Part shown: positions 1-64,000 of the stretch, one piece after another
How the letters are laid out: the number at the start of each line of letters is the position of its first letter
Position numbering within the stretch: position 1 is the stretch's first letter
The notes under the pieces: model-generated
Told to the model about the DNA's origin: nothing
What the model saw: only the letters and a program-made list of their open reading frames with translations
The model's database searches: none
Program-made: the position numbers and the translations under genes
Assembly (NCBI GenBank): GCA_903884235.1
Contig: CAISEB010000012.1
Location: forward strand, 62,001 to 126,000
Length of the DNA: 64,000 nt
Direction of reading: 5' to 3'
From: an uncultured Pseudomonadota bacterium
GTDB lineage: Bacteria > Pseudomonadota > Gammaproteobacteria > Steroidobacterales > Steroidobacteraceae

Positions 1-2100
1 GCCATCGTATTCGATGGTTTCGTCGCCACGGACCTTGACCTCGGTGCCGTCCTCCAGGGTGAACACGTAGGTCGTGTTCTTGAGGTCCTCTTCCTTCACG
101 AGCACGCCGCTGTGCGCTTCGGGGTTGAACCGGAACGTCGTGCAGCCCTTCAGTCCCTGCTCGTAGGCGTAGAGGTAGATGTTCTTGAACGACTCGTACT
201 TGAAGTCCGTAGGCACGTTCGCCGTCTTCGAGATGCTCGAGTCCACCCACTTCTGGGCGGCCGCCTGCACGTCCACGTGCTGCTCGGGCGTGATGCCATC
301 CGCGGTGATGAAGTAGTCCGGCAGCGCCTCTTCCGGCTTCGTCGCGCCGGGGATCGCCTTCGGATTGACGAGCTCGCGATACGCCAGGAGCTCGAAGGAA
401 TAGACGTCGATCTGCTCCTTGGTCTTGCGGCCCGGGCGGATCACGTTGCGCATGTAATGGTGCGCGAACGACGGCTCGATGCCGTTCGAGGCGTTGTTCG
501 CGAGCGACAGCGAGATCGTGCCGGTCGGCGCGATCGAGCTATGGTGCGTGAAGCGGGCGCCGGTCGTGGCGAGTTGCTCCACCAGCGCCGGCTGCACCGC
601 GGCGACGCGCTGCATGTAGCGGCTGTAGCGGGCGTGCAGGATCCGGCCCGGCACCTTCTGGCCGAGCTTCCAGCCGTCCCGCGCCATTTCCGGGCGCTGG
701 CGCAGCATCTTCGCGGTGACCACGAACTCCTCGTTCATGATCGGCGCCGGGCCCTTCTCGCGCGCGAGATCGAGGCCCTCTTCCCAGCCGGCGATCGCCA
801 TCTCGCGCGAGACGGCCTCGGTGAACTGGACCGACTCGGGCGAGCCGTACTTCATGCCGAGCATCGTGATCGCGGAGCCGAGGCCGAGGAACCCCATGCC
901 ATGGCGGCGCTTGCGCATGATCTCTTCGCGCTGGCCCGGCAGTGGCAGGCCGTTGATCTCGACGACGTTGTCGAGCATGCGCGTGAAGATCTTCACGACC
1001 TCGCGGTACTCGTCCCAGTCGAACTTCGCGTCGGGCGTGAACGGGCTGTTGACGAAGCGCGTCAGGTTGACCGAGCCGAGCAGGCAGGACCCGTACGGAG
1101 GCAGGGGCTGTTCGCCGCAAGGATTCGTAGCGCGGATATTCTCGCACCACCAGTTGTTGTTCATCTCGTTGACGCGGTCGATCAGCACGAAGCCGGGCTC
1201 CGCGAAGTCGTACGTCGACGACATGATGACGTCCCACATGCGGCGGGCCGGCAGCGTCTTGTAGATCTTGCAGCAGACGAGGCCGTCGTCGCGCGAAACG
1301 TAGTTGGCAGTGACCGGCCACTCGCGCCAGACGAACTTGTCGGCATTGGAGAGGTCCGGCTGCTCGACCTCGTATTCCTTCTTCGACAGCGGGAACGCGA
1401 GCTTCCACAGGCCGTCGGCCTTGACCGACTCGATGAACTCGTCGGTGACCAGCAGCGACAGGTTGAACTGGCGCAGGCGGCCGTTCTCGCGCTTCGCGCG
1501 GATGAACTCCATCGCGTCCGGATGGCCGATGTCGAAGGTGCCCATCTGCGCACCACGGCGTCCGCCGGCGGACGAAACGGTGAAGCACATCTTGTCGTAG
1601 ATATCCATGAACGACATCGGGCCGGAGGTGTATGCGCCGGCGCCCGAGACGTAGGCGCCGCGCGGCCGCAGCGTCGAGAACTCGTAGCCGATGCCGCAGC
1701 CGGCCTTCAGCGTGAGGCCGGCCTCGTGGACCTTGTTCAGGATGTCGTCCATCGAGTCGAGGATCGTGCCCGAGACGGTGCAGTTGATCGTCGACGTCGC
1801 CGGCTTGTGCTCCAGCGCGCCGGCGTTGGAGGTGATGCGTCCGGCCGGGATCGCTCCCTTGCGCAGCGCATACAGGAACTTTTCCTGCCACTCGTCTCGG
1901 AGCTCCGGGGCCTCGACACCGGCGAGTGCGACCGCGACTCGTCGGTACGTATCGTCCATCGACTGATCGATCGGCGAGCCATCCTTGGCGGTCAGGCGGT
2001 ACTTCTTGTCCCAGATATCGATCGACGCTTCCTGGAACGGAATGGCCCCGTCGTGGGGCTCCATCTTGTAGGCCGTGCTCATCTTGACGTGTTGCTCCAT
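1..2100 (-). CDS. nrdJ: Class II (B12-dependent) ribonucleotide reductase, C-terminus off window
   Basis: Adenosylcobalamin-dependent ribonucleoside-diphosphate reductase, which makes deoxyribonucleotides without oxygen or a separate radical subunit. About 700 codons are visible and the reading frame is still open at the left edge. Seen: the first redox cysteine in STINCTVSG (C107), a glycine-rich LKAGCGIGYEF segment near residue 135, the loop NPCGEQPLPPYGSC at 326-339 carrying the central N-x-C-x-E residues, and PTGTISLSLANNAS near 525. The NPCGEQPLPP form is typical of the NrdJ class rather than NrdA. The start is the first ATG (2098-2100), with a weak AGG upstream; a second ATG lies six codons in. 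It is divergent from the hsp20 gene and has its own promoter and palindromic operator. Function is confident; the B12 class is inferred from family motifs. Confidence 0.96.
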   Translation of the reverse strand, partial: MEQHVKMSTAYKMEPHDGAIPFQEASIDIWDKKYRLTAKDGSPIDQSMDDTYRRVAVALAGVEAPELRDEWQEKFLYALRKGAIPAGRITSNAGALEHKPATSTINCTVSGTILDSMDDILNKVHEAGLTLKAGCGIGYEFSTLRPRGAYVSGAGAYTSGPMSFMDIYDKMCFTVSSAGGRRGAQMGTFDIGHPDAMEFIRAKRENGRLRQFNLSLLVTDEFIESVKADGLWKLAFPLSKKEYEVEQPDLSNADKFVWREWPVTANYVSRDDGLVCCKIYKTLPARRMWDVIMSSTYDFAEPGFVLIDRVNEMNNNWWCENIRATNPCGEQPLPPYGSCLLGSVNLTRFVNSPFTPDAKFDWDEYREVVKIFTRMLDNVVEINGLPLPGQREEIMRKRRHGMGFLGLGSAITMLGMKYGSPESVQFTEAVSREMAIAGWEEGLDLAREKGPAPIMNEEFVVTAKMLRQRPEMARDGWKLGQKVPGRILHARYSRYMQRVAAVQPALVEQLATTGARFTHHSSIAPTGTISLSLANNASNGIEPSFAHHYMRNVIRPGRKTKEQIDVYSFELLAYRELVNPKAIPGATKPEEALPDYFITADGITPEQHVDVQAAAQKWVDSSISKTANVPTDFKYESFKNIYLYAYEQGLKGCTTFRFNPEAHSGVLVKEEDLKNTTYVFTLEDGTEVKVRGDETIEYDG

Positions 2101-2214
2101 TGAGCCTGATGCGTTGTTGTTCTAATCGTTAGTTGCGAAGCCGGAATCGAGATCAGGCGGCAGTCGGAGCTGCCACACGTCCTCAAACCCAATGCCGTAT
2201 CCCTACGAATTCTT

Positions 2215-2240
2215 CCCTGCCACAAGATCTTGTAGCAGGG
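2215..2240. promoter_or_regulatory. 26-bp palindrome, NrdR-box-like operator
   Basis: The arms CCCTGC and GCAGGG flank the perfect 12-bp palindrome ACAAGATCTTGT (2222-2233); only one position of the 26 breaks symmetry. The core resembles the NrdR box (roughly acaCwAtATaTwGtgt) at its conserved C-A-A, AT and T-T-G-T positions. NrdR represses ribonucleotide reductase genes when dATP is high. The site lies just downstream of the predicted nrdJ -10, which fits repression. NrdR normally uses two boxes about three helical turns apart. Only one strong box is seen here, so the assignment is an inference. Confidence 0.55.
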
Positions 2241-2245
2241 GAGCT

Positions 2246-2274
2246 AACTTATTTTCAGCCGGCCCCCACGTCAA
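2246..2274 (-). promoter_or_regulatory. Predicted sigma70 promoter of nrdJ
   Basis: Read on the minus strand, TTGACG (2269-2274, five of six matches to the -35 consensus) is followed after 17 nt by TAAGTT (2246-2251, a weak -10). Transcription would start a few bases before the palindrome at 2215-2240, so a bound repressor there would block initiation. The leader to the nrdJ start is about 140 nt. No cobalamin riboswitch elements were seen in it. Confidence 0.5.
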
Positions 2275-2397
2275 TACTTCGAAAGCCTTTTTTTGATGAG
2301 GGATTTATTCTAAATTATCAGTAGGTTAAGTATTTTCACCCACTTCGGGCGGGGGTGCGCATTCGCGGATCTATGTCAAGCCGCTTTAATCCGCGAA

Positions 2398-2414
2398 ATA
2401 CCAGATCTTGTGTG
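2398..2414. promoter_or_regulatory. Second AGATCTTGTGTG site, possible degenerate NrdR half-box
   Basis: The sequence ACCAGATCTTGTGTG shares CAGATCTTGT with the palindrome at 2215-2240 but matches well only in its right half. Centre-to-centre distance to that palindrome is 178 bp, close to 17 helical turns, much longer than the usual NrdR spacing. It overlaps a second dyad, TGTGTG ... CACACA, around ACTGCAGT (2409-2429). The rest of the 477-bp nrdJ/hsp20 intergenic region is AT-richer than its surroundings and holds no open frame I would call a gene. Confidence 0.25.
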
Positions 2415-2513
2415 CACTGCAGTCACACATGCGATCCACCGGCAACTCACAGGTTATGCACCGCCCGGCCCCACTCCCGGCTCCCGGCCGGGGGTTGTTG
2501 CGGCAGGCCCCGT

Positions 2514-2541
2514 CTTGAAACGGCGCCCGCCCGCCCAATCT
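2514..2541 (+). promoter_or_regulatory. Predicted sigma32 (heat-shock) promoter of hsp20
   Basis: CTTGAAA (2514-2520) is a perfect heat-shock -35 element. After 13 nt comes CCCAATCT (2534-2541), matching seven of eight positions of the sigma32 -10 consensus CCCCATNT. The leader to the hsp20 ATG would be about 30 nt and includes GGAG. This is the expected arrangement for a small heat-shock protein gene. Confidence 0.72.
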
Positions 2542-2577
2542 CCGTGGCATGTCCAGCCCACTGAAAGGAGAACCGCG

Positions 2578-3021
2578 ATGAGCATCACCCGCTATGAACC
2601 GTGGTACCTGATGAACCGCCTGCACCGCGACCTCGATCGCCTGATGACCCCCGGCGCCGTCGCCGCCGAGGAAGCCCAGCACGCGGTCGTCGACTGGGTG
2701 CCCCCCGTCGACATCCGCGAGGAACCGCAGCAGTTCGTGATCCACGTCGACCTGCCGGGCGTCGACCCGAAGGACATCGACGTCACGCTCGAGAAGGGCG
2801 AACTGACGATCCGGGGCCGACGCGAGCTGGCTGCGCGCGACGAGAAGCAGGGCTTCCGCCGCGTGGAACGCGCGAGCGGCGAGTTCTACCGCCGCTTCAG
2901 CCTGCCGGACACGGCCGACTCGCAGGCCGTCAAGGCACGCCACGCCAACGGCGTGCTCGAAGTGTCGATCCCGAAGCAGGCCCAGGTCCTGCCCCGGAAG
3001 GTCACGGTCGAGGCCGCCTGA
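2578..3021 (+). CDS. Small heat-shock protein, Hsp20/alpha-crystallin family
   Basis: ATP-independent cytoplasmic holdase that binds unfolding proteins and passes them to DnaK or ClpB. It is 147 residues long. Residues about 38-140 form the alpha-crystallin domain, with VDWVPPVDIREE opening it, HVDLPGVDPKDIDV in the middle, and the A-x-x-x-N-G-V-L signature as ARHANGVLEVSIPK near residue 125. The short N-terminal arm (MSITRYEPWYLMNRLHRDLD) is typical of class A bacterial forms. The start is the ATG at 2578, seven bases after GGAG; in-frame codons upstream lie before the predicted promoter. It is followed by a strong hairpin and then the htrA gene, so the two stress genes are probably separate transcripts. 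Confidence 0.95.
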   Translation: MSITRYEPWYLMNRLHRDLDRLMTPGAVAAEEAQHAVVDWVPPVDIREEPQQFVIHVDLPGVDPKDIDVTLEKGELTIRGRRELAARDEKQGFRRVERASGEFYRRFSLPDTADSQAVKARHANGVLEVSIPKQAQVLPRKVTVEAA

Positions 3022-3028
3022 CGCCGAC

Positions 3029-3053
3029 GGGAGGCGGGCACAGCCCGCCTCCC
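3029..3053 (+). terminator. Hairpin terminator after hsp20
   Basis: An 11-bp perfect stem, GGGAGGCGGGC (3029-3039) with GCCCGCCTCCC (3043-3053), closes a three-base loop eight bases after the hsp20 stop. Only TTT follows at 3061, so the U-tract is poor, but the stem is very stable. It separates hsp20 from the sigmaE-type promoter that starts three bases later. Confidence 0.6.
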
Positions 3054-3055
3054 GC

Positions 3056-3084
3056 GGAACTTTCCTCGCGCACCGACGGTCTTT
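3056..3084 (+). promoter_or_regulatory. Predicted sigmaE (RpoE) promoter of htrA
   Basis: GGAACTT (3056-3062) is the exact -35 element of sigmaE promoters. After 16 nt comes GTCTTT (3079-3084), close to the -10 consensus (TCTGA/GTCTAA). E. coli degP is transcribed from a sigmaE promoter of the same form. The leader to the htrA ATG is about 90 nt. RpoE control in this organism is an inference from the motif and the gene's role. Confidence 0.62.
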
Positions 3085-3179
3085 CGCAACGTCGGACGCG
3101 AGAGGGGAAGGCTCGACGAGCACCCCGACATCCAATTCGATCCGGCAACGTCACCGCCTACAGGACCCAAGGGATCACC

Positions 3180-4583
<1,404 letters not shown>

Positions 4584-4610
4584 GCGCCCCTGCAAGGGGG
4601 CTATACTCCC

Positions 4611-4633
4611 GGCCCGGAGACTCGCTCCGGGCC
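4611..4633 (+). terminator. GC hairpin between htrA and the NDUFA9-like gene
   Basis: A perfect 9-bp stem, GGCCCGGAG (4611-4619) with CTCCGGGCC (4625-4633), encloses ACTCG. It lies 28 nt after the htrA stop, immediately downstream of a TATACT -10-like element (4602-4607), and ends 10 nt before the next start codon. It could terminate htrA transcripts or form a 5' leader hairpin on the next mRNA. There is no U-tract. Confidence 0.4.
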
Positions 4634-4643
4634 CCGGGCGACC

Positions 4644-5594
4644 ATGACCACCCATTCGATCTGCATCCTCGGCGGGACCGGCTTCGTCGGGACCGCCCTT
4701 GCCGCTCGCCTGATTCGGGATGGCCACCGCGTGCGCGTGCTCACCCGTGACCGGTTCCAGCACAAGACACTCGCGGTGCTCCCCGGCCTCGACCTCGTCG
4801 ACTGCGACGTGCACGACCCGACTCGGCTCGGGGCATCGCTCGCGGGACACGACGTCGCGATCAACCTCGTCGGCATCCTCAACGAACGCGGCCACGATGG
4901 CAGCGGCTTCAGGCGTGCCCACACCGAGCTCGCCATCACCCTGGTCGGCGCGTGCAATGCCGCAGGCGTGCCGCGCCTGCTGCAGATGGGCTCGCTGCGC
5001 GCGGCCGAGGACGCGCCGAGCCACTACCTGCGGTCCAAGGCGCTGGCGGAGCGGGCGATCCGCGAGCAGGCGGGAGCGCTGGCCTGGACCGTGTTCAGGC
5101 CCTCGGTGATCTTCGGTCACGGCGATTCCTTCCTGAACCGCTTCGCCGGGCTGCTGGCGCTCGCTCCGGTCATGCCACTTGCGCGCGCGGGCGCCCGCTT
5201 CCAGCCGGTCTACGTCGGTGACGTCATCAACGCGATGGTCCGCTCGATCGACCGTCGCGACACGATCGGGCAGGCCTATGAGCTCGGCGGCCCGGACATC
5301 GTCACGCTCGGCGCCCTGGTGCGCTGGGTCGCCAGCCTGACCGGCCGGCGGCGCCTCGTCGTCGGCTTGCCGGATGCCCTCGGCTGGCTGCAGGCCGCCG
5401 TGCTCGGGCTGCTGCCCGGCAAGCCGATGTCGCTCGACAACTTCCGGTCGCTCGCGCTCGATTCGGTGTGCAGCGACGACGGCCTCGGCCGGCTTGGCAT
5501 CCACGCCACCTCGCTGCGCGAGATCGCACCGGGATACCTCGGCAACGGCCACGGGCATCCGCTCGAATCGACCCCGGCCGGGCCCGCCACATGA
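4644..5594 (+). CDS. Complex I NDUFA9-subunit-like NAD(P)-binding protein
   Basis: Atypical short-chain dehydrogenase of the group related to eukaryotic complex I subunit NDUFA9, 316 residues. The N-terminal Rossmann fold shows ILGGTGFVG (residues 8-16), with DCDVHD near 53 and NLVGIL near 76. The usual catalytic Tyr-x-x-x-Lys appears as HYLRSKALAE (Y-x-x-x-K near residue 130). FRPSVIFGHGDSFLNRF in the middle is characteristic of this subgroup. In bacteria these proteins are usually orphan oxidoreductase-like or quinone-biosynthesis-associated proteins, not proven complex I subunits. The substrate is unknown. The stop overlaps the next start by ATGA, so the gene is co-translated with the following NTF2-like gene. 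Confidence 0.8.
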   Translation: MTTHSICILGGTGFVGTALAARLIRDGHRVRVLTRDRFQHKTLAVLPGLDLVDCDVHDPTRLGASLAGHDVAINLVGILNERGHDGSGFRRAHTELAITLVGACNAAGVPRLLQMGSLRAAEDAPSHYLRSKALAERAIREQAGALAWTVFRPSVIFGHGDSFLNRFAGLLALAPVMPLARAGARFQPVYVGDVINAMVRSIDRRDTIGQAYELGGPDIVTLGALVRWVASLTGRRRLVVGLPDALGWLQAAVLGLLPGKPMSLDNFRSLALDSVCSDDGLGRLGIHATSLREIAPGYLGNGHGHPLESTPAGPAT

Positions 5595-6070
5595 AGCGCC
5601 GCATCGCCGCCCTGCTGCTGTGGCTGGCGGCCGGGCCGGCCCTCGCCGGCGCACCGCCGCTCGCCGAGGCCGACGTGATCGAGTTCATGAACGGATTCGA
5701 TGCGGCCGAACGCACGGGCGACGTCGCGGCGATCAGCGCCGCACTCGCCCCGGACTGCCGGGTCGAGATGCGCGCGACGGCCGAGGGCCACGAGCACGTC
5801 ACGGCGATGTCGCACGACGAATACCTCACCGACCTCGACGACTACTACGGCTCGCTGCACGACGTGGCCGGGTACGAGTACCGGTCGGAACCGGCCCGGG
5901 CGACGATCGCACCGGGCGGCGAGACGGCCCGCGCGACCCGCCGCGTCACCGAATCCTTCAGCCTCGATGGCGAGCGGCACACGTTCCACGTCGATGAGAC
6001 GGCAACGCTGGAACGACGCGACGGGCGGCTCGTCATCACCGCACTCGCAACCCGTTCCCGGCCCGACTGA
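5591..6070 (+). CDS. Secreted NTF2-like (SnoaL-type) protein, first of a tandem pair
   Basis: 159-residue protein with a signal peptide to about residue 20 (...GPALAGAPP) and an NTF2-like fold: the helix VIEFMNGFDAAERTGDVAAI, then VTESFSLDG and ATLERRDGRLVI strands. Such domains bind small molecules or act as lyases and isomerases; no active site can be assigned. The start is the ATG inside the upstream stop (ATGA), where the signal peptide begins. The next gene is a diverged copy of equal length, indicating a local duplication. Periplasmic location is inferred from the signal. Confidence 0.8.
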   Translation: MKRRIAALLLWLAAGPALAGAPPLAEADVIEFMNGFDAAERTGDVAAISAALAPDCRVEMRATAEGHEHVTAMSHDEYLTDLDDYYGSLHDVAGYEYRSEPARATIAPGGETARATRRVTESFSLDGERHTFHVDETATLERRDGRLVITALATRSRPD

Positions 6071-6173
6071 GGCGACCCGGATGCTGCGCCGCAGCTCGCG
6101 CCGCGATCCCGGGGACGTGACAGGGCTCTCGGTCCCGCCGCTCACTTCGGCCGAGACTCCGGGCATGTCCCGC

Positions 6174-6653
6174 ATGAAGCACGTCCTGCTCGCCGGCCTG
6201 CTCTGCCTGGCCGCCACCGCGGCCCGGGCGGCCGAGCCGCGGCTCGCGATTCCCGAGGTGCGCGCATTCATGGCCGAGGTCGCGGCCGCCAGCAACGCGC
6301 GCGACGCCGACCGGATCGCCGCGCTGCTGGCCACCGACTGCCGCATCGAACTTCGCACGCAGCTCGAGGGGCGCGAGCAGGTCACCCTGTTCACGCGCGA
6401 CGAATATGTCGCGATGCTGAAGACCGGCTACGCCGGACTGGCGGACCTCGCCGACTACCTCTACCGGGTCGACGGCGAGCAGGTCACGCTCGATGACGAC
6501 CCGCCCGGCGCAACCGTCACCAGCAGGGTCACCGAGACGTTCACGTTCCAGGGCCGGCACCATACGACGCACAGCGAGGAAACCGCCCGCGTCGAGCGTC
6601 GCGGCGGCAAGCCGATGGTCGTCGCGGTGTCGTCGCTGACCCGCGGCGACTAG
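6174..6653 (+). CDS. Secreted NTF2-like (SnoaL-type) protein, second of a tandem pair
   Basis: 159 residues from the ATG at 6174, with signal peptide MKHVLLAGLLCLAATAARA. It shares with its neighbour the pattern R-V-T-E-x-F-x-x-x-G-x-x-H-T, the DEY motif near residue 80, and a C-terminal VERR-G-K-P-M-V-V block. An ATG at 6165 would add three residues; 6174 is preferred because it gives the same length as the paralogue and starts at the signal peptide, though neither has a clear ribosome-binding site. Its TAG stop shares the tetranucleotide CTAG with the stop of the convergent peptidase gene. Function is unknown beyond the fold. Confidence 0.78.
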   Translation: MKHVLLAGLLCLAATAARAAEPRLAIPEVRAFMAEVAAASNARDADRIAALLATDCRIELRTQLEGREQVTLFTRDEYVAMLKTGYAGLADLADYLYRVDGEQVTLDDDPPGATVTSRVTETFTFQGRHHTTHSEETARVERRGGKPMVVAVSSLTRGD

Positions 6654-7654
6654 GTACCGACGCAGGCGCGCCGACGCGCCGCGGCGTTCGCGGATGCGAG
6701 CGCCCGCATCGCCGCGTAGAACCGCGGCAGGTCGCCGTCGAGCGCGGCGAGCCGCGCGGCGAAGGCCGGGACGCAGTCTCCGTAGGTCGCCACCTCCAGC
6801 AACGCGGCATTGTTCAGCGGGCTCTCGAGCAGGCTCGCGCCGGGCCATCGTGCCTGCAGGTCCTCGCGCAGGGCCGCGAATTCCCGCTGCTTCCCGGCGC
6901 GCAGCGCCGCGCTCGACTGGCCGCTCGCGTACAGCGCGCGCAGGCGCTCGCGCGTCTCGCCGACGCGCGCCGCGAGCGCGCGCTCGGCCGCGATGCGCCG
7001 TTCGTGCATCGCAAGCGCCTCCGGTCTGCCGTCGGCGACGAGCCAGCGCCGCAACCCCTCCTCCTCGACGACCATGGCGAACCCTTCATTGAACGCCGTG
7101 TCATCGGGCGCATAGACGACCTGGTGCGCGAGCTCGTGGAACACGAGCGAGGCGATCTCGTCGTCATCCCAGGCGAACATCGTGTTCAGCAGCGGATCGG
7201 CGAAGTGGCCGAGCGTCGAATAGGCAGGGACACCGCCGACAGCGACATCGTCGCCGTGCGCCTCGAGGCTGCGGGCGAAGGCGCGGGCGGACGCTTCCGC
7301 GAAGTAGCCGCGATAGGCGACGCAGCCCGCCACCGGGAAGCACCAGGTGCGCGGCTCGACCGAGAACGCCGGCGCCGCGTACACGTTCCAGACGACATAC
7401 GGCCGTCCGAGATCGGCGTAGCTGCGGTACGAGCCATTCTCGGGGAGCGCGAGCTCGCGGCTCGCGTAGTCGCGGATCCGCAACGCGAGCGCGAGCCGGC
7501 GCGCGACGTCCGGCGGCGTATCCGGGCGGGCCAGCACCAGGGCGACCGGCACGCGCCGGGCATTGACGTCGAGCTGCCCACGGGCGGCCTGCAGCAGGTA
7601 GCAGCCGGACAGCGGCACGAGCACGAGGGGCAGCAGCAGCAGGCGCAATCGCAC
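6650..7654 (-). CDS. Lipoprotein zinc aminopeptidase-like protein (COG4324 type)
   Basis: 334-residue predicted metallopeptidase anchored to the envelope by lipid. The signal peptide ends in the lipobox LSGC (C18). The gluzincin signature HELAHQ lies near residue 172 (VFHELAHQVVYAPDDTAFNEGFA), with E189 in NEGFA as a likely third zinc ligand. This order is found in the 'predicted aminopeptidase' COG4324 family. The start is GTG (7652-7654), the only codon that yields a complete signal peptide. The substrate is unknown. It is convergent with the NTF2-like gene and the two stop codons overlap. Confidence 0.82.
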   Translation of the reverse strand: MRLRLLLLPLVLVPLSGCYLLQAARGQLDVNARRVPVALVLARPDTPPDVARRLALALRIRDYASRELALPENGSYRSYADLGRPYVVWNVYAAPAFSVEPRTWCFPVAGCVAYRGYFAEASARAFARSLEAHGDDVAVGGVPAYSTLGHFADPLLNTMFAWDDDEIASLVFHELAHQVVYAPDDTAFNEGFAMVVEEEGLRRWLVADGRPEALAMHERRIAAERALAARVGETRERLRALYASGQSSAALRAGKQREFAALREDLQARWPGASLLESPLNNAALLEVATYGDCVPAFAARLAALDGDLPRFYAAMRALASANAAARRRACVGT

Positions 7655-7728
7655 GGCGGGTCCCCCGGACGGACGCCCAGAGTCTAACGCGCCGCCCGGC
7701 CCGCGCGCGGCACCGCTAGAATCCCCCC

Positions 7729-8961
7729 ATGCAGACCTTCCTCGTCGGCGGTGCGGTACGCGATGCGATGCTTGGCCTTCCGGTCAAGGAGCGCGACTGG
7801 GTGGTCGTCGGCACGACGGCCGAGGCCCTCGCGGCCCAGGGCTACCGGCAGGTCGGCAAGGACTTCCCGGTGTACCTGCACCCCGAGACGCGCGAGGAAT
7901 ACGCGCTCGCGCGCACCGAGCGCAAGACGGGCCCCGGCTACCACGGCTTCGAGACCCGGTTCACCCCGGACGTGACGCTCGAGCAGGACCTGGAGCGGCG
8001 CGACCTGACGATCAACGCGATGGCCCGCGCCGCGGACGGCGCGCTGGTCGATCCCCATGGCGGCGCGCGCGACCTCGCCGCACGGCGGCTGCGGCACGTG
8101 TCGCCGGCGTTCGCGGAGGACCCGGTGCGGGTGCTGCGCGTGGCCCGCTTCGCTGCGCGCTACGCGCACCTCGGCTTCCAGGTCGCGGACGAGACGATGG
8201 CGCTGATGCGCGGCATGGCAGGCGCGGGCGAGATCGGCGCACTGGTCGCCGAACGCGTCTGGCAGGAGACCGCGAAGGCGCTCGCCGAGCCCTCGCCCGC
8301 CGTGTACTTCGAGGTGCTGCGCTCGGCCGGCGCGCTCGCGATCGTGTTCCCGGAACTCGAGCGCCTGTACGGCGTGCCGCAGCCGCCGTTGTGGCACCCG
8401 GAGATCGACACCGGCGTGCACGTCATGCTCGTCCTCGGCGCGGCGGCACAGCTGTCCACGCAGTCGCGCGTGCGCTTCGCCGCACTCGTGCACGATCTCG
8501 GCAAGGGCACGACCCCCGCCGCGGAGTGGCCCAAGCACGTCGGCCACGAGGGACGCGGCGTGCACCTGATCCAGGCGCTCGCCGACCGCCTGCGCGTGCC
8601 CAACGACTTCCGCGATCTCGCCATCGCGGTCGCGCGTGACCACGGCAACTGCCACCGCGCGCTCGAACTGCGCCCGGGCACGGTGCTCGAGCTGCTCGAG
8701 CGCTGCGACGCGCTGCGCCGACCCGAGCGCTTCCACGAGTTCCTGATCGCCTGCGAGGCCGACTTCCGCGGCCGCACCGGCTTCGAGTCGCGGCCCTATC
8801 CGCAGGCGGACTACCTGCGCGCCGCACTGGCCACCGCGAGCGCGGCCGCGCTCGCGCCCGCGGAACGGGCCGGTCTCGACGGCGCGACGATCGGCACGCG
8901 GCTGCGCGAGCGGCGCATCGAGGCGCTGGGCGCGCTGCGGCGCGCTACAGCGTCGCCGTGA
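7729..8961 (+). CDS. cca: Multifunctional CCA tRNA nucleotidyltransferase
   Basis: Adds or repairs the 3'-CCA of tRNAs without a template. At 410 residues it matches the long gammaproteobacterial form that carries an extra HD phosphohydrolase domain. The nucleotidyltransferase head shows LVGGAVRD (5-12) and a metal-binding D-x-D region at ERDWVVVG. The class II motif [10 protein letters not shown] is near residue 91 and [12 protein letters not shown] near 130. The HD domain shows [12 protein letters not shown] near 256. This tail gives 2',3'-cyclic phosphodiesterase and phosphatase activity in the family. The gene ends inside the 3' end of the convergent methyltransferase gene (17-nt overlap). 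The nearby tRNA-Ile (54 kb) already encodes its CCA. Confidence 0.97.
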
Positions 8962-10114
8962 AGTCCCGCAGCGAGAAGCCGGCGAGCGGCCCGTCGTAGT
9001 CGCGCACCAGGGCGACCGCCTTGAAGCGCTCGCCCATCCCGGGCGGCAGCACGAGCTGCATCGCACGGCGCGCCACGAGTGGTTCGGACTGCGCATCGAG
9101 CGTGGCGCGGTAGGCGCCCAGGTGCCGCTCGAATCCGGTGCCGAGCAGGAAGTTCGCCTGGGTCGTGTACCCGCCGATCTCGAGGCCACAGGCGAGCGCG
9201 GCCTCGGCGACCCGCGTGAAGTCCACCCACGCGGTCAGGTCCTGCAGCCCGACGTTGACGAACGGATCCTCGTGGCGGCGGTGTCGGTGGAAGCAGGCGA
9301 ACGTTCCGCCATCCCGGTCCGGCGCGTAGTACGCCCGTCGCGCGAAGCCGTAGTCGATGAACAGCGCCGCGCCGCGCGCGAGCGGCGCGGTGACCGACTC
9401 GAGCCACGCGCCGAGCCTGAGGCAGGCCTCCGACACGTAGCCCGCGGGCAACGCGACGCCGAGTTCGGCCACGGCGCGCGTGAGCTCGTGCGAGGCGGGC
9501 CGCGCCACGAGCGCGAACCCCGCCGCGGTCGCCGCGACACCGAGTTCCTCGACCCCCTCGGCGAGCACCCTGAAGCGCTCGACCGGCAGGGCGTCGAGCA
9601 CCTCGTTGGCGAGGATGACGCCCTCGAACGGCGTCGGCGGCACCGCGTCGAGCCACTCGACCCGGCCGGCGAGCCCGTCCGGCAGCGCGGCCAGCCGCGC
9701 GGCCTGGCGCGCGCGCAGGTCCGGGCTCGTCTCGAGGATCCGGTAGCGCACGGGCAGCGCAGCGCTGCCGGCCAGCGCCTGGAGCACGTCGGCGGCCAGC
9801 GCGCCGCTGCCGGCGCCGATCTCGAGGATCTCCCCACCGCCCAGGCCGGCGAGCACCTGCGCGCACTGCGTGGCGAGGCAGCGCGCGAACACGGGCGACA
9901 GCTCCGGCGCGGTCACGAAGTCGCCCCCCGCCCCCAGCTTGTGGGCGCCGGCCGCGTAGTAACCGAGGCCCGGCGCGTACAGGACGAGGTCCATGTACGC
10001 CGCGAACGACAGCCAGCCGCCCGCCGCTGCGAGCGCGGCGTGCACGGCCTCGACGACACGCACTTCGTGGGCGGCCTCGTCGGCGGACAGGGGAACGAGG
10101 TCGAGGGGAATCAC
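8945..10114 (-). CDS. SAM-dependent methyltransferase, MidA/NDUFAF7 family (DUF185)
   Basis: 389-residue class I methyltransferase-like protein. Relatives include mitochondrial NDUFAF7, which methylates an arginine of complex I. Seen: an N-terminal region FAAYMDLVLYAPGLGYYAAG typical of DUF185, the SAM-binding glycine motif EILEIGAGSGALAADVL near residue 97, and the FIDYGFARRAYYAPDR block near 270. The start is taken as GTG at 10112-10114 (giving IPLDLVPL); longer versions run into the divergent pteridine reductase gene. Only 44 bp separate the two starts, so the promoters must be compact or overlapping. An NDUFA9-like gene lies 4 kb away, which may be coincidence. Confidence 0.85.
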   Translation of the reverse strand: MIPLDLVPLSADEAAHEVRVVEAVHAALAAAGGWLSFAAYMDLVLYAPGLGYYAAGAHKLGAGGDFVTAPELSPVFARCLATQCAQVLAGLGGGEILEIGAGSGALAADVLQALAGSAALPVRYRILETSPDLRARQAARLAALPDGLAGRVEWLDAVPPTPFEGVILANEVLDALPVERFRVLAEGVEELGVAATAAGFALVARPASHELTRAVAELGVALPAGYVSEACLRLGAWLESVTAPLARGAALFIDYGFARRAYYAPDRDGGTFACFHRHRRHEDPFVNVGLQDLTAWVDFTRVAEAALACGLEIGGYTTQANFLLGTGFERHLGAYRATLDAQSEPLVARRAMQLVLPPGMGERFKAVALVRDYDGPLAGFSLRDFTATL

Positions 10115-10158
10115 GCGGTGGCCGTGCAGGTGGGAAGGGGGCCCGGTATCCTCGCGCG

Positions 10159-10920
10159 ATGCCGTCCCGCACGCCACCTTCCCTCGCCGAACACGCGGTC
10201 CTGATCACCGGCGGCGCGCGTCGCCTCGGCGCCGCCATCGCGCGCGAGCTGCACGACGCCGGCGCCCGCGTGATGATCCATCACCGCCAGTCGGGTGCCG
10301 CGGCCATGGCGCTCGCGGCCGAACTCAACGCGGCACGGCCGGGGTCCGCGGCGACGATCGGCGCGGATCTCGGCGACGTCGCCGCGCTGCCCGGCCTCGT
10401 CGAGGCGACGATCGCGACGTTCGGGCGCCTCGACGTGCTGGTCAACAACGCCTCGACGTTCTACCCGACGCCGATCGGCTCGATCACGCCGGCGATGTTC
10501 GACGACCTGATCGGCAGCAACCTGCGCGCGCCGCTGTTCCTTGCGCAGGCCGCGGCGCCGGAGCTGCGCCGGCGCGGTGGCCTCGTGCTCAACATGGTCG
10601 ACATCCACGCGTTCCGCCCGCTCAAGAACCATCCGGTGTACTCGGCGGCGAAGGCAGGGCTTGCGATGCTGACGCAGTCGCTGGCACGCGAGCTCGCACC
10701 CGAGGTCCGCGTGAACGGCATCGCGCCGGGACCGGTGATGTGGCCGGAGGGCGAGATGGACGCCGAGCTCAAGGCCCGCGTCCTCGATCGCACGGCGCTG
10801 AAGCGCATCGGCTCGCCCGACGACATCGCGCGCGCCGCGCTCTTCTTCGTGCGCGATGCGCCCTACGTGACCGGGCAGATCCTGCCGGTCGACGGCGGCC
10901 GGACGGTCGGCGGCTTCTAG
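10159..10920 (+). CDS. Pteridine reductase (PTR1/FolM-like short-chain dehydrogenase)
   Basis: NADPH-dependent SDR of 253 residues, predicted to reduce biopterin or folate-type pterins. Seen: the cofactor motif TGGARRLG (residues 19-26; the RR is typical of pteridine reductases), NNASTFYPTP near residue 95, and catalytic YSAAK near 160. The C-terminus VTGQILPVDGGRTVGGF is standard for SDRs. Opposite it, tail to tail, lie folK and folB, so it probably serves folate or tetrahydromonapterin metabolism. Its stop shares CTAG with the folK stop. The assignment within the SDR superfamily rests on GGARRLG and the folate neighbours. Confidence 0.85.
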   Translation: MPSRTPPSLAEHAVLITGGARRLGAAIARELHDAGARVMIHHRQSGAAAMALAAELNAARPGSAATIGADLGDVAALPGLVEATIATFGRLDVLVNNASTFYPTPIGSITPAMFDDLIGSNLRAPLFLAQAAAPELRRRGGLVLNMVDIHAFRPLKNHPVYSAAKAGLAMLTQSLARELAPEVRVNGIAPGPVMWPEGEMDAELKARVLDRTALKRIGSPDDIARAALFFVRDAPYVTGQILPVDGGRTVGGF

Positions 10921-11450
10921 CCGGCCCCGGGATCGAGCTCGACGCGCCGCAGGCGATGCGCGCTCTGGTCGAAATCCGACCAGAGCCGGCCCATCGTGAT
11001 GCCGAGGGTCGGGTGCACGGCATCGGGCGCGATCTCGGCGAGCGGCCCGAGCATGAACGCGCGGCGCACGAAGTCCGGTCTCGGCAGGGTCGCGCCGGGG
11101 AACGTCCCGACGACGGCGCCGTACATCAGCACGTCGAGGTCCATGCGACGCGGTGCCCACTTCGGGTCGGTGCGACCGCGACCACAGTCCTCCTCGATCG
11201 AATGCAGGACCTCGAGCACGCCGGCCAGCGAACGATCGGTGGTGAATGCGAGCGCGAGGTTGATGAAGTCGGGCCCCGTGAAACCGATCGCCGTATTCGC
11301 ATAGGCGGGGGAGACGACGACGTCCGGGAACGCGGCGCGCACGCCATCGAGCGCCTTCAGCAGGCTCTCGACGGGCGCGACGTTCGAGCCGGCGGACACG
11401 TAGACCGTGACCGGCGACCCGCCCTCCACGCCGGACGCGGCTGCGCTCAT
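10917..11450 (-). CDS. folK: 6-hydroxymethyl-dihydropterin pyrophosphokinase
   Basis: Transfers pyrophosphate from ATP to 6-hydroxymethyl-7,8-dihydropterin in folate synthesis. It is 177 residues, slightly longer than E. coli FolK. Recognised by VSAGSNVAP at the N-terminus, by the catalytic stretch GRGRTDPKWAPRRMDLDVLMYG (about residues 88-109, with the R-x-x-x-R-x-x-D-x-D pattern of metal and ATP ligands), and by LPRPDFVRRAFMLGPLAEIAP. The start ATG at 11448-11450 lies five bases after the folB stop, so the two folate genes form an operon. Confidence 0.95.
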   Translation of the reverse strand: MSAAASGVEGGSPVTVYVSAGSNVAPVESLLKALDGVRAAFPDVVVSPAYANTAIGFTGPDFINLALAFTTDRSLAGVLEVLHSIEEDCGRGRTDPKWAPRRMDLDVLMYGAVVGTFPGATLPRPDFVRRAFMLGPLAEIAPDAVHPTLGITMGRLWSDFDQSAHRLRRVELDPGAG

Positions 11451-11455
11451 GCCGG

Positions 11456-11824
11456 TCAGGCGTCGAGATCCGCGCGCGTGCGCGTGATCGTCACGCCGAC
11501 GTCGCGGCTGCCGCGCACGGCGCCGGGCTTGCTGACGGTGACCTTGACCCACTCGATCGCGAACTCGCGCAGGATCAGCTGCGCGACATGCTCGGCGAGC
11601 GTCTCGATGAGCTGGTATTCGGTGGCCTCGACGAACGCGAGCACCCGCTTGGCGACCGACTTGTAATTGAGCGTGTCGTCGATGTGGTCGGTCTTCGCCG
11701 CGCGCCGGATGTCGCCGGGGAACTCGAAGTCGAAGCTCAGCGTCTGCCGGATCTTCCGTTCCCAGTCGTAGATCCCGATGATCGTCTCGGTCTTCAGGTC
11801 ACGCAGGAAGATGACGTCGCCCAT
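11456..11824 (-). CDS. folB: Dihydroneopterin aldolase
   Basis: Cleaves dihydroneopterin to the hydroxymethyl-pterin used by FolK, the gene immediately downstream. It is 122 residues, normal for this octameric cytosolic enzyme. Seen: FLRDLKTETIIGIYDWERK at residues 6-24 (the active-site Glu region), DTLNYKSVAKRV near 51 with catalytic Y54, LIETLAEHVAQ near 74, and K99 in VTVSKPGAVRG. The start is the ATG at 11822-11824, where homologues begin (MGDVIFLRD). Confidence 0.95.
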   Translation of the reverse strand: MGDVIFLRDLKTETIIGIYDWERKIRQTLSFDFEFPGDIRRAAKTDHIDDTLNYKSVAKRVLAFVEATEYQLIETLAEHVAQLILREFAIEWVKVTVSKPGAVRGSRDVGVTITRTRADLDA

Positions 11825-11898
11825 CGGGTCGGTTCCTTGGCAAGCGTTCGGTCGCGAAGCGGGCTGCACCCTACCAGCGCCGCGCCCGCTCTGCACGG

Positions 11899-12921
11899 TC
11901 AGGCGGCGCCCGGCGGCGCGAGTTCGGACAGCGGCCAGCGCGCCCGGGCGAGCACCTCGAGCCCGACGTGCTCGCCGGCGGCGAGCCGCTCGTGCCCGGC
12001 CAGCGCGATCATCGCCGCGTTGTCGGTGCAGAACTCCGCGCGCGGGTAGGACGTCCGGGCCCCGTGCGCGGCGGCCACCTCCGTCAGCCGGGCCCGCAGG
12101 CGCCGGTTCGCGCCGACGCCGCCGGCCACGACCAGCACCTTGCGCCCGGTCGCGGCGAGCGCCCGCCCCGCCTTGGTCGCGAGCGTCTCCACGATCGCCT
12201 CCTCGAATCCCCGGGCGAGGTCGGCGTGGGCCCCGGGGGCGTCGCCGGCCGCCTTCAGCGCGAGCAGCGCCGCCGTCTTCAAGCCACTGAAACTGAAGTC
12301 GAAACCCGGCCGGTCGAGCATCGGACGCGGGAAGCGGTGCACGCCCGGCCGGCCCTGTTCGGCGAGTGCGGCAAGCTTGGCGCCGCCCGGGTAGCTGAGA
12401 CCGAGCAGCTTGGCGGTCTTGTCGAAGGCCTCGCCGGCGGCGTCGTCCAGCGACTCCCCGAGCACGCGGTAGCGGCCGACCCCCTCCACGTCGACCAGCA
12501 TCGTGTGGCCGCCCGACACCAGCAGCGCGAGGTACGGGAACGGCGGGGGGTCGGCCTCCAGCCGCGGCGCCAGCAGGTGCCCCTCGAGGTGGTGGACGCC
12601 GACCGCCGGCAGGCCCCAGGCGTACGCTAGGCTGCGCCCGGCAAGCGCGCCGACCAGCAGCGCCCCGATCAGGCCGGGCCCCGCGGTGTAGGCGACGCCA
12701 TCGAGGTCGGTCGGCGCGAGCCCGCCCTCGGCGAGCACGGACCGGACCATCGGCAGTAGCCGCCGGACGTGGTCCCGCGAGGCCAGCTCCGGCACGACAC
12801 CCCCCCAGATCTCGTGCAGGTCGGTCTGGGTATAGACCCGGTGGACCTCGAGACCGGCGGCTCCGCTGTACACGGCCACGGCCGTCTCGTCGCACGAGGT
12901 CTCGACGCCAAGGACTCTCAC
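11899..12921 (-). CDS. tsaD: tRNA N6-adenosine threonylcarbamoyltransferase
   Basis: Catalytic subunit that attaches threonylcarbamoyl to A37 of ANN-decoding tRNAs, with partners TsaB and TsaE. It is 340 residues. Seen: ASKHA-type ATP fold with [15 protein letters not shown] at the N-terminus, the metal-binding HxxxH (H111-LEG-H115), [10 protein letters not shown] near 135, the [17 protein letters not shown] block near 160, and CTDNAAMIA near 297 carrying the third metal ligand. The start is GTG (12919-12921) behind GGGGGTCCT. It is divergent from rpsU, the conserved gammaproteobacterial order. One expected substrate is the intron-split tRNA-Ile at 54 kb, whose A37 is the first base after the intron. 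Confidence 0.97.
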
Positions 12922-12966
12922 AGGACCCCCGGCCGGGTCCCGGAATCGGGGCTAGACGCCAGGCTT

Positions 12967-12995
12967 TTGATTTTCAGGAGGGACATCCGTAAACT
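12967..12995 (+). promoter_or_regulatory. Predicted promoter of the rpsU-yqeY-dnaG operon
   Basis: TTGATT (12967-12972) and TAAACT (12990-12995) are separated by exactly 17 nt, each matching four of six consensus positions. The 5' leader to rpsU would be about 50 nt and contains GAGAAAGG upstream of the start. It lies in the 130-bp gap between the divergent tsaD and rpsU genes. Confidence 0.5.
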
Positions 12996-13051
12996 AACCG
13001 GCTCTGCGCCCGGCTCAGGTCGGGTTCTACACCCGAGAAAGGTCGATCTCA

Positions 13052-13261
13052 ATGCCGAGCGTACGTATCCGCGAGAACGAGTACTTCGACGCCGCCCTGC
13101 GTCGCTTCAAGCGCGCCTGCGAGAAGGCGGGCGTCCTCACGGAGCTTCGCCGCCGCGAATTCTACGAGAAGCCGACCCAGGAGCGTAAGCGCAAGAAGGC
13201 GGCCGCCGTGAAGCGCCACCTGAAGCGCCTCTCCCGCGAAGGCATGCGCGCTCCCCGCTGA
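13052..13261 (+). CDS. rpsU: 30S ribosomal protein S21
   Basis: Small basic subunit protein that helps mRNA base-pair with 16S rRNA at initiation. At 69 residues it is close to the usual 70-71. Seen: [20 protein letters not shown] at the N-terminus, [20 protein letters not shown] in the middle, and a lysine/arginine-rich tail ([13 protein letters not shown]). It is the first gene of the macromolecular-synthesis cluster with yqeY, dnaG and rpoD. The gap to yqeY is 20 nt. Confidence 0.98.
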
Positions 13262-13281
13262 GCCGCGCAGAAGACGCCGCG

Positions 13282-13728
13282 ATGACGCTGCGCGATCGCA
13301 TCACCGACGAGATGAAGGCTGCGATGCGCTCGGGCGACAAGGATCGCCTGGGCCTCATCCGCATGCTTCAGGCGGCGATCAAGCAGCGCGAGGTCGACGA
13401 GCGCATCACGCTCGACGATGTCCAGACGCTCACCGTCATCGAGAAGATGATCAAGCAGCGACGCGAGTCCGTCGTGCAGTTCGAGGCCGGCGGCCGCGCC
13501 GACCTCGTGGCCAAGGAAGTGGCCGAGATCGCCGTGCTCACCGACTACCTGCCCGTGCAGCTGTCGGCCGCCGAGCTCGACGCACTGATCCAGGAAGCGA
13601 TGGCCGCCACCGGCGCCACGTCCGTCAAGGACATGGGCAAGGTGATGGGCATCGTCAAGGGCAAGGCCGCGGGCCGTGCCGACATGGGTGCCGTCGGCGC
13701 ACGCGTCAAGGCGCTGCTCGGCGGCTGA
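13282..13728 (+). CDS. GatB/YqeY domain protein
   Basis: 148-residue protein related to the tRNA-binding tail domain of aspartyl/glutamyl-tRNA amidotransferase subunit B; its stand-alone role is not established. Seen: LRDRITDEMKAAMRSGDKDRL at the start, MIKQRRESVVQFEAGGRADL near residue 55, YLPVQLSAAELDALI near 90, and the C-terminal MGIVKGKAAGRADMGAVGARVKALL. Its place between rpsU and dnaG is conserved in many proteobacteria. The start ATG is 20 nt after rpsU, and dnaG begins 17 nt after its stop. Confidence 0.93.
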   Translation: MTLRDRITDEMKAAMRSGDKDRLGLIRMLQAAIKQREVDERITLDDVQTLTVIEKMIKQRRESVVQFEAGGRADLVAKEVAEIAVLTDYLPVQLSAAELDALIQEAMAATGATSVKDMGKVMGIVKGKAAGRADMGAVGARVKALLGG

Positions 13729-13745
13729 CGCCTCCCGGGACCGCC

Positions 13746-15554
13746 ATGGCAGGCCGGATCCCCCGCGCGTTCATCGATGACCTGATCGCCCGCACCGACA
13801 TCGTCGAGGTGATCGGCAGCCGCGTGCCGCTGAAGAAGGCGGGCCGCGAATGGAAGGCCTGCTGCCCGTTCCACGGCGAGAAGAGCCCTTCCTTCACCGT
13901 CTCGCAGACCAAGCAGTTCTATCACTGCTTCGGCTGTGGCGCGCACGGCACGGCGCTCACGTTCCTGATGGAGCACGACCGCCTGCCGTTCCCGGATGCG
14001 GTCGAGGATCTCGCCGGCCGCGCCGGACTCGAGGTCCCGCGCGAGGGTGGCGCGGGCCCCGACCCGCGCGACCGCCAGCTCGACGACCTGTATGCGCTGA
14101 TGGCGGCGGCCGACCAGCACTTCCGCGACGCGCTGCGCGACTCCGAGCGTGGCAAGGACTACCTGAAGGGCCGCGGCCTCGTCGGCGAGACCGCCGCGCG
14201 CTACCACCTCGGCTACGCACCGCCCGGCTGGGACGCGATCCTGCGCAAGTTCGGCGCAACCGACGCCGGCCAGCAGGCGCTGCTCGCCGCGGGCCTGATC
14301 ATCGAACGCAGCGCCGACGCCCAGCGCGGCCAGGGCTTCTACGACCGCTTCCGCGACCGGGTGATGTTCCCGATCCGGGACACCCGCGGCCGCGTCGTCG
14401 GCTTCGGCGGCCGGATCCTCGACCAGGGCGAGCCGAAGTACCTGAACTCGCCGGAAACCCCGCTGTTCCACAAGGGTCGCGAGCTCTACGGCCTGTACGA
14501 GGCGCGCCAGGAGCTGCGCAACATCGAACGCCTGCTCGTCGTCGAGGGCTACATGGACGTCGTACGCCTCGCGCAGGCCGGCATCCACTACGCCGTCGCG
14601 ACGCTCGGCACCGCGACGACGCCGGAGCACCTGAACCGGCTGTTCCGCGTCACCGGCGACGTCGTCTTCTCGTTCGATGGCGACAAGGCCGGCCGGCAGG
14701 CCGCGTGGCGGGCGCTCGAGACCTGCCTGCCGTTCGCCAAGGAAGGCCGCCAGATCAAGTTCCTGTTCCTGCCCGAGGGCCACGACCCGGACACCCTGGT
14801 CGCCGAAGAGGGTCGGGAGGCGTTCGAGGCGCGCGTCGCCGGCGCGATGCCGCTGTCCGAATACCTCGTCAGTCATTTCGCGGCGGAAACCGACCTTGCG
14901 AGCGTCGACGGCCGGGCCCGGCTCGCCGAGCTTGCGCGGCCGCTGATCGGCCGGGTGCCCGAGGGCGTCTATCGCGAACTGCTCGTCGAGCGCCTGGCGC
15001 GCGAGGTCCGGATGCCGGCGCCGCGCCTCGCGGCGCTGCTCGGGCTCGGCGCCGGCGGCCCCGCGCGCGACGGCAGCACGGGTCCGGTGCAGCGCCAGGG
15101 CACGCCACTGCGCCGCCCCACCGGCCGCGGCTCGCTCGCGAGCCAGGCCATCGCCCGGATCCTCCAGCATCCGGCGGCCGCCCAGGCCGTGAAGGAGCCG
15201 GAGTCGCTGCGCCTGTCCGGCGACCGCGGGCTCGAGGTGCTGGCCGAGCTGATCGAGACCATGCACGCCGAACCGACGCTCAGCTCCGCGCAGCTGGTGG
15301 AGCGCTGGCGCGACCGGCCGGAGCATGCCCGGCTCGAGGAGCTCGCGGCCGTGCCACTGCCGGACCTCAACGACGCGGTGATCGGGCACGAAGTCGCGGC
15401 CGCCGTCGGCCGGCTGATCGCCGAGGCGGGTCCCGAGCGGCGCCTCGACGAACTCATCGAGAAGGCCGGGGTCGAAGGACTGGACGACGACGAAAAGCGC
15501 GAGCTCCGGGAACTCCAGGCGCGCGTCCGCGCGACCCCCCGCCCCGTCCGCTGA
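13746..15554 (+). CDS. dnaG: DNA primase
   Basis: Synthesises RNA primers at the replication fork with DnaB helicase. It is 602 residues, a normal length. The N-terminal zinc ribbon has ligands C40, H43, C61 and C64 (CCPFHGEK ... HCFGCG). The Toprim catalytic core shows VVEGYMDVV near residue 267 with the metal-binding glutamate and FDGDKAGRQA near 310. The C-terminal DnaB-interacting region is present but diverged (from about residue 450). The start ATG lies four bases after CCGGGACCGCC, without a strong ribosome-binding site. Confidence 0.98.
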   Translation: MAGRIPRAFIDDLIARTDIVEVIGSRVPLKKAGREWKACCPFHGEKSPSFTVSQTKQFYHCFGCGAHGTALTFLMEHDRLPFPDAVEDLAGRAGLEVPREGGAGPDPRDRQLDDLYALMAAADQHFRDALRDSERGKDYLKGRGLVGETAARYHLGYAPPGWDAILRKFGATDAGQQALLAAGLIIERSADAQRGQGFYDRFRDRVMFPIRDTRGRVVGFGGRILDQGEPKYLNSPETPLFHKGRELYGLYEARQELRNIERLLVVEGYMDVVRLAQAGIHYAVATLGTATTPEHLNRLFRVTGDVVFSFDGDKAGRQAAWRALETCLPFAKEGRQIKFLFLPEGHDPDTLVAEEGREAFEARVAGAMPLSEYLVSHFAAETDLASVDGRARLAELARPLIGRVPEGVYRELLVERLAREVRMPAPRLAALLGLGAGGPARDGSTGPVQRQGTPLRRPTGRGSLASQAIARILQHPAAAQAVKEPESLRLSGDRGLEVLAELIETMHAEPTLSSAQLVERWRDRPEHARLEELAAVPLPDLNDAVIGHEVAAAVGRLIAEAGPERRLDELIEKAGVEGLDDDEKRELRELQARVRATPRPVR

Positions 15555-15627
15555 GGCGGCGAAAGCGCGCTGGCCGACCCCTGGTCGGCATGATTCTTGA
15601 CAATACCCCCGAGTTGGGTCTTGAACC

Positions 15628-15656
15628 TTGGGACCGGGGGGTGGTCTGTGTACAAT
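15628..15656 (+). promoter_or_regulatory. Predicted promoter directly upstream of rpoD
   Basis: TTGGGA (15628-15633) and TACAAT (15651-15656, five of six -10 matches) are 17 nt apart. Transcription would begin near 15663. That leaves only about 15 nt before the ATG at 15678 but about 30 nt before the TTG at 15693, which has a good ribosome-binding site. A TTGACA at 15597-15602 has no matching -10. An own promoter lets rpoD be expressed apart from dnaG, as in E. coli. Confidence 0.5.
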
Positions 15657-15692
15657 ACGCGGCTCTTTTACGCCCGCATGAGGGGACCCATC

Positions 15693-17562
<1,870 letters not shown>

Positions 17563-17564
<2 letters not shown>

Positions 17565-17577
17565 GGCCCGCGGCCTC
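17563..17577. terminator. Short hairpin between convergent rpoD and azlD
   Basis: GAGGCC (17563-17568) and GGCCTC (17572-17577) form a 6-bp stem with a three-base loop. It overlaps the rpoD stop codon and ends at the azlD stop. It could serve as a bidirectional terminator, though no U-tract is present on either strand. Confidence 0.35.
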
Positions 17578-17910
17578 TCAGGCCGCGAGCAGCAGCCGGA
17601 GCGCCGTGTAGACGGCGACTCCGGCCGCCATCGACCAGAGCATCCCGCGCGACATCCACATCACGACCGCTGCCACGAGCGCGGCCGCGAAGCGCGGATT
17701 CTCGACGGCCCCGAGCACGCTGCCGTCCATCACCAGCACCCCCGGCACGACCGTCGCCGCGAGTGCCGCGGCCGGCGCGTGGCGCAGCGCCCGCTCGATC
17801 GCCACCGGCAGCACCAGCCGCTCCCCGAGGAACAGGAAGCTGCAGCGCGTCACGATGCCCGTGAGCCCGACGCCGACGATCGCGATCCAGATACGCGCCT
17901 CGGGGCTCAT
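17578..17910 (-). CDS. azlD: AzlD-type branched-chain amino acid exporter small subunit
   Basis: 110-residue integral membrane protein with about four hydrophobic segments. It has the AzlD family pattern: an N-terminal [22 protein letters not shown], then [19 protein letters not shown], then [16 protein letters not shown]. It pairs with AzlC to export branched-chain amino acids (YgaZ/YgaH in E. coli exports valine). The start ATG overlaps the azlC stop (ATGA), so the two are co-translated. It is the last gene of a leftward run. Confidence 0.87.
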
Positions 17911-18617
17911 GTGCGGGCACCGAGCCTGCGCTCCGCGAGCACGGCGGCGGCGATCCCCGCGAGGATGGCGGTCACCACGCCGAGCTTGAACGGCAGGCGG
18001 TGCAACGACAGGCTGAGCGTCGCCGCGACCGCAGCGCCGACCTGCGAGGGCCGCGTCGCGAGCATCGGCACGAGCAGCGCGAGGAGCGCCAGCGTGCCCA
18101 CGAAGTCCAGGCCCCAGCTCTCCGGGATCGCCGTCGCGGCGAACAGCCCGACGAGCGAGGCCGCGTGCCAGACGAAGAACACGGTTGCGCCGAGCCCGAG
18201 GAAGTACCACTTGCGCATCGGATCGTCGCGCAACACCGACTCGCGCCGCATGTAGAACACGAAGCCCATGTCGGAGATCAGGTAGCCGAGGCCGAGCCGC
18301 TGCTGGAGCGGCAGCATCCGCAGCGACGGAGCGATCGCGGCGCTGTAGATCACGAACCGCAGGTTCACCATCAGCGCCGACAGCACCGTCACGACGATCG
18401 GCGCCCCGGCGACCATCAGCGGCAGCGCCGCAAGCTGCGCCGCGCCGGCGTAAGCGATCAGCGACATGCCCACCGCCTGGCCGAGCGTGAGCGCGGACTT
18501 CGCCATCGCGACGCCGGTGACCAGCGACCAGGCCGCCATGGCCGGGATGCCCGGCACCATCTCGCGCATGCCGAGCGCGAGGGCCGCCCCCGGCGTCCTG
18601 GGCAGGCGCGCGCTCAC
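17907..18617 (-). CDS. azlC: AzlC-type branched-chain amino acid exporter large subunit
   Basis: 236-residue membrane permease. Family marks are [23 protein letters not shown] at the N-terminus, [32 protein letters not shown] (the conserved N-x-R region near residue 92) and a late [16 protein letters not shown] helix. It is predicted to export valine or related amino acids together with AzlD. I place the start at GTG 18615-18617 because it overlaps the ilvE stop as GTGA, the same junction style as elsewhere in this genome. Linkage to a branched-chain aminotransferase supports the substrate class. Confidence 0.87.
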
Positions 18618-19687
18618 CCCGCCGTGGGCCGCGCGACGTCGCGCGTCCAGCCGAACGGATCCGGCGCGCGACGCTCCTGCAGCGCGAGCAGGGCTTCGCG
18701 CAGGTCGCGGGCCACGACGTCGACCTGCCGGGGCGCGTGCTCGCGCCCGTCCGCGTCGCCGAGCACGCCGATCGGCGCGACGATCGCCGCCGTGCCGCAC
18801 GCGAACACCTCGGTGCAGGCGCCGCTCGCGATCTGACCGAGCAGCTCGTCGATCAGCATCGGGCGCTCGACGACGACGAGCCCGCGCTGGCGGGCGAGCG
18901 CGATCAGGGAGTCGCGCGTGATCCCCGGCAGAATCGCGCCGTCGAGCTCCGGCGTGTGCAGTTCGCCGTCGATCACCGCGAACACATTCATGCCCGAGAG
19001 TTCCTGGATGTAGCGGTGCTCCGCCGCATCCAGCCACAGCGCGACGGCGTAGCCGCGCGCGATGGAGGCGTTCGAGGCCCGCAGCGACGCGGCGTAGTTG
19101 GCCGAGGCCTTGGCGACGCCGACGCCACCGACTGCGGCGCGCACGTCGCGCCGCTCGATCGCGACCTTCATCGGTCCGCTCGCGTACGCCTCGACCGGGT
19201 TCGCGATCACCATGAAGCGGAACGTATTCGAGTTGCGCAGCAGGTACCCGGGCTCCGAGCCGTACAGGAACGGCCGCAGGTACAGCGACTTGCCGCCGCC
19301 GGTCGGGACGAAGTCGGCCAGGGCGCCCGCGACCGCGTCGATGCCCTCGAGGAACAGCGCCTCGGGCACCGGGGGCATGGCCAGTCGCTCGGCCGAGCGC
19401 GCGAGCCGGCGGCAGTTGTCGAGCGGACGGAACAGGTTCGGCCAGGGCGTGCCGGCGCGGTACGCCTTCATGCCCTCGAACACGAGCTCGGCGTAGTGCA
19501 GCGCACGCGCGCCGGGCGCGATCTCGATCGGACCATACGGCAGCAGCGTGCCCGGACCCCAGGCGCCATCGGCGTACTCGGCCGAGTACATGACCGGTGC
19601 GACGACGAGGCCGAAGCCGAGCTTCTCCGGCAGCGAGAAGCCGGCGAGTGCGGCGGCGACGCCGGGGTGGGTGGTGTAGTTCGACAT
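18614..19687 (-). CDS. ilvE: Branched-chain amino acid aminotransferase (BCAT2 type)
   Basis: PLP enzyme interconverting leucine, isoleucine and valine with their 2-oxo acids. It is 357 residues and of the longer, eukaryote-like BCAT2 form: LHYAELVFEGMKAYR near residue 63, LYLRPFLYGSEPGYLL near 135, and the PLP lysine K193 in GVAKASANYAASL. EVFACGTAAIVAPIG near 300 binds the cofactor phosphate. It sits two bases after the upstream cupin gene and overlaps azlC. It may supply catabolic or exportable branched-chain intermediates for the cluster to its right, or simply be a biosynthetic ilvE that ended up in the run. Confidence 0.92.
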   Translation of the reverse strand: MSNYTTHPGVAAALAGFSLPEKLGFGLVVAPVMYSAEYADGAWGPGTLLPYGPIEIAPGARALHYAELVFEGMKAYRAGTPWPNLFRPLDNCRRLARSAERLAMPPVPEALFLEGIDAVAGALADFVPTGGGKSLYLRPFLYGSEPGYLLRNSNTFRFMVIANPVEAYASGPMKVAIERRDVRAAVGGVGVAKASANYAASLRASNASIARGYAVALWLDAAEHRYIQELSGMNVFAVIDGELHTPELDGAILPGITRDSLIALARQRGLVVVERPMLIDELLGQIASGACTEVFACGTAAIVAPIGVLGDADGREHAPRQVDVVARDLREALLALQERRAPDPFGWTRDVARPTAG

Positions 19688-19689
19688 GA

Positions 19690-20070
19690 TCAGCGCCTCA
19701 GGTAAGCATCGGTGCCGGCCAGCCAGTCCTGGCGCGGCGGATTGAACAGGTCCAGGTCGAAGGAGTCCGCCAGCGCGACGACGCGATGCGGCAGGTTCGA
19801 GGGAATCACGAGCACCTCCCCGGAGCGCACTTCGACGACCCGTTCGCCGTCGGCGCCGAGGAAGAATCGCAGCGCGCCATCGACCACGTAGCTCACCTGC
19901 TCGTTCTCGTGGGCGTGCTGCGGTACCTCGTCGCCGGCCTTGAGCGTGATCTGGGCGACCATGATTCGGTCACCCGTCATCAGCTTGCGGGTGATCGTGC
20001 CCTTCAGGGTCTCGAGCGGAATGTCGGCCCAGCGGTGGAAGGTCGCTGCGTTCGGGTCAATGGCGGTCAC
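19690..20070 (-). CDS. Single-domain cupin, paralogue of the cupin at 25742
   Basis: 126-residue beta-barrel protein with metal ligands H52, H54, E57 and H95 (GDEVPQHAHENEQ ... IPSNLPHRV). The C-terminus FNPPRQDWLAGTDAYLRR is nearly identical to that of the second cupin in the same gene run, and both have the same length and ligand positions. Such proteins act as small metal-dependent dioxygenases, isomerases or binding proteins. The reaction here is not known. Genes on both sides are 2 and 21 nt away, so it is in an operon. Confidence 0.85.
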   Translation of the reverse strand: MTAIDPNAATFHRWADIPLETLKGTITRKLMTGDRIMVAQITLKAGDEVPQHAHENEQVSYVVDGALRFFLGADGERVVEVRSGEVLVIPSNLPHRVVALADSFDLDLFNPPRQDWLAGTDAYLRR

Positions 20071-20091
20071 GGGCTCCTCCTGGAAGGGGCG

Positions 20092-21453
20092 TCAGCCAGC
20101 GAGGCCGACGACGAGGATGACGATGATGCCCAACGGGCACAGGTAGCGCAGCGCGAAGACGAGCAGGCGCCGCTGGCCGGCGGACAGTCCGCTGTACTCC
20201 TCGTCCGGAACCCGCGCGCCGAGGCGCCAGCCTAGGAACACGCTCACCAACAGCGTCGACAGCGGCATCAGCAGGTTCGAACTGACGAAGTCGACGATCC
20301 CAAACAGGTTCATGGCGGCGAATCGCGGAATCGCGGCGAGCGGCTTCCAGTCGGCGGCCGCGCCGAACGAGAGCACGGAGGCCTGCCCGACGAGCCAGCA
20401 CGAACCGCACGCGACGCACGCGGCAACCGCGCGGCGCATGCGCAGGCGCTCCATCAGCCACGAGACCCACGGCTCCATCAGCGCCAGGGTCGGGGTGAAC
20501 GCGGCGAGCACGAGCAGCGCGAAGAACAGCGTGCCGACGATCCTGCCGCCCGGCATCTCGGCAAAGGCCACCGGCAGCACCTGGAACACGAGTTCCGGTC
20601 CGCCCGCCGGGTTGAGGCCATAATGGAACACCAGCGGAAAGATCACGATGGTCGCGAGCGCGGACACCAGCAGGATCGAGCCGATCACGGCGACGACGCT
20701 GCGCCCGAGCGGCTCGCCCGCCGGCATGTAGCCGCCGTACACCATCATCACGCCCACGCAGATGCCGAGCGCGTAGAAGGCCTGGCCTGCCGCGTCGAGC
20801 AGCACTCTCGGCGTGAGACGGCTGAGGTCCGGCGCGAACGCGAAGTGCAGCCCCTTCGCGACGTCGCCGGTCGCGAGGGAATAGGCGACCAGCACCAGCA
20901 GGATCGCGAGCAGCGCGGGCGCGCGCCAGCGATTGGCGAACTCGACCCCACGGTTGACGCCGCGCGCGGACACGTAGGTGACGAGGGCGAAGAAGCCCAG
21001 TTGCCACAGCGACGCCGAACGCGAATCGCTGGTCATCGCATGGAAGCGCGCGGCGGTATCGGCGACACCGCCGCGTGCGTACTGACCGGTCAGGAACAGC
21101 CATGCGTAGGCGAGCACCCAGCCCGCGATCATCGTGTAGTAGGACGTCACGAGATAGCCGGCGACCGGCCCGGTCCAGCCGACGATGTTCCAGCGGCGCG
21201 AGAACCCGAAGCGCGCTGCAATCGTGCCGGCCGCCGTTTGCGGACTCGTGCGCGCCCAGCGACCGATCACCGCCTCGCCGATCAGCATCGGCGCGCCGAA
21301 GGCGAGGCACGCGACCACGAACACGGCGATGAATGCGAATCCGCCGCCGGCCCCGGTGAGGTATGGAAAGCGCCAGATGCTGCCGAGCCCCACCGCGGCA
21401 CCCACGGCACCGAGCAGGAAGCCGAGGTCGGTCGACCAGCGCTGGGAACTCAT
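20092..21453 (-). CDS. Sodium-dependent neurotransmitter-symporter (NSS/SNF) family transporter
   Basis: 453-residue inner-membrane protein of the LeuT fold with about 12 transmembrane segments, which takes up amino acids or related compounds with Na+. The hallmark TM1 region is GAVGAAVGLGSIWRFPYLTG near residue 11, with FAFIAVFVV and the P-M-L-I-G-E motif next. GICVGVMMVYGGYMP near 245 matches TM6-7, and LAAFTPTLALMEPWVSWLME is near 320. I start at the ATG 21451-21453 (MSSQRWSTDLGFLL), where homologues begin; the frame is open further upstream. Its place next to a TonB receptor and periplasmic hydrolase suggests it imports their product. Substrate unknown. Confidence 0.9.
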   Translation of the reverse strand: MSSQRWSTDLGFLLGAVGAAVGLGSIWRFPYLTGAGGGFAFIAVFVVACLAFGAPMLIGEAVIGRWARTSPQTAAGTIAARFGFSRRWNIVGWTGPVAGYLVTSYYTMIAGWVLAYAWLFLTGQYARGGVADTAARFHAMTSDSRSASLWQLGFFALVTYVSARGVNRGVEFANRWRAPALLAILLVLVAYSLATGDVAKGLHFAFAPDLSRLTPRVLLDAAGQAFYALGICVGVMMVYGGYMPAGEPLGRSVVAVIGSILLVSALATIVIFPLVFHYGLNPAGGPELVFQVLPVAFAEMPGGRIVGTLFFALLVLAAFTPTLALMEPWVSWLMERLRMRRAVAACVACGSCWLVGQASVLSFGAAADWKPLAAIPRFAAMNLFGIVDFVSSNLLMPLSTLLVSVFLGWRLGARVPDEEYSGLSAGQRRLLVFALRYLCPLGIIVILVVGLAG

Positions 21454-21566
21454 CGGGGCACCGCCGCCGGCCGGCGGGTGTGGTCGGCGGCAGGCGGCAG
21501 GTCGGACATGGGCGTGGGTTCCGGTCGAGGGATCTGGTCGGACCGGCACGGGCCGGCAGCGCGCAA

Positions 21567-21584
21567 GCCGGCGAATGAGCCGGC
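21567..21584 (-). terminator. Intercistronic hairpin after the cyclase gene
   Basis: GCCGGC (21567-21572) repeats as its own complement at 21579-21584 around GAATGA, 11 nt after the cyclase stop in the 142-bp gap before the transporter gene. It could reduce read-through or protect the upstream mRNA. There is no U-tract. Confidence 0.35.
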
Positions 21585-21595
21585 CCGCGTCGAAG

Positions 21596-22411
21596 TCACG
21601 GCAGGATCGCGATCACCCGCGCCGGAAAGCCGGTGCCACCTTCAGGCTTCGGCCACGACACGAGCACGATCGCGCCAGCCTCCGGCACCTTGTCGAGGTC
21701 GGCGAGCATCTCGATCTGGTAGTGGTTGAGGCCGAGGATGTAACGCTCGAGCGAGTAGTCGTCCTTGTCGGTCGCGAAGCCGGGATCCGTATCCGTCGTC
21801 TCGTGGCCGGATGCCGTGATCTTGCGATCCTCGTACAGCAGCTTGAGCACATCCATGCTCCAGCCCGGGTAGTGCGCGTGACCCTGCGCATCGCGGTTCT
21901 GCAAGGCCGCGTCGTCCGGCCATCGCTTCGACCAGTCGGTGCGCATCGCGACGAAGGCATTGGCCGGGATGCGGCCGTGCTTCTTCTCCCAGGCCTTCAC
22001 GTCGTCGATCGTCAGCGTGTAGTCGGGGTTCTTGGCGACCTTCTCGTGCACGTCGAGCACGACCAGCGGCATCAGCATCTGGCTCAGCGGGACCTGGTCG
22101 ACCGTGCGCAGCCCGTCGTGGAAGTGCGCGGGCGGATCGATGTGCGTGCCCCACTGGCCGACATGGGTGAACTGCTGCACCTTGAACCCGTCCTTCGGGA
22201 TCGTGTACAGCACGTTGACGGTTTCCTCGCCGAAGCCCTTCCAGTGCGGCGTCGTGGGACCGAACGTGTGCGTCAGGTCGACGAACGTCTTGGATGCGAG
22301 CGTCGCATAAGCGTCGTTCAGGCTCTTCGCCTTGGCAGGTTCTGCCGCGGTGACGGGGACGGCGAGGAGCGCGGCCAGCGCGCCGATCGCCGCGATGCGG
22401 ATCTTGTTCAC
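21596..22411 (-). CDS. Secreted metal-dependent cyclase-family hydrolase (kynurenine-formamidase-like fold)
   Basis: 271-residue protein with signal peptide MNKIRIAAIGALAALLAVPVTAA. The cyclase-family metal site is complete: H83-x-G-x-x-G-T-H90-x-D92-x-x-x-H96 (THVGQWGTHIDPPAH). Characterised relatives are metal-dependent amide hydrolases such as KynB, isatin hydrolase and polyketide cyclase-like proteins, so hydrolysis of an amide or lactam is the best guess. The start is GTG 22409-22411, with GGAGA seven bases upstream, where the signal peptide begins. It lies between the TonB receptor and a Na+-coupled transporter, suggesting it processes an imported substrate in the periplasm. Confidence 0.88.
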   Translation of the reverse strand: MNKIRIAAIGALAALLAVPVTAAEPAKAKSLNDAYATLASKTFVDLTHTFGPTTPHWKGFGEETVNVLYTIPKDGFKVQQFTHVGQWGTHIDPPAHFHDGLRTVDQVPLSQMLMPLVVLDVHEKVAKNPDYTLTIDDVKAWEKKHGRIPANAFVAMRTDWSKRWPDDAALQNRDAQGHAHYPGWSMDVLKLLYEDRKITASGHETTDTDPGFATDKDDYSLERYILGLNHYQIEMLADLDKVPEAGAIVLVSWPKPEGGTGFPARVIAILP

Positions 22412-22440
22412 GTCATTCTCCGTTGTCGATGGAGACGATC

Positions 22441-22468
22441 GCGGGCGCGGGATCACGCCCGCGCCCGC
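22441..22468 (-). terminator. Strong hairpin between TonB receptor and cyclase genes
   Basis: GCGGGCGCGGG (22441-22451) and CCCGCGCCCGC (22458-22468) make a perfect 11-bp GC stem with a 6-nt loop, 16 nt after the receptor stop. Without a U-tract it may act as an mRNA stabiliser or partial terminator, allowing much more receptor than downstream enzyme to be made from one operon. Confidence 0.5.
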
Positions 22469-22484
22469 CCCGTCATGCCGGACC

Positions 22485-24938
<2,454 letters not shown>

Positions 24939-24994
24939 GGTGCCTCTGGGAGCGAATTGAGCCGGATGTAGACGAAAATGATGGGTGGGCGGCG

Positions 24995-25729
24995 TCAGAT
25001 CGACTGCAGCACGCCGCCGTCGACGCAGATGGCCTGGCCGGTGACGTAGTTCGCGGGTTCGGACGCGAGGAACGCGGCGAACGCCGCGAAGTCCTCCGGC
25101 GTGCCGATCCGCCCGGCGGGAATCGCCCTGGACGCCGCCACCTCGTCGACCTTCAGCTCGAGCAGGCGTTCGGTCAGCTGGTAGCCGGGCATCAGGGCGT
25201 TGACCGTGATCTGGTCGCCCGCGACTTCCTTGCTGAGCGCGTTGACGAGGCCGTGCAGGCCGGCGCGCAGCGAATTCGAGAGCATCAGGTTCGCGACCGG
25301 CTCCTTCGCGGCGATCGAGGTGATCACGATGATGCGGCCGTGGCGTCGCTGACGCATGCCGGGCAGGGCTGCGCGGATCGCGCCCACGGCGCTCATCCAC
25401 AGACCTTCGAACGCGCCTCGCCAGCCGGCGTCGGTGATCGACTCGAACGTGGCTGCCGGCGGCCCACCGGTGTTGACGACGAGGATGTCGAGCCCGCCCA
25501 GGCGCCGCTCGGCGTCGGCGACGACCGCGGCGGCGGCGCCTTCCTTCGACAGGTCGCAGACCAGGCCCTCGGCGCCGAGTTCCGCCGCGACTGCCGCGAT
25601 GCGCGCGGCATCACGTGCGCAGACGGCGACGCGCGCGCCCTCGGCGACGAGCGCCGCGGCGATCGCCTTGCCGAGACCGCGCGAGGCGCCCATGACGAGC
25701 GCGCGACGACCGGTGAGTCCGAGATCCAT
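24995..25729 (-). CDS. Short-chain dehydrogenase variant lacking the catalytic Tyr and Lys
   Basis: 244-residue SDR with an intact NAD(P)-binding MGASRGLGKA (13-22) and a catalytic-type serine (S138 in ITSIAA). The position of the usual Y-x-x-x-K reads S151-N-S-L-R155, so Tyr is replaced by Ser and Lys by Arg. The rest of the fold is normal, including VNALMPGYQLTERL and YVTGQAICVDGG. A subgroup of SDRs naturally carries SNxxR at this site, so this is probably a family trait and not decay; activity may be altered. It is operonic with the cupin 12 nt upstream and the receptor 56 nt downstream. Confidence 0.88.
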   Translation of the reverse strand: MDLGLTGRRALVMGASRGLGKAIAAALVAEGARVAVCARDAARIAAVAAELGAEGLVCDLSKEGAAAAVVADAERRLGGLDILVVNTGGPPAATFESITDAGWRGAFEGLWMSAVGAIRAALPGMRQRRHGRIIVITSIAAKEPVANLMLSNSLRAGLHGLVNALSKEVAGDQITVNALMPGYQLTERLLELKVDEVAASRAIPAGRIGTPEDFAAFAAFLASEPANYVTGQAICVDGGVLQSI

Positions 25730-25741
25730 GGCCGTGCGACC

Positions 25742-26122
25742 TCAGCGCCGAAGGTAGGCGTCGGTGCCGGTGAGCCAGTCCTGACGCGGGGGATTGAAGA
25801 TGTCGCAGTCGAGCGTGTCCTCGAGCGCCAGCGCCCGATGCGGCACGTTCGAGGGGATCACGATCACCTCGCCGGCGCGGACCACGAGCTCGCGCTCGTC
25901 GTTGTCGCCGAACCAGAAGTGCAGCGCGCCGGAGATGATGTAGGTGAGCTGCTCGTTCTCGTGGTGATGGCGCGGGACGTCGTCGCCCTTCTTCAGGTGC
26001 ACGTGCGCGATCATCATGCGCTCGCCGGTCACCAGCTTGCGGGTGATGCCGCCCTTGAGCGGCTCGGCCGGGATGTCGTCCCAGCGGTGGTGGGTCACGG
26101 AGGTCGGGTCGGGCGCGCTCAT
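25742..26122 (-). CDS. Single-domain cupin, paralogue of the cupin at 19690
   Basis: 126 residues with H52, H54, E57 and H95 as likely metal ligands (VPRHHHENEQ ... IPSNVPHRA). It matches its paralogue through HRW-x-D-I-P, the ITRKL-x-T-G motif and the FNPPRQDWL-x-GTDAYLRR tail. The two copies lie near opposite ends of one gene run, so the cluster probably uses two related barrel proteins on successive or alternative compounds. The start ATG is at 26120-26122. The reaction is unknown. Confidence 0.86.
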   Translation of the reverse strand: MSAPDPTSVTHHRWDDIPAEPLKGGITRKLVTGERMMIAHVHLKKGDDVPRHHHENEQLTYIISGALHFWFGDNDERELVVRAGEVIVIPSNVPHRALALEDTLDCDIFNPPRQDWLTGTDAYLRR

Positions 26123-26154
26123 GCGGAGTCCTTCGGGCGGGTTCTGGACGGGAT

Positions 26155-26550
26155 TCAGAGGAAACGGGCGTCGACGTCGACGTCGAGCGCCGTGACCATG
26201 CGATTGGTCTCGTTGGCGAGCCCGACGATCGCAAGCAGCTCCGAGTACTGTTGCTCGGTCATGCCCTTCTTACGGGCCGCGGCGCCGTGGGACGCGATGC
26301 AGTAGCGGCAGCCGTTCGAGGCGCTGACCGCCACGTACAGCAGCTCCTTGGTCAGCGGGTCGAGCGATCCGGGACCCATGACGTCCTTGATGTTCGCCCA
26401 GATCCGCCGCAGCGTCGGAGGGTCGTGCGCAAGCACCTTCCAGAAGTTGTTGATCCAGTCCGTCTGGCGCGTGGCCATGATGTCGTCATAGACCGCCCGG
26501 ACGTCCGGCGACGCATCGGCGTACTCGATCGGCTGCCGCTTGGCGGGCAT
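26155..26550 (-). CDS. AhpD-like / carboxymuconolactone decarboxylase-family protein
   Basis: 131-residue helical protein of the CMD/AhpD fold. The active-site signature is complete: E69, then C81-R-Y-C84-x-x-x-H88 (SNGCRYCIASHGAA). With a C-x-x-C-x-x-x-H motif it is more likely a peroxidase or thiol-dependent enzyme than a true decarboxylase. It is the first gene of the ten-gene leftward run and is separated by 276 bp from the divergent GntR regulator. The start is the ATG 26548-26550 with AAAGGGGA upstream. Confidence 0.87.
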   Translation of the reverse strand: MPAKRQPIEYADASPDVRAVYDDIMATRQTDWINNFWKVLAHDPPTLRRIWANIKDVMGPGSLDPLTKELLYVAVSASNGCRYCIASHGAAARKKGMTEQQYSELLAIVGLANETNRMVTALDVDVDARFL

Positions 26551-26704
26551 GGAATCCCCTTTTCATCGTGATCCGGGCGGGTCGCGGGACCCCCGCGACG
26601 CCGGTCGCCGATATTGATGCATCGCAAAAACGGGATCCAGCGGGGCCCGCCGTCGCGGCGGATCGGGCCGCTTCGGTGCGCACGGCACCCGGGAACCGCA
26701 ACGG

Positions 26705-26734
26705 ACTGTAGCACCGGGTAATTAATGTTGTAAA
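26705..26734 (-). promoter_or_regulatory. Predicted promoter of the ten-gene catabolic run
   Basis: On the minus strand TTTACA (26729-26734, five of six) and TACAGT (26705-26710, four of six) are 18 nt apart. The region between this run and the GntR gene (26551-26826) is distinctly AT-richer than the flanking genes. A TATAAG (26784-26789) on the plus strand may be the -10 of the regulator gene. Operators for the regulator should lie here, but I could not pick a convincing dyad. Confidence 0.45.
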
Positions 26735-26826
26735 CGGAGCCACGACATCCGAAAAAATGAACCCTACATTTCGTCTTGGCTGCTATAAGATCTAGCCATT
26801 GGACATGCCCGGCTCGGGACGACCGA

Positions 26827-27567
26827 ATGATGCCCATGCACAGCGCCTCAGACCCGCCGGCCGAACGCGCCGGAAACCTCGGCGAGCAGGCCTACCAGCG
26901 CATCCGCGCCGACATCCTCTTCTACCAGCTGCCCCCCGGGGCGCGGGTGTCCGAGGCCTCGCTGACCAGCCGCTACGGCCTGCGCCAGGCCGCAGTGCGG
27001 TCGGCCCTGCTGCGACTCGTCCAGGAAGGCCTCGTCGACAAGTCCGATGAGCGCAGTCCCCGGGTGGCGCCGCTCACGCTGCGCGATGTCCGCGACATCT
27101 ATGGCCTGAGGATCCTGCTCGAACCGCGCGCGGCAGAGCTCGCGACCGCCGCGGGCTTCGCGCCGCCCGACCTCGAGCGGCTGCGGAGCATCTCCCAGGC
27201 GCGCTATGAGCTCGCCAGCCACGACGAACTCGTCGCCTTCCTGAACGCGAACCGCGCCTTCAACCTGCTGGTTGCCGGCGCCTCGGGCAATGCCCGCCTC
27301 GCCGCGACCATCACGCAGCTCCAGGACCTGACGCTGCGCATCCTCTACGTCGGCATCCGCAGCCTGAACGTGTCCGAGTGGTTCCAGACCACGCACCTGC
27401 AGATCGTCGACGCGATCGCGGCACGCGACGCCGCACGCGCGGCGGAGCTGTGGAGCATCGACCTGAAGTACGGCGAGCGCCTGATCTCCGACGCGCTGAT
27501 GACCCTGCCCGAGCTCGCCGGCGTCAACCTCGCCGGCGCGTCCCTCGCCCTGACCAGTTCCCGCTGA
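26827..27567 (+). CDS. GntR-family transcriptional regulator with FCD domain
   Basis: 246-residue regulator. A winged helix-turn-helix spans about residues 17-75 (AYQRIRADILFYQLPPGARV...LTSRYGLRQAAVRSALLRLVQEGLVDKS). A helical FCD ligand-binding domain fills 85-220 (YGLRILLEPRAAELA ... TTHLQIVDAIAARDAARA), with the typical H in LQIVDAI. FCD regulators respond to small organic acids and usually control adjacent catabolic genes. It is divergent from the ten-gene run and 22 nt upstream of an amidohydrolase gene, so it likely controls both. The start is the first of two adjacent ATGs (26827); the site upstream is weak. Confidence 0.9.
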   Translation: MMPMHSASDPPAERAGNLGEQAYQRIRADILFYQLPPGARVSEASLTSRYGLRQAAVRSALLRLVQEGLVDKSDERSPRVAPLTLRDVRDIYGLRILLEPRAAELATAAGFAPPDLERLRSISQARYELASHDELVAFLNANRAFNLLVAGASGNARLAATITQLQDLTLRILYVGIRSLNVSEWFQTTHLQIVDAIAARDAARAAELWSIDLKYGERLISDALMTLPELAGVNLAGASLALTSSR

Positions 27568-27589
27568 AGCCGTCCACCCGAGGAAGTCG

Positions 27590-28864
27590 ATGAGAGCCCT
27601 GCTCGCCGCGCTGCTGCTGAGCCTGTCGCTGCCTGCCGTGGCTGACACCGTCGCCATTCGCGCCGGCGCCGTCGTCGATCCTTCGCGCGGCACCGTTGCG
27701 CGCGACCAGGTCATCCTCGTCAAGGACGGACTCGTCGCCGCGATCGGCGCCGACATCGTGGTGCCCGCCGATGCGCGCATCGTCGACCTCTCGCACGAGT
27801 GGGTGCTCCCCGGCCTCATGGACGCGCATACGCACCTGACGCTGACCGAAGTCACCGGTGATGCGCCGTTCGAATCGTTCTATATCAAGGAGAGCACGAC
27901 CTACCGCGGCCTGCGCGGCCTGCACAACGCGCAGGCGCTGCTCGACGCGGGCTTCACGGTGGTGCGCGACATCGGCAATTCCGCCGATTACGCGATGCAG
28001 GACGTGCGCCGCGGCATCGAGCGCGGCTGGTTCCCGGGACCGACGATCATCGACGCGGGCAAGATCATCGCCCCGTTCGGCGGCCAGTCGCACGGCATGC
28101 CGCCCGAGCAGGGACGGTTCTGGAAGTACGAATACCTCGACGCCGACGGCGTCGCCGAGATCCAGAAGGCCGTGCGCTCGAACATCTACTACGGCGCCGG
28201 CGTCACCAAGCTCGTGCTCGACAACGGGCCGTACCACTACTCGCTCGAGGAGCTGCGCGCGGCCGTCGAGGAGTCGCACCGGGCGGGTGTGCCGGTGTCC
28301 GTGCATGTCTACGGCGGCGACGCCGCCGACACGGCGATCGAGGCCGGTGTCGATTCGATCGAACACGGCTTCTTCCTGACCGACGTGCAGCTCAGACGCA
28401 TGCACGACAAGGGCATCGCCCTTGTCAGCACCGACTTCCCGCGCGCGCTGCTGGACGTGATCGGCACGTCCGGTGGCATCTTCCCGGAGCCGGAGGTGCT
28501 GGCGCCGAAGATCATCGACCGGCTGGTGCGCGCACACCGCATCGGCGTCAGGCTCGTCTTCGGGACCGACATCGTCATGGAACGCGCCGGCAGCACGCGC
28601 GCGGACCTGATGTTCGACTACCTCGCCGTCTGGCGCGAGGCCGGCATCACGCCGATGGAGACGCTGCGGGCGATGACCATCGACGCCGCGCAGCTGTTGC
28701 GGATCGACAAGGCACGCGGGCGACTCGCACCCGGGTTTGCCGCGGATCTCCTTGCGGTGCCCGGCGATCCGCTCGCCGACATTGAGGTGCTGCGCCGGGT
28801 CGACTTCGTGATGAAGGACGGACGCATCATCCGGCAGGGGCCGCGCGCCGCAGCGGCGCGCTGA
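27590..28864 (+). CDS. Secreted metal-dependent amidohydrolase
   Basis: 424-residue amidohydrolase-superfamily enzyme with a signal peptide ending near residue 19 (PAVADT). Metal-site residues are all present: H80-T-H82, K207 (probably carboxylated, in GVTKLVLD), H239 in VSVHVYG, H259 in IEHG and D327 in FGTD. This pattern fits binuclear members near imidazolonepropionases and Xaa-Pro dipeptidases that cleave amide or cyclic amide bonds. GAGGAA precedes the ATG by seven bases. It is co-transcribed with the GntR/FCD regulator. A second secreted amide-hydrolase-type enzyme (21596-22411) in the opposite operon suggests stepwise periplasmic processing of one substrate. Confidence 0.9.
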   Translation: MRALLAALLLSLSLPAVADTVAIRAGAVVDPSRGTVARDQVILVKDGLVAAIGADIVVPADARIVDLSHEWVLPGLMDAHTHLTLTEVTGDAPFESFYIKESTTYRGLRGLHNAQALLDAGFTVVRDIGNSADYAMQDVRRGIERGWFPGPTIIDAGKIIAPFGGQSHGMPPEQGRFWKYEYLDADGVAEIQKAVRSNIYYGAGVTKLVLDNGPYHYSLEELRAAVEESHRAGVPVSVHVYGGDAADTAIEAGVDSIEHGFFLTDVQLRRMHDKGIALVSTDFPRALLDVIGTSGGIFPEPEVLAPKIIDRLVRAHRIGVRLVFGTDIVMERAGSTRADLMFDYLAVWREAGITPMETLRAMTIDAAQLLRIDKARGRLAPGFAADLLAVPGDPLADIEVLRRVDFVMKDGRIIRQGPRAAAAR

Positions 28865-28870
28865 AGCGGC

Positions 28871-29605
28871 TCAGCGGATGGCCGGCGGGGGCGGCCCGTC
28901 GGCCTCCTTCGCATCCAACTCGGCGGGCGTCGCGAGGCGGTACACGGAACGCACGTGCAGCGTCTTGACCTGCGGCGCCGAGAACTCGACCGTGCGCTCG
29001 AGGCGCCCGTCGCGCCCGCGCCGGAACTGCTCCACCAGGTGCAGCCGCTGCCGATCCTCGCTCCTGATCACGAACGCATCGGCGAGCCAGCCGGCGCGAA
29101 CCGCGCGCGATCCATAGCGGTCATTGACCGTCACCGCCTCCTCGTCACCCGGCTCGAAGGCGCGCGGCCGATCGCCCACGCCGACCCGCACCAGTGCCGG
29201 CTGCTGCACGACATCCAGGCGTTGCGGCGGCAGCACGAAGGCCGAGACGAACTCACGCGGCGAGATCCGTCCCCACGCCGGGTTCGGATCAGCGGCGGCG
29301 GCGGGCCGGGCCTGCTCGGACTGCTGCCCGCCGCGGCCGCCACGGCGCTGGCCTGTACCGTCGCGCGGCATGCGCATCAGGTCGGGATCGGTCGGCTCGC
29401 GCTCGACCCGCGGCTTGCGCGGCCGCGGCAGCGCCGCGGCGATCAGCTGCGCGGCGTCGTCGCCGGATTCCAGCACCCAGCGTCCGGACAGGTCGGCATC
29501 CGGCTGCGGGCGGCTGCCGAGTCGCGGCGTGCCGCACGCGCCGAGGGCGAGCGCGGCCAGCGCGGCCGCGCCTGCGCGCCAGGACCGCGTCCTGAAACCC
29601 CTCAC
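28871..29605 (-). CDS. Lipoprotein of unknown function
   Basis: 244 residues with lipobox LGAC (C24) after an arginine-rich N-terminus. No known domain is recognised. Visible features are DLSGRWVLESGDDAAQLIAAAL near residue 40, a low-complexity arginine/glutamine stretch (about 80-100), and a beta-rich C-terminal half ending KEADGPPPPAIR. The start is GTG 29603-29605, overlapping the upstream stop (GTGA). It probably sits in the outer membrane and belongs with the two envelope genes that follow on the minus strand. Confidence 0.65.
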   Translation of the reverse strand: MRGFRTRSWRAGAAALAALALGACGTPRLGSRPQPDADLSGRWVLESGDDAAQLIAAALPRPRKPRVEREPTDPDLMRMPRDGTGQRRGGRGGQQSEQARPAAAADPNPAWGRISPREFVSAFVLPPQRLDVVQQPALVRVGVGDRPRAFEPGDEEAVTVNDRYGSRAVRAGWLADAFVIRSEDRQRLHLVEQFRRGRDGRLERTVEFSAPQVKTLHVRSVYRLATPAELDAKEADGPPPPAIR

Positions 29606-30276
29606 TTGACGCTGTAGCCGCGGCCCTCGAGGCACGCGCCCATCGCCCTCAGGTACTCGGCCCGGCGCACCGGCGCGTCGCCGTCGGCAACCCCGCCGCC
29701 GACCCGCGTCGGATCGAAGTGCGTCTGGTCCGCAGCCCAGCGATGGCATTCGTAGCGGTCCTGCGACTGCTGCTCCTGCGTCTGGCCGTTGCGCGGATAG
29801 GTATAGATGTCCTCGGCAACCGCGGCCGCGGTGGGCGCTCCCTCCGGCGGTGCGACCACCTCGTACTGGCGCTGCTGCTCGCGCCAGACGTAATACGCGT
29901 CGTTCGCGTAGAAGTAGGGCATGCCGCCCCACCAGAACGTCGAGTAGAAGCCCGGCAGGTACGGCACGTAGGCGCCGAACGGCGGCGCGACGACGATCCA
30001 GCGCGGGCCATAGGGCGCATACCAGCTTCCGCTGTGGTACCAGTAGCGGTGGTCATGGTGGCCGATCGAGATCCCGCCGCGCGGCAGGGCCCCGATGACC
30101 GCGCCGCGCGACGGGTACGCGTAGCCGCGTCCCGCCGGCCCGGCGAAGTGCGCGGCGCCGGCGCCGCCCCGTTCACCGCCATAGTGCGCGTGCGGCGGAT
30201 CGGCCTGAGCCGCCGCCCCGATCCCGAACGCGGCGGCGAGGGCCACGGCCGCAATACGTCGTCCAATGTCGTTCAT
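29602..30276 (-). CDS. Secreted Tyr/Trp-rich protein (DUF6515-like)
   Basis: 224-residue exported protein: signal peptide to about residue 25, then a Gly/His/Tyr/Trp-rich region (HHDHRYWYHSGSWYAPYG, GFYSTFWWGGMPYFYANDAYYVW) of the type in DUF6515 proteins. It closes with a module of RYECHRWAADQTHFDPTR and ACLEGRGYSVK. The same closing module occurs in the next lipoprotein (30288-30836), so the two share a domain of unknown function. The start is ATG 30274-30276. The role may be in envelope structure. Confidence 0.72.
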   Translation of the reverse strand: MNDIGRRIAAVALAAAFGIGAAAQADPPHAHYGGERGGAGAAHFAGPAGRGYAYPSRGAVIGALPRGGISIGHHDHRYWYHSGSWYAPYGPRWIVVAPPFGAYVPYLPGFYSTFWWGGMPYFYANDAYYVWREQQRQYEVVAPPEGAPTAAAVAEDIYTYPRNGQTQEQQSQDRYECHRWAADQTHFDPTRVGGGVADGDAPVRRAEYLRAMGACLEGRGYSVK

Positions 30277-30287
30277 GGCGAGCTCTC

Positions 30288-30836
30288 CTACCTGACGGTG
30301 TAGCCACGGGCCTCGAGGCAGGCGCTGGTCGCCCGGCGATAGGCGCCGGCGCCGTCCCCTGCCGGCTGGGCGCCGCGGTCATCGTAGCGGGCGCGGTCGT
30401 CGCGCGCCGCCTCGGCCTGGGCCCGCTCGGAGGCATTGCCCACGAGCGCACCGGCGATCGCACCGACGGCCGCGCCACCCCCTTCGTCGCCATGCGGCGC
30501 GACGATCGCGCCGAGGACGGCGCCGGTGACGGCACCGAGTGCCGTGCCGGACCCCGGCGGCGGCGCCTCCGGGCGCTCGCGCGGCGGCGGGGCCACCGGC
30601 GCCATGCGGCTCGGGTCGAAATGGGTCTCGCGCACCGCCCAGGTGTGGCACTCGTAGCGGTCACGGTCGGTCTGCTCCGCGGTCTGCCCGCGGGCGGGGT
30701 AGACGACGAGCTCCGCGACCCGCGGGGCCGGGGGCGCGACGTCGTAGCGGCGCTGGTAGTGGCGGGGCGGCTCGACCACGCAGCCGGCCAGGGCGCTCGC
30801 CAGCGCGATCGAGGGCAAAAGGACTTGAATTCGCAT
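30288..30836 (-). CDS. Glycine-zipper lipoprotein
   Basis: 182 residues with lipobox ALAGC (C19). The module RYECHTWAVRETHFDPSR and the tail ACLEARGYTVR match the neighbouring secreted protein. Between them lies a glycine-zipper stretch (ALGAVTGAVLGAIVAP ... AAVGAIAGALVGN, about residues 97-135) that could span or insert in the outer membrane, as in the SlyB / 17-kDa antigen group. An 11-nt gap to the next gene suggests one transcript. Function unknown. Confidence 0.75.
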   Translation of the reverse strand: MRIQVLLPSIALASALAGCVVEPPRHYQRRYDVAPPAPRVAELVVYPARGQTAEQTDRDRYECHTWAVRETHFDPSRMAPVAPPPRERPEAPPPGSGTALGAVTGAVLGAIVAPHGDEGGGAAVGAIAGALVGNASERAQAEAARDDRARYDDRGAQPAGDGAGAYRRATSACLEARGYTVR

Positions 30837-31080
30837 CGGTCTTACTCCGGACGGGCGGTCCCGCCTACCTAATAACGCGGCAGGCGGCCGGCGGCTGACT
30901 CGGGCTCCCGGCCAGCGGTCGGGACACCTGCAGTGTAGACGCCCGGCCGGCCCGGGAGTTCATCCGGTAGCGGGCCTCTTTGCGGATCTTGACCCGGCAG
31001 CCTCTGGCGATCGTTACACTGAGGGCCCTCCCCCCGGAGATCACCGATGCCCCTGCGCCCCCCCGCCGCGGGTCGCCGCC

Positions 31081-32859
31081 GTGGCTGACGCCGCCGCCGA
31101 CCGCCCCAAGGCTCGCTCGCTGCGACCGCTGGCGGCACTGCGCCCGTTCCTCGCGCCATACCGGGCCCGGGCGCTGCTCGCGCTGTTCGCGCTGTTGGTC
31201 GCCGCGGCGGCGATGCTCGCGCTGCCGATCGCCCTGCGCCAGCTGCTCGACCACGGTCTCGCCGCGAACAGCGCGCAGACGATCAACCGCTACTTCATCG
31301 GCTTCCTGGCCGCCGCGGTCGTCTTCGGCGCGTTCGCGGCGCTGCGCTTCTACCACGTGACCTGGCTCGGCGAGCGCATCGTCGCCGACGTGCGCAACGC
31401 CGTGTACGGGCGAGTGATCAGGATGGATCCGACGTTCTTCGAAGTCACGCGCACGGGCGAAGTGCTGTCGCGCCTGACCACCGACACGACACTGGTGCAG
31501 TCGATCGCCGGATCCTCGCTGTCGATCGCACTGCGCACGTCGCTGAGTCTGATCGGCGCGCTGGTGATGCTCGCCCTGACGAGCCCGAAGCTGACCGGCG
31601 CGCTGGCGATCCTGATGCCGCTGGTGATCGTCCCGCTCATCGTGGTCGGGCGCAGCGTGCGATCGCTGTCGCGCGCCTCGCAGGATCGGGTCGCCGACTC
31701 GAGCGGACTGGCGGGCGAGACCCTGAACGCCGTGCAGACCGTGCAGGCCTACACGCTCGAGCCGCTGCAGGCCGCACGCTACGGCGCCGCGGTCGAAGCC
31801 GGGTTCGAGACCGGCGTGCAGCGCACGCGCGTCCGCGCCGCGCTGACGGCACTCGGCACGACGCTCGTGTTCGGCGCGATCACGGCCGTGCTCTGGCTCG
31901 GCGCGAGGGAAGTGCTCGCCGGCAGCATGACGGGCGGCCAGCTCGGCCAGTTCCTGCTCTACGCCGTCTACGTCGGCGCCTCGGCAGCCGCGCTCAGCGA
32001 GACCTGGGGCGAGGTGCAGCGCGGTGCCGGCGCCATGGAACGCCTGTCGGAACTGCTGGAGGCGAAGCCCGCGATCGCGGCGCCGGCCTCGCCCGCCCAC
32101 CTGCCGGCGCGCGCGTCCGGCCGGATCCGTTTCGATCACGTCGAGTTCCGCTATCCCTCGCGGCCCGACAACGCGGCACTGAGCGACTACACGCTCGATA
32201 TCGCGCCGGGCGAGACCGTGGCCCTCGTCGGCCCGTCCGGCGCCGGCAAGAGCACGGCCTTCCAGTTGCTGCTGCGCTTCTACGACCCCGCCTCCGGCCG
32301 CGTCCTCGTCGATGGCATCGACGTCGCGACCCTCGCGCCGGAGGAGCTGCGCGGCCAGATCGCACTCGTGCCGCAGGACACCGTGCTGTTCGGCGCGAGC
32401 GCGCGCGAGAACATCGGCTATGGCCGGCCGGGCGCGAGCGACGCGGAAATCGTCGCCGCGGCCGAGGCGGCGGCGGCCGACGGCTTCCTGCGGGAACTGC
32501 CGCAGGGCTACGACACGTTCCTCGGCGAACGTGGCCTCAGGCTGAGCGGCGGCCAGCGTCAGCGGCTCGCGATCGCGCGCGCGGTGCTGAAGAACCCGCC
32601 GATCCTGCTGCTGGACGAGGCGACGAGCGCACTCGACGCGGAAAGCGAGCGCCTCGTGCAGGAAGCGCTCGAGCGGCTGATGCGCGGCCGCACGACGCTG
32701 ATCATCGCGCACCGCCTCGCGACCGTGCTCAAGGCCGACCGCATCGTCGTGATGGACCACGGCCGCATCGTCGGCATCGGCACGCACCACGAGCTGATCG
32801 CGTCGAATCCGCTCTACGCGCGGCTCGCCGCGCTGCAGTTCAGCGCCGACGCTTCCTGA
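31081..32859 (+). CDS. MsbA-type ABC exporter, fused permease and ATPase
   Basis: 592-residue half-transporter. The transmembrane domain (about 30-320) contains six helices with TTDTTLVQSIAGSSLS in an intracellular loop. The ATPase shows Walker A GPSGAGKS near residue 383, Q-loop VPQDT, signature LSGGQRQR near 487, Walker B ILLLDEATSALD and H-loop AHRLA. It resembles the MsbA/BmrA/Lmr group; candidate substrates are lipids or drugs. It lacks lpxK next door, so it is probably not the essential MsbA. The start is GTG at 31081; the nearest ATG (31047) is out of frame. It is divergent from the lipoprotein genes. Confidence 0.9.
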   Translation: MADAAADRPKARSLRPLAALRPFLAPYRARALLALFALLVAAAAMLALPIALRQLLDHGLAANSAQTINRYFIGFLAAAVVFGAFAALRFYHVTWLGERIVADVRNAVYGRVIRMDPTFFEVTRTGEVLSRLTTDTTLVQSIAGSSLSIALRTSLSLIGALVMLALTSPKLTGALAILMPLVIVPLIVVGRSVRSLSRASQDRVADSSGLAGETLNAVQTVQAYTLEPLQAARYGAAVEAGFETGVQRTRVRAALTALGTTLVFGAITAVLWLGAREVLAGSMTGGQLGQFLLYAVYVGASAAALSETWGEVQRGAGAMERLSELLEAKPAIAAPASPAHLPARASGRIRFDHVEFRYPSRPDNAALSDYTLDIAPGETVALVGPSGAGKSTAFQLLLRFYDPASGRVLVDGIDVATLAPEELRGQIALVPQDTVLFGASARENIGYGRPGASDAEIVAAAEAAAADGFLRELPQGYDTFLGERGLRLSGGQRQRLAIARAVLKNPPILLLDEATSALDAESERLVQEALERLMRGRTTLIIAHRLATVLKADRIVVMDHGRIVGIGTHHELIASNPLYARLAALQFSADAS

Positions 32860-32868
32860 GCGCGTGCC

Positions 32869-32885
32869 GGCGGCGCTCAGCCGCC
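32869..32885. terminator. Hairpin between convergent ABC exporter and TonB receptor
   Basis: GGCGGC (32869-32874) pairs with GCCGCC (32880-32885) around GCTCA, starting ten bases after the exporter stop and overlapping the last codons of the receptor gene. It is placed like a bidirectional terminator but lacks a U-tract. Confidence 0.3.
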
Positions 32886-34994
32886 GAAGTGGCGGCCGAG
32901 CCCGACATAGATCGTGCGGCGCGCTCCCCACTGCGGGGCGCCGACACCGACACCGCTGCCATCGCGCAGCTCGTAGATGCGGTCGAGCAGGTTGAGCATG
33001 CTCACGCTCGCCTCGATCGGCCCGAGGCCCGGCACGTCGAGCGTGCGGCGCACCGCGAGATTGAGGGTCAGGTACGAGGGCAGGTGGTCCGCATTCAGGT
33101 ATCCGCGCCGGAGGCCGCTGCCGAACAGCCCATCGAGACTGATCGTCGTGCCGCGGATCGCGCGCGCGACGCCACCGGAGACCGTCCAGGTCTGGTCGTG
33201 GTCGAGCGGGATGTAGCGCGTGGCGATCGCCGCGAGCTCGTCCGGCGAGAAGTTGTACTGCCCCGAGACGATGTCACGACCGCGCGCCGAGCCGTAGGCC
33301 ACGTTGAGGTAGCTGCTGTTCGCGTCGACGTGCCAGCCGGTCGTCAGCTCGACCCCCCAGATGCGGCCGTCGGCGTAGTTGAACGGCGCGAAGATCACCG
33401 CGGGACCGAACTGGCCCTCGTCACCGAGGAAGCGCACGGTCCGGAAGTAACCATCGACCCCGAGCGTGACCGCCGGTGACAGGTGCCCCAGCACGCCGAC
33501 ATCCCAGTAGCGGCTGCGCTCGGAATGGACCGGGGTATTGCCGGTCGAGGGCGGCGCAGCCGTGGTGCCCGTGTAGAGCGAGAGCGATTCGACGCGGATC
33601 TTCTCGGTTGGCGGCGGCGTGAAGTAGTCCGCGTAGCCGGCGTGCAGCGAGAGTCGCGGCCCGATCTCCCAGACCAGGCCGAGGCGCGGGCTGAGCTGCT
33701 CCTCGCGCATCAGGCCGTCGTAGCGGTCGTAGCGCGCACCGAAGTTCACCGTCAGCGCGTCCGTCGGATGCCATTCATCCTGGGCGTAGACGCCGGCCAG
33801 TCGCGCGCCGTCGGCGCTGTCGTCGACGACCAGCACAGGCGTGTAGACGACGTTGCCCGCGGCATCGAGCGGATACAGCGTCGTGTTGACGCGCGAGTTC
33901 GCATGCTCCTCGTTCCACGTCAGGCCGACACGCACGGTGTGCGCGCTCGTGAGCTTCAGGCTCGCGTCCGCCTGCACGCCCCAGCGCGTGTTGTCGCGCA
34001 GCACCTCGCCGGACGCCCCGGTGAAGGCAAGGTCGCCCATGGCGTCGGGACGGTAGTGCACGTCGGTGTAGCGGTCGTAGAGGGCGACCTGGTAATGCAG
34101 CGGGGCCGACGGCGCGTTCTCGTAGGACAGGATCGCGAACCGATTGCCTTCGTGCTGGCGCTGGTCGAGCGCAGCGGACTCGGGCGCGGTGGCGCCGGGC
34201 GCGACGAATCCGGGCACGCTGCCGGGGACGACCGGGATCTGGAATGCGTCGTCCGAGGCACCGCCCATCAGCGCGACGCGCGACTCGTTGGCGAGCACAT
34301 AGGCCAGGTAGCCGAATCCGTTCCACTGCTCGGTGTGGTCGTGGCGTGCACCGACGGTGGGCAGCGGATTCTCGATGCCCAGGTCGTTGCGCAGGTAGCC
34401 GACCGTCGCGTAGTACGACAGGGCGGATGCATGCCCGCTGACCTCGGCGCTGGCTTCGCGATGCGCCGCGGACCCGTCGAGCAGGTCGATCGCGCCACCT
34501 TCGGCATACTCGCTGCCCTTGGTGTGGATGTCGACGACGCCCGCCGTGCGGTAGCCGTACTGCGCCGGCAGCGCGCCGGTCAGCAGGCGGATCTCGCTCG
34601 CGAAGCGCGGGTTCAGCGCCTGGCCGAACAGCGCGATCGACTCCGGAATCACCACGTCGTTGATGCGGTACTGGACGTTCGCGTGGTCGCCTCTGATGTG
34701 CAACTGGCCGAACGAGTCCTGCGTGACGCCCGGCGCGCGCAGCAGCACGTCGTTGAGGGGCGTCGCCTCCCCTAGAGGCAGGTTCTTGAGCTCATCGGCG
34801 CCGAGTCGATAGACGCTGGTGCCGGTCTCGGGCATCAGCCCGTTGCGCGCCGCGTCGAGACGCCGCGCGGTCACCTGGATCTCGGTGATCACGGACGGGT
34901 CGGCATCCGCTGCGGGCTCAGCGAGGGTCGCCCGCCCGTACAGGACAATCGCGGCGATGGCGGCCCGGGCGGCAACCCGGTGGAACTGGGACAT
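32877..34994 (-). CDS. TonB-dependent outer-membrane receptor
   Basis: 705-residue receptor: signal peptide to about residue 25, TonB-box-like EIQVTARRL near 38, a plug with PLNDVLLRAPGVTQDSFGQLHIRGDHANVQYRIND-type features split over residues 75-115, and a barrel ending IYVGLGRHFGG, which lacks the usual terminal aromatic residue. The plug sequence L-H-I-R-G-x-H is shared with receptors often found beside small DUF2946 proteins and linked to copper or siderophores. The start is ATG 34992-34994 behind GGAGTG. Its downstream partner on the minus strand is 62 nt upstream, at 35057-35386. The substrate is not proven. Confidence 0.9.
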   Translation of the reverse strand: MSQFHRVAARAAIAAIVLYGRATLAEPAADADPSVITEIQVTARRLDAARNGLMPETGTSVYRLGADELKNLPLGEATPLNDVLLRAPGVTQDSFGQLHIRGDHANVQYRINDVVIPESIALFGQALNPRFASEIRLLTGALPAQYGYRTAGVVDIHTKGSEYAEGGAIDLLDGSAAHREASAEVSGHASALSYYATVGYLRNDLGIENPLPTVGARHDHTEQWNGFGYLAYVLANESRVALMGGASDDAFQIPVVPGSVPGFVAPGATAPESAALDQRQHEGNRFAILSYENAPSAPLHYQVALYDRYTDVHYRPDAMGDLAFTGASGEVLRDNTRWGVQADASLKLTSAHTVRVGLTWNEEHANSRVNTTLYPLDAAGNVVYTPVLVVDDSADGARLAGVYAQDEWHPTDALTVNFGARYDRYDGLMREEQLSPRLGLVWEIGPRLSLHAGYADYFTPPPTEKIRVESLSLYTGTTAAPPSTGNTPVHSERSRYWDVGVLGHLSPAVTLGVDGYFRTVRFLGDEGQFGPAVIFAPFNYADGRIWGVELTTGWHVDANSSYLNVAYGSARGRDIVSGQYNFSPDELAAIATRYIPLDHDQTWTVSGGVARAIRGTTISLDGLFGSGLRRGYLNADHLPSYLTLNLAVRRTLDVPGLGPIEASVSMLNLLDRIYELRDGSGVGVGAPQWGARRTIYVGLGRHFGG

Positions 34995-35056
34995 CTGGCA
35001 CTCCGATGACGAACTGGGCACTCCCCGGCAGCCGCGATGGCCATCGGGACGGGTGA

Positions 35057-35386
35057 TCAGCAGGTCGCGGGAGGAGCCCGGGAGCGGTATACGGCGATCG
35101 TGGCGGTCGGATTCGGCGCGAGGACGTCCACGGCGTCCGGCAGCGCCGGCAGCGCCGCGGGTGCGGCGACCAGGCCGACGGGCGTGGGTGCCGCGCCGGC
35201 ACTGGCTGAGGCGATGCAATCGGCACACAACACGGCGTGCGGCGCGACATCGGCCCGCCCGAGATGGCTGACCCCATGCGCAAAGCCATGCATCTGGGCG
35301 GCCCAGAACGCGAGCACGACGACGAGCAGCCACAGCCCACGGGGGCTGGACGGCTGGACGGCGGCGGGGCGCGGGGCTGGATTCAC
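35057..35386 (-). CDS. DUF2946-like small His/Cys membrane protein
   Basis: 109 residues with one N-terminal transmembrane helix (GLWLLVVVLAFWAAQMHGFAHG), then H-x-x-x-H (HGVSH), and H-A-V-L-C-A-D-C, giving a His and CxxC cluster suited to bind a soft metal. DUF2946 proteins often precede TonB receptor genes and are thought to take part in copper handling; I assign it by this arrangement, not by search. The start is GTG 35384-35386. It would be transcribed before the receptor at 32877-34994. Confidence 0.65.
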   Translation of the reverse strand: MNPAPRPAAVQPSSPRGLWLLVVVLAFWAAQMHGFAHGVSHLGRADVAPHAVLCADCIASASAGAAPTPVGLVAAPAALPALPDAVDVLAPNPTATIAVYRSRAPPATC

Positions 35387-35561
35387 GCGGGGACCTTAGC
35401 AGAACGGGGGGAATGCCCGCAGCAGGGCTCGGCGTTCGGACCCGTACGCGCCCCCAAAGTTCAGCCGGCTGGGCCGCTTTCGGGCCGGGCATCCGGTGGT
35501 ACGATCCCGGAATTCCGGCGCGCGGCCGACAGCGCCGCGCCACCGTCAACCAGGGGGATGC

Positions 35562-36032
35562 ATGACGACGCTCAAGGTGAATGGCCAGACGCTCGAGACC
35601 GACGCCGCGCTCGACACCCCGCTGCTGTGGGTGCTGCGCGACCACCTCGGCATGACCGGCACGAAGTTCGGCTGCGGCAAGTCGCTCTGTGGCGCATGCA
35701 CGGTGCATGTGGAGGGCTCGGCGACCCGCTCGTGCGTCACGCTGCTCAGCACGGTCGTCGGCAAGGACATCCGCACCATCGAGGGCCTGTCGAAGGACCG
35801 CTCGCATCCGGTGCAGCGCGCCTGGGTCGAACTCGACGTGCCGCAGTGCGGCTACTGCCAGTCCGGCCAGATCATGTCCGCCACGGCACTGCTCGAACGC
35901 ACGCCGAATCCGACCGATGCCGAGATCGATTCGGCAATGGCCGGCAACATCTGCCGCTGCGGCACCTACCCGCGCATCCGTGCCGCGATCCATCGCGCGG
36001 CGGAGCTGATCAAGACCGGCGGTGCCGCGTGA
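35562..36032 (+). CDS. [2Fe-2S] subunit of molybdenum hydroxylase (IorA-like)
   Basis: 156-residue iron-sulfur subunit that passes electrons from the molybdenum centre. The plant-type cluster ligands are C38, C43, C46 and C58 ([10 protein letters not shown] ... C). The second, helical cluster uses C96, C99, C131 and C133 (QCGYC ... CRC). The length and order match the small subunit of isoquinoline 1-oxidoreductase-type enzymes. The start is ATG 35562 with GGGGAT four bases upstream. The stop overlaps the large-subunit start (GTGA). Confidence 0.93.
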
Positions 36033-38173
36033 GCGCAGCCCCTGGCGTCATCGACCGCCGTCGCTTCCTGCAGGCGTCCGCGCTGGCGGGTGGCGGATTG
36101 CTGATCGGCATCACGCTGACCGGCTGCGGAAAGCCAGCCGACAAGGCCGGCGCCCCCGGCGCCGGCGGGCAGCCGAATGCATGGCTCAAGATCGCCGGCG
36201 ACGGCGCGATCACGATCATCATCGACAAGTCCGAAATGGGCCAGGGCGTCTACACCGCACTGCCGATGCTGATCGCCGACGAACTCGAGGTGGCGCTGAC
36301 GGCAGTGAAGGTCGAGTTCGCGCCCGCCGCCAAGGAATACGCGAACACGCTGCTCGGCACGCAGATCACCGGCGGCAGCACCAGCGTCCGCGAGGCGTGG
36401 ACGAAGCTGCGCACGGCGGGCGCCCAGGCGCGCGCGATGCTGCTCGAGGCCGCCGCCGAGCAGTGGAAGACCGATGTCGCCAAGCTGAAGCTCGCGGACG
36501 GGTCGGTCGTGGGTCCCGGCGGCGAGAAGCTCGGCTTCGGCGAACTCGCGGCGGCTGCCGCGAAGAAGACGCCGCCGAAGGACGCGAAGCCGAAGGAGCG
36601 CGCCGCCTACAGCCTCATCGGCAAGGCCCAGCCGCGCCTCGACACGCCGTCGAAGGTCGACGGCACCGCGATCTACGGCATCGACGTCCGGCTGCCGGGC
36701 CTGAAGTATGCGGCGCTCGCCCAGTCCCCGACGCTCGGCGGCAAGCTGAAGGCGGTCGACTCGGCCGCCGCCGAGAAGCTGCCGGGCGTCGTCAAGGTCG
36801 TCACCGTCGGCAGCGGCGTCGCGGTCGTGGCCGACCACTACTGGCAGGCGCGCGTCGCGCGCGATGCGCTGAAGATCACCTGGGACGAGGGCCCGAACGC
36901 CGCGCTCTCCAACGCCGCGATCCTCGCGGGGCTGAAGGCCGCGACCGGCAGCGGGCAGTCGGCCCGCAAGGACGGCGACGTCGCCGCGGCGCTGAAGGGC
37001 GCGAAGCGCCAGCTGTCGTCCGGCTACGAACTGCCGCTGCTCGCGCACGCGACGATGGAGCCGATGAACTGCACCGCCGATGCGCGCGCGGACGGTTGCG
37101 ACGTCTACGTCGGCACGCAGATCCAGCAGGTCGCGCAGGGCGCGGTCGCCACCGCCCTCGGGCTCAAGCCCGAGCAGGTTCGGATCCACACGCAGATGCT
37201 CGGCGGCGGCTTCGGTCGCCGGCTCGAAGTCGACTTCATCCCGGCCGCGGCCGAGGCCTCGAAGGCGGTCGGCGCGCCGGTGCAGGTCATCTGGTCGCGC
37301 GAGGACGACATGACCCACGACGCGTACCGCCCGCCCGCGTACGACGTCGCGACCGCCGCGTTCGACACGAACAACGCGCTGTCGGCCGTGCACCTCAGGC
37401 TGACGAGCCCGTCGGTGACGGCGCGGATGTTCCCGCCGGTCGTCGAGAAGAACGTCGATCCGTTCGCCGTCGAGGCCGCCGCGAACTACCTGTACGACGT
37501 GCCCAACGTGGCCGTGGACTACGTCCGCCACGAGATCGGCATCAACGTCGGCTACTGGCGCTCGGTGAGCCATTCGCTCAACTGCTTCGTCGTCGAGAGC
37601 TTCATGGACGAGCTCGCCCACGTCGCGGGGAAGGATCCGTTCGAGTTCCGGCGCGCGCTGCTCGAGAAGCAGCCACGCGCGAAGCGCGTGCTCGAGGAAG
37701 TCGCGAGCCGGGCGGGCTGGGGCAAGGCGGAGCCGGGGCACCACCAGGGCATCGCGGTGATGGAGGGCTACGGGACGTACATCGCGCAGGTCGCGGACGT
37801 CTCGGTGAGCGCCGGCAAGCTGAAGGTGCACCGGATCACCTGCGTCGTCGACTGCGGCCAGATGGTCAACCCGAAGATCGTCGAATCGCAGATCTCGAGC
37901 GCGATGGTGTACGGCCTGTCGGCGGCGCTGTACGGCGAGATCACGCTCGTCGGCGGCAAGGTCCACCAGACCAACTTCGACAACTACCGGGTCGTGCGCC
38001 TCAACGACGCGCCCGAGCTCGACGTGCAGCTGATCGACAGCAGCGAGGCGCCGGGCGGCGTCGGCGAGCCGGGCGTGGCGCCCGTCGCGCCGGCGATCGC
38101 GAACGCGATCTTCGCGGCGACCGGCCAGCGCATCCGTGCGCTGCCGTTCGCGGCGCAGAAGGGCCTCGTCTAG
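36029..38173 (+). CDS. Tat-exported molybdopterin-binding large subunit (IorB-like)
   Basis: 714-residue catalytic subunit of the xanthine dehydrogenase/aldehyde oxidase family. It hydroxylates an aromatic N-heterocycle or oxidises an aldehyde; the substrate cannot be read from sequence. The N-terminus has the twin-arginine signal [15 protein letters not shown] followed by a cysteine in TGCGK. Molybdopterin motifs include [15 protein letters not shown] near residue 395, and the catalytic glutamate lies in [10 protein letters not shown] near 680. No FAD subunit is present, as in IorAB-type enzymes, where electrons go to a membrane or periplasmic acceptor. The start is GTG 36029, inside the small-subunit stop. 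The Tat signal implies export of the folded complex. Confidence 0.93.
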
Positions 38174-38176
38174 CGC

Positions 38177-39520
38177 GTGGCCGGGCGCGACCCGTCCTGG
38201 AATCCCGCGTCCGACGCGGCAGGCGCGGGCCTGCCGCGGGTCGCGTGGGGCCGTGGCTGCCACGTCCATGACGCGGCGGGGCGGCGCTACATCGATGCAT
38301 CCGGGGGCCCGGCCGTGTTCTGCCTCGGGCACGGCCACCCCGAGGTCAACGCCGCGATCGCCGCGCAGCTCGACCGCATCGCGCACGGCTATCGATACAC
38401 GTTCACGAGCGACCCGCTCGAGGAACTGACCGCGCGGGTCGCCGCCGCGGCGGGCCCGGACCTCGATTCCATGGTGTTCGTCTCGGGTGGCTCCGAAGCG
38501 GTCGAGTCCGCGCTCAAGATCGCGCTCCAGTACCACTCCGCGCGCGGCGAACCGAATCGGCGCCGGTTCATCGCGCGACGCCGCTCCTGGCATGGCAACA
38601 CGCTGGGTGCGCTCGCGGTCTCCGACTTCACGGCCAGGCGCGCGCCATTCGAGGGCGCGCTCGTCGAAGCCTCGTTCGTGCCGAGCGTCAACCTCTACCG
38701 GCCGCCGGCCGGCGTCGCGCCGGCCGACCTCGGCGCACACGCGGCGGCGGAGCTCGAGGCGGAGATCGAGCGCCTCGGCGCGGAACGGGTCGCGGCGTTC
38801 ATCTTCGAACCGGTCGTCGGCGCCGCCGGCGGCGTACTGCCCGCACCCGAGGGCTATGCGCGCCGGATCCGGGACCTCTGCGACCGGTACGGCGTGCTGA
38901 TGATCGCCGACGAGGTGATGTGCGGCGCCGGCCGCTGCGGCACCTGGCGCGCGCTCGAGCACGACGGGGTGGTGCCGGACATCTGCGCGGTCGCGAAGGG
39001 ACTTGGCGGCGGCTACGTGCCGCTCGGTGCCGCGCTCTACCACCGTCGGCTCGCCGAGGTGCTCGACGCGGTGGACGGCGGCCCGCTGACCGGCCACACG
39101 TTCACGGGCCACACGCTCGCCTGCGCGGCGGGCGTCGCGGTCCAGCGCATCATCGAGCGAGACCACCTCCTCGAGCGCGTGGCCCGGGACGGAGCGACGT
39201 TCCGTGCGGCCCTCGCTGCCGAGGTCGCGGACATCGAGGCCGTGGGCGACGTGCGCGGACGGGGATTCTTCGTCGGCGTCGAGTTCGTCCGGGACCGCGC
39301 CAGCCGCGAGCCCTTCGATCCGGCGCTCGGGGTCAGCGGCCGGGTCGGCAGCGCCGCGAACGCGCTCGGACTGCTGCTGTATCCGATTGGCGGCAACGTC
39401 GACGGAACACGCGGCGATGCACTGATTCTCGCACCTCCCTACAATGCACCTCCCGAGATCCTCGACGAAATCGTCGTCCTGACCGGCCGGGCCATACGAA
39501 CGGCGCTTGGCGGCGCCTGA
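38177..39520 (+). CDS. Class III PLP-dependent aminotransferase
   Basis: 447-residue aminotransferase of the omega-amino acid/acetylornithine class. The PLP lysine is K274 in AVAKGLGGGYVPLGA, preceded by IADEVMCGAGRCGTW (Asp contacting the pyridine nitrogen) and followed by GHTFTGHTLACAAG. The N-terminus GCHVHDAAGRRYIDASGG is standard. The start is GTG 38177, three bases after the molybdenum-hydroxylase stop, so the three genes are probably one transcript. Candidate substrates are diamines, taurine-like or beta-amino compounds. Linkage to the hydroxylase suggests breakdown of a nitrogen compound, but this is inference. Confidence 0.9.
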   Translation: MAGRDPSWNPASDAAGAGLPRVAWGRGCHVHDAAGRRYIDASGGPAVFCLGHGHPEVNAAIAAQLDRIAHGYRYTFTSDPLEELTARVAAAAGPDLDSMVFVSGGSEAVESALKIALQYHSARGEPNRRRFIARRRSWHGNTLGALAVSDFTARRAPFEGALVEASFVPSVNLYRPPAGVAPADLGAHAAAELEAEIERLGAERVAAFIFEPVVGAAGGVLPAPEGYARRIRDLCDRYGVLMIADEVMCGAGRCGTWRALEHDGVVPDICAVAKGLGGGYVPLGAALYHRRLAEVLDAVDGGPLTGHTFTGHTLACAAGVAVQRIIERDHLLERVARDGATFRAALAAEVADIEAVGDVRGRGFFVGVEFVRDRASREPFDPALGVSGRVGSAANALGLLLYPIGGNVDGTRGDALILAPPYNAPPEILDEIVVLTGRAIRTALGGA

Positions 39521-39532
39521 ACCGAGACATCC

Positions 39533-40171
39533 ATGTACCTGCCGAAGCACTTCGAAGAGACGCGACCCGAGATCCTGCACGGGCTGATCCACGAGCATGC
39601 GCTCGCCACGCTGGTCGTGCAGGGCCCCGAGGGCCTGGTCGCGAACCACCTCCCGCTCGCCCTGCGCCCGGACGAGGGTCCGCACGGCAGCCTCGTCGGC
39701 CACCTGGCCCGCGGCAACCCGCTCTGGCGGATCGCCGGCGACGGCATCGAGTGCCTCGCGATCTTCAGCGGGCGCCACCACTACATCTCGCCCAACGGCT
39801 ACGCGACCCGCAGCGCGACCCGGCGCGTCGTGCCGACGTGGAACTACGAGGTCGTGCACGTCCACGGCCGGCTCGCGGCCATCGAGGACGGACCCTGGGT
39901 GTACCGGGTGCTCACCGAGGCCGCGGCGACCCACGAGGCGCCGGAGAAGGAGCCGTGGACGCTGGCAGAGCCTCCGGCCGACTACATGGAAGGCATGCTG
40001 CGCGGCATCGTCGGCATTCGCCTTGAAATCTCCTCGATGACGGGCAAGTTCAAGCTCAGCCAGAACCAGCCCGCGGAGAACCGGGAAACACTCGTGGCGT
40101 CCCTGCGCGAGAAATCCCGCCCCGAGGCGGCAGACATGGCCGACGCCATCCTCGCGCATCGCCCGAAATAA
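39533..40171 (+). CDS. PaiB-family FMN-binding protein
   Basis: 212-residue protein of the PaiB/FMN-binding split-barrel family. Named after a Bacillus negative regulator of sporulation and protease genes, its members bind flavin; the molecular role outside Bacillus is unclear. Recognisable: MYLPKHFEETRPEILHGLI at the start, VANHLPL near residue 38, GRHHYISPNGYA near 80, VPTWNYEVVHVHG near 98, and the conserved tail MTGKFKLSQNQPAENR. The start is the ATG 13 nt after the aminotransferase stop. Confidence 0.88.
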   Translation: MYLPKHFEETRPEILHGLIHEHALATLVVQGPEGLVANHLPLALRPDEGPHGSLVGHLARGNPLWRIAGDGIECLAIFSGRHHYISPNGYATRSATRRVVPTWNYEVVHVHGRLAAIEDGPWVYRVLTEAAATHEAPEKEPWTLAEPPADYMEGMLRGIVGIRLEISSMTGKFKLSQNQPAENRETLVASLREKSRPEAADMADAILAHRPK

Positions 40172-40182
40172 GGCACCGAGCA

Positions 40183-40704
40183 GTGCCCTCGTCCCTCACC
40201 CATCCGGTCATCCCGATCGCGATCGCGATCGCCGCCGGGCGCGGCCGCGTCGGCTGGGCGTTGCTCGCCGCCGGCATCGCCGCCTCGGTCCTGCCGGACA
40301 TCGACTTCGCCGGCTACTGGCTCCGGATCCCCCACGAAAGCGACTTCGCGCATCGCGGCGCGATGCACTCGCTGTGCTTCGCGCTGCTGGTCGCCGCGGT
40401 GGGCGCGCTCTGCGCGAGGCACCTGCGCGCCGCGCCCGGCGTCGCCTTCGCATTCATCCTCGCGGCCGGCGCCTCGCACGGATTCCTCGACATGCTCACC
40501 CACGGCGGTCGCGGCGTGATGTACTTCTGGCCGTTCTCGGGCGAACGGTACTTCCTGCCATGGCAGCCGCTGTCGTCGATGCCGCGGTCCCTGACCTACG
40601 GTTTCCACTCGGACGGCGCCGCGGCGCTGCGGGCCGAAGTGCGCTGGGTCTGGCTGCCGTGCCTCGCGCTCGCGTTCGCGATTCGGATCGGACACCGGTC
40701 CTGA
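40183..40704 (+). CDS. Membrane-bound metal-dependent hydrolase, YdjM/DUF457 family
   Basis: 173-residue inner-membrane protein with about four helices. It carries the family's His/Asp pattern: MPSSLTHPVIPIAIAIAAG at the N-terminus, SVLPDIDFAGYW near residue 35, FAHRGAMHSLCF near 55 and SHGFLDMLTHGGRGV near 97. The conserved H-R-x-x-x-H-S and D-x-x-T-x-G features suggest a metal site, and the physiological substrate is unknown. The start is GTG 40183, 11 nt after the PaiB-like gene. Confidence 0.85.
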   Translation: MPSSLTHPVIPIAIAIAAGRGRVGWALLAAGIAASVLPDIDFAGYWLRIPHESDFAHRGAMHSLCFALLVAAVGALCARHLRAAPGVAFAFILAAGASHGFLDMLTHGGRGVMYFWPFSGERYFLPWQPLSSMPRSLTYGFHSDGAAALRAEVRWVWLPCLALAFAIRIGHRS

Positions 40705-40805
40705 CCGTCCAGGGCGAACTCGTCGGTAATCGGCGTCGACAGCAGCGGGAGACCGTGGCAGGGTGTCTTCACCGTCTGCTGCACGAGCTGGTGGGAATCG
40801 CGCCG

Positions 40806-41270
40806 ATGCGCCGCCCGTTGTCCTCGACCCTGGCCGCCCTGATCCTGGCCAGCCTCGCCCCGGGGGCCGTTGCCGCCCCACGCGCGGCGGTGCCCGAATG
40901 GGCCAGTGAATTCCTGCATCGCTGGTACCTCGCATTCAACCAGAGCGACGCCGCCGCGGTCGCCGCACTGTTCACGCCGGACGCGCGCTTCGCGACGCTC
41001 GAGGGGCGCGCCGCGATCGAGAAGGGCATCGCCGCCGACTTCTCGCAGGCGACCTATCACTGCGAAGGCGAGTTCGACGGACTGCGTGAGCTCGCGACGC
41101 TCGCGGTCGGCTGGGGTCACGAGTCGTGCATCGAGAAGCCGTCCGGCGCGGTCGCTGGCAAGCGCACCTACGAGCGCTGGATGCTCGTATTCGAACGCCA
41201 GGCGGATGGGCGCTGGCTGCTGTCGCGCGAGACCTACGAACCGGTCGCCGCGCCGGCCGGCCACGAATGA
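40806..41270 (+). CDS. Secreted NTF2-like protein (SgcJ/EcaC type)
   Basis: 154 residues with a signal peptide ending near residue 24 (PGAVAAPRAA) and an NTF2-like domain: EFLHRWYLAFNQSDAAAVAALFTPDARF, then GRAAIEKGIAADF, then WMLVFERQADGRWLLSRETY. The pattern fits the SgcJ/EcaC oxidoreductase-named family, whose chemistry is undefined. It is not closely similar to the tandem NTF2-like pair at 5591-6653. The stop overlaps the next start (ATGA). Confidence 0.8.
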   Translation: MRRPLSSTLAALILASLAPGAVAAPRAAVPEWASEFLHRWYLAFNQSDAAAVAALFTPDARFATLEGRAAIEKGIAADFSQATYHCEGEFDGLRELATLAVGWGHESCIEKPSGAVAGKRTYERWMLVFERQADGRWLLSRETYEPVAAPAGHE

Positions 41271-41674
41271 ACGCCGTGCTGCGCATCGCGACCATCGTGC
41301 TTGCGCTTGGCGCAATGCTGCCCGGGGTCACCTCTGCCGCGACCCCTGCGGAGGAGCGACGCATCGAATTCCTGATCTACTCGATCGAAACGCTGCCAGG
41401 CGCCCGGTTCATCCGCAACGGGGTGAGCTACGACGCGCGGGCGGCTGCAGAGCACCTGCGCCTCAAGCGCCAGCAGGCCGGCACGCGCGTCGCGAGCGCC
41501 GAGGACTTCATCCGCTACTGCGCTTCCACCTCGTCGATGTCCGGCGTGCCGTACCGCATCCGCTTCGCCGACGGCCACGAGGTGACCAGCGAGACGTACC
41601 TGCGCGCCCAGCTCGCCAACTTCCGCGGCGCCATCGACGATGGCCCGCCGCCCGTCCACGCCGGAGGCCCGTGA
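41267..41674 (+). CDS. DUF5329 secreted protein
   Basis: 135-residue exported protein: signal peptide to about residue 25, then the compact DUF5329 pattern EERRIEFLIYSIETLPGARF, NGVSYDARAAAEHLRLKRQQ and AEDFIRYCASTSSMSGVPY. The family is small, periplasmic and uncharacterised. The start ATG is inside the upstream stop, and its own stop (41672-41674) shares one base with the next start. This makes three tightly coupled genes. Confidence 0.85.
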   Translation: MNAVLRIATIVLALGAMLPGVTSAATPAEERRIEFLIYSIETLPGARFIRNGVSYDARAAAEHLRLKRQQAGTRVASAEDFIRYCASTSSMSGVPYRIRFADGHEVTSETYLRAQLANFRGAIDDGPPPVHAGGP

Positions 41675-42129
41675 TGTCGGTCGGCCCGCCCTTCTTTCGC
41701 CGCGCACTCTCGACCTGCACCGGGCTGCTCCTCGTCGTCGCCGCGATGCTCGGAACCTGCGTGATACCGGCAGCCGCGCGCGATCCGCTGCCCGCCGGCA
41801 CACCCGACCAGGCCATTCCGGCACTCTGGACGCTGACCTGGCTCGCGACGGGCGTCGCCCTCGTGCTCGCGGTCGTCGCGTTCAGGGTGCGGTCGCGCAG
41901 CTTCCTCGTGACCGGCGTGCTCGGAATCGCCTCGGTCGCGACGCTGCTGCTCGCGTTGTTCCTCAACGATGCGGGCATGGCGTACTGGGGCCACGGCCCG
42001 GCGATGCGCGGCGCGTCCCTCGCCTGCTTCACCGGCGCCGGAACTTCCCTGATCGTCGCGACCACGGTACTGTCGACTGCGTTCCTGCTGCCGGGACGCG
42101 CGGCCAGCGCCGCGCGCGGCGCGCCGTGA
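41674..42129 (+). CDS. Integral membrane protein of unknown function
   Basis: 151 residues with four predicted membrane helices (about 10-32, 50-70, 77-97 and 110-133), no recognised domain, and a short polar tail. GGAGG precedes the start, which overlaps the DUF5329 stop by one base. It probably works with that envelope gene pair. No function can be proposed. Confidence 0.65.
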   Translation: MSVGPPFFRRALSTCTGLLLVVAAMLGTCVIPAAARDPLPAGTPDQAIPALWTLTWLATGVALVLAVVAFRVRSRSFLVTGVLGIASVATLLLALFLNDAGMAYWGHGPAMRGASLACFTGAGTSLIVATTVLSTAFLLPGRAASAARGAP

Positions 42130-42175
42130 GCGACGCCGCGTCGCACCACCACCCGAGCCACCGCACGGAGTTGCC

Positions 42176-42541
42176 ATGATCCTTGGACTGCGCACCGTCG
42201 TGTATCCGGCGCCGGACCTGCCGCGCGCGAAGCAGTGGTACACCGACGCACTCGGCATAGCACCCTACTTCGACCAGCCGTTCTACGTCGGCTTCACCGT
42301 CGGCGGATTCGAGCTCGGGCTCGTCCCGGACGGCACGCCCGCGGTCACCGGGCCACAGCCGCTGTGGGGCGTTGCCGACATCGCCGCCGTGCATGCACAC
42401 CTGCTCGCGCTCGGCGCCATCCCACTCGAGGCGATCACCGACGTCGGCGAAGGCATCCGGGTCGCGTCGGTCGTCGATCCTTTCGGGAATCGCCTCGGGC
42501 TCATCGAGAATCCCCATTTCGATCGGGACGCGGTGCGCTGA
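42176..42541 (+). CDS. VOC-superfamily (glyoxalase/bleomycin-resistance-like) protein
   Basis: 121-residue protein with two beta-alpha-beta-beta-beta units: LRTVVYPAPDLPRAKQWYTDALG, then PFYVGFTVGGFELGLVPDG, then ADIAAVHAHLLALGA and VASVVDPFGNRLGLIEN. The last motif with its glutamate is the usual metal ligand site; the first position lacks the classic histidine. Members include isomerases, dioxygenases and binding proteins, and the substrate is unknown. Confidence 0.85.
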   Translation: MILGLRTVVYPAPDLPRAKQWYTDALGIAPYFDQPFYVGFTVGGFELGLVPDGTPAVTGPQPLWGVADIAAVHAHLLALGAIPLEAITDVGEGIRVASVVDPFGNRLGLIENPHFDRDAVR

Positions 42542-42641
42542 CCTCGCGGCGCCGGGTCGGTCTGGCGGCGGCGCGGAATTTGTGTACGCTGGGCACCGGC
42601 CCGTCGCGGCCCCCGCGCCGATTCGACCAGGACCCCCACCC

Positions 42642-42950
42642 ATGTCCCGCGCAAGCCCAATGCAGAACGCCAAGGAAGCCGTCGTCATCGCCCTGATCTG
42701 GCTGGTCGCGGCGGTCTCGCCGGGCATGCTGGCCGATCGCGCCAATCGCCCGGGCATCGTGTTCTGGGCAGCGCTCGCCATCGGCTGGGCGATCCTCGCC
42801 TACGACGCGATCGGAGCCTGGCGCGCGGGGCAGCGCGCGCCGGCCGTCCTGCGCATCGCCATACCGGCCGTGCTTCTCGGCGCCTCGATCGTCGCGCTGC
42901 GCGCCGGCGCCTGGGATGGCGTCCTCTCCCAGCTGCGCCCGGGACACTGA
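42642..42950 (+). CDS. Small membrane protein, unknown
   Basis: 102 residues with about three hydrophobic helices (16-32, 40-58 and 68-86) and no recognised motif. The start is taken at ATG 42642; MQNAK seven codons later is an alternative. It is 6 nt upstream of another membrane-protein gene, with which it is probably co-expressed. Confidence 0.55.
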   Translation: MSRASPMQNAKEAVVIALIWLVAAVSPGMLADRANRPGIVFWAALAIGWAILAYDAIGAWRAGQRAPAVLRIAIPAVLLGASIVALRAGAWDGVLSQLRPGH

Positions 42951-42956
42951 GCGCGC

Positions 42957-43373
42957 ATGGCGGGCGGCCTCAAGATTTCCGAGAAGGGCTTCAAGGGCGA
43001 CTTCGCCTCGGCGCTCCTGATGACCGCGATGCTCGGCCTCGCGCTGGTGTCGATCTTCTCCGCGCTGGAGGCCGTCAAGCACCGCTTCTCGCTGCTCTAT
43101 CCGGGCCTGTTCCTGGCCGCGTTGCTCTGCGCGGTCGGCGGCGGCGCGCTGAGTCGCAACTGGATGGACGCCTGGCGGGCCGTGCTGAACGGCGCGGTGA
43201 TCGCCTCGGGGTACATGAGCGTCTATTTCCTCGACGCCCTGATCGAGGATCACGCGGCACGGTCGCTGCCGACCGTCGGCTGGATGGCGCTGAGCGCGGT
43301 CGTGCTGGTCTTGGCGCTGAAGGGCCTGCAGCGCCTGCCGCCGCCACCGCTCGACACCGACGCCTTCCACTAG
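42957..43373 (+). CDS. Small membrane protein, unknown
   Basis: 138 residues with four likely transmembrane helices (about 15-38, 47-64, 76-96 and 108-122) and a proline-rich tail (LPPPPLDTD). There is no signature I can name. Spacing of 6 nt from the upstream gene and 4 nt to the DUF5946 gene indicates an operon. Confidence 0.6.
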   Translation: MAGGLKISEKGFKGDFASALLMTAMLGLALVSIFSALEAVKHRFSLLYPGLFLAALLCAVGGGALSRNWMDAWRAVLNGAVIASGYMSVYFLDALIEDHAARSLPTVGWMALSAVVLVLALKGLQRLPPPPLDTDAFH

Positions 43374-43377
43374 CGCA

Positions 43378-43917
43378 GTGGCCGTCACGCGGGCGGCGGC
43401 GACAATCGTGGCACCCCGCGAACCGGCTGCGGATCCCTGCCCGGGCTGCGGCATATCGCTCCCGCACCGTGACGGCCCGGTCCATCGATACATGGAATCC
43501 TCGGCGGCGTGCTGGCACCGGTACGGCGAACTGCTGGCGCGGGACTACTCGGATCCCGCGTACCGGACGGTGCACCGCCTCGTGGTCGACGCCTACGCGG
43601 TGCAGCATCCGGGGCAGCCGTCGCCGCAGTCCATCCAGTCCGTCGCGATCCACCTGATGGCGTTTTGCGTGGTCTTCGAGCGGCACTGGGACCTCGACCG
43701 CGCAACCCGGCTGCTCGGTGTCGCTGCCGCCACCGGCCACTACGCGTGGCTGGCGCCGCCGCCGACGCCGGCAGTGCTCACGGTGCTCCACCCGCTCGCC
43801 GCCACCTCCGCGGCAGGCCATGCGACGGCGGTTCGGGAATGGGCCCATGCCGCGTGGCAGGCCTGGAGTGCGCACCATGCGCAGGTGCGGGACTGGGCCA
43901 CGCGCGCCGGAGCCTGA
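43378..43917 (+). CDS. DUF5946 family protein
   Basis: 179-residue soluble protein recognised by CPGCGISLPHRDGPVHRYMESSAACW-type features: CxxC near residue 21, then H-R-Y-M and A-C-W, followed by YSDPAYRTVHRLVVDAYAVQHPG and QSIQSVAIHLMA. The cysteines and histidines could bind a metal. The family has no known function. The start is GTG 43378, four bases after the upstream stop. Confidence 0.8.
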   Translation: MAVTRAAATIVAPREPAADPCPGCGISLPHRDGPVHRYMESSAACWHRYGELLARDYSDPAYRTVHRLVVDAYAVQHPGQPSPQSIQSVAIHLMAFCVVFERHWDLDRATRLLGVAAATGHYAWLAPPPTPAVLTVLHPLAATSAAGHATAVREWAHAAWQAWSAHHAQVRDWATRAGA

Positions 43918-43986
43918 ACGGCGACGCACGTCGAGCCCGGCGTTGCCTATACTGGAATGGCCGCCGAACACCGGCCGGAGGTCCGC

Positions 43987-44967
43987 ATGAACTGGATGTC
44001 GTTGCCCGCACTCGCCTGCGCCCTGGTCACGGCCGCGCTCGGCAACGCGACGGCCGTTGCCGAGGAAGCCGGCGCATGGCAGATCCAGGACGGCAACCGG
44101 CTGGTGATCGTGGAGGGCGACAAGGCCTATGCCCTGGGCGTGGCGCTCAAGGTGCGGCAGTTGCAGGCCGCGACGGCCTGGCTCGTGCACTGGCCGGAGT
44201 CCTATCACCCGCCGCAGGCTCTCGTGTTCCTGCTGCGGGAGGACACGGTCCGGCGCCATTTCCTGCAACCCCCGCTGCCGTACGAGGTGCACGTCGGCCC
44301 GTACACGCCACTCGGCGCGACGATCGATGCGCCGGCGCTGTCGTTCGTCGTCGCGCCGCGCGGCAGCGAGCGCGCGGTCGAGTTCACGCCGCTCCACAAC
44401 CTCTACGGCGCGATCCTCCTCGCCCGTTCGCCCGACGTTCGCGACTGGCCACCGTGCGTCCGCATCGGCCTCTCGGCGATGCTGACGGTCGCGAAGGTCA
44501 CCGACCGCAAGCACCTGTTCATCGATGGCACGGTCGTCGGCGCGTACGAGGCGGTCAATCCCGCCGAGTTCCTCGATCCCTCCGCGGCACCGCCCCCGCG
44601 CCAGGTCGACGCGGACCAGCGGGCGTACTCGTGCTACCTGCTCGCGTCGTGGTACGCGACCAGCACGCCGGAGGAGCGCGTCGCGTTCGGCCAGCTGTTC
44701 ACCAAGCTCGGCGCGTGGACGCCGTTCGCCGATGCCGTTCCGGCCGCGCTCGGCGGGACGGTGCGCGAGTTCACCGACCGATTCCGGCTGTATGCGTCGC
44801 AGCGCCTGCTGCATCGCGCCAACTACAACATCAACGCCGAACTGCCGGGCCTCGAGCAGGATCCGCCCGCGCCCGTGCCGGTCGCACCCGAACGACTCGA
44901 GACGCTGCTGCAGCAGGCCTGCGCGAAGCTGTCGCGGTGCCCGGATAACGCGGCGGCGAAGCCCTGA
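43987..44967 (+). CDS. Secreted protein of unknown function
   Basis: 326 residues, signal peptide to about residue 25 (NATAVAEEAG), and no family I recognise. Visible blocks are VHWPESYHPPQALVFLLRED, VGPYTPLGATIDAPALSF, LHNLYGAILLARSPDVRDWPP and a helical C-terminal half with four cysteines. The start is ATG 43987 with GGAGG six bases upstream, which fixes it despite an in-frame ATG at 43957. The downstream neighbour is a DUF885 peptidase, 52 nt away. Export to the periplasm is inferred. Confidence 0.7.
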   Translation: MNWMSLPALACALVTAALGNATAVAEEAGAWQIQDGNRLVIVEGDKAYALGVALKVRQLQAATAWLVHWPESYHPPQALVFLLREDTVRRHFLQPPLPYEVHVGPYTPLGATIDAPALSFVVAPRGSERAVEFTPLHNLYGAILLARSPDVRDWPPCVRIGLSAMLTVAKVTDRKHLFIDGTVVGAYEAVNPAEFLDPSAAPPPRQVDADQRAYSCYLLASWYATSTPEERVAFGQLFTKLGAWTPFADAVPAALGGTVREFTDRFRLYASQRLLHRANYNINAELPGLEQDPPAPVPVAPERLETLLQQACAKLSRCPDNAAAKP

Positions 44968-45019
44968 TGGATCGAACCCGGCACCGTCCGCCGGGGCGCA
45001 AGTGGTGGGGGAGGACGCG

Positions 45020-46750
45020 ATGACCCGAACATGGATCCCCGGATGGGGCCTGGCGATCGCGTTGTTCGCGATCGCGCCCACGGGCATCGCGGCCGAACGC
45101 CTTGGCTCGATCGTCGCCGACTACGAGGCGCTGACCGCCCAGACCGACGCCAGTCGCGGGACGGAGTGGCCCGATGTCACGCCGACGGCTGCCGCGCGAC
45201 GCGTCGAGGCGTACCGGTCACTGCAGAAGCGCCTCGGCGCGCTGCCCGCCCTTGTGCACGGCTCCGAAGACGAGTTGACGCGCGAACTGCTCGGGTGGCG
45301 CATCGGCATCCTCGTCGAGGGCGCGCGCTTCGACGAGGACCGGATCCCGTTCGACAACGGCGATGGATTCTTCAACACGGCGAACTACGTCGCGGCCATC
45401 ACGATGCCCCGTGACGAGGCGCAGGCACGCGCCTGGATCGACCGGCTCGGACGCCTGCCCGCGTACTACGCCGCCGAGGCGGCCAACATGCGTCGCGGCA
45501 TCGCCAGCGGGTTCACGCAGCCGCGTTCGATCGCCGCGGGGATCCTCGCGGTGCTGCGCATCGCCGCGGAGCAGCCGGCCGGGGCGAGCCCGCTGCTCGC
45601 ACCCCTGAAGCGGCTTCCCGCGACGGTGCCCGCCGAGCGGCGCGCGGCGCTGCTGGCCGAGGCAGAGCGGGCGATCACCGACAGCGTCAAGCCGGCGCAG
45701 CGCGAGATGGTCCGCTTCTTCGAGTCGGAATACGTGCCGCACGCGCGCCTGTCACCGGGCGTGCGCACCGTGCCGGACGGGGAGGCGTACTACGAGTACC
45801 TCGTGCGCCGCTCGACGACGCTGCCGCTCACGCCAGACCAGGTCTACGCCATGGGCGAGGCCGAGGTGCTGAGGCTGCATGGCGAGATGGAACGGGCGAT
45901 GCGCGCCACCGGATTCGCGGGAACGCTGCAGGAGTTCATCGCGATGTTGCGCCGGGAGCCGCGCTACTACGCTCCCGACCTGACCACGTACGTGGAGAAG
46001 GCGAGCGAAATCGGCAAGCGCGCGGACGCGGCGTTGCCCGGCTGGTTCGGCAGGCTGCCGCGGCTGACCTGGGGCATCCACCGCCAGCCTCCGGAGCTCG
46101 AGGCCTCCTCGAGCGGCTATGACCCCGGCGATCCGAATGCCGGCATTGCAGGCCACATCAACGTCAGCTCCCGATCGCCCCACGACCCGTTGTTCGCGCT
46201 GCCGGCATGGGTGCTGCACGAGGGTGTCCCCGGTCACCACCTGCAGATCGCACTCGCGCAGGAGCGCACCGACCTGCCGCGATTCAGGCGCAATGACGAC
46301 GTGACGGCGTACGTCGAGGGCTGGGCCCTGTATTCCGAGCAGCTCGGCGAGGAGATGGGGCTGTACCGTGACGACTACGAGCGATTCGGCCGGCTGTCCT
46401 TCGCGATCTGGCGCGCATGCCGGCTGATGATGGATGTCGGCCTGCACTGGAAGGGCTGGACTGTCCCGCAGGCCGAGCAGTGCCTGCGCGACAACACGAC
46501 GCTGCCGGAGGATTTCGTCCACTACGAGACGCAGCGGTATGTCGCCTGGCCGGGGCAGGCGCTCGCGTACAAGGTCGGCGAGATGCGCATCCTCGCGATC
46601 AGGCGCGATGCCGAACGCGAGCTCGGCGCGCGCTTCGACATTCGCGCCTTCCACGACGCCGTCCTCGACGACGGGCCGATGCCGATCGAGATATTGGAAC
46701 GGCACATGCACGACTGGGTCGCCGCGCAGGCACGGCGGGCGGTCAAGTGA
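45020..46750 (+). CDS. Secreted DUF885-family peptidase-like protein
   Basis: 576 residues with a signal peptide to about 25 (TGIAAERL). The DUF885 signature H-E-G-x-P-G-H-H is present as VLHEGVPGHHLQIALAQE near residue 400, containing the HExxxH-like zinc site. VEGWALYSEQLGEEMGLY near 433 provides the third ligand region. Members are thought to be zinc carboxypeptidases or related hydrolases in the periplasm. The start is ATG 45020 behind GGGGGAGG. The following gene begins 31 nt after the stop. Confidence 0.9.
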   Translation: MTRTWIPGWGLAIALFAIAPTGIAAERLGSIVADYEALTAQTDASRGTEWPDVTPTAAARRVEAYRSLQKRLGALPALVHGSEDELTRELLGWRIGILVEGARFDEDRIPFDNGDGFFNTANYVAAITMPRDEAQARAWIDRLGRLPAYYAAEAANMRRGIASGFTQPRSIAAGILAVLRIAAEQPAGASPLLAPLKRLPATVPAERRAALLAEAERAITDSVKPAQREMVRFFESEYVPHARLSPGVRTVPDGEAYYEYLVRRSTTLPLTPDQVYAMGEAEVLRLHGEMERAMRATGFAGTLQEFIAMLRREPRYYAPDLTTYVEKASEIGKRADAALPGWFGRLPRLTWGIHRQPPELEASSSGYDPGDPNAGIAGHINVSSRSPHDPLFALPAWVLHEGVPGHHLQIALAQERTDLPRFRRNDDVTAYVEGWALYSEQLGEEMGLYRDDYERFGRLSFAIWRACRLMMDVGLHWKGWTVPQAEQCLRDNTTLPEDFVHYETQRYVAWPGQALAYKVGEMRILAIRRDAERELGARFDIRAFHDAVLDDGPMPIEILERHMHDWVAAQARRAVK

Positions 46751-46781
46751 TGGGCTTCTCATCCCGCGGCTGGTGGACTCG

Positions 46782-47564
46782 ATGACCCTGACCCTCGTCG
46801 CGGCGCTCGCAGCGGTCGGCCTGCTGGCCGCGATGCTGGCAATCCACGAAGTCGGTCGCCGGCTGGGAGACTCGCGACTGCGGCGCGGGCTCCGCGACGA
46901 CGGCGCCGCCGCCAACGCCGTGGGCGCCGCGGTGTTCGGGCTGCTCGGCCTGCTGCTGGCGTTCACGTTTTCCGGTGCCGCCTCGCGCTTCGAGGCGCGC
47001 CGGCACCTCATCACCACCGAAGCCAACGCGATCGGCACCGCATACCTGCGCATCGACCTGCTGCCGGCGGACGCGCAGCCTGGCCTGCGCAAGCTCTTCC
47101 GCGACTATCTCAAGCTGCGAATCGTCGCGCATCGCGACGAGGGCGAAGCCCGTGCCACGGCGCTCCTCGCCGATACCGCCTCGCTGCAGAAGCGCATCTG
47201 GGACGCGGCGATCGCGGCCTCGGGCCGCGCCGAGTTGCCGCCGTCGGTTCGCCAGCTCGTGGTGCCGGCGCTGAACGAGATGATCGATATCACGACGACC
47301 CGGGCCGTCGCGGCGCAGAACCACCCGCCCACGGTCATTTTCGGGCTGCTGGTCGGCCTTTGCCTGTTGAGCGCGCTCGTTGTCGGGCACTCCTCGGTGA
47401 CGGACTCGCGCGGGACCTGGTTCTATCCCGCCGTGCTGTCGGCAACGATGGCGCTCACGCTCTATGTCGTGATCGACCTGGAGTACCCCCGGCAGGGCCT
47501 TATCCGGGTGGACGACGCCGACAGGACGCTTTCGGACATGAGGACGGCGATCCGCGCCGACTGA
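46782..47564 (+). CDS. DUF4239-like (bestrophin-type) membrane protein
   Basis: 260 residues. Two helices near the N-terminus (1-22 and 48-66) and two near the C-terminus (about 188-206 and 217-236) flank a soluble helical middle with RFEARRHLITTEANAIGTAYLR and LLPADAQPGLRKLFRDYLKLR, the pattern of DUF4239. The family has been compared with bestrophin channels but is uncharacterised. It is transcribed after the DUF885 gene. Confidence 0.8.
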   Translation: MTLTLVAALAAVGLLAAMLAIHEVGRRLGDSRLRRGLRDDGAAANAVGAAVFGLLGLLLAFTFSGAASRFEARRHLITTEANAIGTAYLRIDLLPADAQPGLRKLFRDYLKLRIVAHRDEGEARATALLADTASLQKRIWDAAIAASGRAELPPSVRQLVVPALNEMIDITTTRAVAAQNHPPTVIFGLLVGLCLLSALVVGHSSVTDSRGTWFYPAVLSATMALTLYVVIDLEYPRQGLIRVDDADRTLSDMRTAIRAD

Positions 47565-47766
47565 CCTGCCCGGCGCGGTCGCCCTGGCGGAGTCTCCGGG
47601 TCGGCACCAGCAGCATCAAGGAGCCCCGGCGCCGCCAGGGCGCTGGTCGAACGCGTCTTCCTGGACGTATACGGGCTCGCGCGGCTCGACGGCCTCCACG
47701 TCGCCGCGGATCGCGATCCCTGAGATCGGCTCGCGGGCGCCGTGCGAGGCGCCAGGCCCGTGCGCG

Positions 47767-48468
47767 TCAGGCGACCGCTCCGAACAGCGCGCCTGCACCC
47801 GCGGTGATCGCCATCGCGAGCACGCCCCAGAACGCAACGCGCCAGGCACCGAGGGCGATGCTCGAGCCGCCAACGCGCGCCGCGAGCACGCCGAGCGCGA
47901 TCAGGAAGGCGAGAGCGGTTCCCGGCACCCACCAGAGCAGCTCGTTCGCCGGCGCGAGCACCACGACCACGAGTGGCAGTCCCGCGCCGATGGCGAAGCT
48001 GGCGGCGGACGCCAGCGCCGCCTGCATCGGCCGCGCCCTGATGGCCACCGACATGCCGAGCTCGTCGCGCGCGTGGGCGCCGAGCGCGTCGTGCGCCATC
48101 AGCTGCGTGGCGACTTGCGGTGCGAGCGACGGGGAGATGCCGCGACCCACGTAGATCGACGAAAGCTCCGCGTGCTCTGCGACGGGATCTCGCTCGAGTT
48201 CGGCCTTCTCGCGGGCGAGGTCGGCGTTCTCGGTGTCGGCCTGGGAATGCACCGAGACGTACTCACCGGCTGCCATGGACATCGCGCCGGCGACGAGCCC
48301 GGCAATCGCCGTCGCGATCACGCTCTGGTGGCTCGCGCCGGCCACCGCAACACCGACCACGAGGCTGGCGGTCGAGACGATGCCGTCGTTCGCACCGAGC
48401 ACCGCGGCACGGAGCCATCCGATCCGACTCGTTCGGTGTCGCTCGGAATGGCGACGTGCAGTGGACAT
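47767..48468 (-). CDS. VIT1/CCC1-family metal transporter
   Basis: 233-residue membrane protein. The family core is clear: RHRTSRIGWLRAAVLGANDGIVSTASLVVG (residues about 9-38, with the G-x-N-D-G-I metal-entry motif), ATAIAGLVAGAMSMAAGEYVSVHSQ, and ELERDPVAEHAELSSIYVGRG. Eukaryotic homologues move Fe2+ or Mn2+ into vacuoles; bacterial ones export these metals. The start is ATG 48466-48468, nine bases after GGAAG; an ATG three codons upstream is possible. Confidence 0.9.
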   Translation of the reverse strand: MSTARRHSERHRTSRIGWLRAAVLGANDGIVSTASLVVGVAVAGASHQSVIATAIAGLVAGAMSMAAGEYVSVHSQADTENADLAREKAELERDPVAEHAELSSIYVGRGISPSLAPQVATQLMAHDALGAHARDELGMSVAIRARPMQAALASAASFAIGAGLPLVVVVLAPANELLWWVPGTALAFLIALGVLAARVGGSSIALGAWRVAFWGVLAMAITAGAGALFGAVA

Positions 48469-48562
48469 GGCCTTCATCTTCCGGTTTGCGTCGAGTGGCC
48501 GGTCGCGACCGGGACCGCGGCTGCCGCGCCCGCGGTCACGCCACGGCACCGGCGCTCCACCG

Positions 48563-48820
48563 TCAGCGTCGCGATGCGTGGTCGCCGTCGTCGTCGACCG
48601 CATCGCGCGCACCGCGGGCGTCTCGCGACCCTTCGTCATCGACCGAGAATTCCTCGGGCGCCTCGGTCTGCTCGTCCACGGCGCCGACCGGCGCCTCGTT
48701 TTCGTCGGCTCGTTCGTCATCGCGACCGTCGTCGTCGGAGGTGCGGATGGACGGGCGCTCCGAGGGGGAGAAATCCCCGCCATCGTGGCGGATGGTCCGT
48801 CCGGCTGGTTCCGTCGTCAT
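48563..48820 (-). CDS. Small acidic, probably disordered protein
   Basis: 85 residues, about a third Asp or Glu, starting ATG 48818-48820 with AGAGGA about ten bases upstream. There is no hydrophobic core and no recognised domain (RTSDDDGRDDERADENEAP and EFSVDDEGSRDARGARD). Codon third positions are GC-rich like the neighbours, which supports coding, but at this size and composition it could be a chance frame. The DNA to its right (48821-49025) holds nothing I would call. Confidence 0.45.
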   Translation of the reverse strand: MTTEPAGRTIRHDGGDFSPSERPSIRTSDDDGRDDERADENEAPVGAVDEQTEAPEEFSVDDEGSRDARGARDAVDDDGDHASRR

Positions 48821-49025
48821 GGGGAAGATCCTCTTGGCCGATCGGGGTTCGTCGTGCGGTCGAGCCGTGGGCTCGCGGCGGTCGACGGGGTCGCGGGCGC
48901 CGTGGCCACCCGCGCGCCTTCGAGACTGCCGCAGCGGGCGCACGCGTTCCGTGCTGCATCGAACCGAGCGAGTCGGTCGTCGGCGCCGCAGTGCTGGCGT
49001 TCGCAGCGCCCGACGTCCCTCGGGG

Positions 49026-49703
49026 TCAGGGCGACGCGGGCGCCGGCGCGGCCGCGAGCGTGGCGGCCGCGTCGAGGCAAAAGGCGCGCAACTGCCCGAG
49101 GACCTGCGCGACGGCCAGCCGGGCCGCGCGAACCCCTCCTTCGGTGTCGGCGTGGTCGGCGGCGACGGTCGCATCGAACTCCCGGGTGACCACGACATCG
49201 CGGGTCCCCTCCACGATCAGGTACGCGCGCAGCGTGAAGCGGACGCGACTGGGAGTCGGCTCGAATTCCTGCTGCAGGCGAACGACCTGGGTCTCGAGGC
49301 GCACGTCGCCGGCCGCCGCGCTCGGCGCGGTCATCACGGCCCGAAAGCCGCCGCTCGTGGCCAACGTGTCGACGATCAGGGGCGCCAGCATCCGGGCCGG
49401 CGTGTCCATCCACTCGCTGTGCGCAAAGTGTCCGACGCGCCCGTCCGCCCGCGTGTACACGATGTGCGCGCTGTCGAGGCCCGGATCCGCGTGCGGAAGC
49501 TCCACGATCAGGAGCAGACCCGGGTGGGCCGGCGCACCGGTCCGTGCCGAGGCGTCCGGGCGTTCGGCCGAGACGCCACCGAGACCGTAGAGCGCCGGAG
49601 GGGACTGCGGCTTCGGAAGCAGCCCGCTGCAGCCGGACAGGAACGCGACGGCCGTGGCCGCGAGCACTGCGCACAGCAGCGCCGGGGGTCGACGAAGGAT
49701 CAT
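49026..49703 (-). CDS. ABC-type transport auxiliary lipoprotein (PqiC-like)
   Basis: 225-residue outer-membrane lipoprotein: lipobox FLSGC (C25), then a PqiC/DUF330-type domain with VELPHADPGLDSAHIVYTRADGR, a FAHSEWMDTPARMLAPLIVDTL region and VRLQQEF. It is the last gene of an MCE transport operon and would receive or deliver lipid at the outer membrane. Its ATG overlaps the MlaD-type gene's stop (ATGA). Confidence 0.88.
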   Translation of the reverse strand: MILRRPPALLCAVLAATAVAFLSGCSGLLPKPQSPPALYGLGGVSAERPDASARTGAPAHPGLLLIVELPHADPGLDSAHIVYTRADGRVGHFAHSEWMDTPARMLAPLIVDTLATSGGFRAVMTAPSAAAGDVRLETQVVRLQQEFEPTPSRVRFTLRAYLIVEGTRDVVVTREFDATVAADHADTEGGVRAARLAVAQVLGQLRAFCLDAAATLAAAPAPASP

Positions 49704-50638
49704 GGCGGCTTCTCCGGCGTGGCGGTCTCTCCGGGCCCCAGGGGTTCGACGGAGCCGCCGAGCAGCAATCCCGCCGGATTCCGCTCCGTCTTCTCACTCA
49801 GGCGGCGCAGCGACACCGAGAGCACGTCGAGGTTGGCGATCAGCCGCTGCAACTCGGGGAGCACGTCCCTTGTAAAGCGCTGCAGGTCCGCACCGACGGA
49901 ATTGACGGTCTTCCCGGCGGCCTTGCTGGTGTCCGCGACCTCGCTGCCCATCTTCGCGATCGCGTCGGCGCTGCGTCCGATCTTGTCGATGACCGGGCCG
50001 AGCTGCTCGGTCACCCTCGCCGAATTCTCGAAGGTCGTCGAGGCGCCGGCGATCCCGCGGTCGATCGACTCCCTGCGCGCCGCGACCGTGTGCGTGACGG
50101 TGGCGAGATCCGCAAGGATGCGGGTGACCGCGTTGCGGTTCTCCACGCTCAGCAGGGAGTTCACGTTGTTCGATGTGCTGTCGAGCTTGGCGAGCACCGT
50201 GGTCAGCACATTCTCGAGGCGCGCGCTCAGGGACGGCTTCGTGCGGATGACCGGAAGCTGCTGCGGCGACGCCGCCAGCAGCGGCGCGGATTCCCGGGTA
50301 CCGCCCGCGAGCTCCACGTACGCGATGCCGGTCAGGCCCTGCGTCTTGAGAACGGCGACTGTCTCGACGTTGATCGGCGTTCCCCGTTCGATCCCGAACA
50401 CCAGCCGGACGCGCTCCGGATTGGCCGGATCGAGCCTGATGCTGCGGACTTTGCCGACGTCGACGCCGTTGTATTTCACCGGGGCGTTCAGGTTGAGGCC
50501 GGCCACCGACTCGTCCTCGATCGCGAGGTACAGGTCGTAGTGCTTCTGGAACGCGCCGCCGGATGCGATCCAGAGCACGCCCGCGACGAGCGCCCCGCCC
50601 AGCACGAGGACGAAGGCCCCGACCATCGCCAGGTTCAC
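49700..50638 (-). CDS. MlaD/MCE-domain lipid-binding protein
   Basis: 312-residue periplasmic protein anchored by one N-terminal helix (VGAFVLVLGGALVAGVLWIA). The MCE domain spans about 35-120 (VAGLNLNAPVKYNGVDVGKV, GLTGIAYVELAGG); a long helical tail (about 140-280) could form a tunnel or reach the outer membrane. I start at GTG 50636-50638, which overlaps the ATPase stop as GTGA. Homologues usually begin M-E-T; here the four preceding codons read ATC-GAG-ACC-AAG (I-E-T-K) with GGGAGG five bases before the ATC, so an unusual AUC start is possible. Confidence 0.88.
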   Translation of the reverse strand: MNLAMVGAFVLVLGGALVAGVLWIASGGAFQKHYDLYLAIEDESVAGLNLNAPVKYNGVDVGKVRSIRLDPANPERVRLVFGIERGTPINVETVAVLKTQGLTGIAYVELAGGTRESAPLLAASPQQLPVIRTKPSLSARLENVLTTVLAKLDSTSNNVNSLLSVENRNAVTRILADLATVTHTVAARRESIDRGIAGASTTFENSARVTEQLGPVIDKIGRSADAIAKMGSEVADTSKAAGKTVNSVGADLQRFTRDVLPELQRLIANLDVLSVSLRRLSEKTERNPAGLLLGGSVEPLGPGETATPEKPP

Positions 50639-51474
50639 CTTGGTCTCGATGCGACCTCCCTGCCGGCACCGTCGCGTGCGCGGACGAGCCGATCCTGCTG
50701 CTCCTCGGCCGCGCGACCGCGTGGCCCATCGAAGAACCTGCGAACCGCCTGGTTGGCCGATCGGTGCAGTTCGGCCATCGAGCCGACTCCCTGCACCCGA
50801 CCGTCGGCCAGCACCGCAACTCGGTCGGCCACCTGCCACAGCAGGTCGAGATCGTGGGTGATCATCACGATCGTCAGTCGCGACTGGTCGCGAAGGCGCC
50901 GGACCAGGTCATCGACGCCATCGGCGCTCTGGGGATCGAGGCCAGCCGTCGGCTCGTCCAGGAACAACAGCTCCGGATCGAGCACGAGCGCGCGCGCGAG
51001 GGACGCGCGCTTCATCATCCCGCCGCTCAGTTCCGAGGGGAACTGCGCGCCGACGTCGGGCGCGAGGCCGGCCATCTCGAGGCGCAGCAGGGCGAGCTCG
51101 TCGATCAACGCGCCATCGAGGCGCGTGTGTTCGCGCAGCGGCAGGCCGACGTTCTCCAGCACCGAGAGCGAGCCGAACAGGCCTCCGTGCTGGAACAGCA
51201 CGCCGAACCGCTGGCGAAGCGCGAGCGCAGCCTCGTCGTCGAGTCCGGCGAGATCCACGCCGAGCACCCGGATCGACCCGGAGTCAGGCCGATGCAGCAG
51301 GATCATCTCCCTCAGCAGCGTCGACTTACCCGAACCGCTGCCGCCGACGATCGCGTAGATTTCCGATCGCCTCACTTCCAGGTTGACGCCGTCATGGACG
51401 ACGTGGGCGCCGAAGCGCGTGACGACGCCCTGCATCGCGACCACGATGTCCGACGGGGCCGGTGTCGGTTCCAT
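50635..51474 (-). CDS. MlaF-type ATPase of lipid ABC transporter
   Basis: 279-residue ATP-binding protein that powers the MCE complex. Motifs: Walker A GGSGSGKST near 44, Q-loop FQHGGLFGSLSVLENVGLPL (the MlaF/Ttg2A pattern), signature LSGGMMKR near 148, Walker B ELLFLDEPTAGLD near 167 and H-loop ITHD. A C-terminal extension of about 30 residues after FFDGPRG is rich in charged residues. The start ATG is two bases after the permease stop. Confidence 0.92.
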   Translation of the reverse strand: MEPTPAPSDIVVAMQGVVTRFGAHVVHDGVNLEVRRSEIYAIVGGSGSGKSTLLREMILLHRPDSGSIRVLGVDLAGLDDEAALALRQRFGVLFQHGGLFGSLSVLENVGLPLREHTRLDGALIDELALLRLEMAGLAPDVGAQFPSELSGGMMKRASLARALVLDPELLFLDEPTAGLDPQSADGVDDLVRRLRDQSRLTIVMITHDLDLLWQVADRVAVLADGRVQGVGSMAELHRSANQAVRRFFDGPRGRAAEEQQDRLVRARDGAGREVASRPR

Positions 51475-51476
51475 CG

Positions 51477-52613
51477 TCAGAGATCCAGCGCGCTGAACGC
51501 AACGGAAAACAGCCCGTCGGCGACGATGACGAGGAAGATCGTCTGCACGACGGCGACCGTGGTCTGCCTGCCGACACTGTCGGCCCCACCCTGGGTCCGG
51601 AACCCCTGGAAGCAGCCGACGGCGGAAATGATGGCGGCAAAGACGGGTGCCTTGCCGATGCCGACGACGTAGGACGTGACGCTGATCGCCTTGAGGAACC
51701 GGTCCAGGAACTCCGGGTAGCCGACATCGAGTTGCGCCTTGGCCATGACCATTCCACCGACGACGCCCGCGATGTCGGCGCAGACCGTCAGCAGCGGCAG
51801 CGCGATGACCAGCGCGATCACCTTCGGGAGCACGAGCAGCTCGATCGGTGCGATGCCCAGCGTTCGCATTGCATCGATCTCCTCGGTGACCGCCATCGTC
51901 CCGATCTGCGCGGCGTACGCCGACCCCGAGCGGCCCGCGATGATGATGGCCGTGATCAGCGGCCCGAACTCCCGCAGGATCGAGAGCCCGACCAGGTCCG
52001 CAACGAAGATGTTGGCGCCGTAGTGGCGTAGCTGATCGGCCCCCTGGTAGGCAACGACGACGCCGAGCATGAACGACAGGAGCGCGACGATCGGCACGGC
52101 TTCGAGACCGCCGGAGCGGATGTTGAATGCGATCGGACGCCACCGGATCTGGCGCGGGTGCGAAATCACGCGCACGAGCGCCACCGCACTCTCGCCGATG
52201 AACGCGAGCAGCGCGACCAGCTGCTCGCCCGCCGCTGCGACGCGGAGCCCCACGGCCTCGAGCCGGCCCGGAATCCGGGCGGCCACCACGCCCGGACGTT
52301 GTGACTGTTCGCGGGCCTGGCTCGTCACCGTCGCAAGCAGCTTCTCGAAGGGTGCCGCTAGGTTGGTGAGCGTCACCTTCGCGCCATCGCGCTGCAGGCG
52401 CAGCAGCAGGCTCTGGAGCACCCACGCCCCCGCGGTGTCGAGCGCCGTGATGCGACCGCACTCGGCGACCACCGGTGCGTCGCCCGGGACGCGCAGCAGG
52501 CGCGCCTGCGGCACGATTGCGGCGAGCTCGCGCGCGGTCCACGCACCCGACAGGGAGATCAGCGACGGGGTCGACTGGGTGAGCACGGCGGGGTCCGACG
52601 TCGGGGAAGTCAT
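51477..52613 (-). CDS. STAS-MlaE fusion permease of lipid ABC transporter
   Basis: 378 residues: an N-terminal STAS domain (about 10-105: LISLSGAWTARELAAIV, ITALDTAGAWVLQSLL) joined to an MlaE permease (about 130-378). The permease has FNIRSGGLEAVPIVALLSFMLG, LREFGPLITAIIIAGRSGSAYAAQIGTM and EEIDAMRTLGI, the conserved cytoplasmic loop. In canonical mla operons the STAS partner is a separate protein (MlaB); the fusion is common in the paralogous systems. It is the first gene of the operon, followed by ATPase, MCE protein and lipoprotein. The start is ATG 52613 behind AGGGG. Confidence 0.92.
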   Translation of the reverse strand: MTSPTSDPAVLTQSTPSLISLSGAWTARELAAIVPQARLLRVPGDAPVVAECGRITALDTAGAWVLQSLLLRLQRDGAKVTLTNLAAPFEKLLATVTSQAREQSQRPGVVAARIPGRLEAVGLRVAAAGEQLVALLAFIGESAVALVRVISHPRQIRWRPIAFNIRSGGLEAVPIVALLSFMLGVVVAYQGADQLRHYGANIFVADLVGLSILREFGPLITAIIIAGRSGSAYAAQIGTMAVTEEIDAMRTLGIAPIELLVLPKVIALVIALPLLTVCADIAGVVGGMVMAKAQLDVGYPEFLDRFLKAISVTSYVVGIGKAPVFAAIISAVGCFQGFRTQGGADSVGRQTTVAVVQTIFLVIVADGLFSVAFSALDL

Positions 52614-52766
52614 CGATGACCCCTGCGGCGGCGCTCCGGCATCGCTGCAGGCACGTGTCGCGATCCGCACGCGGCGGCGCGCTGTCGCGCCTCCATGGTG
52701 ATTACGACCATCCCGGGCTCGCCGCCGCGAGGCGGCGGCCGTGCAACGTCCGCGGAAGCGGCTTGC

Positions 52767-53051
52767 TCAGATCGATTGGGGCCGGTGCAGGGCCGATTCG
52801 GCCGAGAGCCAGTCGTCGACCTCGCTGCCGGACTCGAATCCGCGGGCTTGCGCGCGATAGTAGGCCGCCCGGGAAATGTCGGCATGGCTCGGGGTGGCGC
52901 CCGGTTCGGGCGCGCTGGCCATCCCGTCGTCGGATGCACGCTCGTCGGCCAGGACCTGCTGGCTGGCGCCGAGCACCGGCCTGGACGAGGCGATCGGCGG
53001 CCGCGCACTGCCGTTCTTGTTCCGGCTTCGATTCGTCGACTGCTGCCGCAT
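52767..53051 (-). CDS. DUF2934 family protein
   Basis: 94 residues. The C-terminal part SRAAYYRAQARGFESGSEVDDWLSAESAL fits the short helical DUF2934 module (pattern A-x-x-R-A-x-x-x-A-x-x-R-G-x-x-x-x-x-x-x-x-D-W-L-x-A-E). The N-terminal half looks disordered. Start ATG 53049-53051 with GAGGG ten bases upstream. No function is known for the family. Confidence 0.72.
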   Translation of the reverse strand: MRQQSTNRSRNKNGSARPPIASSRPVLGASQQVLADERASDDGMASAPEPGATPSHADISRAAYYRAQARGFESGSEVDDWLSAESALHRPQSI

Positions 53052-53197
53052 GGGTTCGTCCCTCGTGTCGTCGGTCCCGAAGATCCATTGCCCGCCGGAC
53101 GCGGGCCGGCAACCGCGGCGCTTCGTCACGCGGCGGAGGCCCCGTCCCGGGACGCTGCCGCGCAGGAGCGCCGCATGCCGACCGTCGTCGCCGCCTG

Positions 53198-53632
53198 CTA
53201 CGGCTTGAGTTGCGCGCGGATCTCGCCCGCGGCGTGTGCCGCACTGTGCACGTTGACGTACAGTTCATCGGCCTTGTAGGCGCGGAACTGCTCGTCCGTC
53301 AGGTGCGTGTTGGCCGGAACGACCCAACGGGTTGGGGTTGCCTTTTCCAGCGTGACGACAGCCTGTCCGCTCACGCCGGGCCGGCCGAGATGGATGTGTG
53401 CCGCCGTGCTGTCGATGTCCTTGACGTCGACGCCGCCGGTGACGGACTTGTCGGCCGCCACGACGATGTCCAGGCGTCCGGACGCCTTGGTCGTGACCGG
53501 CGGCGCTTCCTGCGCGCCGCTGAGGACACCGGGGGCATCCGCCGCGATCGTCGCGCTGCTGACGGCGAGGCCGGCGACGGCGACGGATGACACGAACAAC
53601 GCCTGAATCCGGCGAAGGATAAGGGTGAACAT
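53198..53632 (-). CDS. Secreted CHRD-domain protein
   Basis: 144 residues: signal peptide to about residue 31 (SSATIAADAP), then one CHRD domain, with SGAQEAPPVTTKASGRLDIVV, STAAHIHLGRPGVSGQAVVTLEK and ELYVNVHSAAHAAGEIRAQL. CHRD domains were first found in chordin; bacterial examples are exported and of unknown role. GGAGG precedes the ATG 53630-53632. Confidence 0.88.
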   Translation of the reverse strand: MFTLILRRIQALFVSSVAVAGLAVSSATIAADAPGVLSGAQEAPPVTTKASGRLDIVVAADKSVTGGVDVKDIDSTAAHIHLGRPGVSGQAVVTLEKATPTRWVVPANTHLTDEQFRAYKADELYVNVHSAAHAAGEIRAQLKP

Positions 53633-53782
53633 GCGGCCTCCAGGGCCAAGAGGATCGAGGTGAATGTCCGCGCGACGCGGGGGAACAGATCCTAGGGTCG
53701 GGCGCCGTGCGAGTCCGTTCGATATCGCACACATTCGGGCGCGGCGTTCATGACGTCGCGGGCGACGACTCGCCATTGCAGT

Positions 53783-53992
53783 TCAAAGGCGGACGAAATA
53801 CGGGACTGCGACCAGCGCCGCTCCCACTGCCACCAGCAGCAGGTTGCTGGAGACGACGTACGGCAGGACCATCAATGCCAGGCCGCAGGCGAACGGGACA
53901 ACCTGTTTCTGCCGCTTGCCATAGATGAGAAAGCCGAACCCGACCGAACCGAAGAGCAGGCCCCACAAGAGAGATGCGGTATCGGTCGGCAT
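53783..53992 (-). CDS. Small two-helix membrane protein
   Basis: 69 residues starting MPTDTASLLWGLLFGSVGFGFLIYGKRQ, a pattern seen in a small conserved but unstudied proteobacterial membrane-protein group. A second helix runs VPFACGLALMVLPYVV and a third hydrophobic stretch ends the protein. Start ATG 53990-53992. It lies 59 nt downstream of the tRNA-Ile gene on the same strand and could be transcribed with it. Confidence 0.6.
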   Translation of the reverse strand: MPTDTASLLWGLLFGSVGFGFLIYGKRQKQVVPFACGLALMVLPYVVSSNLLLVAVGAALVAVPYFVRL

Positions 53993-54051
53993 CGGGATGC
54001 GCCTGCCTCTCGCTTGAGCGGCCGCCTGGCGTGACGCGCCAGACGGGAATG

Positions 54052-54398
54052 TGGTGGGCCCGCTGGGACTCGAACCCAGAACCAAGGGATTCACTCTGCC
54101 CCACGGTTTCCCGCGGGAGTGGACTATCTCTTCACCCTCGCCGTGCGGTCGCGGCGGTGGGGTGCGGGACGCTCTTGCCTGTCATCAAGGGCGCTCGGGC
54201 CGAAGCCCAGCCCCCAGGTAGTCTCTGCACCGTCCGGCGGTGTACCGCCGGCTAGGCTCAGGGTTGCCAGCGGACGGCGGCGTCCGGTGAGGGTTCCCTG
54301 AATTCATCCCGTCCACTTCATGCGTTACCGCATGAAGGCACCTTTCCGACCCCGTCGGATCGATGAGTCCCCTGCTCTAACCATTGAGCTACAGGCCC
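54052..54398 (-). tRNA. tRNA-Ile(CAU) split by a group I intron
   Basis: The exons are 54363-54398 (5' half, 36 nt) and 54052-54091 (3' half, 40 nt). Joined, they give a 76-nt tRNA with encoded CCA: acceptor GGGCCTG/CGGGCCC (one U-G pair), D stem GCTC/GAGC, anticodon stem GGGGA/TCCCT with loop CTCATAA, and T stem CTGGG/CCCAG with loop TTCGAGT. The anticodon CAT, plus near-identity to E. coli minor isoleucine tRNA across the D arm and anticodon loop, makes this the AUA-reading tRNA-Ile2, whose C34 must become lysidine. It is not tRNA-Met. The 271-nt intron follows U36. A weak hairpin (54026-54042) lies just downstream. Confidence 0.96.
54092..54362 (-). other. Group I self-splicing intron (IC3-like) in tRNA-Ile(CAU)
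   Basis: 271 nt, no open reading frame. Helices read on the minus strand: P1 from exon CAT (54365-54363) with guide GTG (54341-54339), including a terminal U-G pair; P2 arms CTTCATGCG and CGCATGAAG around a GTAA tetraloop (54316-54337); P4 TCAGGG (54301-54296) with CCCTGA (54263-54258); P5 CGGACG/CGTCCG; P6 CCGGCGG/CCGCCGG; P7 GACTA (54223-54219) with TAGTC (54126-54122); P9 arms CCCGCGG and CCGTGGG around GAAA (54100-54117). The last base is G (54092), the required omega-G. The site and layout match the 205-nt Azoarcus tRNA-Ile ribozyme. The extra length lies mainly between the P7 strands (with a GGGC-TTCG-GCCC hairpin) and in a P1 extension. Confidence 0.95.
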
Positions 54399-54479
54399 GA
54401 GCGTCCAGTCTACCAAGGGCGTCGGCGCCGTGCCCGGAACCCCTGCCCGGCCCCGGGGGGGGACGGGTACACTCGCGCC

Positions 54480-55913
54480 ATGATCGCCATTTTCGTCGTC
54501 GCCGGCGTCGTCGCCGGCCTGCTCGGCTTCGTCATCGGCCGCCAGAGCCAGGCCGCCCGCGACCAGGCGCTGCTCCTCGCCGAATCGCGCGAGCGCAGTG
54601 CCCTCGAGTCCGCCGCCGCGGCGAGCCGGGCCCGCCAGGAGGCGGCCGAAGCCGCCCTCGCCGCCCGCGAACGGGAGATCGCCGACCTTCGCTCCGAGCA
54701 GCGCAGCCTCGGCGAATCCCGGCGCGAACTCGCCACCCGCCTCGAGACCCAGGAAAAGGCGCTCGCCGAGCAGCGTGCGCTGCTCGAGAGCGCCCAGGCA
54801 CGGCTCACCGATACCTTCAAGGCGCTCGCGACGGATTCGCTGCAGGCCAACAACCAGCAGTTCATCGAGCTCGCCCGCCTGCAGTTCGAATCGATGCAGC
54901 AGGGGGCGAAGGGCGACCTCGAGAAGCGCCAGCAGTCGATCGCGGAACTCGTGGCGCCCGTCCGCGAGTCCCTCGACAAGGTGCTCGGCCAGATCGGCAC
55001 GATCGAGAAGGAACGGGCCGGCGCCTATGGGGCGCTGATGACCCAGGTCGAATCGCTCGCCTCCGGGCAGCTGGACCTGAAGCGCGAGACTGGCAACCTC
55101 GTCGGCGCGCTGCGCAGGCCCAACGTCCGGGGCCGCTGGGGCGAACTGCAGCTGAAGCGCGTCGTCGAGCTCGCCGGGATGCTGGAGCACGTCGATTTCA
55201 CCGAGCAGGTGCACCTGGAGGGCGAGGAGGGCGCCCTGCGCCCCGACCTCGTCGTACGGCTGCCGGGCGGCAAGAGCCTCGTCATCGATGCAAAGGCCCC
55301 GCTTGCCGCGTACCTGGAGTCGCTCGAAGCCACCGACGAGGCGACGCGCGGCGCGAAGATGGCGGACCATGCGCGGCAGATCCGGGATCACATCACCAAG
55401 CTCTCGAGCAAGGCCTACTGGGCGCAGCTCGACACCCCGGAATTCGTCGTCCTATTCATTCCCGGCGAAGCCTTCTACAGCGCGGCCCTCGAACAGGACC
55501 CGTCGCTGATCGAGATTGGCATCAGCCAGCGCGTGATCCTCGCGACGCCGACCACGCTGATCGCGCTGCTGCGCACCGTCGCCTACGGCTGGCGCCAGGA
55601 ATCCCTGGCCGACAACGCCCGCCGGATCGCCGCGCTCGGCAAGGATCTCTACGATCGGCTGCAGAAGATGGCCGAGCTGTGGGCGCGGATGGGCAAGGGG
55701 CTGACCGGGGCGGTTTCCGCCTACAACGATGCCGTCGGCTCGCTCGAGTCACGCCTGATGCCGGCCGCCCGCAAGTTCCGCGACCTCGACGTCGGCGCGG
55801 AGGGCGACGAGGTCCGGGAACTCGCGCAGATCGAGACGCGCCCCCGCGCCATCCAAGCCGAGGACCTGCAGCTGCCGCCACCGCCGCCCGGTCCGCAGGG
55901 CGATCCGCACTGA
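54480..55913 (+). CDS. rmuC: DNA recombination protein RmuC
   Basis: 477 residues. An N-terminal membrane helix (IFVVAGVVAGLLGFVIG) leads into a coiled coil of about 120 residues rich in Ala, Glu and Arg. The RmuC nuclease-fold domain follows (about 165-430: VGALRRPNVRGRWGELQLKRVVELAGM, RPDLVVRLPGGKSLVIDAKAPL, VLFIPGEAFYSAALEQDPSLIE, VILATPTTLIALLRTVAYGWRQE). RmuC limits inversions at short inverted repeats in E. coli. The start is ATG 54480 at the membrane helix; the frame is open upstream but overlaps the tRNA. A proline-rich tail ends the protein. Confidence 0.95.
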   Translation: MIAIFVVAGVVAGLLGFVIGRQSQAARDQALLLAESRERSALESAAAASRARQEAAEAALAAREREIADLRSEQRSLGESRRELATRLETQEKALAEQRALLESAQARLTDTFKALATDSLQANNQQFIELARLQFESMQQGAKGDLEKRQQSIAELVAPVRESLDKVLGQIGTIEKERAGAYGALMTQVESLASGQLDLKRETGNLVGALRRPNVRGRWGELQLKRVVELAGMLEHVDFTEQVHLEGEEGALRPDLVVRLPGGKSLVIDAKAPLAAYLESLEATDEATRGAKMADHARQIRDHITKLSSKAYWAQLDTPEFVVLFIPGEAFYSAALEQDPSLIEIGISQRVILATPTTLIALLRTVAYGWRQESLADNARRIAALGKDLYDRLQKMAELWARMGKGLTGAVSAYNDAVGSLESRLMPAARKFRDLDVGAEGDEVRELAQIETRPRAIQAEDLQLPPPPPGPQGDPH

Positions 55914-55979
55914 GCGTCAACGAGCCGTAGCACCCGCCTGCGATGCTTCCCTGCCCGATGCGGCTCCCGGAGTGACCCG

Positions 55980-57808
55980 ATGTCGACCCACTTTCCCCTG
56001 CTGATCGCACTGGCGGCCTGCGCGAGCGCGGTGCACGCGGAGCCCGCGCCGCGCACGCCGATCCGGCACGTCGTCGTCGTCGTCGGCGAGAACGTCAGCT
56101 TCGATGCGCTTTTCGCGACGTACGTGCCCCCCGCGGCCAGTCCGTCCACAACCTGCTGAGCGAGGGGGTCGTGAAGACAGACGGGTCGCCAGGTCCGTCC
56201 TACGCACGCGCGCTGCAGCGCCACCAGCGCAATCGCGACGGACAGTGGTCGCTCGACCTCGTCGGCGGCGCACCGTACGCGCGGCTGCCCCAGCCGAGCA
56301 CGGCCGGCGTCTTCAACGCGAAGACCCTCGAGCAGATGGAACCGGATCCCGATCCCCGGTTCGCCTCGATCCATGCCCCGGGACCCTTCCAGATCACGCG
56401 CCATGCGTCGTACGGCACGGACTTCGGGCTCGAGACGGGCGATCCGGTTAATCGCTTCTTCCAGATGTGGCAGCAGAACGGCGGCTCGAACGACGACCTG
56501 TCCCGCTACACCTGGGTCGCGACGACGGCGGGGCGCGGACCGGATACGCCGGGCATCACGCCCGAGCACATCGGCCAGGGCGCGGAACTGATGGGCTTCC
56601 TGAACATGGCGGAGGGCGACGCACCGTACTTCCGCGAGCTCGCCGATCGCTACGCGCTCAGCGACAACTACCATCAGTCGATCCAGGGCGGCACGACCGC
56701 GAACTTCCTCGCGCTCGCGACCGGCGACGTGGCGCGCTACGAGCTCGACGGGCATCCGGCGACTCCGCCGCTGCGCCAGATCGACGATCCGTCGCCGCAG
56801 CACGGCACTGAGAATTTCTATACGCGCGACGGCGGCCGCGGCGGCGCCTACGCGCGCTGCGACGATGCGTCCGCGCCGGGCGTCGCCACGATCCTAAGGC
56901 ACCTGGCGCGCCTCAAGCGGGACCCCAACTGCGCCCCCGGCACGTACTACCTGCTCAACAACCAGGAGCCGCCATTCCTGCCGGACGGCACGGCGGACAT
57001 CGGCACCGCGACGCACCTCGTCTATCCGCCGCAGACCATCCCGGAGATCGGCACGGCGCTCTCTGCGGGCGGCGTGTCCTGGGCGTGGTACACGGGCGGC
57101 CGCGACGGCACGGACCTCACGGCCGACCCGCTCTACGCCGGCGCCGCGCGCCTCGCGCGCGAACGCCTGCCCGACGCCGACGAGGCGACCCTCGCCGCCG
57201 CGACCGCGACGATCGCCCGCGAGATGGTCTACAACAACAGCGGCGACCCGCTGGTCTCGTTCCCCCGCGTGGTCCGTGGCCCGGACCGTGCGAAGCTGCT
57301 GAACCTGGACGCGTTCCACGCGGCCATCGCCGATGGCAGCCTGCCCGCGGTGTCGTTCGTGGTCCCGAAGAACATCGACAGCGGCCACCCCGGCTACTCG
57401 GTGAGTGCGCGCTACGAGGCGTTCGTGAAGGACCTGATCGGGCGCTTCGAGGCGAACCCTGCGCTGTTCGCATCGACCGCGATCCTGGTCACGACCGACG
57501 AGGGCGGCGGCTACTTCGACAGTGGCTGGATCCAGACCCTGGATTTCTTTGGCGACGGCCCGCGGATTCCGATGATCGCGGTATCGCCCTACGCACGGCA
57601 CGGCCATGTGGACCACACTTACCAGGACCACGCCTCGGTGCTCAAGTTCATCGAATACAACTGGAACCTGGCGCCATTGTCGGATCGCAGTCGGGACCGG
57701 CTGCCGAACCCGCGCGCGAGCCGACAGGATCCGTACAGGCCGGCGAATTCCCCGGCCATCGGCGACCTGACGACGCTGTTCGACTTCAGCGGCGCCCCGG
57801 CGCGCTGA
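55980..57808 (+). pseudogene. Phosphoesterase (PF04185, phospholipase C/acid phosphatase type), frameshifted
   Basis: The 5' part from ATG 55980 encodes a signal peptide (LIALAACASAVHAEP) and the conserved metal-site start HVVVVVGENVSFDALFATYVPP, then runs to a stop at 56152-56154. The remaining 550 residues continue in another frame from just after the six-C run 56127-56132: RGQSVHNLLSEG, then NYHQSIQGGTTANF, VSFVVPKNIDSGHPG and ILVTTDEGGGYFDS. Adding one C, or a -1 slip on CCC-CCC, restores one protein of about 608 residues. Either the copy is inactivated, or expression depends on slippage, or the run was misread. A start inside the second frame would lose the signal and a metal ligand. Confidence 0.85.
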
Positions 57809-57811
57809 CGG

Positions 57812-58567
57812 TCACTTCGTCAGGCGGCGGTACGCGAGGCGTGACGCGATCGACACGCCCGCGACGCCGTATGTCGCGAGCACCAGCACGCTGAGCCACG
57901 GCCAGGGCATCGGGTCGCCGAGCACCAGCCCGCGGGCGAGCGACGCGGCGTGCGACAGCGGCAGGCACCACGCGACCGTCTGCAGCGGCGCGGGCAACTG
58001 CTGCAGCGGGAAGAACACGCCCGACAGGAACGACATCGGCGTGAGCGCGAGCGTGAAGTAGTACGTGAAGAAGTCGTAGCTCTTGGCCAGGGTCGTCATG
58101 ATCAGCGCGACGCCAGCAAAGCTCAGCCCGAGCAGCAGCAGCAGCGGCAACACGACCAGCGGCCGGAATCCATGCACGAGCTGGAGGCCGTACATGATGA
58201 TGAGGATCGCGCTACCCGACAGCACGGCCTTGAGCGCCGCCCAGACCCATTCGCCGAGCACGACGTCGGTGATCGTCATCGGCGCATGCAGCACGCCCTC
58301 CCAGGTGCGCTGCACCTTGAGGCGCGAGAACCCGGAGTACAGCGCCTCTGCGGTGGCGCTGTTGAGCGTCGAATAGCAGAGCATGCCGCCGGCGAGGAAC
58401 GTCACGTACGGTCGCCCGCCGACCGGGCCCAGCATCGCACCGAGGCCGAAGCCGAAGCCCACGAGGTAGATCAGCGGATCGGCGAGGTTGGCGACCAACG
58501 ACGGGATCAGCAGCTTGCGCCAGACGAGGAAGTTGCGTTCGACGAAATAGAGGAACCGGCGGTTCAT
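57812..58567 (-). CDS. ABC-2 type exporter permease (NodJ-like)
   Basis: 251-residue permease with six helices. The ABC-2/NodJ pattern is clear: LIPSLVANLADPLIYLVGFGFGLGAML, FLAGGMLCYSTLNSATAEALYSGFSRL, RTWEGVLHAPMTITDVVLGEWVW and MSFLSGVFFPLQQLPAPLQ. NodJ relatives export lipo-chitooligosaccharides; others export polysaccharides or drugs. The start is ATG 58565-58567, two bases after the ATPase stop with GGGA upstream. It forms one unit with the ATPase. Confidence 0.9.
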   Translation of the reverse strand: MNRRFLYFVERNFLVWRKLLIPSLVANLADPLIYLVGFGFGLGAMLGPVGGRPYVTFLAGGMLCYSTLNSATAEALYSGFSRLKVQRTWEGVLHAPMTITDVVLGEWVWAALKAVLSGSAILIIMYGLQLVHGFRPLVVLPLLLLLGLSFAGVALIMTTLAKSYDFFTYYFTLALTPMSFLSGVFFPLQQLPAPLQTVAWCLPLSHAASLARGLVLGDPMPWPWLSVLVLATYGVAGVSIASRLAYRRLTK

Positions 58568-58569
58568 CC

Positions 58570-59493
58570 TCAATCCCTGATATCCCGGCCGGTGAGCTTG
58601 ATGAACACGTCCTCGAGGTTGGCGGCACGCCGCAGTGCGCGCAATTGCGGTGCGTGCCCGAGCCGCCCCTGGAGCGGACCGGCGTCATGCATGTAGCAGA
58701 AGGCGGTCTCGCCGGTCACCTCGAGGCGCTCGACGACATCGCGCGCGTATCGCTCGGCCCACTCGCGGACGCCTTCCCCGTAGACCTCCACGACGATCGG
58801 CTCGATCAGCCGCTCGATGAGGCCGCGCGGCGTGTCCTCCGCGATGATCGAGCCGTTGTCCATCACGCACAGGCGATTGCACAGGCGCTCCGCCTCGTCC
58901 ATGAAGTGCGTCGTCAGGATCAGGGTCTTGCCGCCCGCGACCAGGCGCTTGAGGCCGTCCCAGATCAGGTGACGCGCCTGCGGGTCGAGCCCGGTGGTCG
59001 GCTCGTCGAGGAACAGGATGTCCGGATCATTGACGAGCGCCCGCGCCAGCGTCAGGCGACGCTTCATGCCACCCGAGAGCGCATCGATTCGCGATGCGCC
59101 GCGGTCGCCGAGCCCCGCGAACTCCAGCAGGGATGGCACGCGCGCCCTCGCGACCCGGGCCGGTATGTCGAAGTAGCGGGCGAACATCACGAGGTTCTCG
59201 GTCACGGTGAAGTCCGGATCGAGGTTGTCGAACTGCGGCACCACGCCAACCCGGTAGCGAGCCTCGCGGGCGGCCTGCGGGATCGGCCGGCTGCCGAGCT
59301 CGAGCGTGCCCGCGTCGGGGTTCGTGAGTCCGAGGCAACAGCGCAGCGTCGTAGTCTTGCCGGCACCGTTCGGGCCGAGGATGCCGAAGCACTCGCCGCG
59401 CTGCACGGCGAAGGACAGGTCGCGCACGACGTCCCGCCCGCCATAGGCCTTGCGCAGACGGTCCACGCGCAGCACCGGCGCGACCGCGCTCAT
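58570..59493 (-). CDS. ABC-2 type exporter ATPase (NodI-like)
   Basis: 307 residues. Walker [10 protein letters not shown] near 39, Q-loop [27 protein letters not shown], signature LSGGMKRR near 144, Walker [19 protein letters not shown]-loop TTHFMDEAE, and a C-terminal extension of about 80 residues ending [16 protein letters not shown]. The pattern is that of NodI/CcmA-type exporters. The start ATG overlaps the stop of the large oxidoreductase (ATGA), so the transporter is translationally coupled to that enzyme. Confidence 0.92.
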
Positions 59494-62400
59494 ACCAGCA
59501 CCCGCTCGATGCCGCCGGCGTTCGCGGCGGCGACATAGCTCGCCATCCAATCCTTGCCGAGAACGTGGCGTGCGATCTCGACGACGATGTAGTCGGCGTC
59601 GAGCCCGGTGTCGTCGCCGTAGCGGGAGAGACCCTGCAGGCAGGACGGACATGAGGTCAGCACCTTGATCGCCCCGCCCGCCCCCGCCTCGCGCAGCGCC
59701 ACGGTGGCTTGCTCGAGCTCCTGCTGCTTGCGGAACCGCACCTGGGTCGCGATGTCCGGGCGGGTGACCGCGAAGGTGCCGGACTCGCCGCAGCAGCGTG
59801 CGTTGTTCGCGATGGTGCCGTTCAACTCCGAATTCATCAGCTGGTTGACCACCTTCAACGGATCATGCTGCTTCATCGGCGAGTGGCAGGGGTCGTGGTA
59901 CATGTAGCGCGTACCGGTGACGTGATCGAGCCGGATTCCCTTCTCGAGCAGGTACTCGTGGATGTCGATCAGGCGACAGCCCGGGAAGATCTTGTCGAAC
60001 TCGTAGCCGGCGAGCTGGTCGTAACACGTGCCGCAGCTGACGACGACCGTGCGGATGTCGAGGTAGTTGAGTGTGTTCGCCACGCGATGGAAGAGCACCC
60101 GGTTGTCGGTGATGATCTTCTGGGCCTTGTCGAACTCGCCGGCTCCGCGCTGCGGGTACCCGCAGCAGAGGTATCCCGGCGGCAGCACGGTCTGCACGCC
60201 CGCGTGCCACAGCATCGCCTGGGTCGCGAGTCCGACCTGTGAAAACAGCCGCTCCGACCCGCAGCCGGGGAAATAGAACACCGCCTCGCTGTCCGCGCTC
60301 GTCTGCACCGGATCGCGGATGATCGGCACGTAGGCCCGGTCCTCGATGTCCAGCAGCGCGCGCGCCGTCCGCTTCGGCAGGCCACCGGGCATTCGCTTGT
60401 TGACGAAATGCACGACCTGCTCGTGCATCGGCGCACGGCCGGTGGTCGCGGGGGGCGCGGCGGTCTGCCGGCGCGCTGCCGTGGACAGCAGCCCGTGCGC
60501 GAGCCGCTGCGCGGTGTAGCCGACGCCAACCACGGCCTGGCGCAGGAGCTTGATCGTTGCCGGATTGGTCGCCTCGAGGAAGAACGCCGCCGCCGCCGCC
60601 GCCGGCCGGAATCGCTTCTTGCCCATGCGGCGCAGCAGGTCGCGCATCGCCATCGAGACGTCGCCGAAATCGATGTCGACCGGGCAGGGCTTGGCGCACT
60701 TGTGGCAAACGGTGCAGTGGTCGGCGACATCCGAGAACTCGTCCCAGTGCCGGATCGACACGCCACGCCGAGTCTGCTCCTCGTAGAGGAACGCCTCGAT
60801 CAGCAGAGAAGTGGCGAGGATCTTGTTGCGGGGCGAGTACAGCAGGTTCGCCCTCGGCACGTGCGTCGCGCACACCGGCTTGCACTTGCCGCAGCGCAGG
60901 CAGTCCTTGATCGCGCTGGAGATCGAGCCGATGTCGGACTGCTGCATGATCAGCGATTCGTGCCCGAGCAGGTTGAAGCTCGGCGTATAGGCACGCCGCA
61001 GGTCGCCGCCGGGCAGCAGCTTGCCGGCGTTGAAGCGGCCGTTCACGTCCACCCGCGCCTTGTAGTCGCGGAACGCACGCGTCTCGCCCTCGTCGAGGAA
61101 CTCGAGCTTCGTGATGCCGATCCCGTGCTCGCCGGAGATCACGCCGCCGAGCTCGCGCGCGATGCGCATGATGCGCACGACCGCCGCGTGCGCCTCCTGC
61201 AGCATGCCGTAGTCGTCCGAGTTCACCGGCAGGTTCGTGTGCACGTTGCCATCGCCTGCATGCATGTGCAGCGCGATGAACACGCGACTCTTGAGTACCC
61301 GCGCGTGGATGGAGTCGCACGCCGCCATCGCCTGCGCAAGCGGACCGGCGAGCAGGTCCGTGAGCGGCGCGCGCAGCTCGCGCTTCCACGACAGGCGCAG
61401 CGCGCGGCGCTGCACGAGCGAGAAGAGCGTCGCGGCCGGGCTGTGCGCGAGCTCCCGGGCAACCTCGTCGCCGATCGCCTCGAATCCGTGTCCGGCGAGC
61501 GCGGCCTCGAGGCCGGCCAACGGCAGGTCGAGCGAGTCGAGCACGAACTGCCAGCGGTCCCGCACTCGCGACACCAGCAGGCGCGCATCATCGAGGCGAT
61601 CGCCGATGATCTCGTCGCGTCCGAGCGAATCGATCCCCGGATCCTCGGTCCTGGTGACGGGCACGTCTCCGGCCAGGAAGGTGGCGATCTCTACGGCGAC
61701 CCTGAGCTTGTTGCGCGTCGAAAGCTCGATGTTGAGGTGCTCGATCGCATCGGTGTACTCGCCCATGCGCGGCAGCGGGATGACGACGTCTTCGTTGATC
61801 TTGAATGCGTTCGTATGCCGGGCGATGGCGGCCGTGCGCGCGCGGTCGAGCCAGAACTTGCGGCGCGCGTCGGCACTGACGGCGACGAAGCCCTCGCCGC
61901 CACGCGCGTTCGCGAGACGCACGACCTCCGATGTCGCGCGCGCCACGGCATCCGCATCGTCACCGACGATGTCGCCGAACAGGACCATCTTCGGCAGGCC
62001 GCCGCGCTTCGACTTCGTGACGTAGCCGACCGCCTTGAGGTAGCGGTCATCGAGATGCTCGAGGCCTGCGAGCGCGACAAGGCCTGGGCGATCGTTGCCG
62101 GACAGGAAAGCCTTGATCTCGACGATGGCGGGAATCGCCTCGCGCGCCTGCCCGAAGAACTCGAGGCACACGGTCCGGACATGCGGCGGCATGCGGTGCA
62201 GGATCCAGCGCGCCGACGTCACGATCCCATCGGTGCCTTCCTTCTGCACCCCCGGCAGTCCGCCGAGGAACTTGTCGGTCGCGTCCTTGCCGAGCCCGGC
62301 CTTGCGGAATGCGCGTCCTGGAATCGACAGCCGCTCCGTGAACAGCACGCGCGCGCGGTCGGGGGGCGCGGCGCCGTCCTTGCGGACGACCTCGAATTCG

Positions 62401-63458
62401 GCGACTTCGACCTCGTGGATCTTGCCGCGATTGTGGGCGAGGCGGGTGACCTCGAGCCAGTTGCCCTCGGCGTCGACCATTCGCCACCAGGCGAGGTTGT
62501 CGACGGCGGTGCCCCACAGCACCGCCTTCTTGCCACCGGCGTTGACGGCGATGTTGCCACCGATGCACGACGCGTCGGCGGACGTCGGATCGACGGCGAA
62601 CACGAGCCCTGCCCGCTCGGCGGCCTCGCCGACTCGCCTGGTGACGACGCCTGCGCCACTCAGGATCGTCGGCACCGGGCTCCCGACGCCCGGCAGGGAG
62701 GCGTGCTCCACGGCGCCGAGCTCCTCGAGCTTCTCGGTGTTGATCACCGCCGACATCGCGGTGAGCGGGATGGCGCCCCCGGTGTAGCCGGTGCCGCCGC
62801 CGCGCGGGATGATCGTGAGCCCGAGCTCGATGCAGGCCCGCACGATGCCCGGAATCTCGTGCTCGTGATCCGGCGTCAGCACCAGGAACGGGAACTCGAC
62901 GCGCCAGTCGGTCGCGTCCGTGACGTGCGAAACGCGCGCCACGGCGTCGCAGCGGATGTTGTCGGCACGGGTGTGGCGGCCGAGCACGCGCCGGGCCTGG
63001 CGTCGCAGCCGATCGGTCGCGGCGAACGAGTCCGCGAAGCGGCCGACCGCTTCGCGCGCGAGGGCGACCAGCGCGCCGACCTTCGAATCGGGGCCCCGAT
63101 CGGCGTCGGAGCGCCGCTTGTCGATTTCGCCCAGCCGGTGGTGGAGCGCCGTGATCAGCAGCTCGCGACGTCCCGGGTTGTCGAGCAGGTCATCCTCGAG
63201 GTAGGGGTTGCGCACGACGACCCAGATGTCGCCGAGCACCTCGTACAGCATGCGCGCTGAGCGGCCGGTGCGGCGCTCGGCCCTGAGCTCCCCGACCAGC
63301 CGCCAGCCCTCGGGCCCGAGCAGCCGCTCGATGATCTCGCGGTCGGAGTAGGAGGTGTAGTTGTACGGAATCTCGCGCAGCCGCGGCGCGGCCGAATCCG
63401 TGGGCCCCGCGACGTCGGGCAGCCCGGTCAGGCCGGTCGGCGGGGGGGCATTCAGCAT
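59490..63458 (-). CDS. Giant DUF3683-FAD-Fe-S oxidoreductase (D-lactate dehydrogenase-like)
   Basis: 1322 residues. The N-terminal DUF3683 domain (about 25-190: [39 protein letters not shown]) is followed by an FAD_binding_4 domain with [12 protein letters not shown] near 255 and a FAD-oxidase C-terminal region ending near 840. Two 4Fe-4S motifs, [11 protein letters not shown] and [12 protein letters not shown], come next, then a CCG-type heterodisulfide-reductase region ([35 protein letters not shown]). It probably oxidises a 2-hydroxy acid such as D-lactate and feeds quinones. The start is ATG 63456-63458; an earlier in-frame ATG lies within the hairpin region. It heads an operon with the ABC-2 exporter. 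Confidence 0.92.
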
Positions 63459-63500
63459 CGGTGGCACGGGATCGGCGGGGCTTGCCCCAAGGTAGCCGAA

Positions 63501-63525
63501 CCGGGCCCGCCCGAAAAGGGCCCGG
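63501..63525 (-). terminator. Hairpin after the RND pump gene
   Basis: CCGGGCCC (63501-63508) and GGGCCCGG (63518-63525) form a perfect 8-bp stem around a 9-nt loop, six bases after the RND stop. A short T run in the minus strand lies inside the loop, so this is not a classical terminator but is well placed for one. Confidence 0.4.
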
Positions 63526-63531
63526 TCTCGG

Positions 63532-64000
63532 TCAGGCGGATGGACCCGGCCCCACGGCTGCGCCGGGCGCATCGGCAAAAGACAACTGCGGCGCGCTCCC
63601 CCGTAGCCCGCCGAGGAGCCACCCGCCGAGGTCGCGGAGCCAGTGGAGCAGTGGCGGCAGCCCGAGGTAGACGACCGGCGTCAGGAACAGCGTCAGGAAC
63701 TGGCTGAGCAGCAGGCCACCGACCACCGCGAGGCCCAGCGACTGGCGGGGACCGGCGCTGGCGCCGATCTTCAGCGCGATCGGCAGCGTGCCCAGCAACG
63801 CCGCGAAGGTCGTCATCATGATCGGACGGAAGCGCACCAGGCAGGCCTCGCGGATCGCCGCGACCGGCGTCGATCCGCGCGTGCGCTCGGCGTCGATCGC
63901 GAAGTCGATCATCATGATTGCGTTCTTCTTGACGATGCCGATCAGCATGATTACGCCGACCTGGGCGTAGAGGTCGAGCTCACGCCCGAAGATCAGCAGC
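63532..64000 (-). CDS. RND efflux permease, C-terminal end (N-terminus off window)
   Basis: About 155 C-terminal residues of an AcrB/MdtBC-type inner-membrane pump. Seen: [24 protein letters not shown] (the conserved G-x-x-x-K-N-A-I-x-M-I-D-F in the penultimate helical bundle), [21 protein letters not shown], and [26 protein letters not shown]. Pumps of this family export drugs, dyes or lipophiles using the proton gradient. The stop lies at 63532-63534. The upstream part and any membrane-fusion partner are outside the window. Confidence 0.93.

Follow-up and report, generated by a model that had tools for sequence, protein, structure and literature searches.

An interrupted tRNA-Ile(CAU) gene beside rmuC

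On the minus strand of the window, by which we mean the whole analysed stretch of 64,000 nt, positions 54398..54052 hold two halves of a tRNA gene that flank an insert of 271 nt. The 5′ exon (36 nt, 54363..54398) covers tRNA positions 1-36 and ends in the anticodon CAU, the group I intron (271 nt, 54092..54362) begins with C and ends with the omega-G, and the 3′ exon (40 nt, 54052..54091) runs from A37 to the encoded CCA; all three lie on the minus strand and were found where an earlier note on this DNA had placed them. When the exons were joined by script, a complete 76-nt cloverleaf formed by both exons was obtained, with the anticodon CAU and the encoded CCA, and with the cut falling between U36 and A37. 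ARAGORN labelled the joined exons as Met(cat); from identity features of its sequence, we take the tRNA to be tRNA-Ile and not tRNA-Met. On the genomic sequence, the same program at default settings reported no tRNA in the window, bearing out the earlier remark that an ordinary finder could miss the gene; when introns were allowed, the gene was detected, with the cut two bases off and the label Gln(ctg). The initial observation of a split tRNA-Ile(CAU) gene with a group I intron is confirmed.

No endonuclease-sized open reading frame was found in the intron, the longest stop-free stretch on either strand being 69 codons, and promoter and terminator scans found nothing. The divergent neighbour, rmuC (54480..55913, plus strand; PF02646, E 4.2e-102), lies outside the intron. 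It was also found in the analysed flank of 8/13 intron-bearing congeners, and the other five, with at most about 440 bases of flank available, gave no match. This adjacency fits vertical descent within the genus, without proving it.

The insert is a group I intron with a conserved fold

The insert was matched by the Rfam model RF00028 at 54357..54100 over the full length of the model (positions 1-253 of 253; 47.5 bits, E 5.3e-11), and no other match was found elsewhere in the genome at E ≤ 10, this intron being the sole one. The RF00028 check proposed in the earlier note gave a divided answer: by E-value the match stands, and at the curated gathering threshold (50 bits) there is none, so that a default search comes back empty because the score sits 2.5 bits below the cut-off.

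The fold was assessed in an alignment of 21 introns, chosen for spread among the 38 complete tRNA-Ile introns of the source genome and its relatives; L088, an intron of another type, was excluded together with 16 more, and the P3/P7 pseudoknot was entered by hand into a structure of 83 pairs. Across these 21 introns, 94.3% of cells were paired and 39/83 pairs had changed on both sides. None of 500 shuffles matched the observed structure on any of five measures of pairing or covariation, and sliding the partner strands cut the pairing to 35-44%. RNAalifold independently recovered P2, P3, P4, P5, P6, P8, P9.0 and P9, together with a helix between P7 and P3.

Read from its 5′ end, with all coordinates on the minus strand, the intron first has a P1 extension hairpin, UCCGAC/GUCGGA (54345..54359), which was already described in the earlier note and is weakly borne out here, with letters in 9/21 sequences and 73.6% of cells paired. 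It is followed by the internal guide GGUG (54339..54342) and by P2 with a GUAA tetraloop (54316..54337), in which 8/9 pairs had changed on both sides. The 5′ strand of P3 (54305..54311) leads into P4-P5 with P5a (54258..54301) and P6-P6a (54229..54252); P5a covaries (74% of cells paired), and 5/5 pairs of P6a had changed on both sides. Next come the 5′ strand of P7, the guanosine-binding helix (54219..54223, invariant), a P7.1 element of 41 nt between P7 and P3, formed by CCUG/CAGG with inner helices (54178..54218), the 3′ strand of P3 (54165..54171), P8 (54133..54164) and the 3′ strand of P7 (54122..54126). Towards the 3′ end lie P9 with a GAAA tetraloop (54100..54117; 6/7 pairs changed on both sides) and the 3′ strand of P9.0, AGUG, which includes the omega-G (54092..54095) and pairs with CACU at 54121..54118 (2/4 pairs changed on both sides). 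P3 and P7 were paired in 98.6% and 100% of cells of the 21 sequences, respectively, and both hardly vary. Since P3, P4, P5 and P7 are nearly invariant, covariation backs the core less than the periphery, and the core rests on conservation.

The group I hallmarks, a U-G wobble at the 5′ splice site in P1 and a terminal G, are present, as are the other elements first picked out by reading the sequence, namely the GUG guide followed by CC, P2 with its GTAA loop and P9 with its GAAA loop. A group I intron at the bond 36|37 is borne out by the full-length RF00028 match and the complete cloverleaf after joining. The intron is a genuine group I intron, and its fold is conserved in its homologues.

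P7.1 accounts for most of the additional length

The length of the intron had been attributed to a GC-rich P8 region. This explanation was dropped because the P7.1 helix appeared in the alignment, and the extra length is largely made up of the 41-nt P7.1 (54218..54178) and the P1 hairpin. The inner pairs of P7.1 covary in the 21-intron alignment. P7.1 was found in 37/38 complete introns of the source genome and its relatives (L053 counted by eye), the exception being L088; its presence in relatives outside the source genus rules out a peculiarity of that genus. Among the 122 tRNA-Ile introns collected, a strict P7.1 expression matched 97, nine formed an Azoarcus-like group without P7.1, and the other 16 lie on the P7.1 side of the tree described below, where the hairpin is there in the segments inspected by eye.

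With regard to subgroup, IA is marked by P7.1 together with P7.2; in the alignment P7.1 is clear and a separate P7.2 was not identified. Subgroup IC3 is marked by the lack of a P7.1/7.2 extension, which does not describe this intron, an argument weakened by the observation, made by eye, that 8/10 tRNA-Arg(CCU) introns on the Azoarcus, IC3-like side have extra sequence after P7 at the place of P7.1. Because of these inserts, the tree was given more weight than the P7.1 helix alone.

The only tRNA-Ile(CAU) gene found and the decoding of AUA

A tRNA model search of the source genome returned 40 tRNAs over the cut-off. Only two other tRNAs with the anticodon CAU were among them, and these look, from their sequence features, like the initiator and the elongator tRNA-Met. 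A second intact tRNA-Ile(CAU), which the earlier note had named, together with lack of expression of the present copy, as an observation that would speak against its reading, was not found in the 95%-complete draft, nor did the tRNA model search find a tRNA-Ile(UAU) in the genome. The draft consists of 59 contigs, and tRNAs for Trp, Tyr, Thr(GGT) and Gly(TCC) were also not found in it; a second tRNA-Ile(CAU) may therefore be unassembled. The genome encodes a TilS-family protein (133 bits against a cut-off of 93.6), and the interrupted gene has the features of a tRNA-Ile2, that is, a CAU tRNA distinct from both Met tRNAs in a genome with TilS. In 34 window ORFs picked by GC3, AUA made up 2 of 519 Ile codons; with AUA so rare in the window, the demand for tRNA-Ile(CAU) should be small.

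For comparison across genomes, a set of 118 was used, made up of the window's own genome and 117 relatives. A continuous tRNA-Ile(CAU) was searched for by a pattern with at most three mismatches, which a diverged copy would escape. The pattern matched in 69/118 genomes, 51 of them with a CAU match and 18, by reading, only with tRNA-Lys(CUU). An interrupted tRNA-Ile(CAU) was found in 39 of the 118 genomes (the window's own included), a continuous one in 51, both in 0 and neither in 28.

Distribution among relatives and other genomes

At E ≤ 1e-4, RF00028 gave 61 matches in 53 of the 118 genomes, and their flanks assigned 39 to tRNA-Ile(CAU), 11 to tRNA-Leu(UAA), one to tRNA-Lys(CUU), two to the tmRNA T-loop and eight to 23S rRNA. 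The genomes with a tRNA-Ile(CAU) intron that scores over the RF00028 cut-off numbered 33 of 39, and for one of the 39 introns (L063) the contig ends before the 3′ exon is reached. Within the genus, the tRNA-Ile intron was found in 13/14 other genomes; in the fourteenth (G012, 83% complete), neither the intron nor a continuous gene was seen. In an even sample of the class, with the window's own genome included, a strict form of the junction was present in 22/369 genomes, which is a lower bound. Plasmid and phage collections gave no nucleotide-level match to the intron, a search that distant relatives would escape.

The other group I introns of the relatives include those in the tmRNA T-loop of two genomes (L099, L104), which are of a known kind, and those in 23S rRNA (L080, L052, L048, L075, L077, L083, L084). 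The match of L080 spans 651 bases and seems to hold an open reading frame, and L052 has two 23S introns in tandem. The tRNA-Lys(CUU) intron (L051, genome G086) is a 216-nt group I intron at 36|37 (match 1501-1721), and its genome has two continuous tRNA-Ile(CAU) matches.

A scan of named genomes with a 3′-junction pattern found at least 120 loci. Of the 122 matches listed, 97 were resolved, and the 25 without both exons resolved were left out of later counts. The 97 resolved matches listed comprise 84 introns in tRNA-Ile(CAU), 10 in tRNA-Arg(CCU), two in tRNA-Arg(UCU) and one in tRNA-Thr(UGU). Among the matches listed, tRNA-Ile introns occur in Dyella, Lysobacter, Luteimonas, Steroidobacter, Woeseiaceae and many other Gammaproteobacteria; Betaproteobacteria, Planctomycetota, an Opitutia MAG, an Elusimicrobia MAG and a MAG of candidate division FCPU426 are also among them. 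The intron of L184 (Actinomycetes bacterium OFTM18) groups with gammaproteobacterial ones, and its contig may be misbinned.

Several single loci deserve record. The tRNA-Thr(UGU) gene of L137 (Proteobacteria bacterium TL1-5.bin26) contains a group I intron of 242 nt at 36|37 with the guide GCA, and the tRNA-Arg(UCU) genes of L121 (Chloroflexi CFX4) and L192 (Rhodothermaceae) likewise contain group I introns at 36|37. In each of two Burkholderiaceae records, L149 and L204, a single stretch contains two intron 3′ junctions. At L106, L116, L130, L172, L199, L204 and L223, the tRNA-Ile gene with its Azoarcus-like intron is preceded, about 200 bases upstream, by another tRNA-Ile 5′ half, which stops at CAU and continues into other sequence; this half could be a partial duplicate or a scar left by another element.

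The guide sequence follows the anticodon in several tRNAs

In the window's intron, the anticodon CAU has the guide GUG as its pairing partner, with U36-G as a wobble, and the preceding G pairs with intron C1. Among the matches listed, the guide is GGG in 10/10 tRNA-Arg(CCU) introns and GCA in the tRNA-Thr(UGU) intron. In the tRNA-Lys(CUU) intron of L051 it is, by eye, GAG. In both tRNA-Arg(UCU) introns among the matches listed, the position where the guide should lie does not have the exact triplet, which turned up only elsewhere, and for that reason they give the rule no support. Across several tRNAs, the guide sequence follows the anticodon. The base that precedes the guide pairs with intron base 1; read from intron base 1, this pair was C-G in 109/113 introns of the P7.1 lineage, the four exceptions being one A-U, two U-G and one case in which the motif search fell on the wrong GTG, and A-U in 9/9 Azoarcus-like introns.

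Two apparent intron lineages at one bond

In a tree of 147 introns, the P7.1 side comprised 115 of them and the side of the Azoarcus-like, tRNA-Leu and tRNA-Arg introns the other 32 (SH-aLRT 99). A careful tree of 66 of these introns, with the P7.1 columns removed, kept this split (93/97), and for the same 66 introns a single clade of all tRNA-Ile introns was rejected (p-AU 0.0064), a test to be read with the limit that an ancestral tRNA-Ile intron moving to other tRNAs also gives non-monophyly. After six 23S and two tmRNA introns were added, a branch (97/97) separated the Azoarcus/Leu/Arg set from the window's intron. The program marked several long branches as unsure, and with the 23S and tmRNA introns included the P7.1 rows do not form one clade; no single origin of the P7.1 line is therefore established. 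The nine Azoarcus-like tRNA-Ile introns (198-224 nt) fall with the tRNA-Leu and tRNA-Arg introns, among which the reference rows are taken by us to be IC3 from their architecture and the literature. Membership of IC3 would mean that an intron shares with the tRNA-Leu(UAA), tRNA-Arg and Azoarcus-like introns an ancestor that other introns do not have, and the trees do not place the window's intron in this way.

The earlier note had regarded the intron as an Azoarcus-type IC3 intron that is merely longer. This would account for its having the same tRNA, the same bond, a GUG guide with CC after it and GNRA loops on P2 and P9, as in Azoarcus, and the tRNA-Arg(CCU) introns show that the Azoarcus side, too, can have an insert where P7.1 lies. 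Nevertheless, we consider this assignment improbable, because P7.1, which is absent from the Azoarcus-like tRNA-Ile introns, is present and covaries, and because the window's intron lies outside their clade, with the nine Azoarcus-like tRNA-Ile introns on the opposite side of the 97/97 branch; the rejection of one tRNA-Ile clade points the same way. In PMC4498298, the Azoarcus ribozyme is described without such an extension.

Given that one clade of tRNA-Ile introns is rejected and that the window's intron falls outside the Azoarcus clade, one bond appears to hold two lineages. As a tentative extension, which we hold to be quite possible if somewhat short of probable, the identical bond of tRNA-Ile(CAU) may have been colonised both by the Azoarcus line and by a second group I lineage, which bears P7.1. 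The P7.1 line, without an endonuclease in the window's copy, would then have been kept in a gammaproteobacterial genus, often beside rmuC, and retargeted to tRNA-Lys(CUU) and tRNA-Thr(UGU) via changes of the guide.

Proposed splicing pathway

From the features described above, we consider it highly likely that the group I intron, which looks live and sits in the sole tRNA-Ile(CAU) gene detected, splices itself and that the tRNA is then lysidine-modified; the window's intron is very probably functional. Splicing itself, its guanosine dependence and its order relative to the lysidine and t6A modifications are what we infer from the sequence. The transcribed intron would fold into P3-P9 plus the P7.1 extension, and the guide GGUG would pair with the anticodon CAU and intron C1, so that the U36-G wobble comes to lie at the 5′ splice site. 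This site would be attacked by a free guanosine bound in P7, U36 would next attack the 3′ site, after the terminal G, and ligation would rebuild the anticodon loop CUCAUAA, in which TilS would make lysidine at C34, such that the tRNA reads AUA. This pathway leaves room for a protein cofactor that aids the folding of the intron.

The rarity of AUA in the window could also be understood if a decayed, non-splicing intron sat in a pseudogene and AUA were dispensable or read by another tRNA. That this is so appears very unlikely, as joining the exons still gives an entire cloverleaf with CCA, 21 introns have the fold in common and 13/14 congeners have kept the intron, while the genome encodes a TilS-family protein and the search for a tRNA-Ile(UAU) found none. 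Removal of the insert by a protein endonuclease, and not by itself, found no support and is hardly credible with the group I core helices and the 5′ splice-site pairing present.

Significance

Group I introns interrupt the same tRNA-Ile(CAU) in many Gammaproteobacteria and some Planctomycetes, and since the tRNA finder used here misses or mislabels the window's gene, such genomes can seem to be without AUA decoding. With two lineages at one bond, nature offers a test of the ways in which introns reach a site and stay there, and the P7.1 line offers small ribozymes for comparison with that of Azoarcus. If the reading of two colonisations is true, persistence at a tRNA hardly needed by high-GC genomes would make slow splicing affordable, and AUA decoding could be limited by the speed of the ribozyme.

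Comparison with known systems

The statement of the earlier note that Azoarcus provides the sole known bacterial model at this site is wrong, as group I introns in the tRNA-Ile2 of Acidovorax and Burkholderia are reported with tRNAscan-SE 2.0 (PMC8450103). The passages on them give neither sequence nor subgroup, and these introns are likened to the window's intron by their host tRNA only. The comamonad introns L110 and L194 (Variovorax) lie on the window intron's side of the tree, and Comamonadaceae relatives of the window's intron may already be in published tallies. The bacterial groups that a review names for tRNA group I introns are the cyanobacteria and the alpha- and beta-proteobacteria (PMC4033280); in the open-access literature, no description of gammaproteobacterial or P7.1-bearing tRNA introns was found, which is a weak negative.

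An extension between P7 and P3 is likewise known from the T4 td intron (IA2): by the description in PMC4498298, the td ribozyme resembles the Azoarcus ribozyme except for its P7.1/7.2 extension at this place. The td intron has another host gene, and in the window's intron only P7.1 with nested inner helices was recognised. The tmRNA T-loop introns are a kind described in PMC11915505; in two of them, L099 and L104, additional sequence likewise separates P7 from P3. They differ from the window's intron in host RNA and site, and they stand on a long branch whose position is unsure.

The closest point of reference is the IC3 intron in the pre-tRNA-Ile(CAU) of Azoarcus BH72, which was compared here through look-alikes such as L129 and L088. 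Both introns share the host tRNA, the bond 36|37, the GUG guide, the GNRA loops of P2 and P9 and the lack of an open reading frame. In contrast, of the two introns only the window's has P7.1 between P7 and P3 and the P1 hairpin; its base 1 is a C that pairs with G, whereas in the Azoarcus-like introns an A pairs with U, and it lies on the other side of a supported branch. The intron lineage looks distinct from the textbook Azoarcus intron, although the site and the kind of intron are already known.
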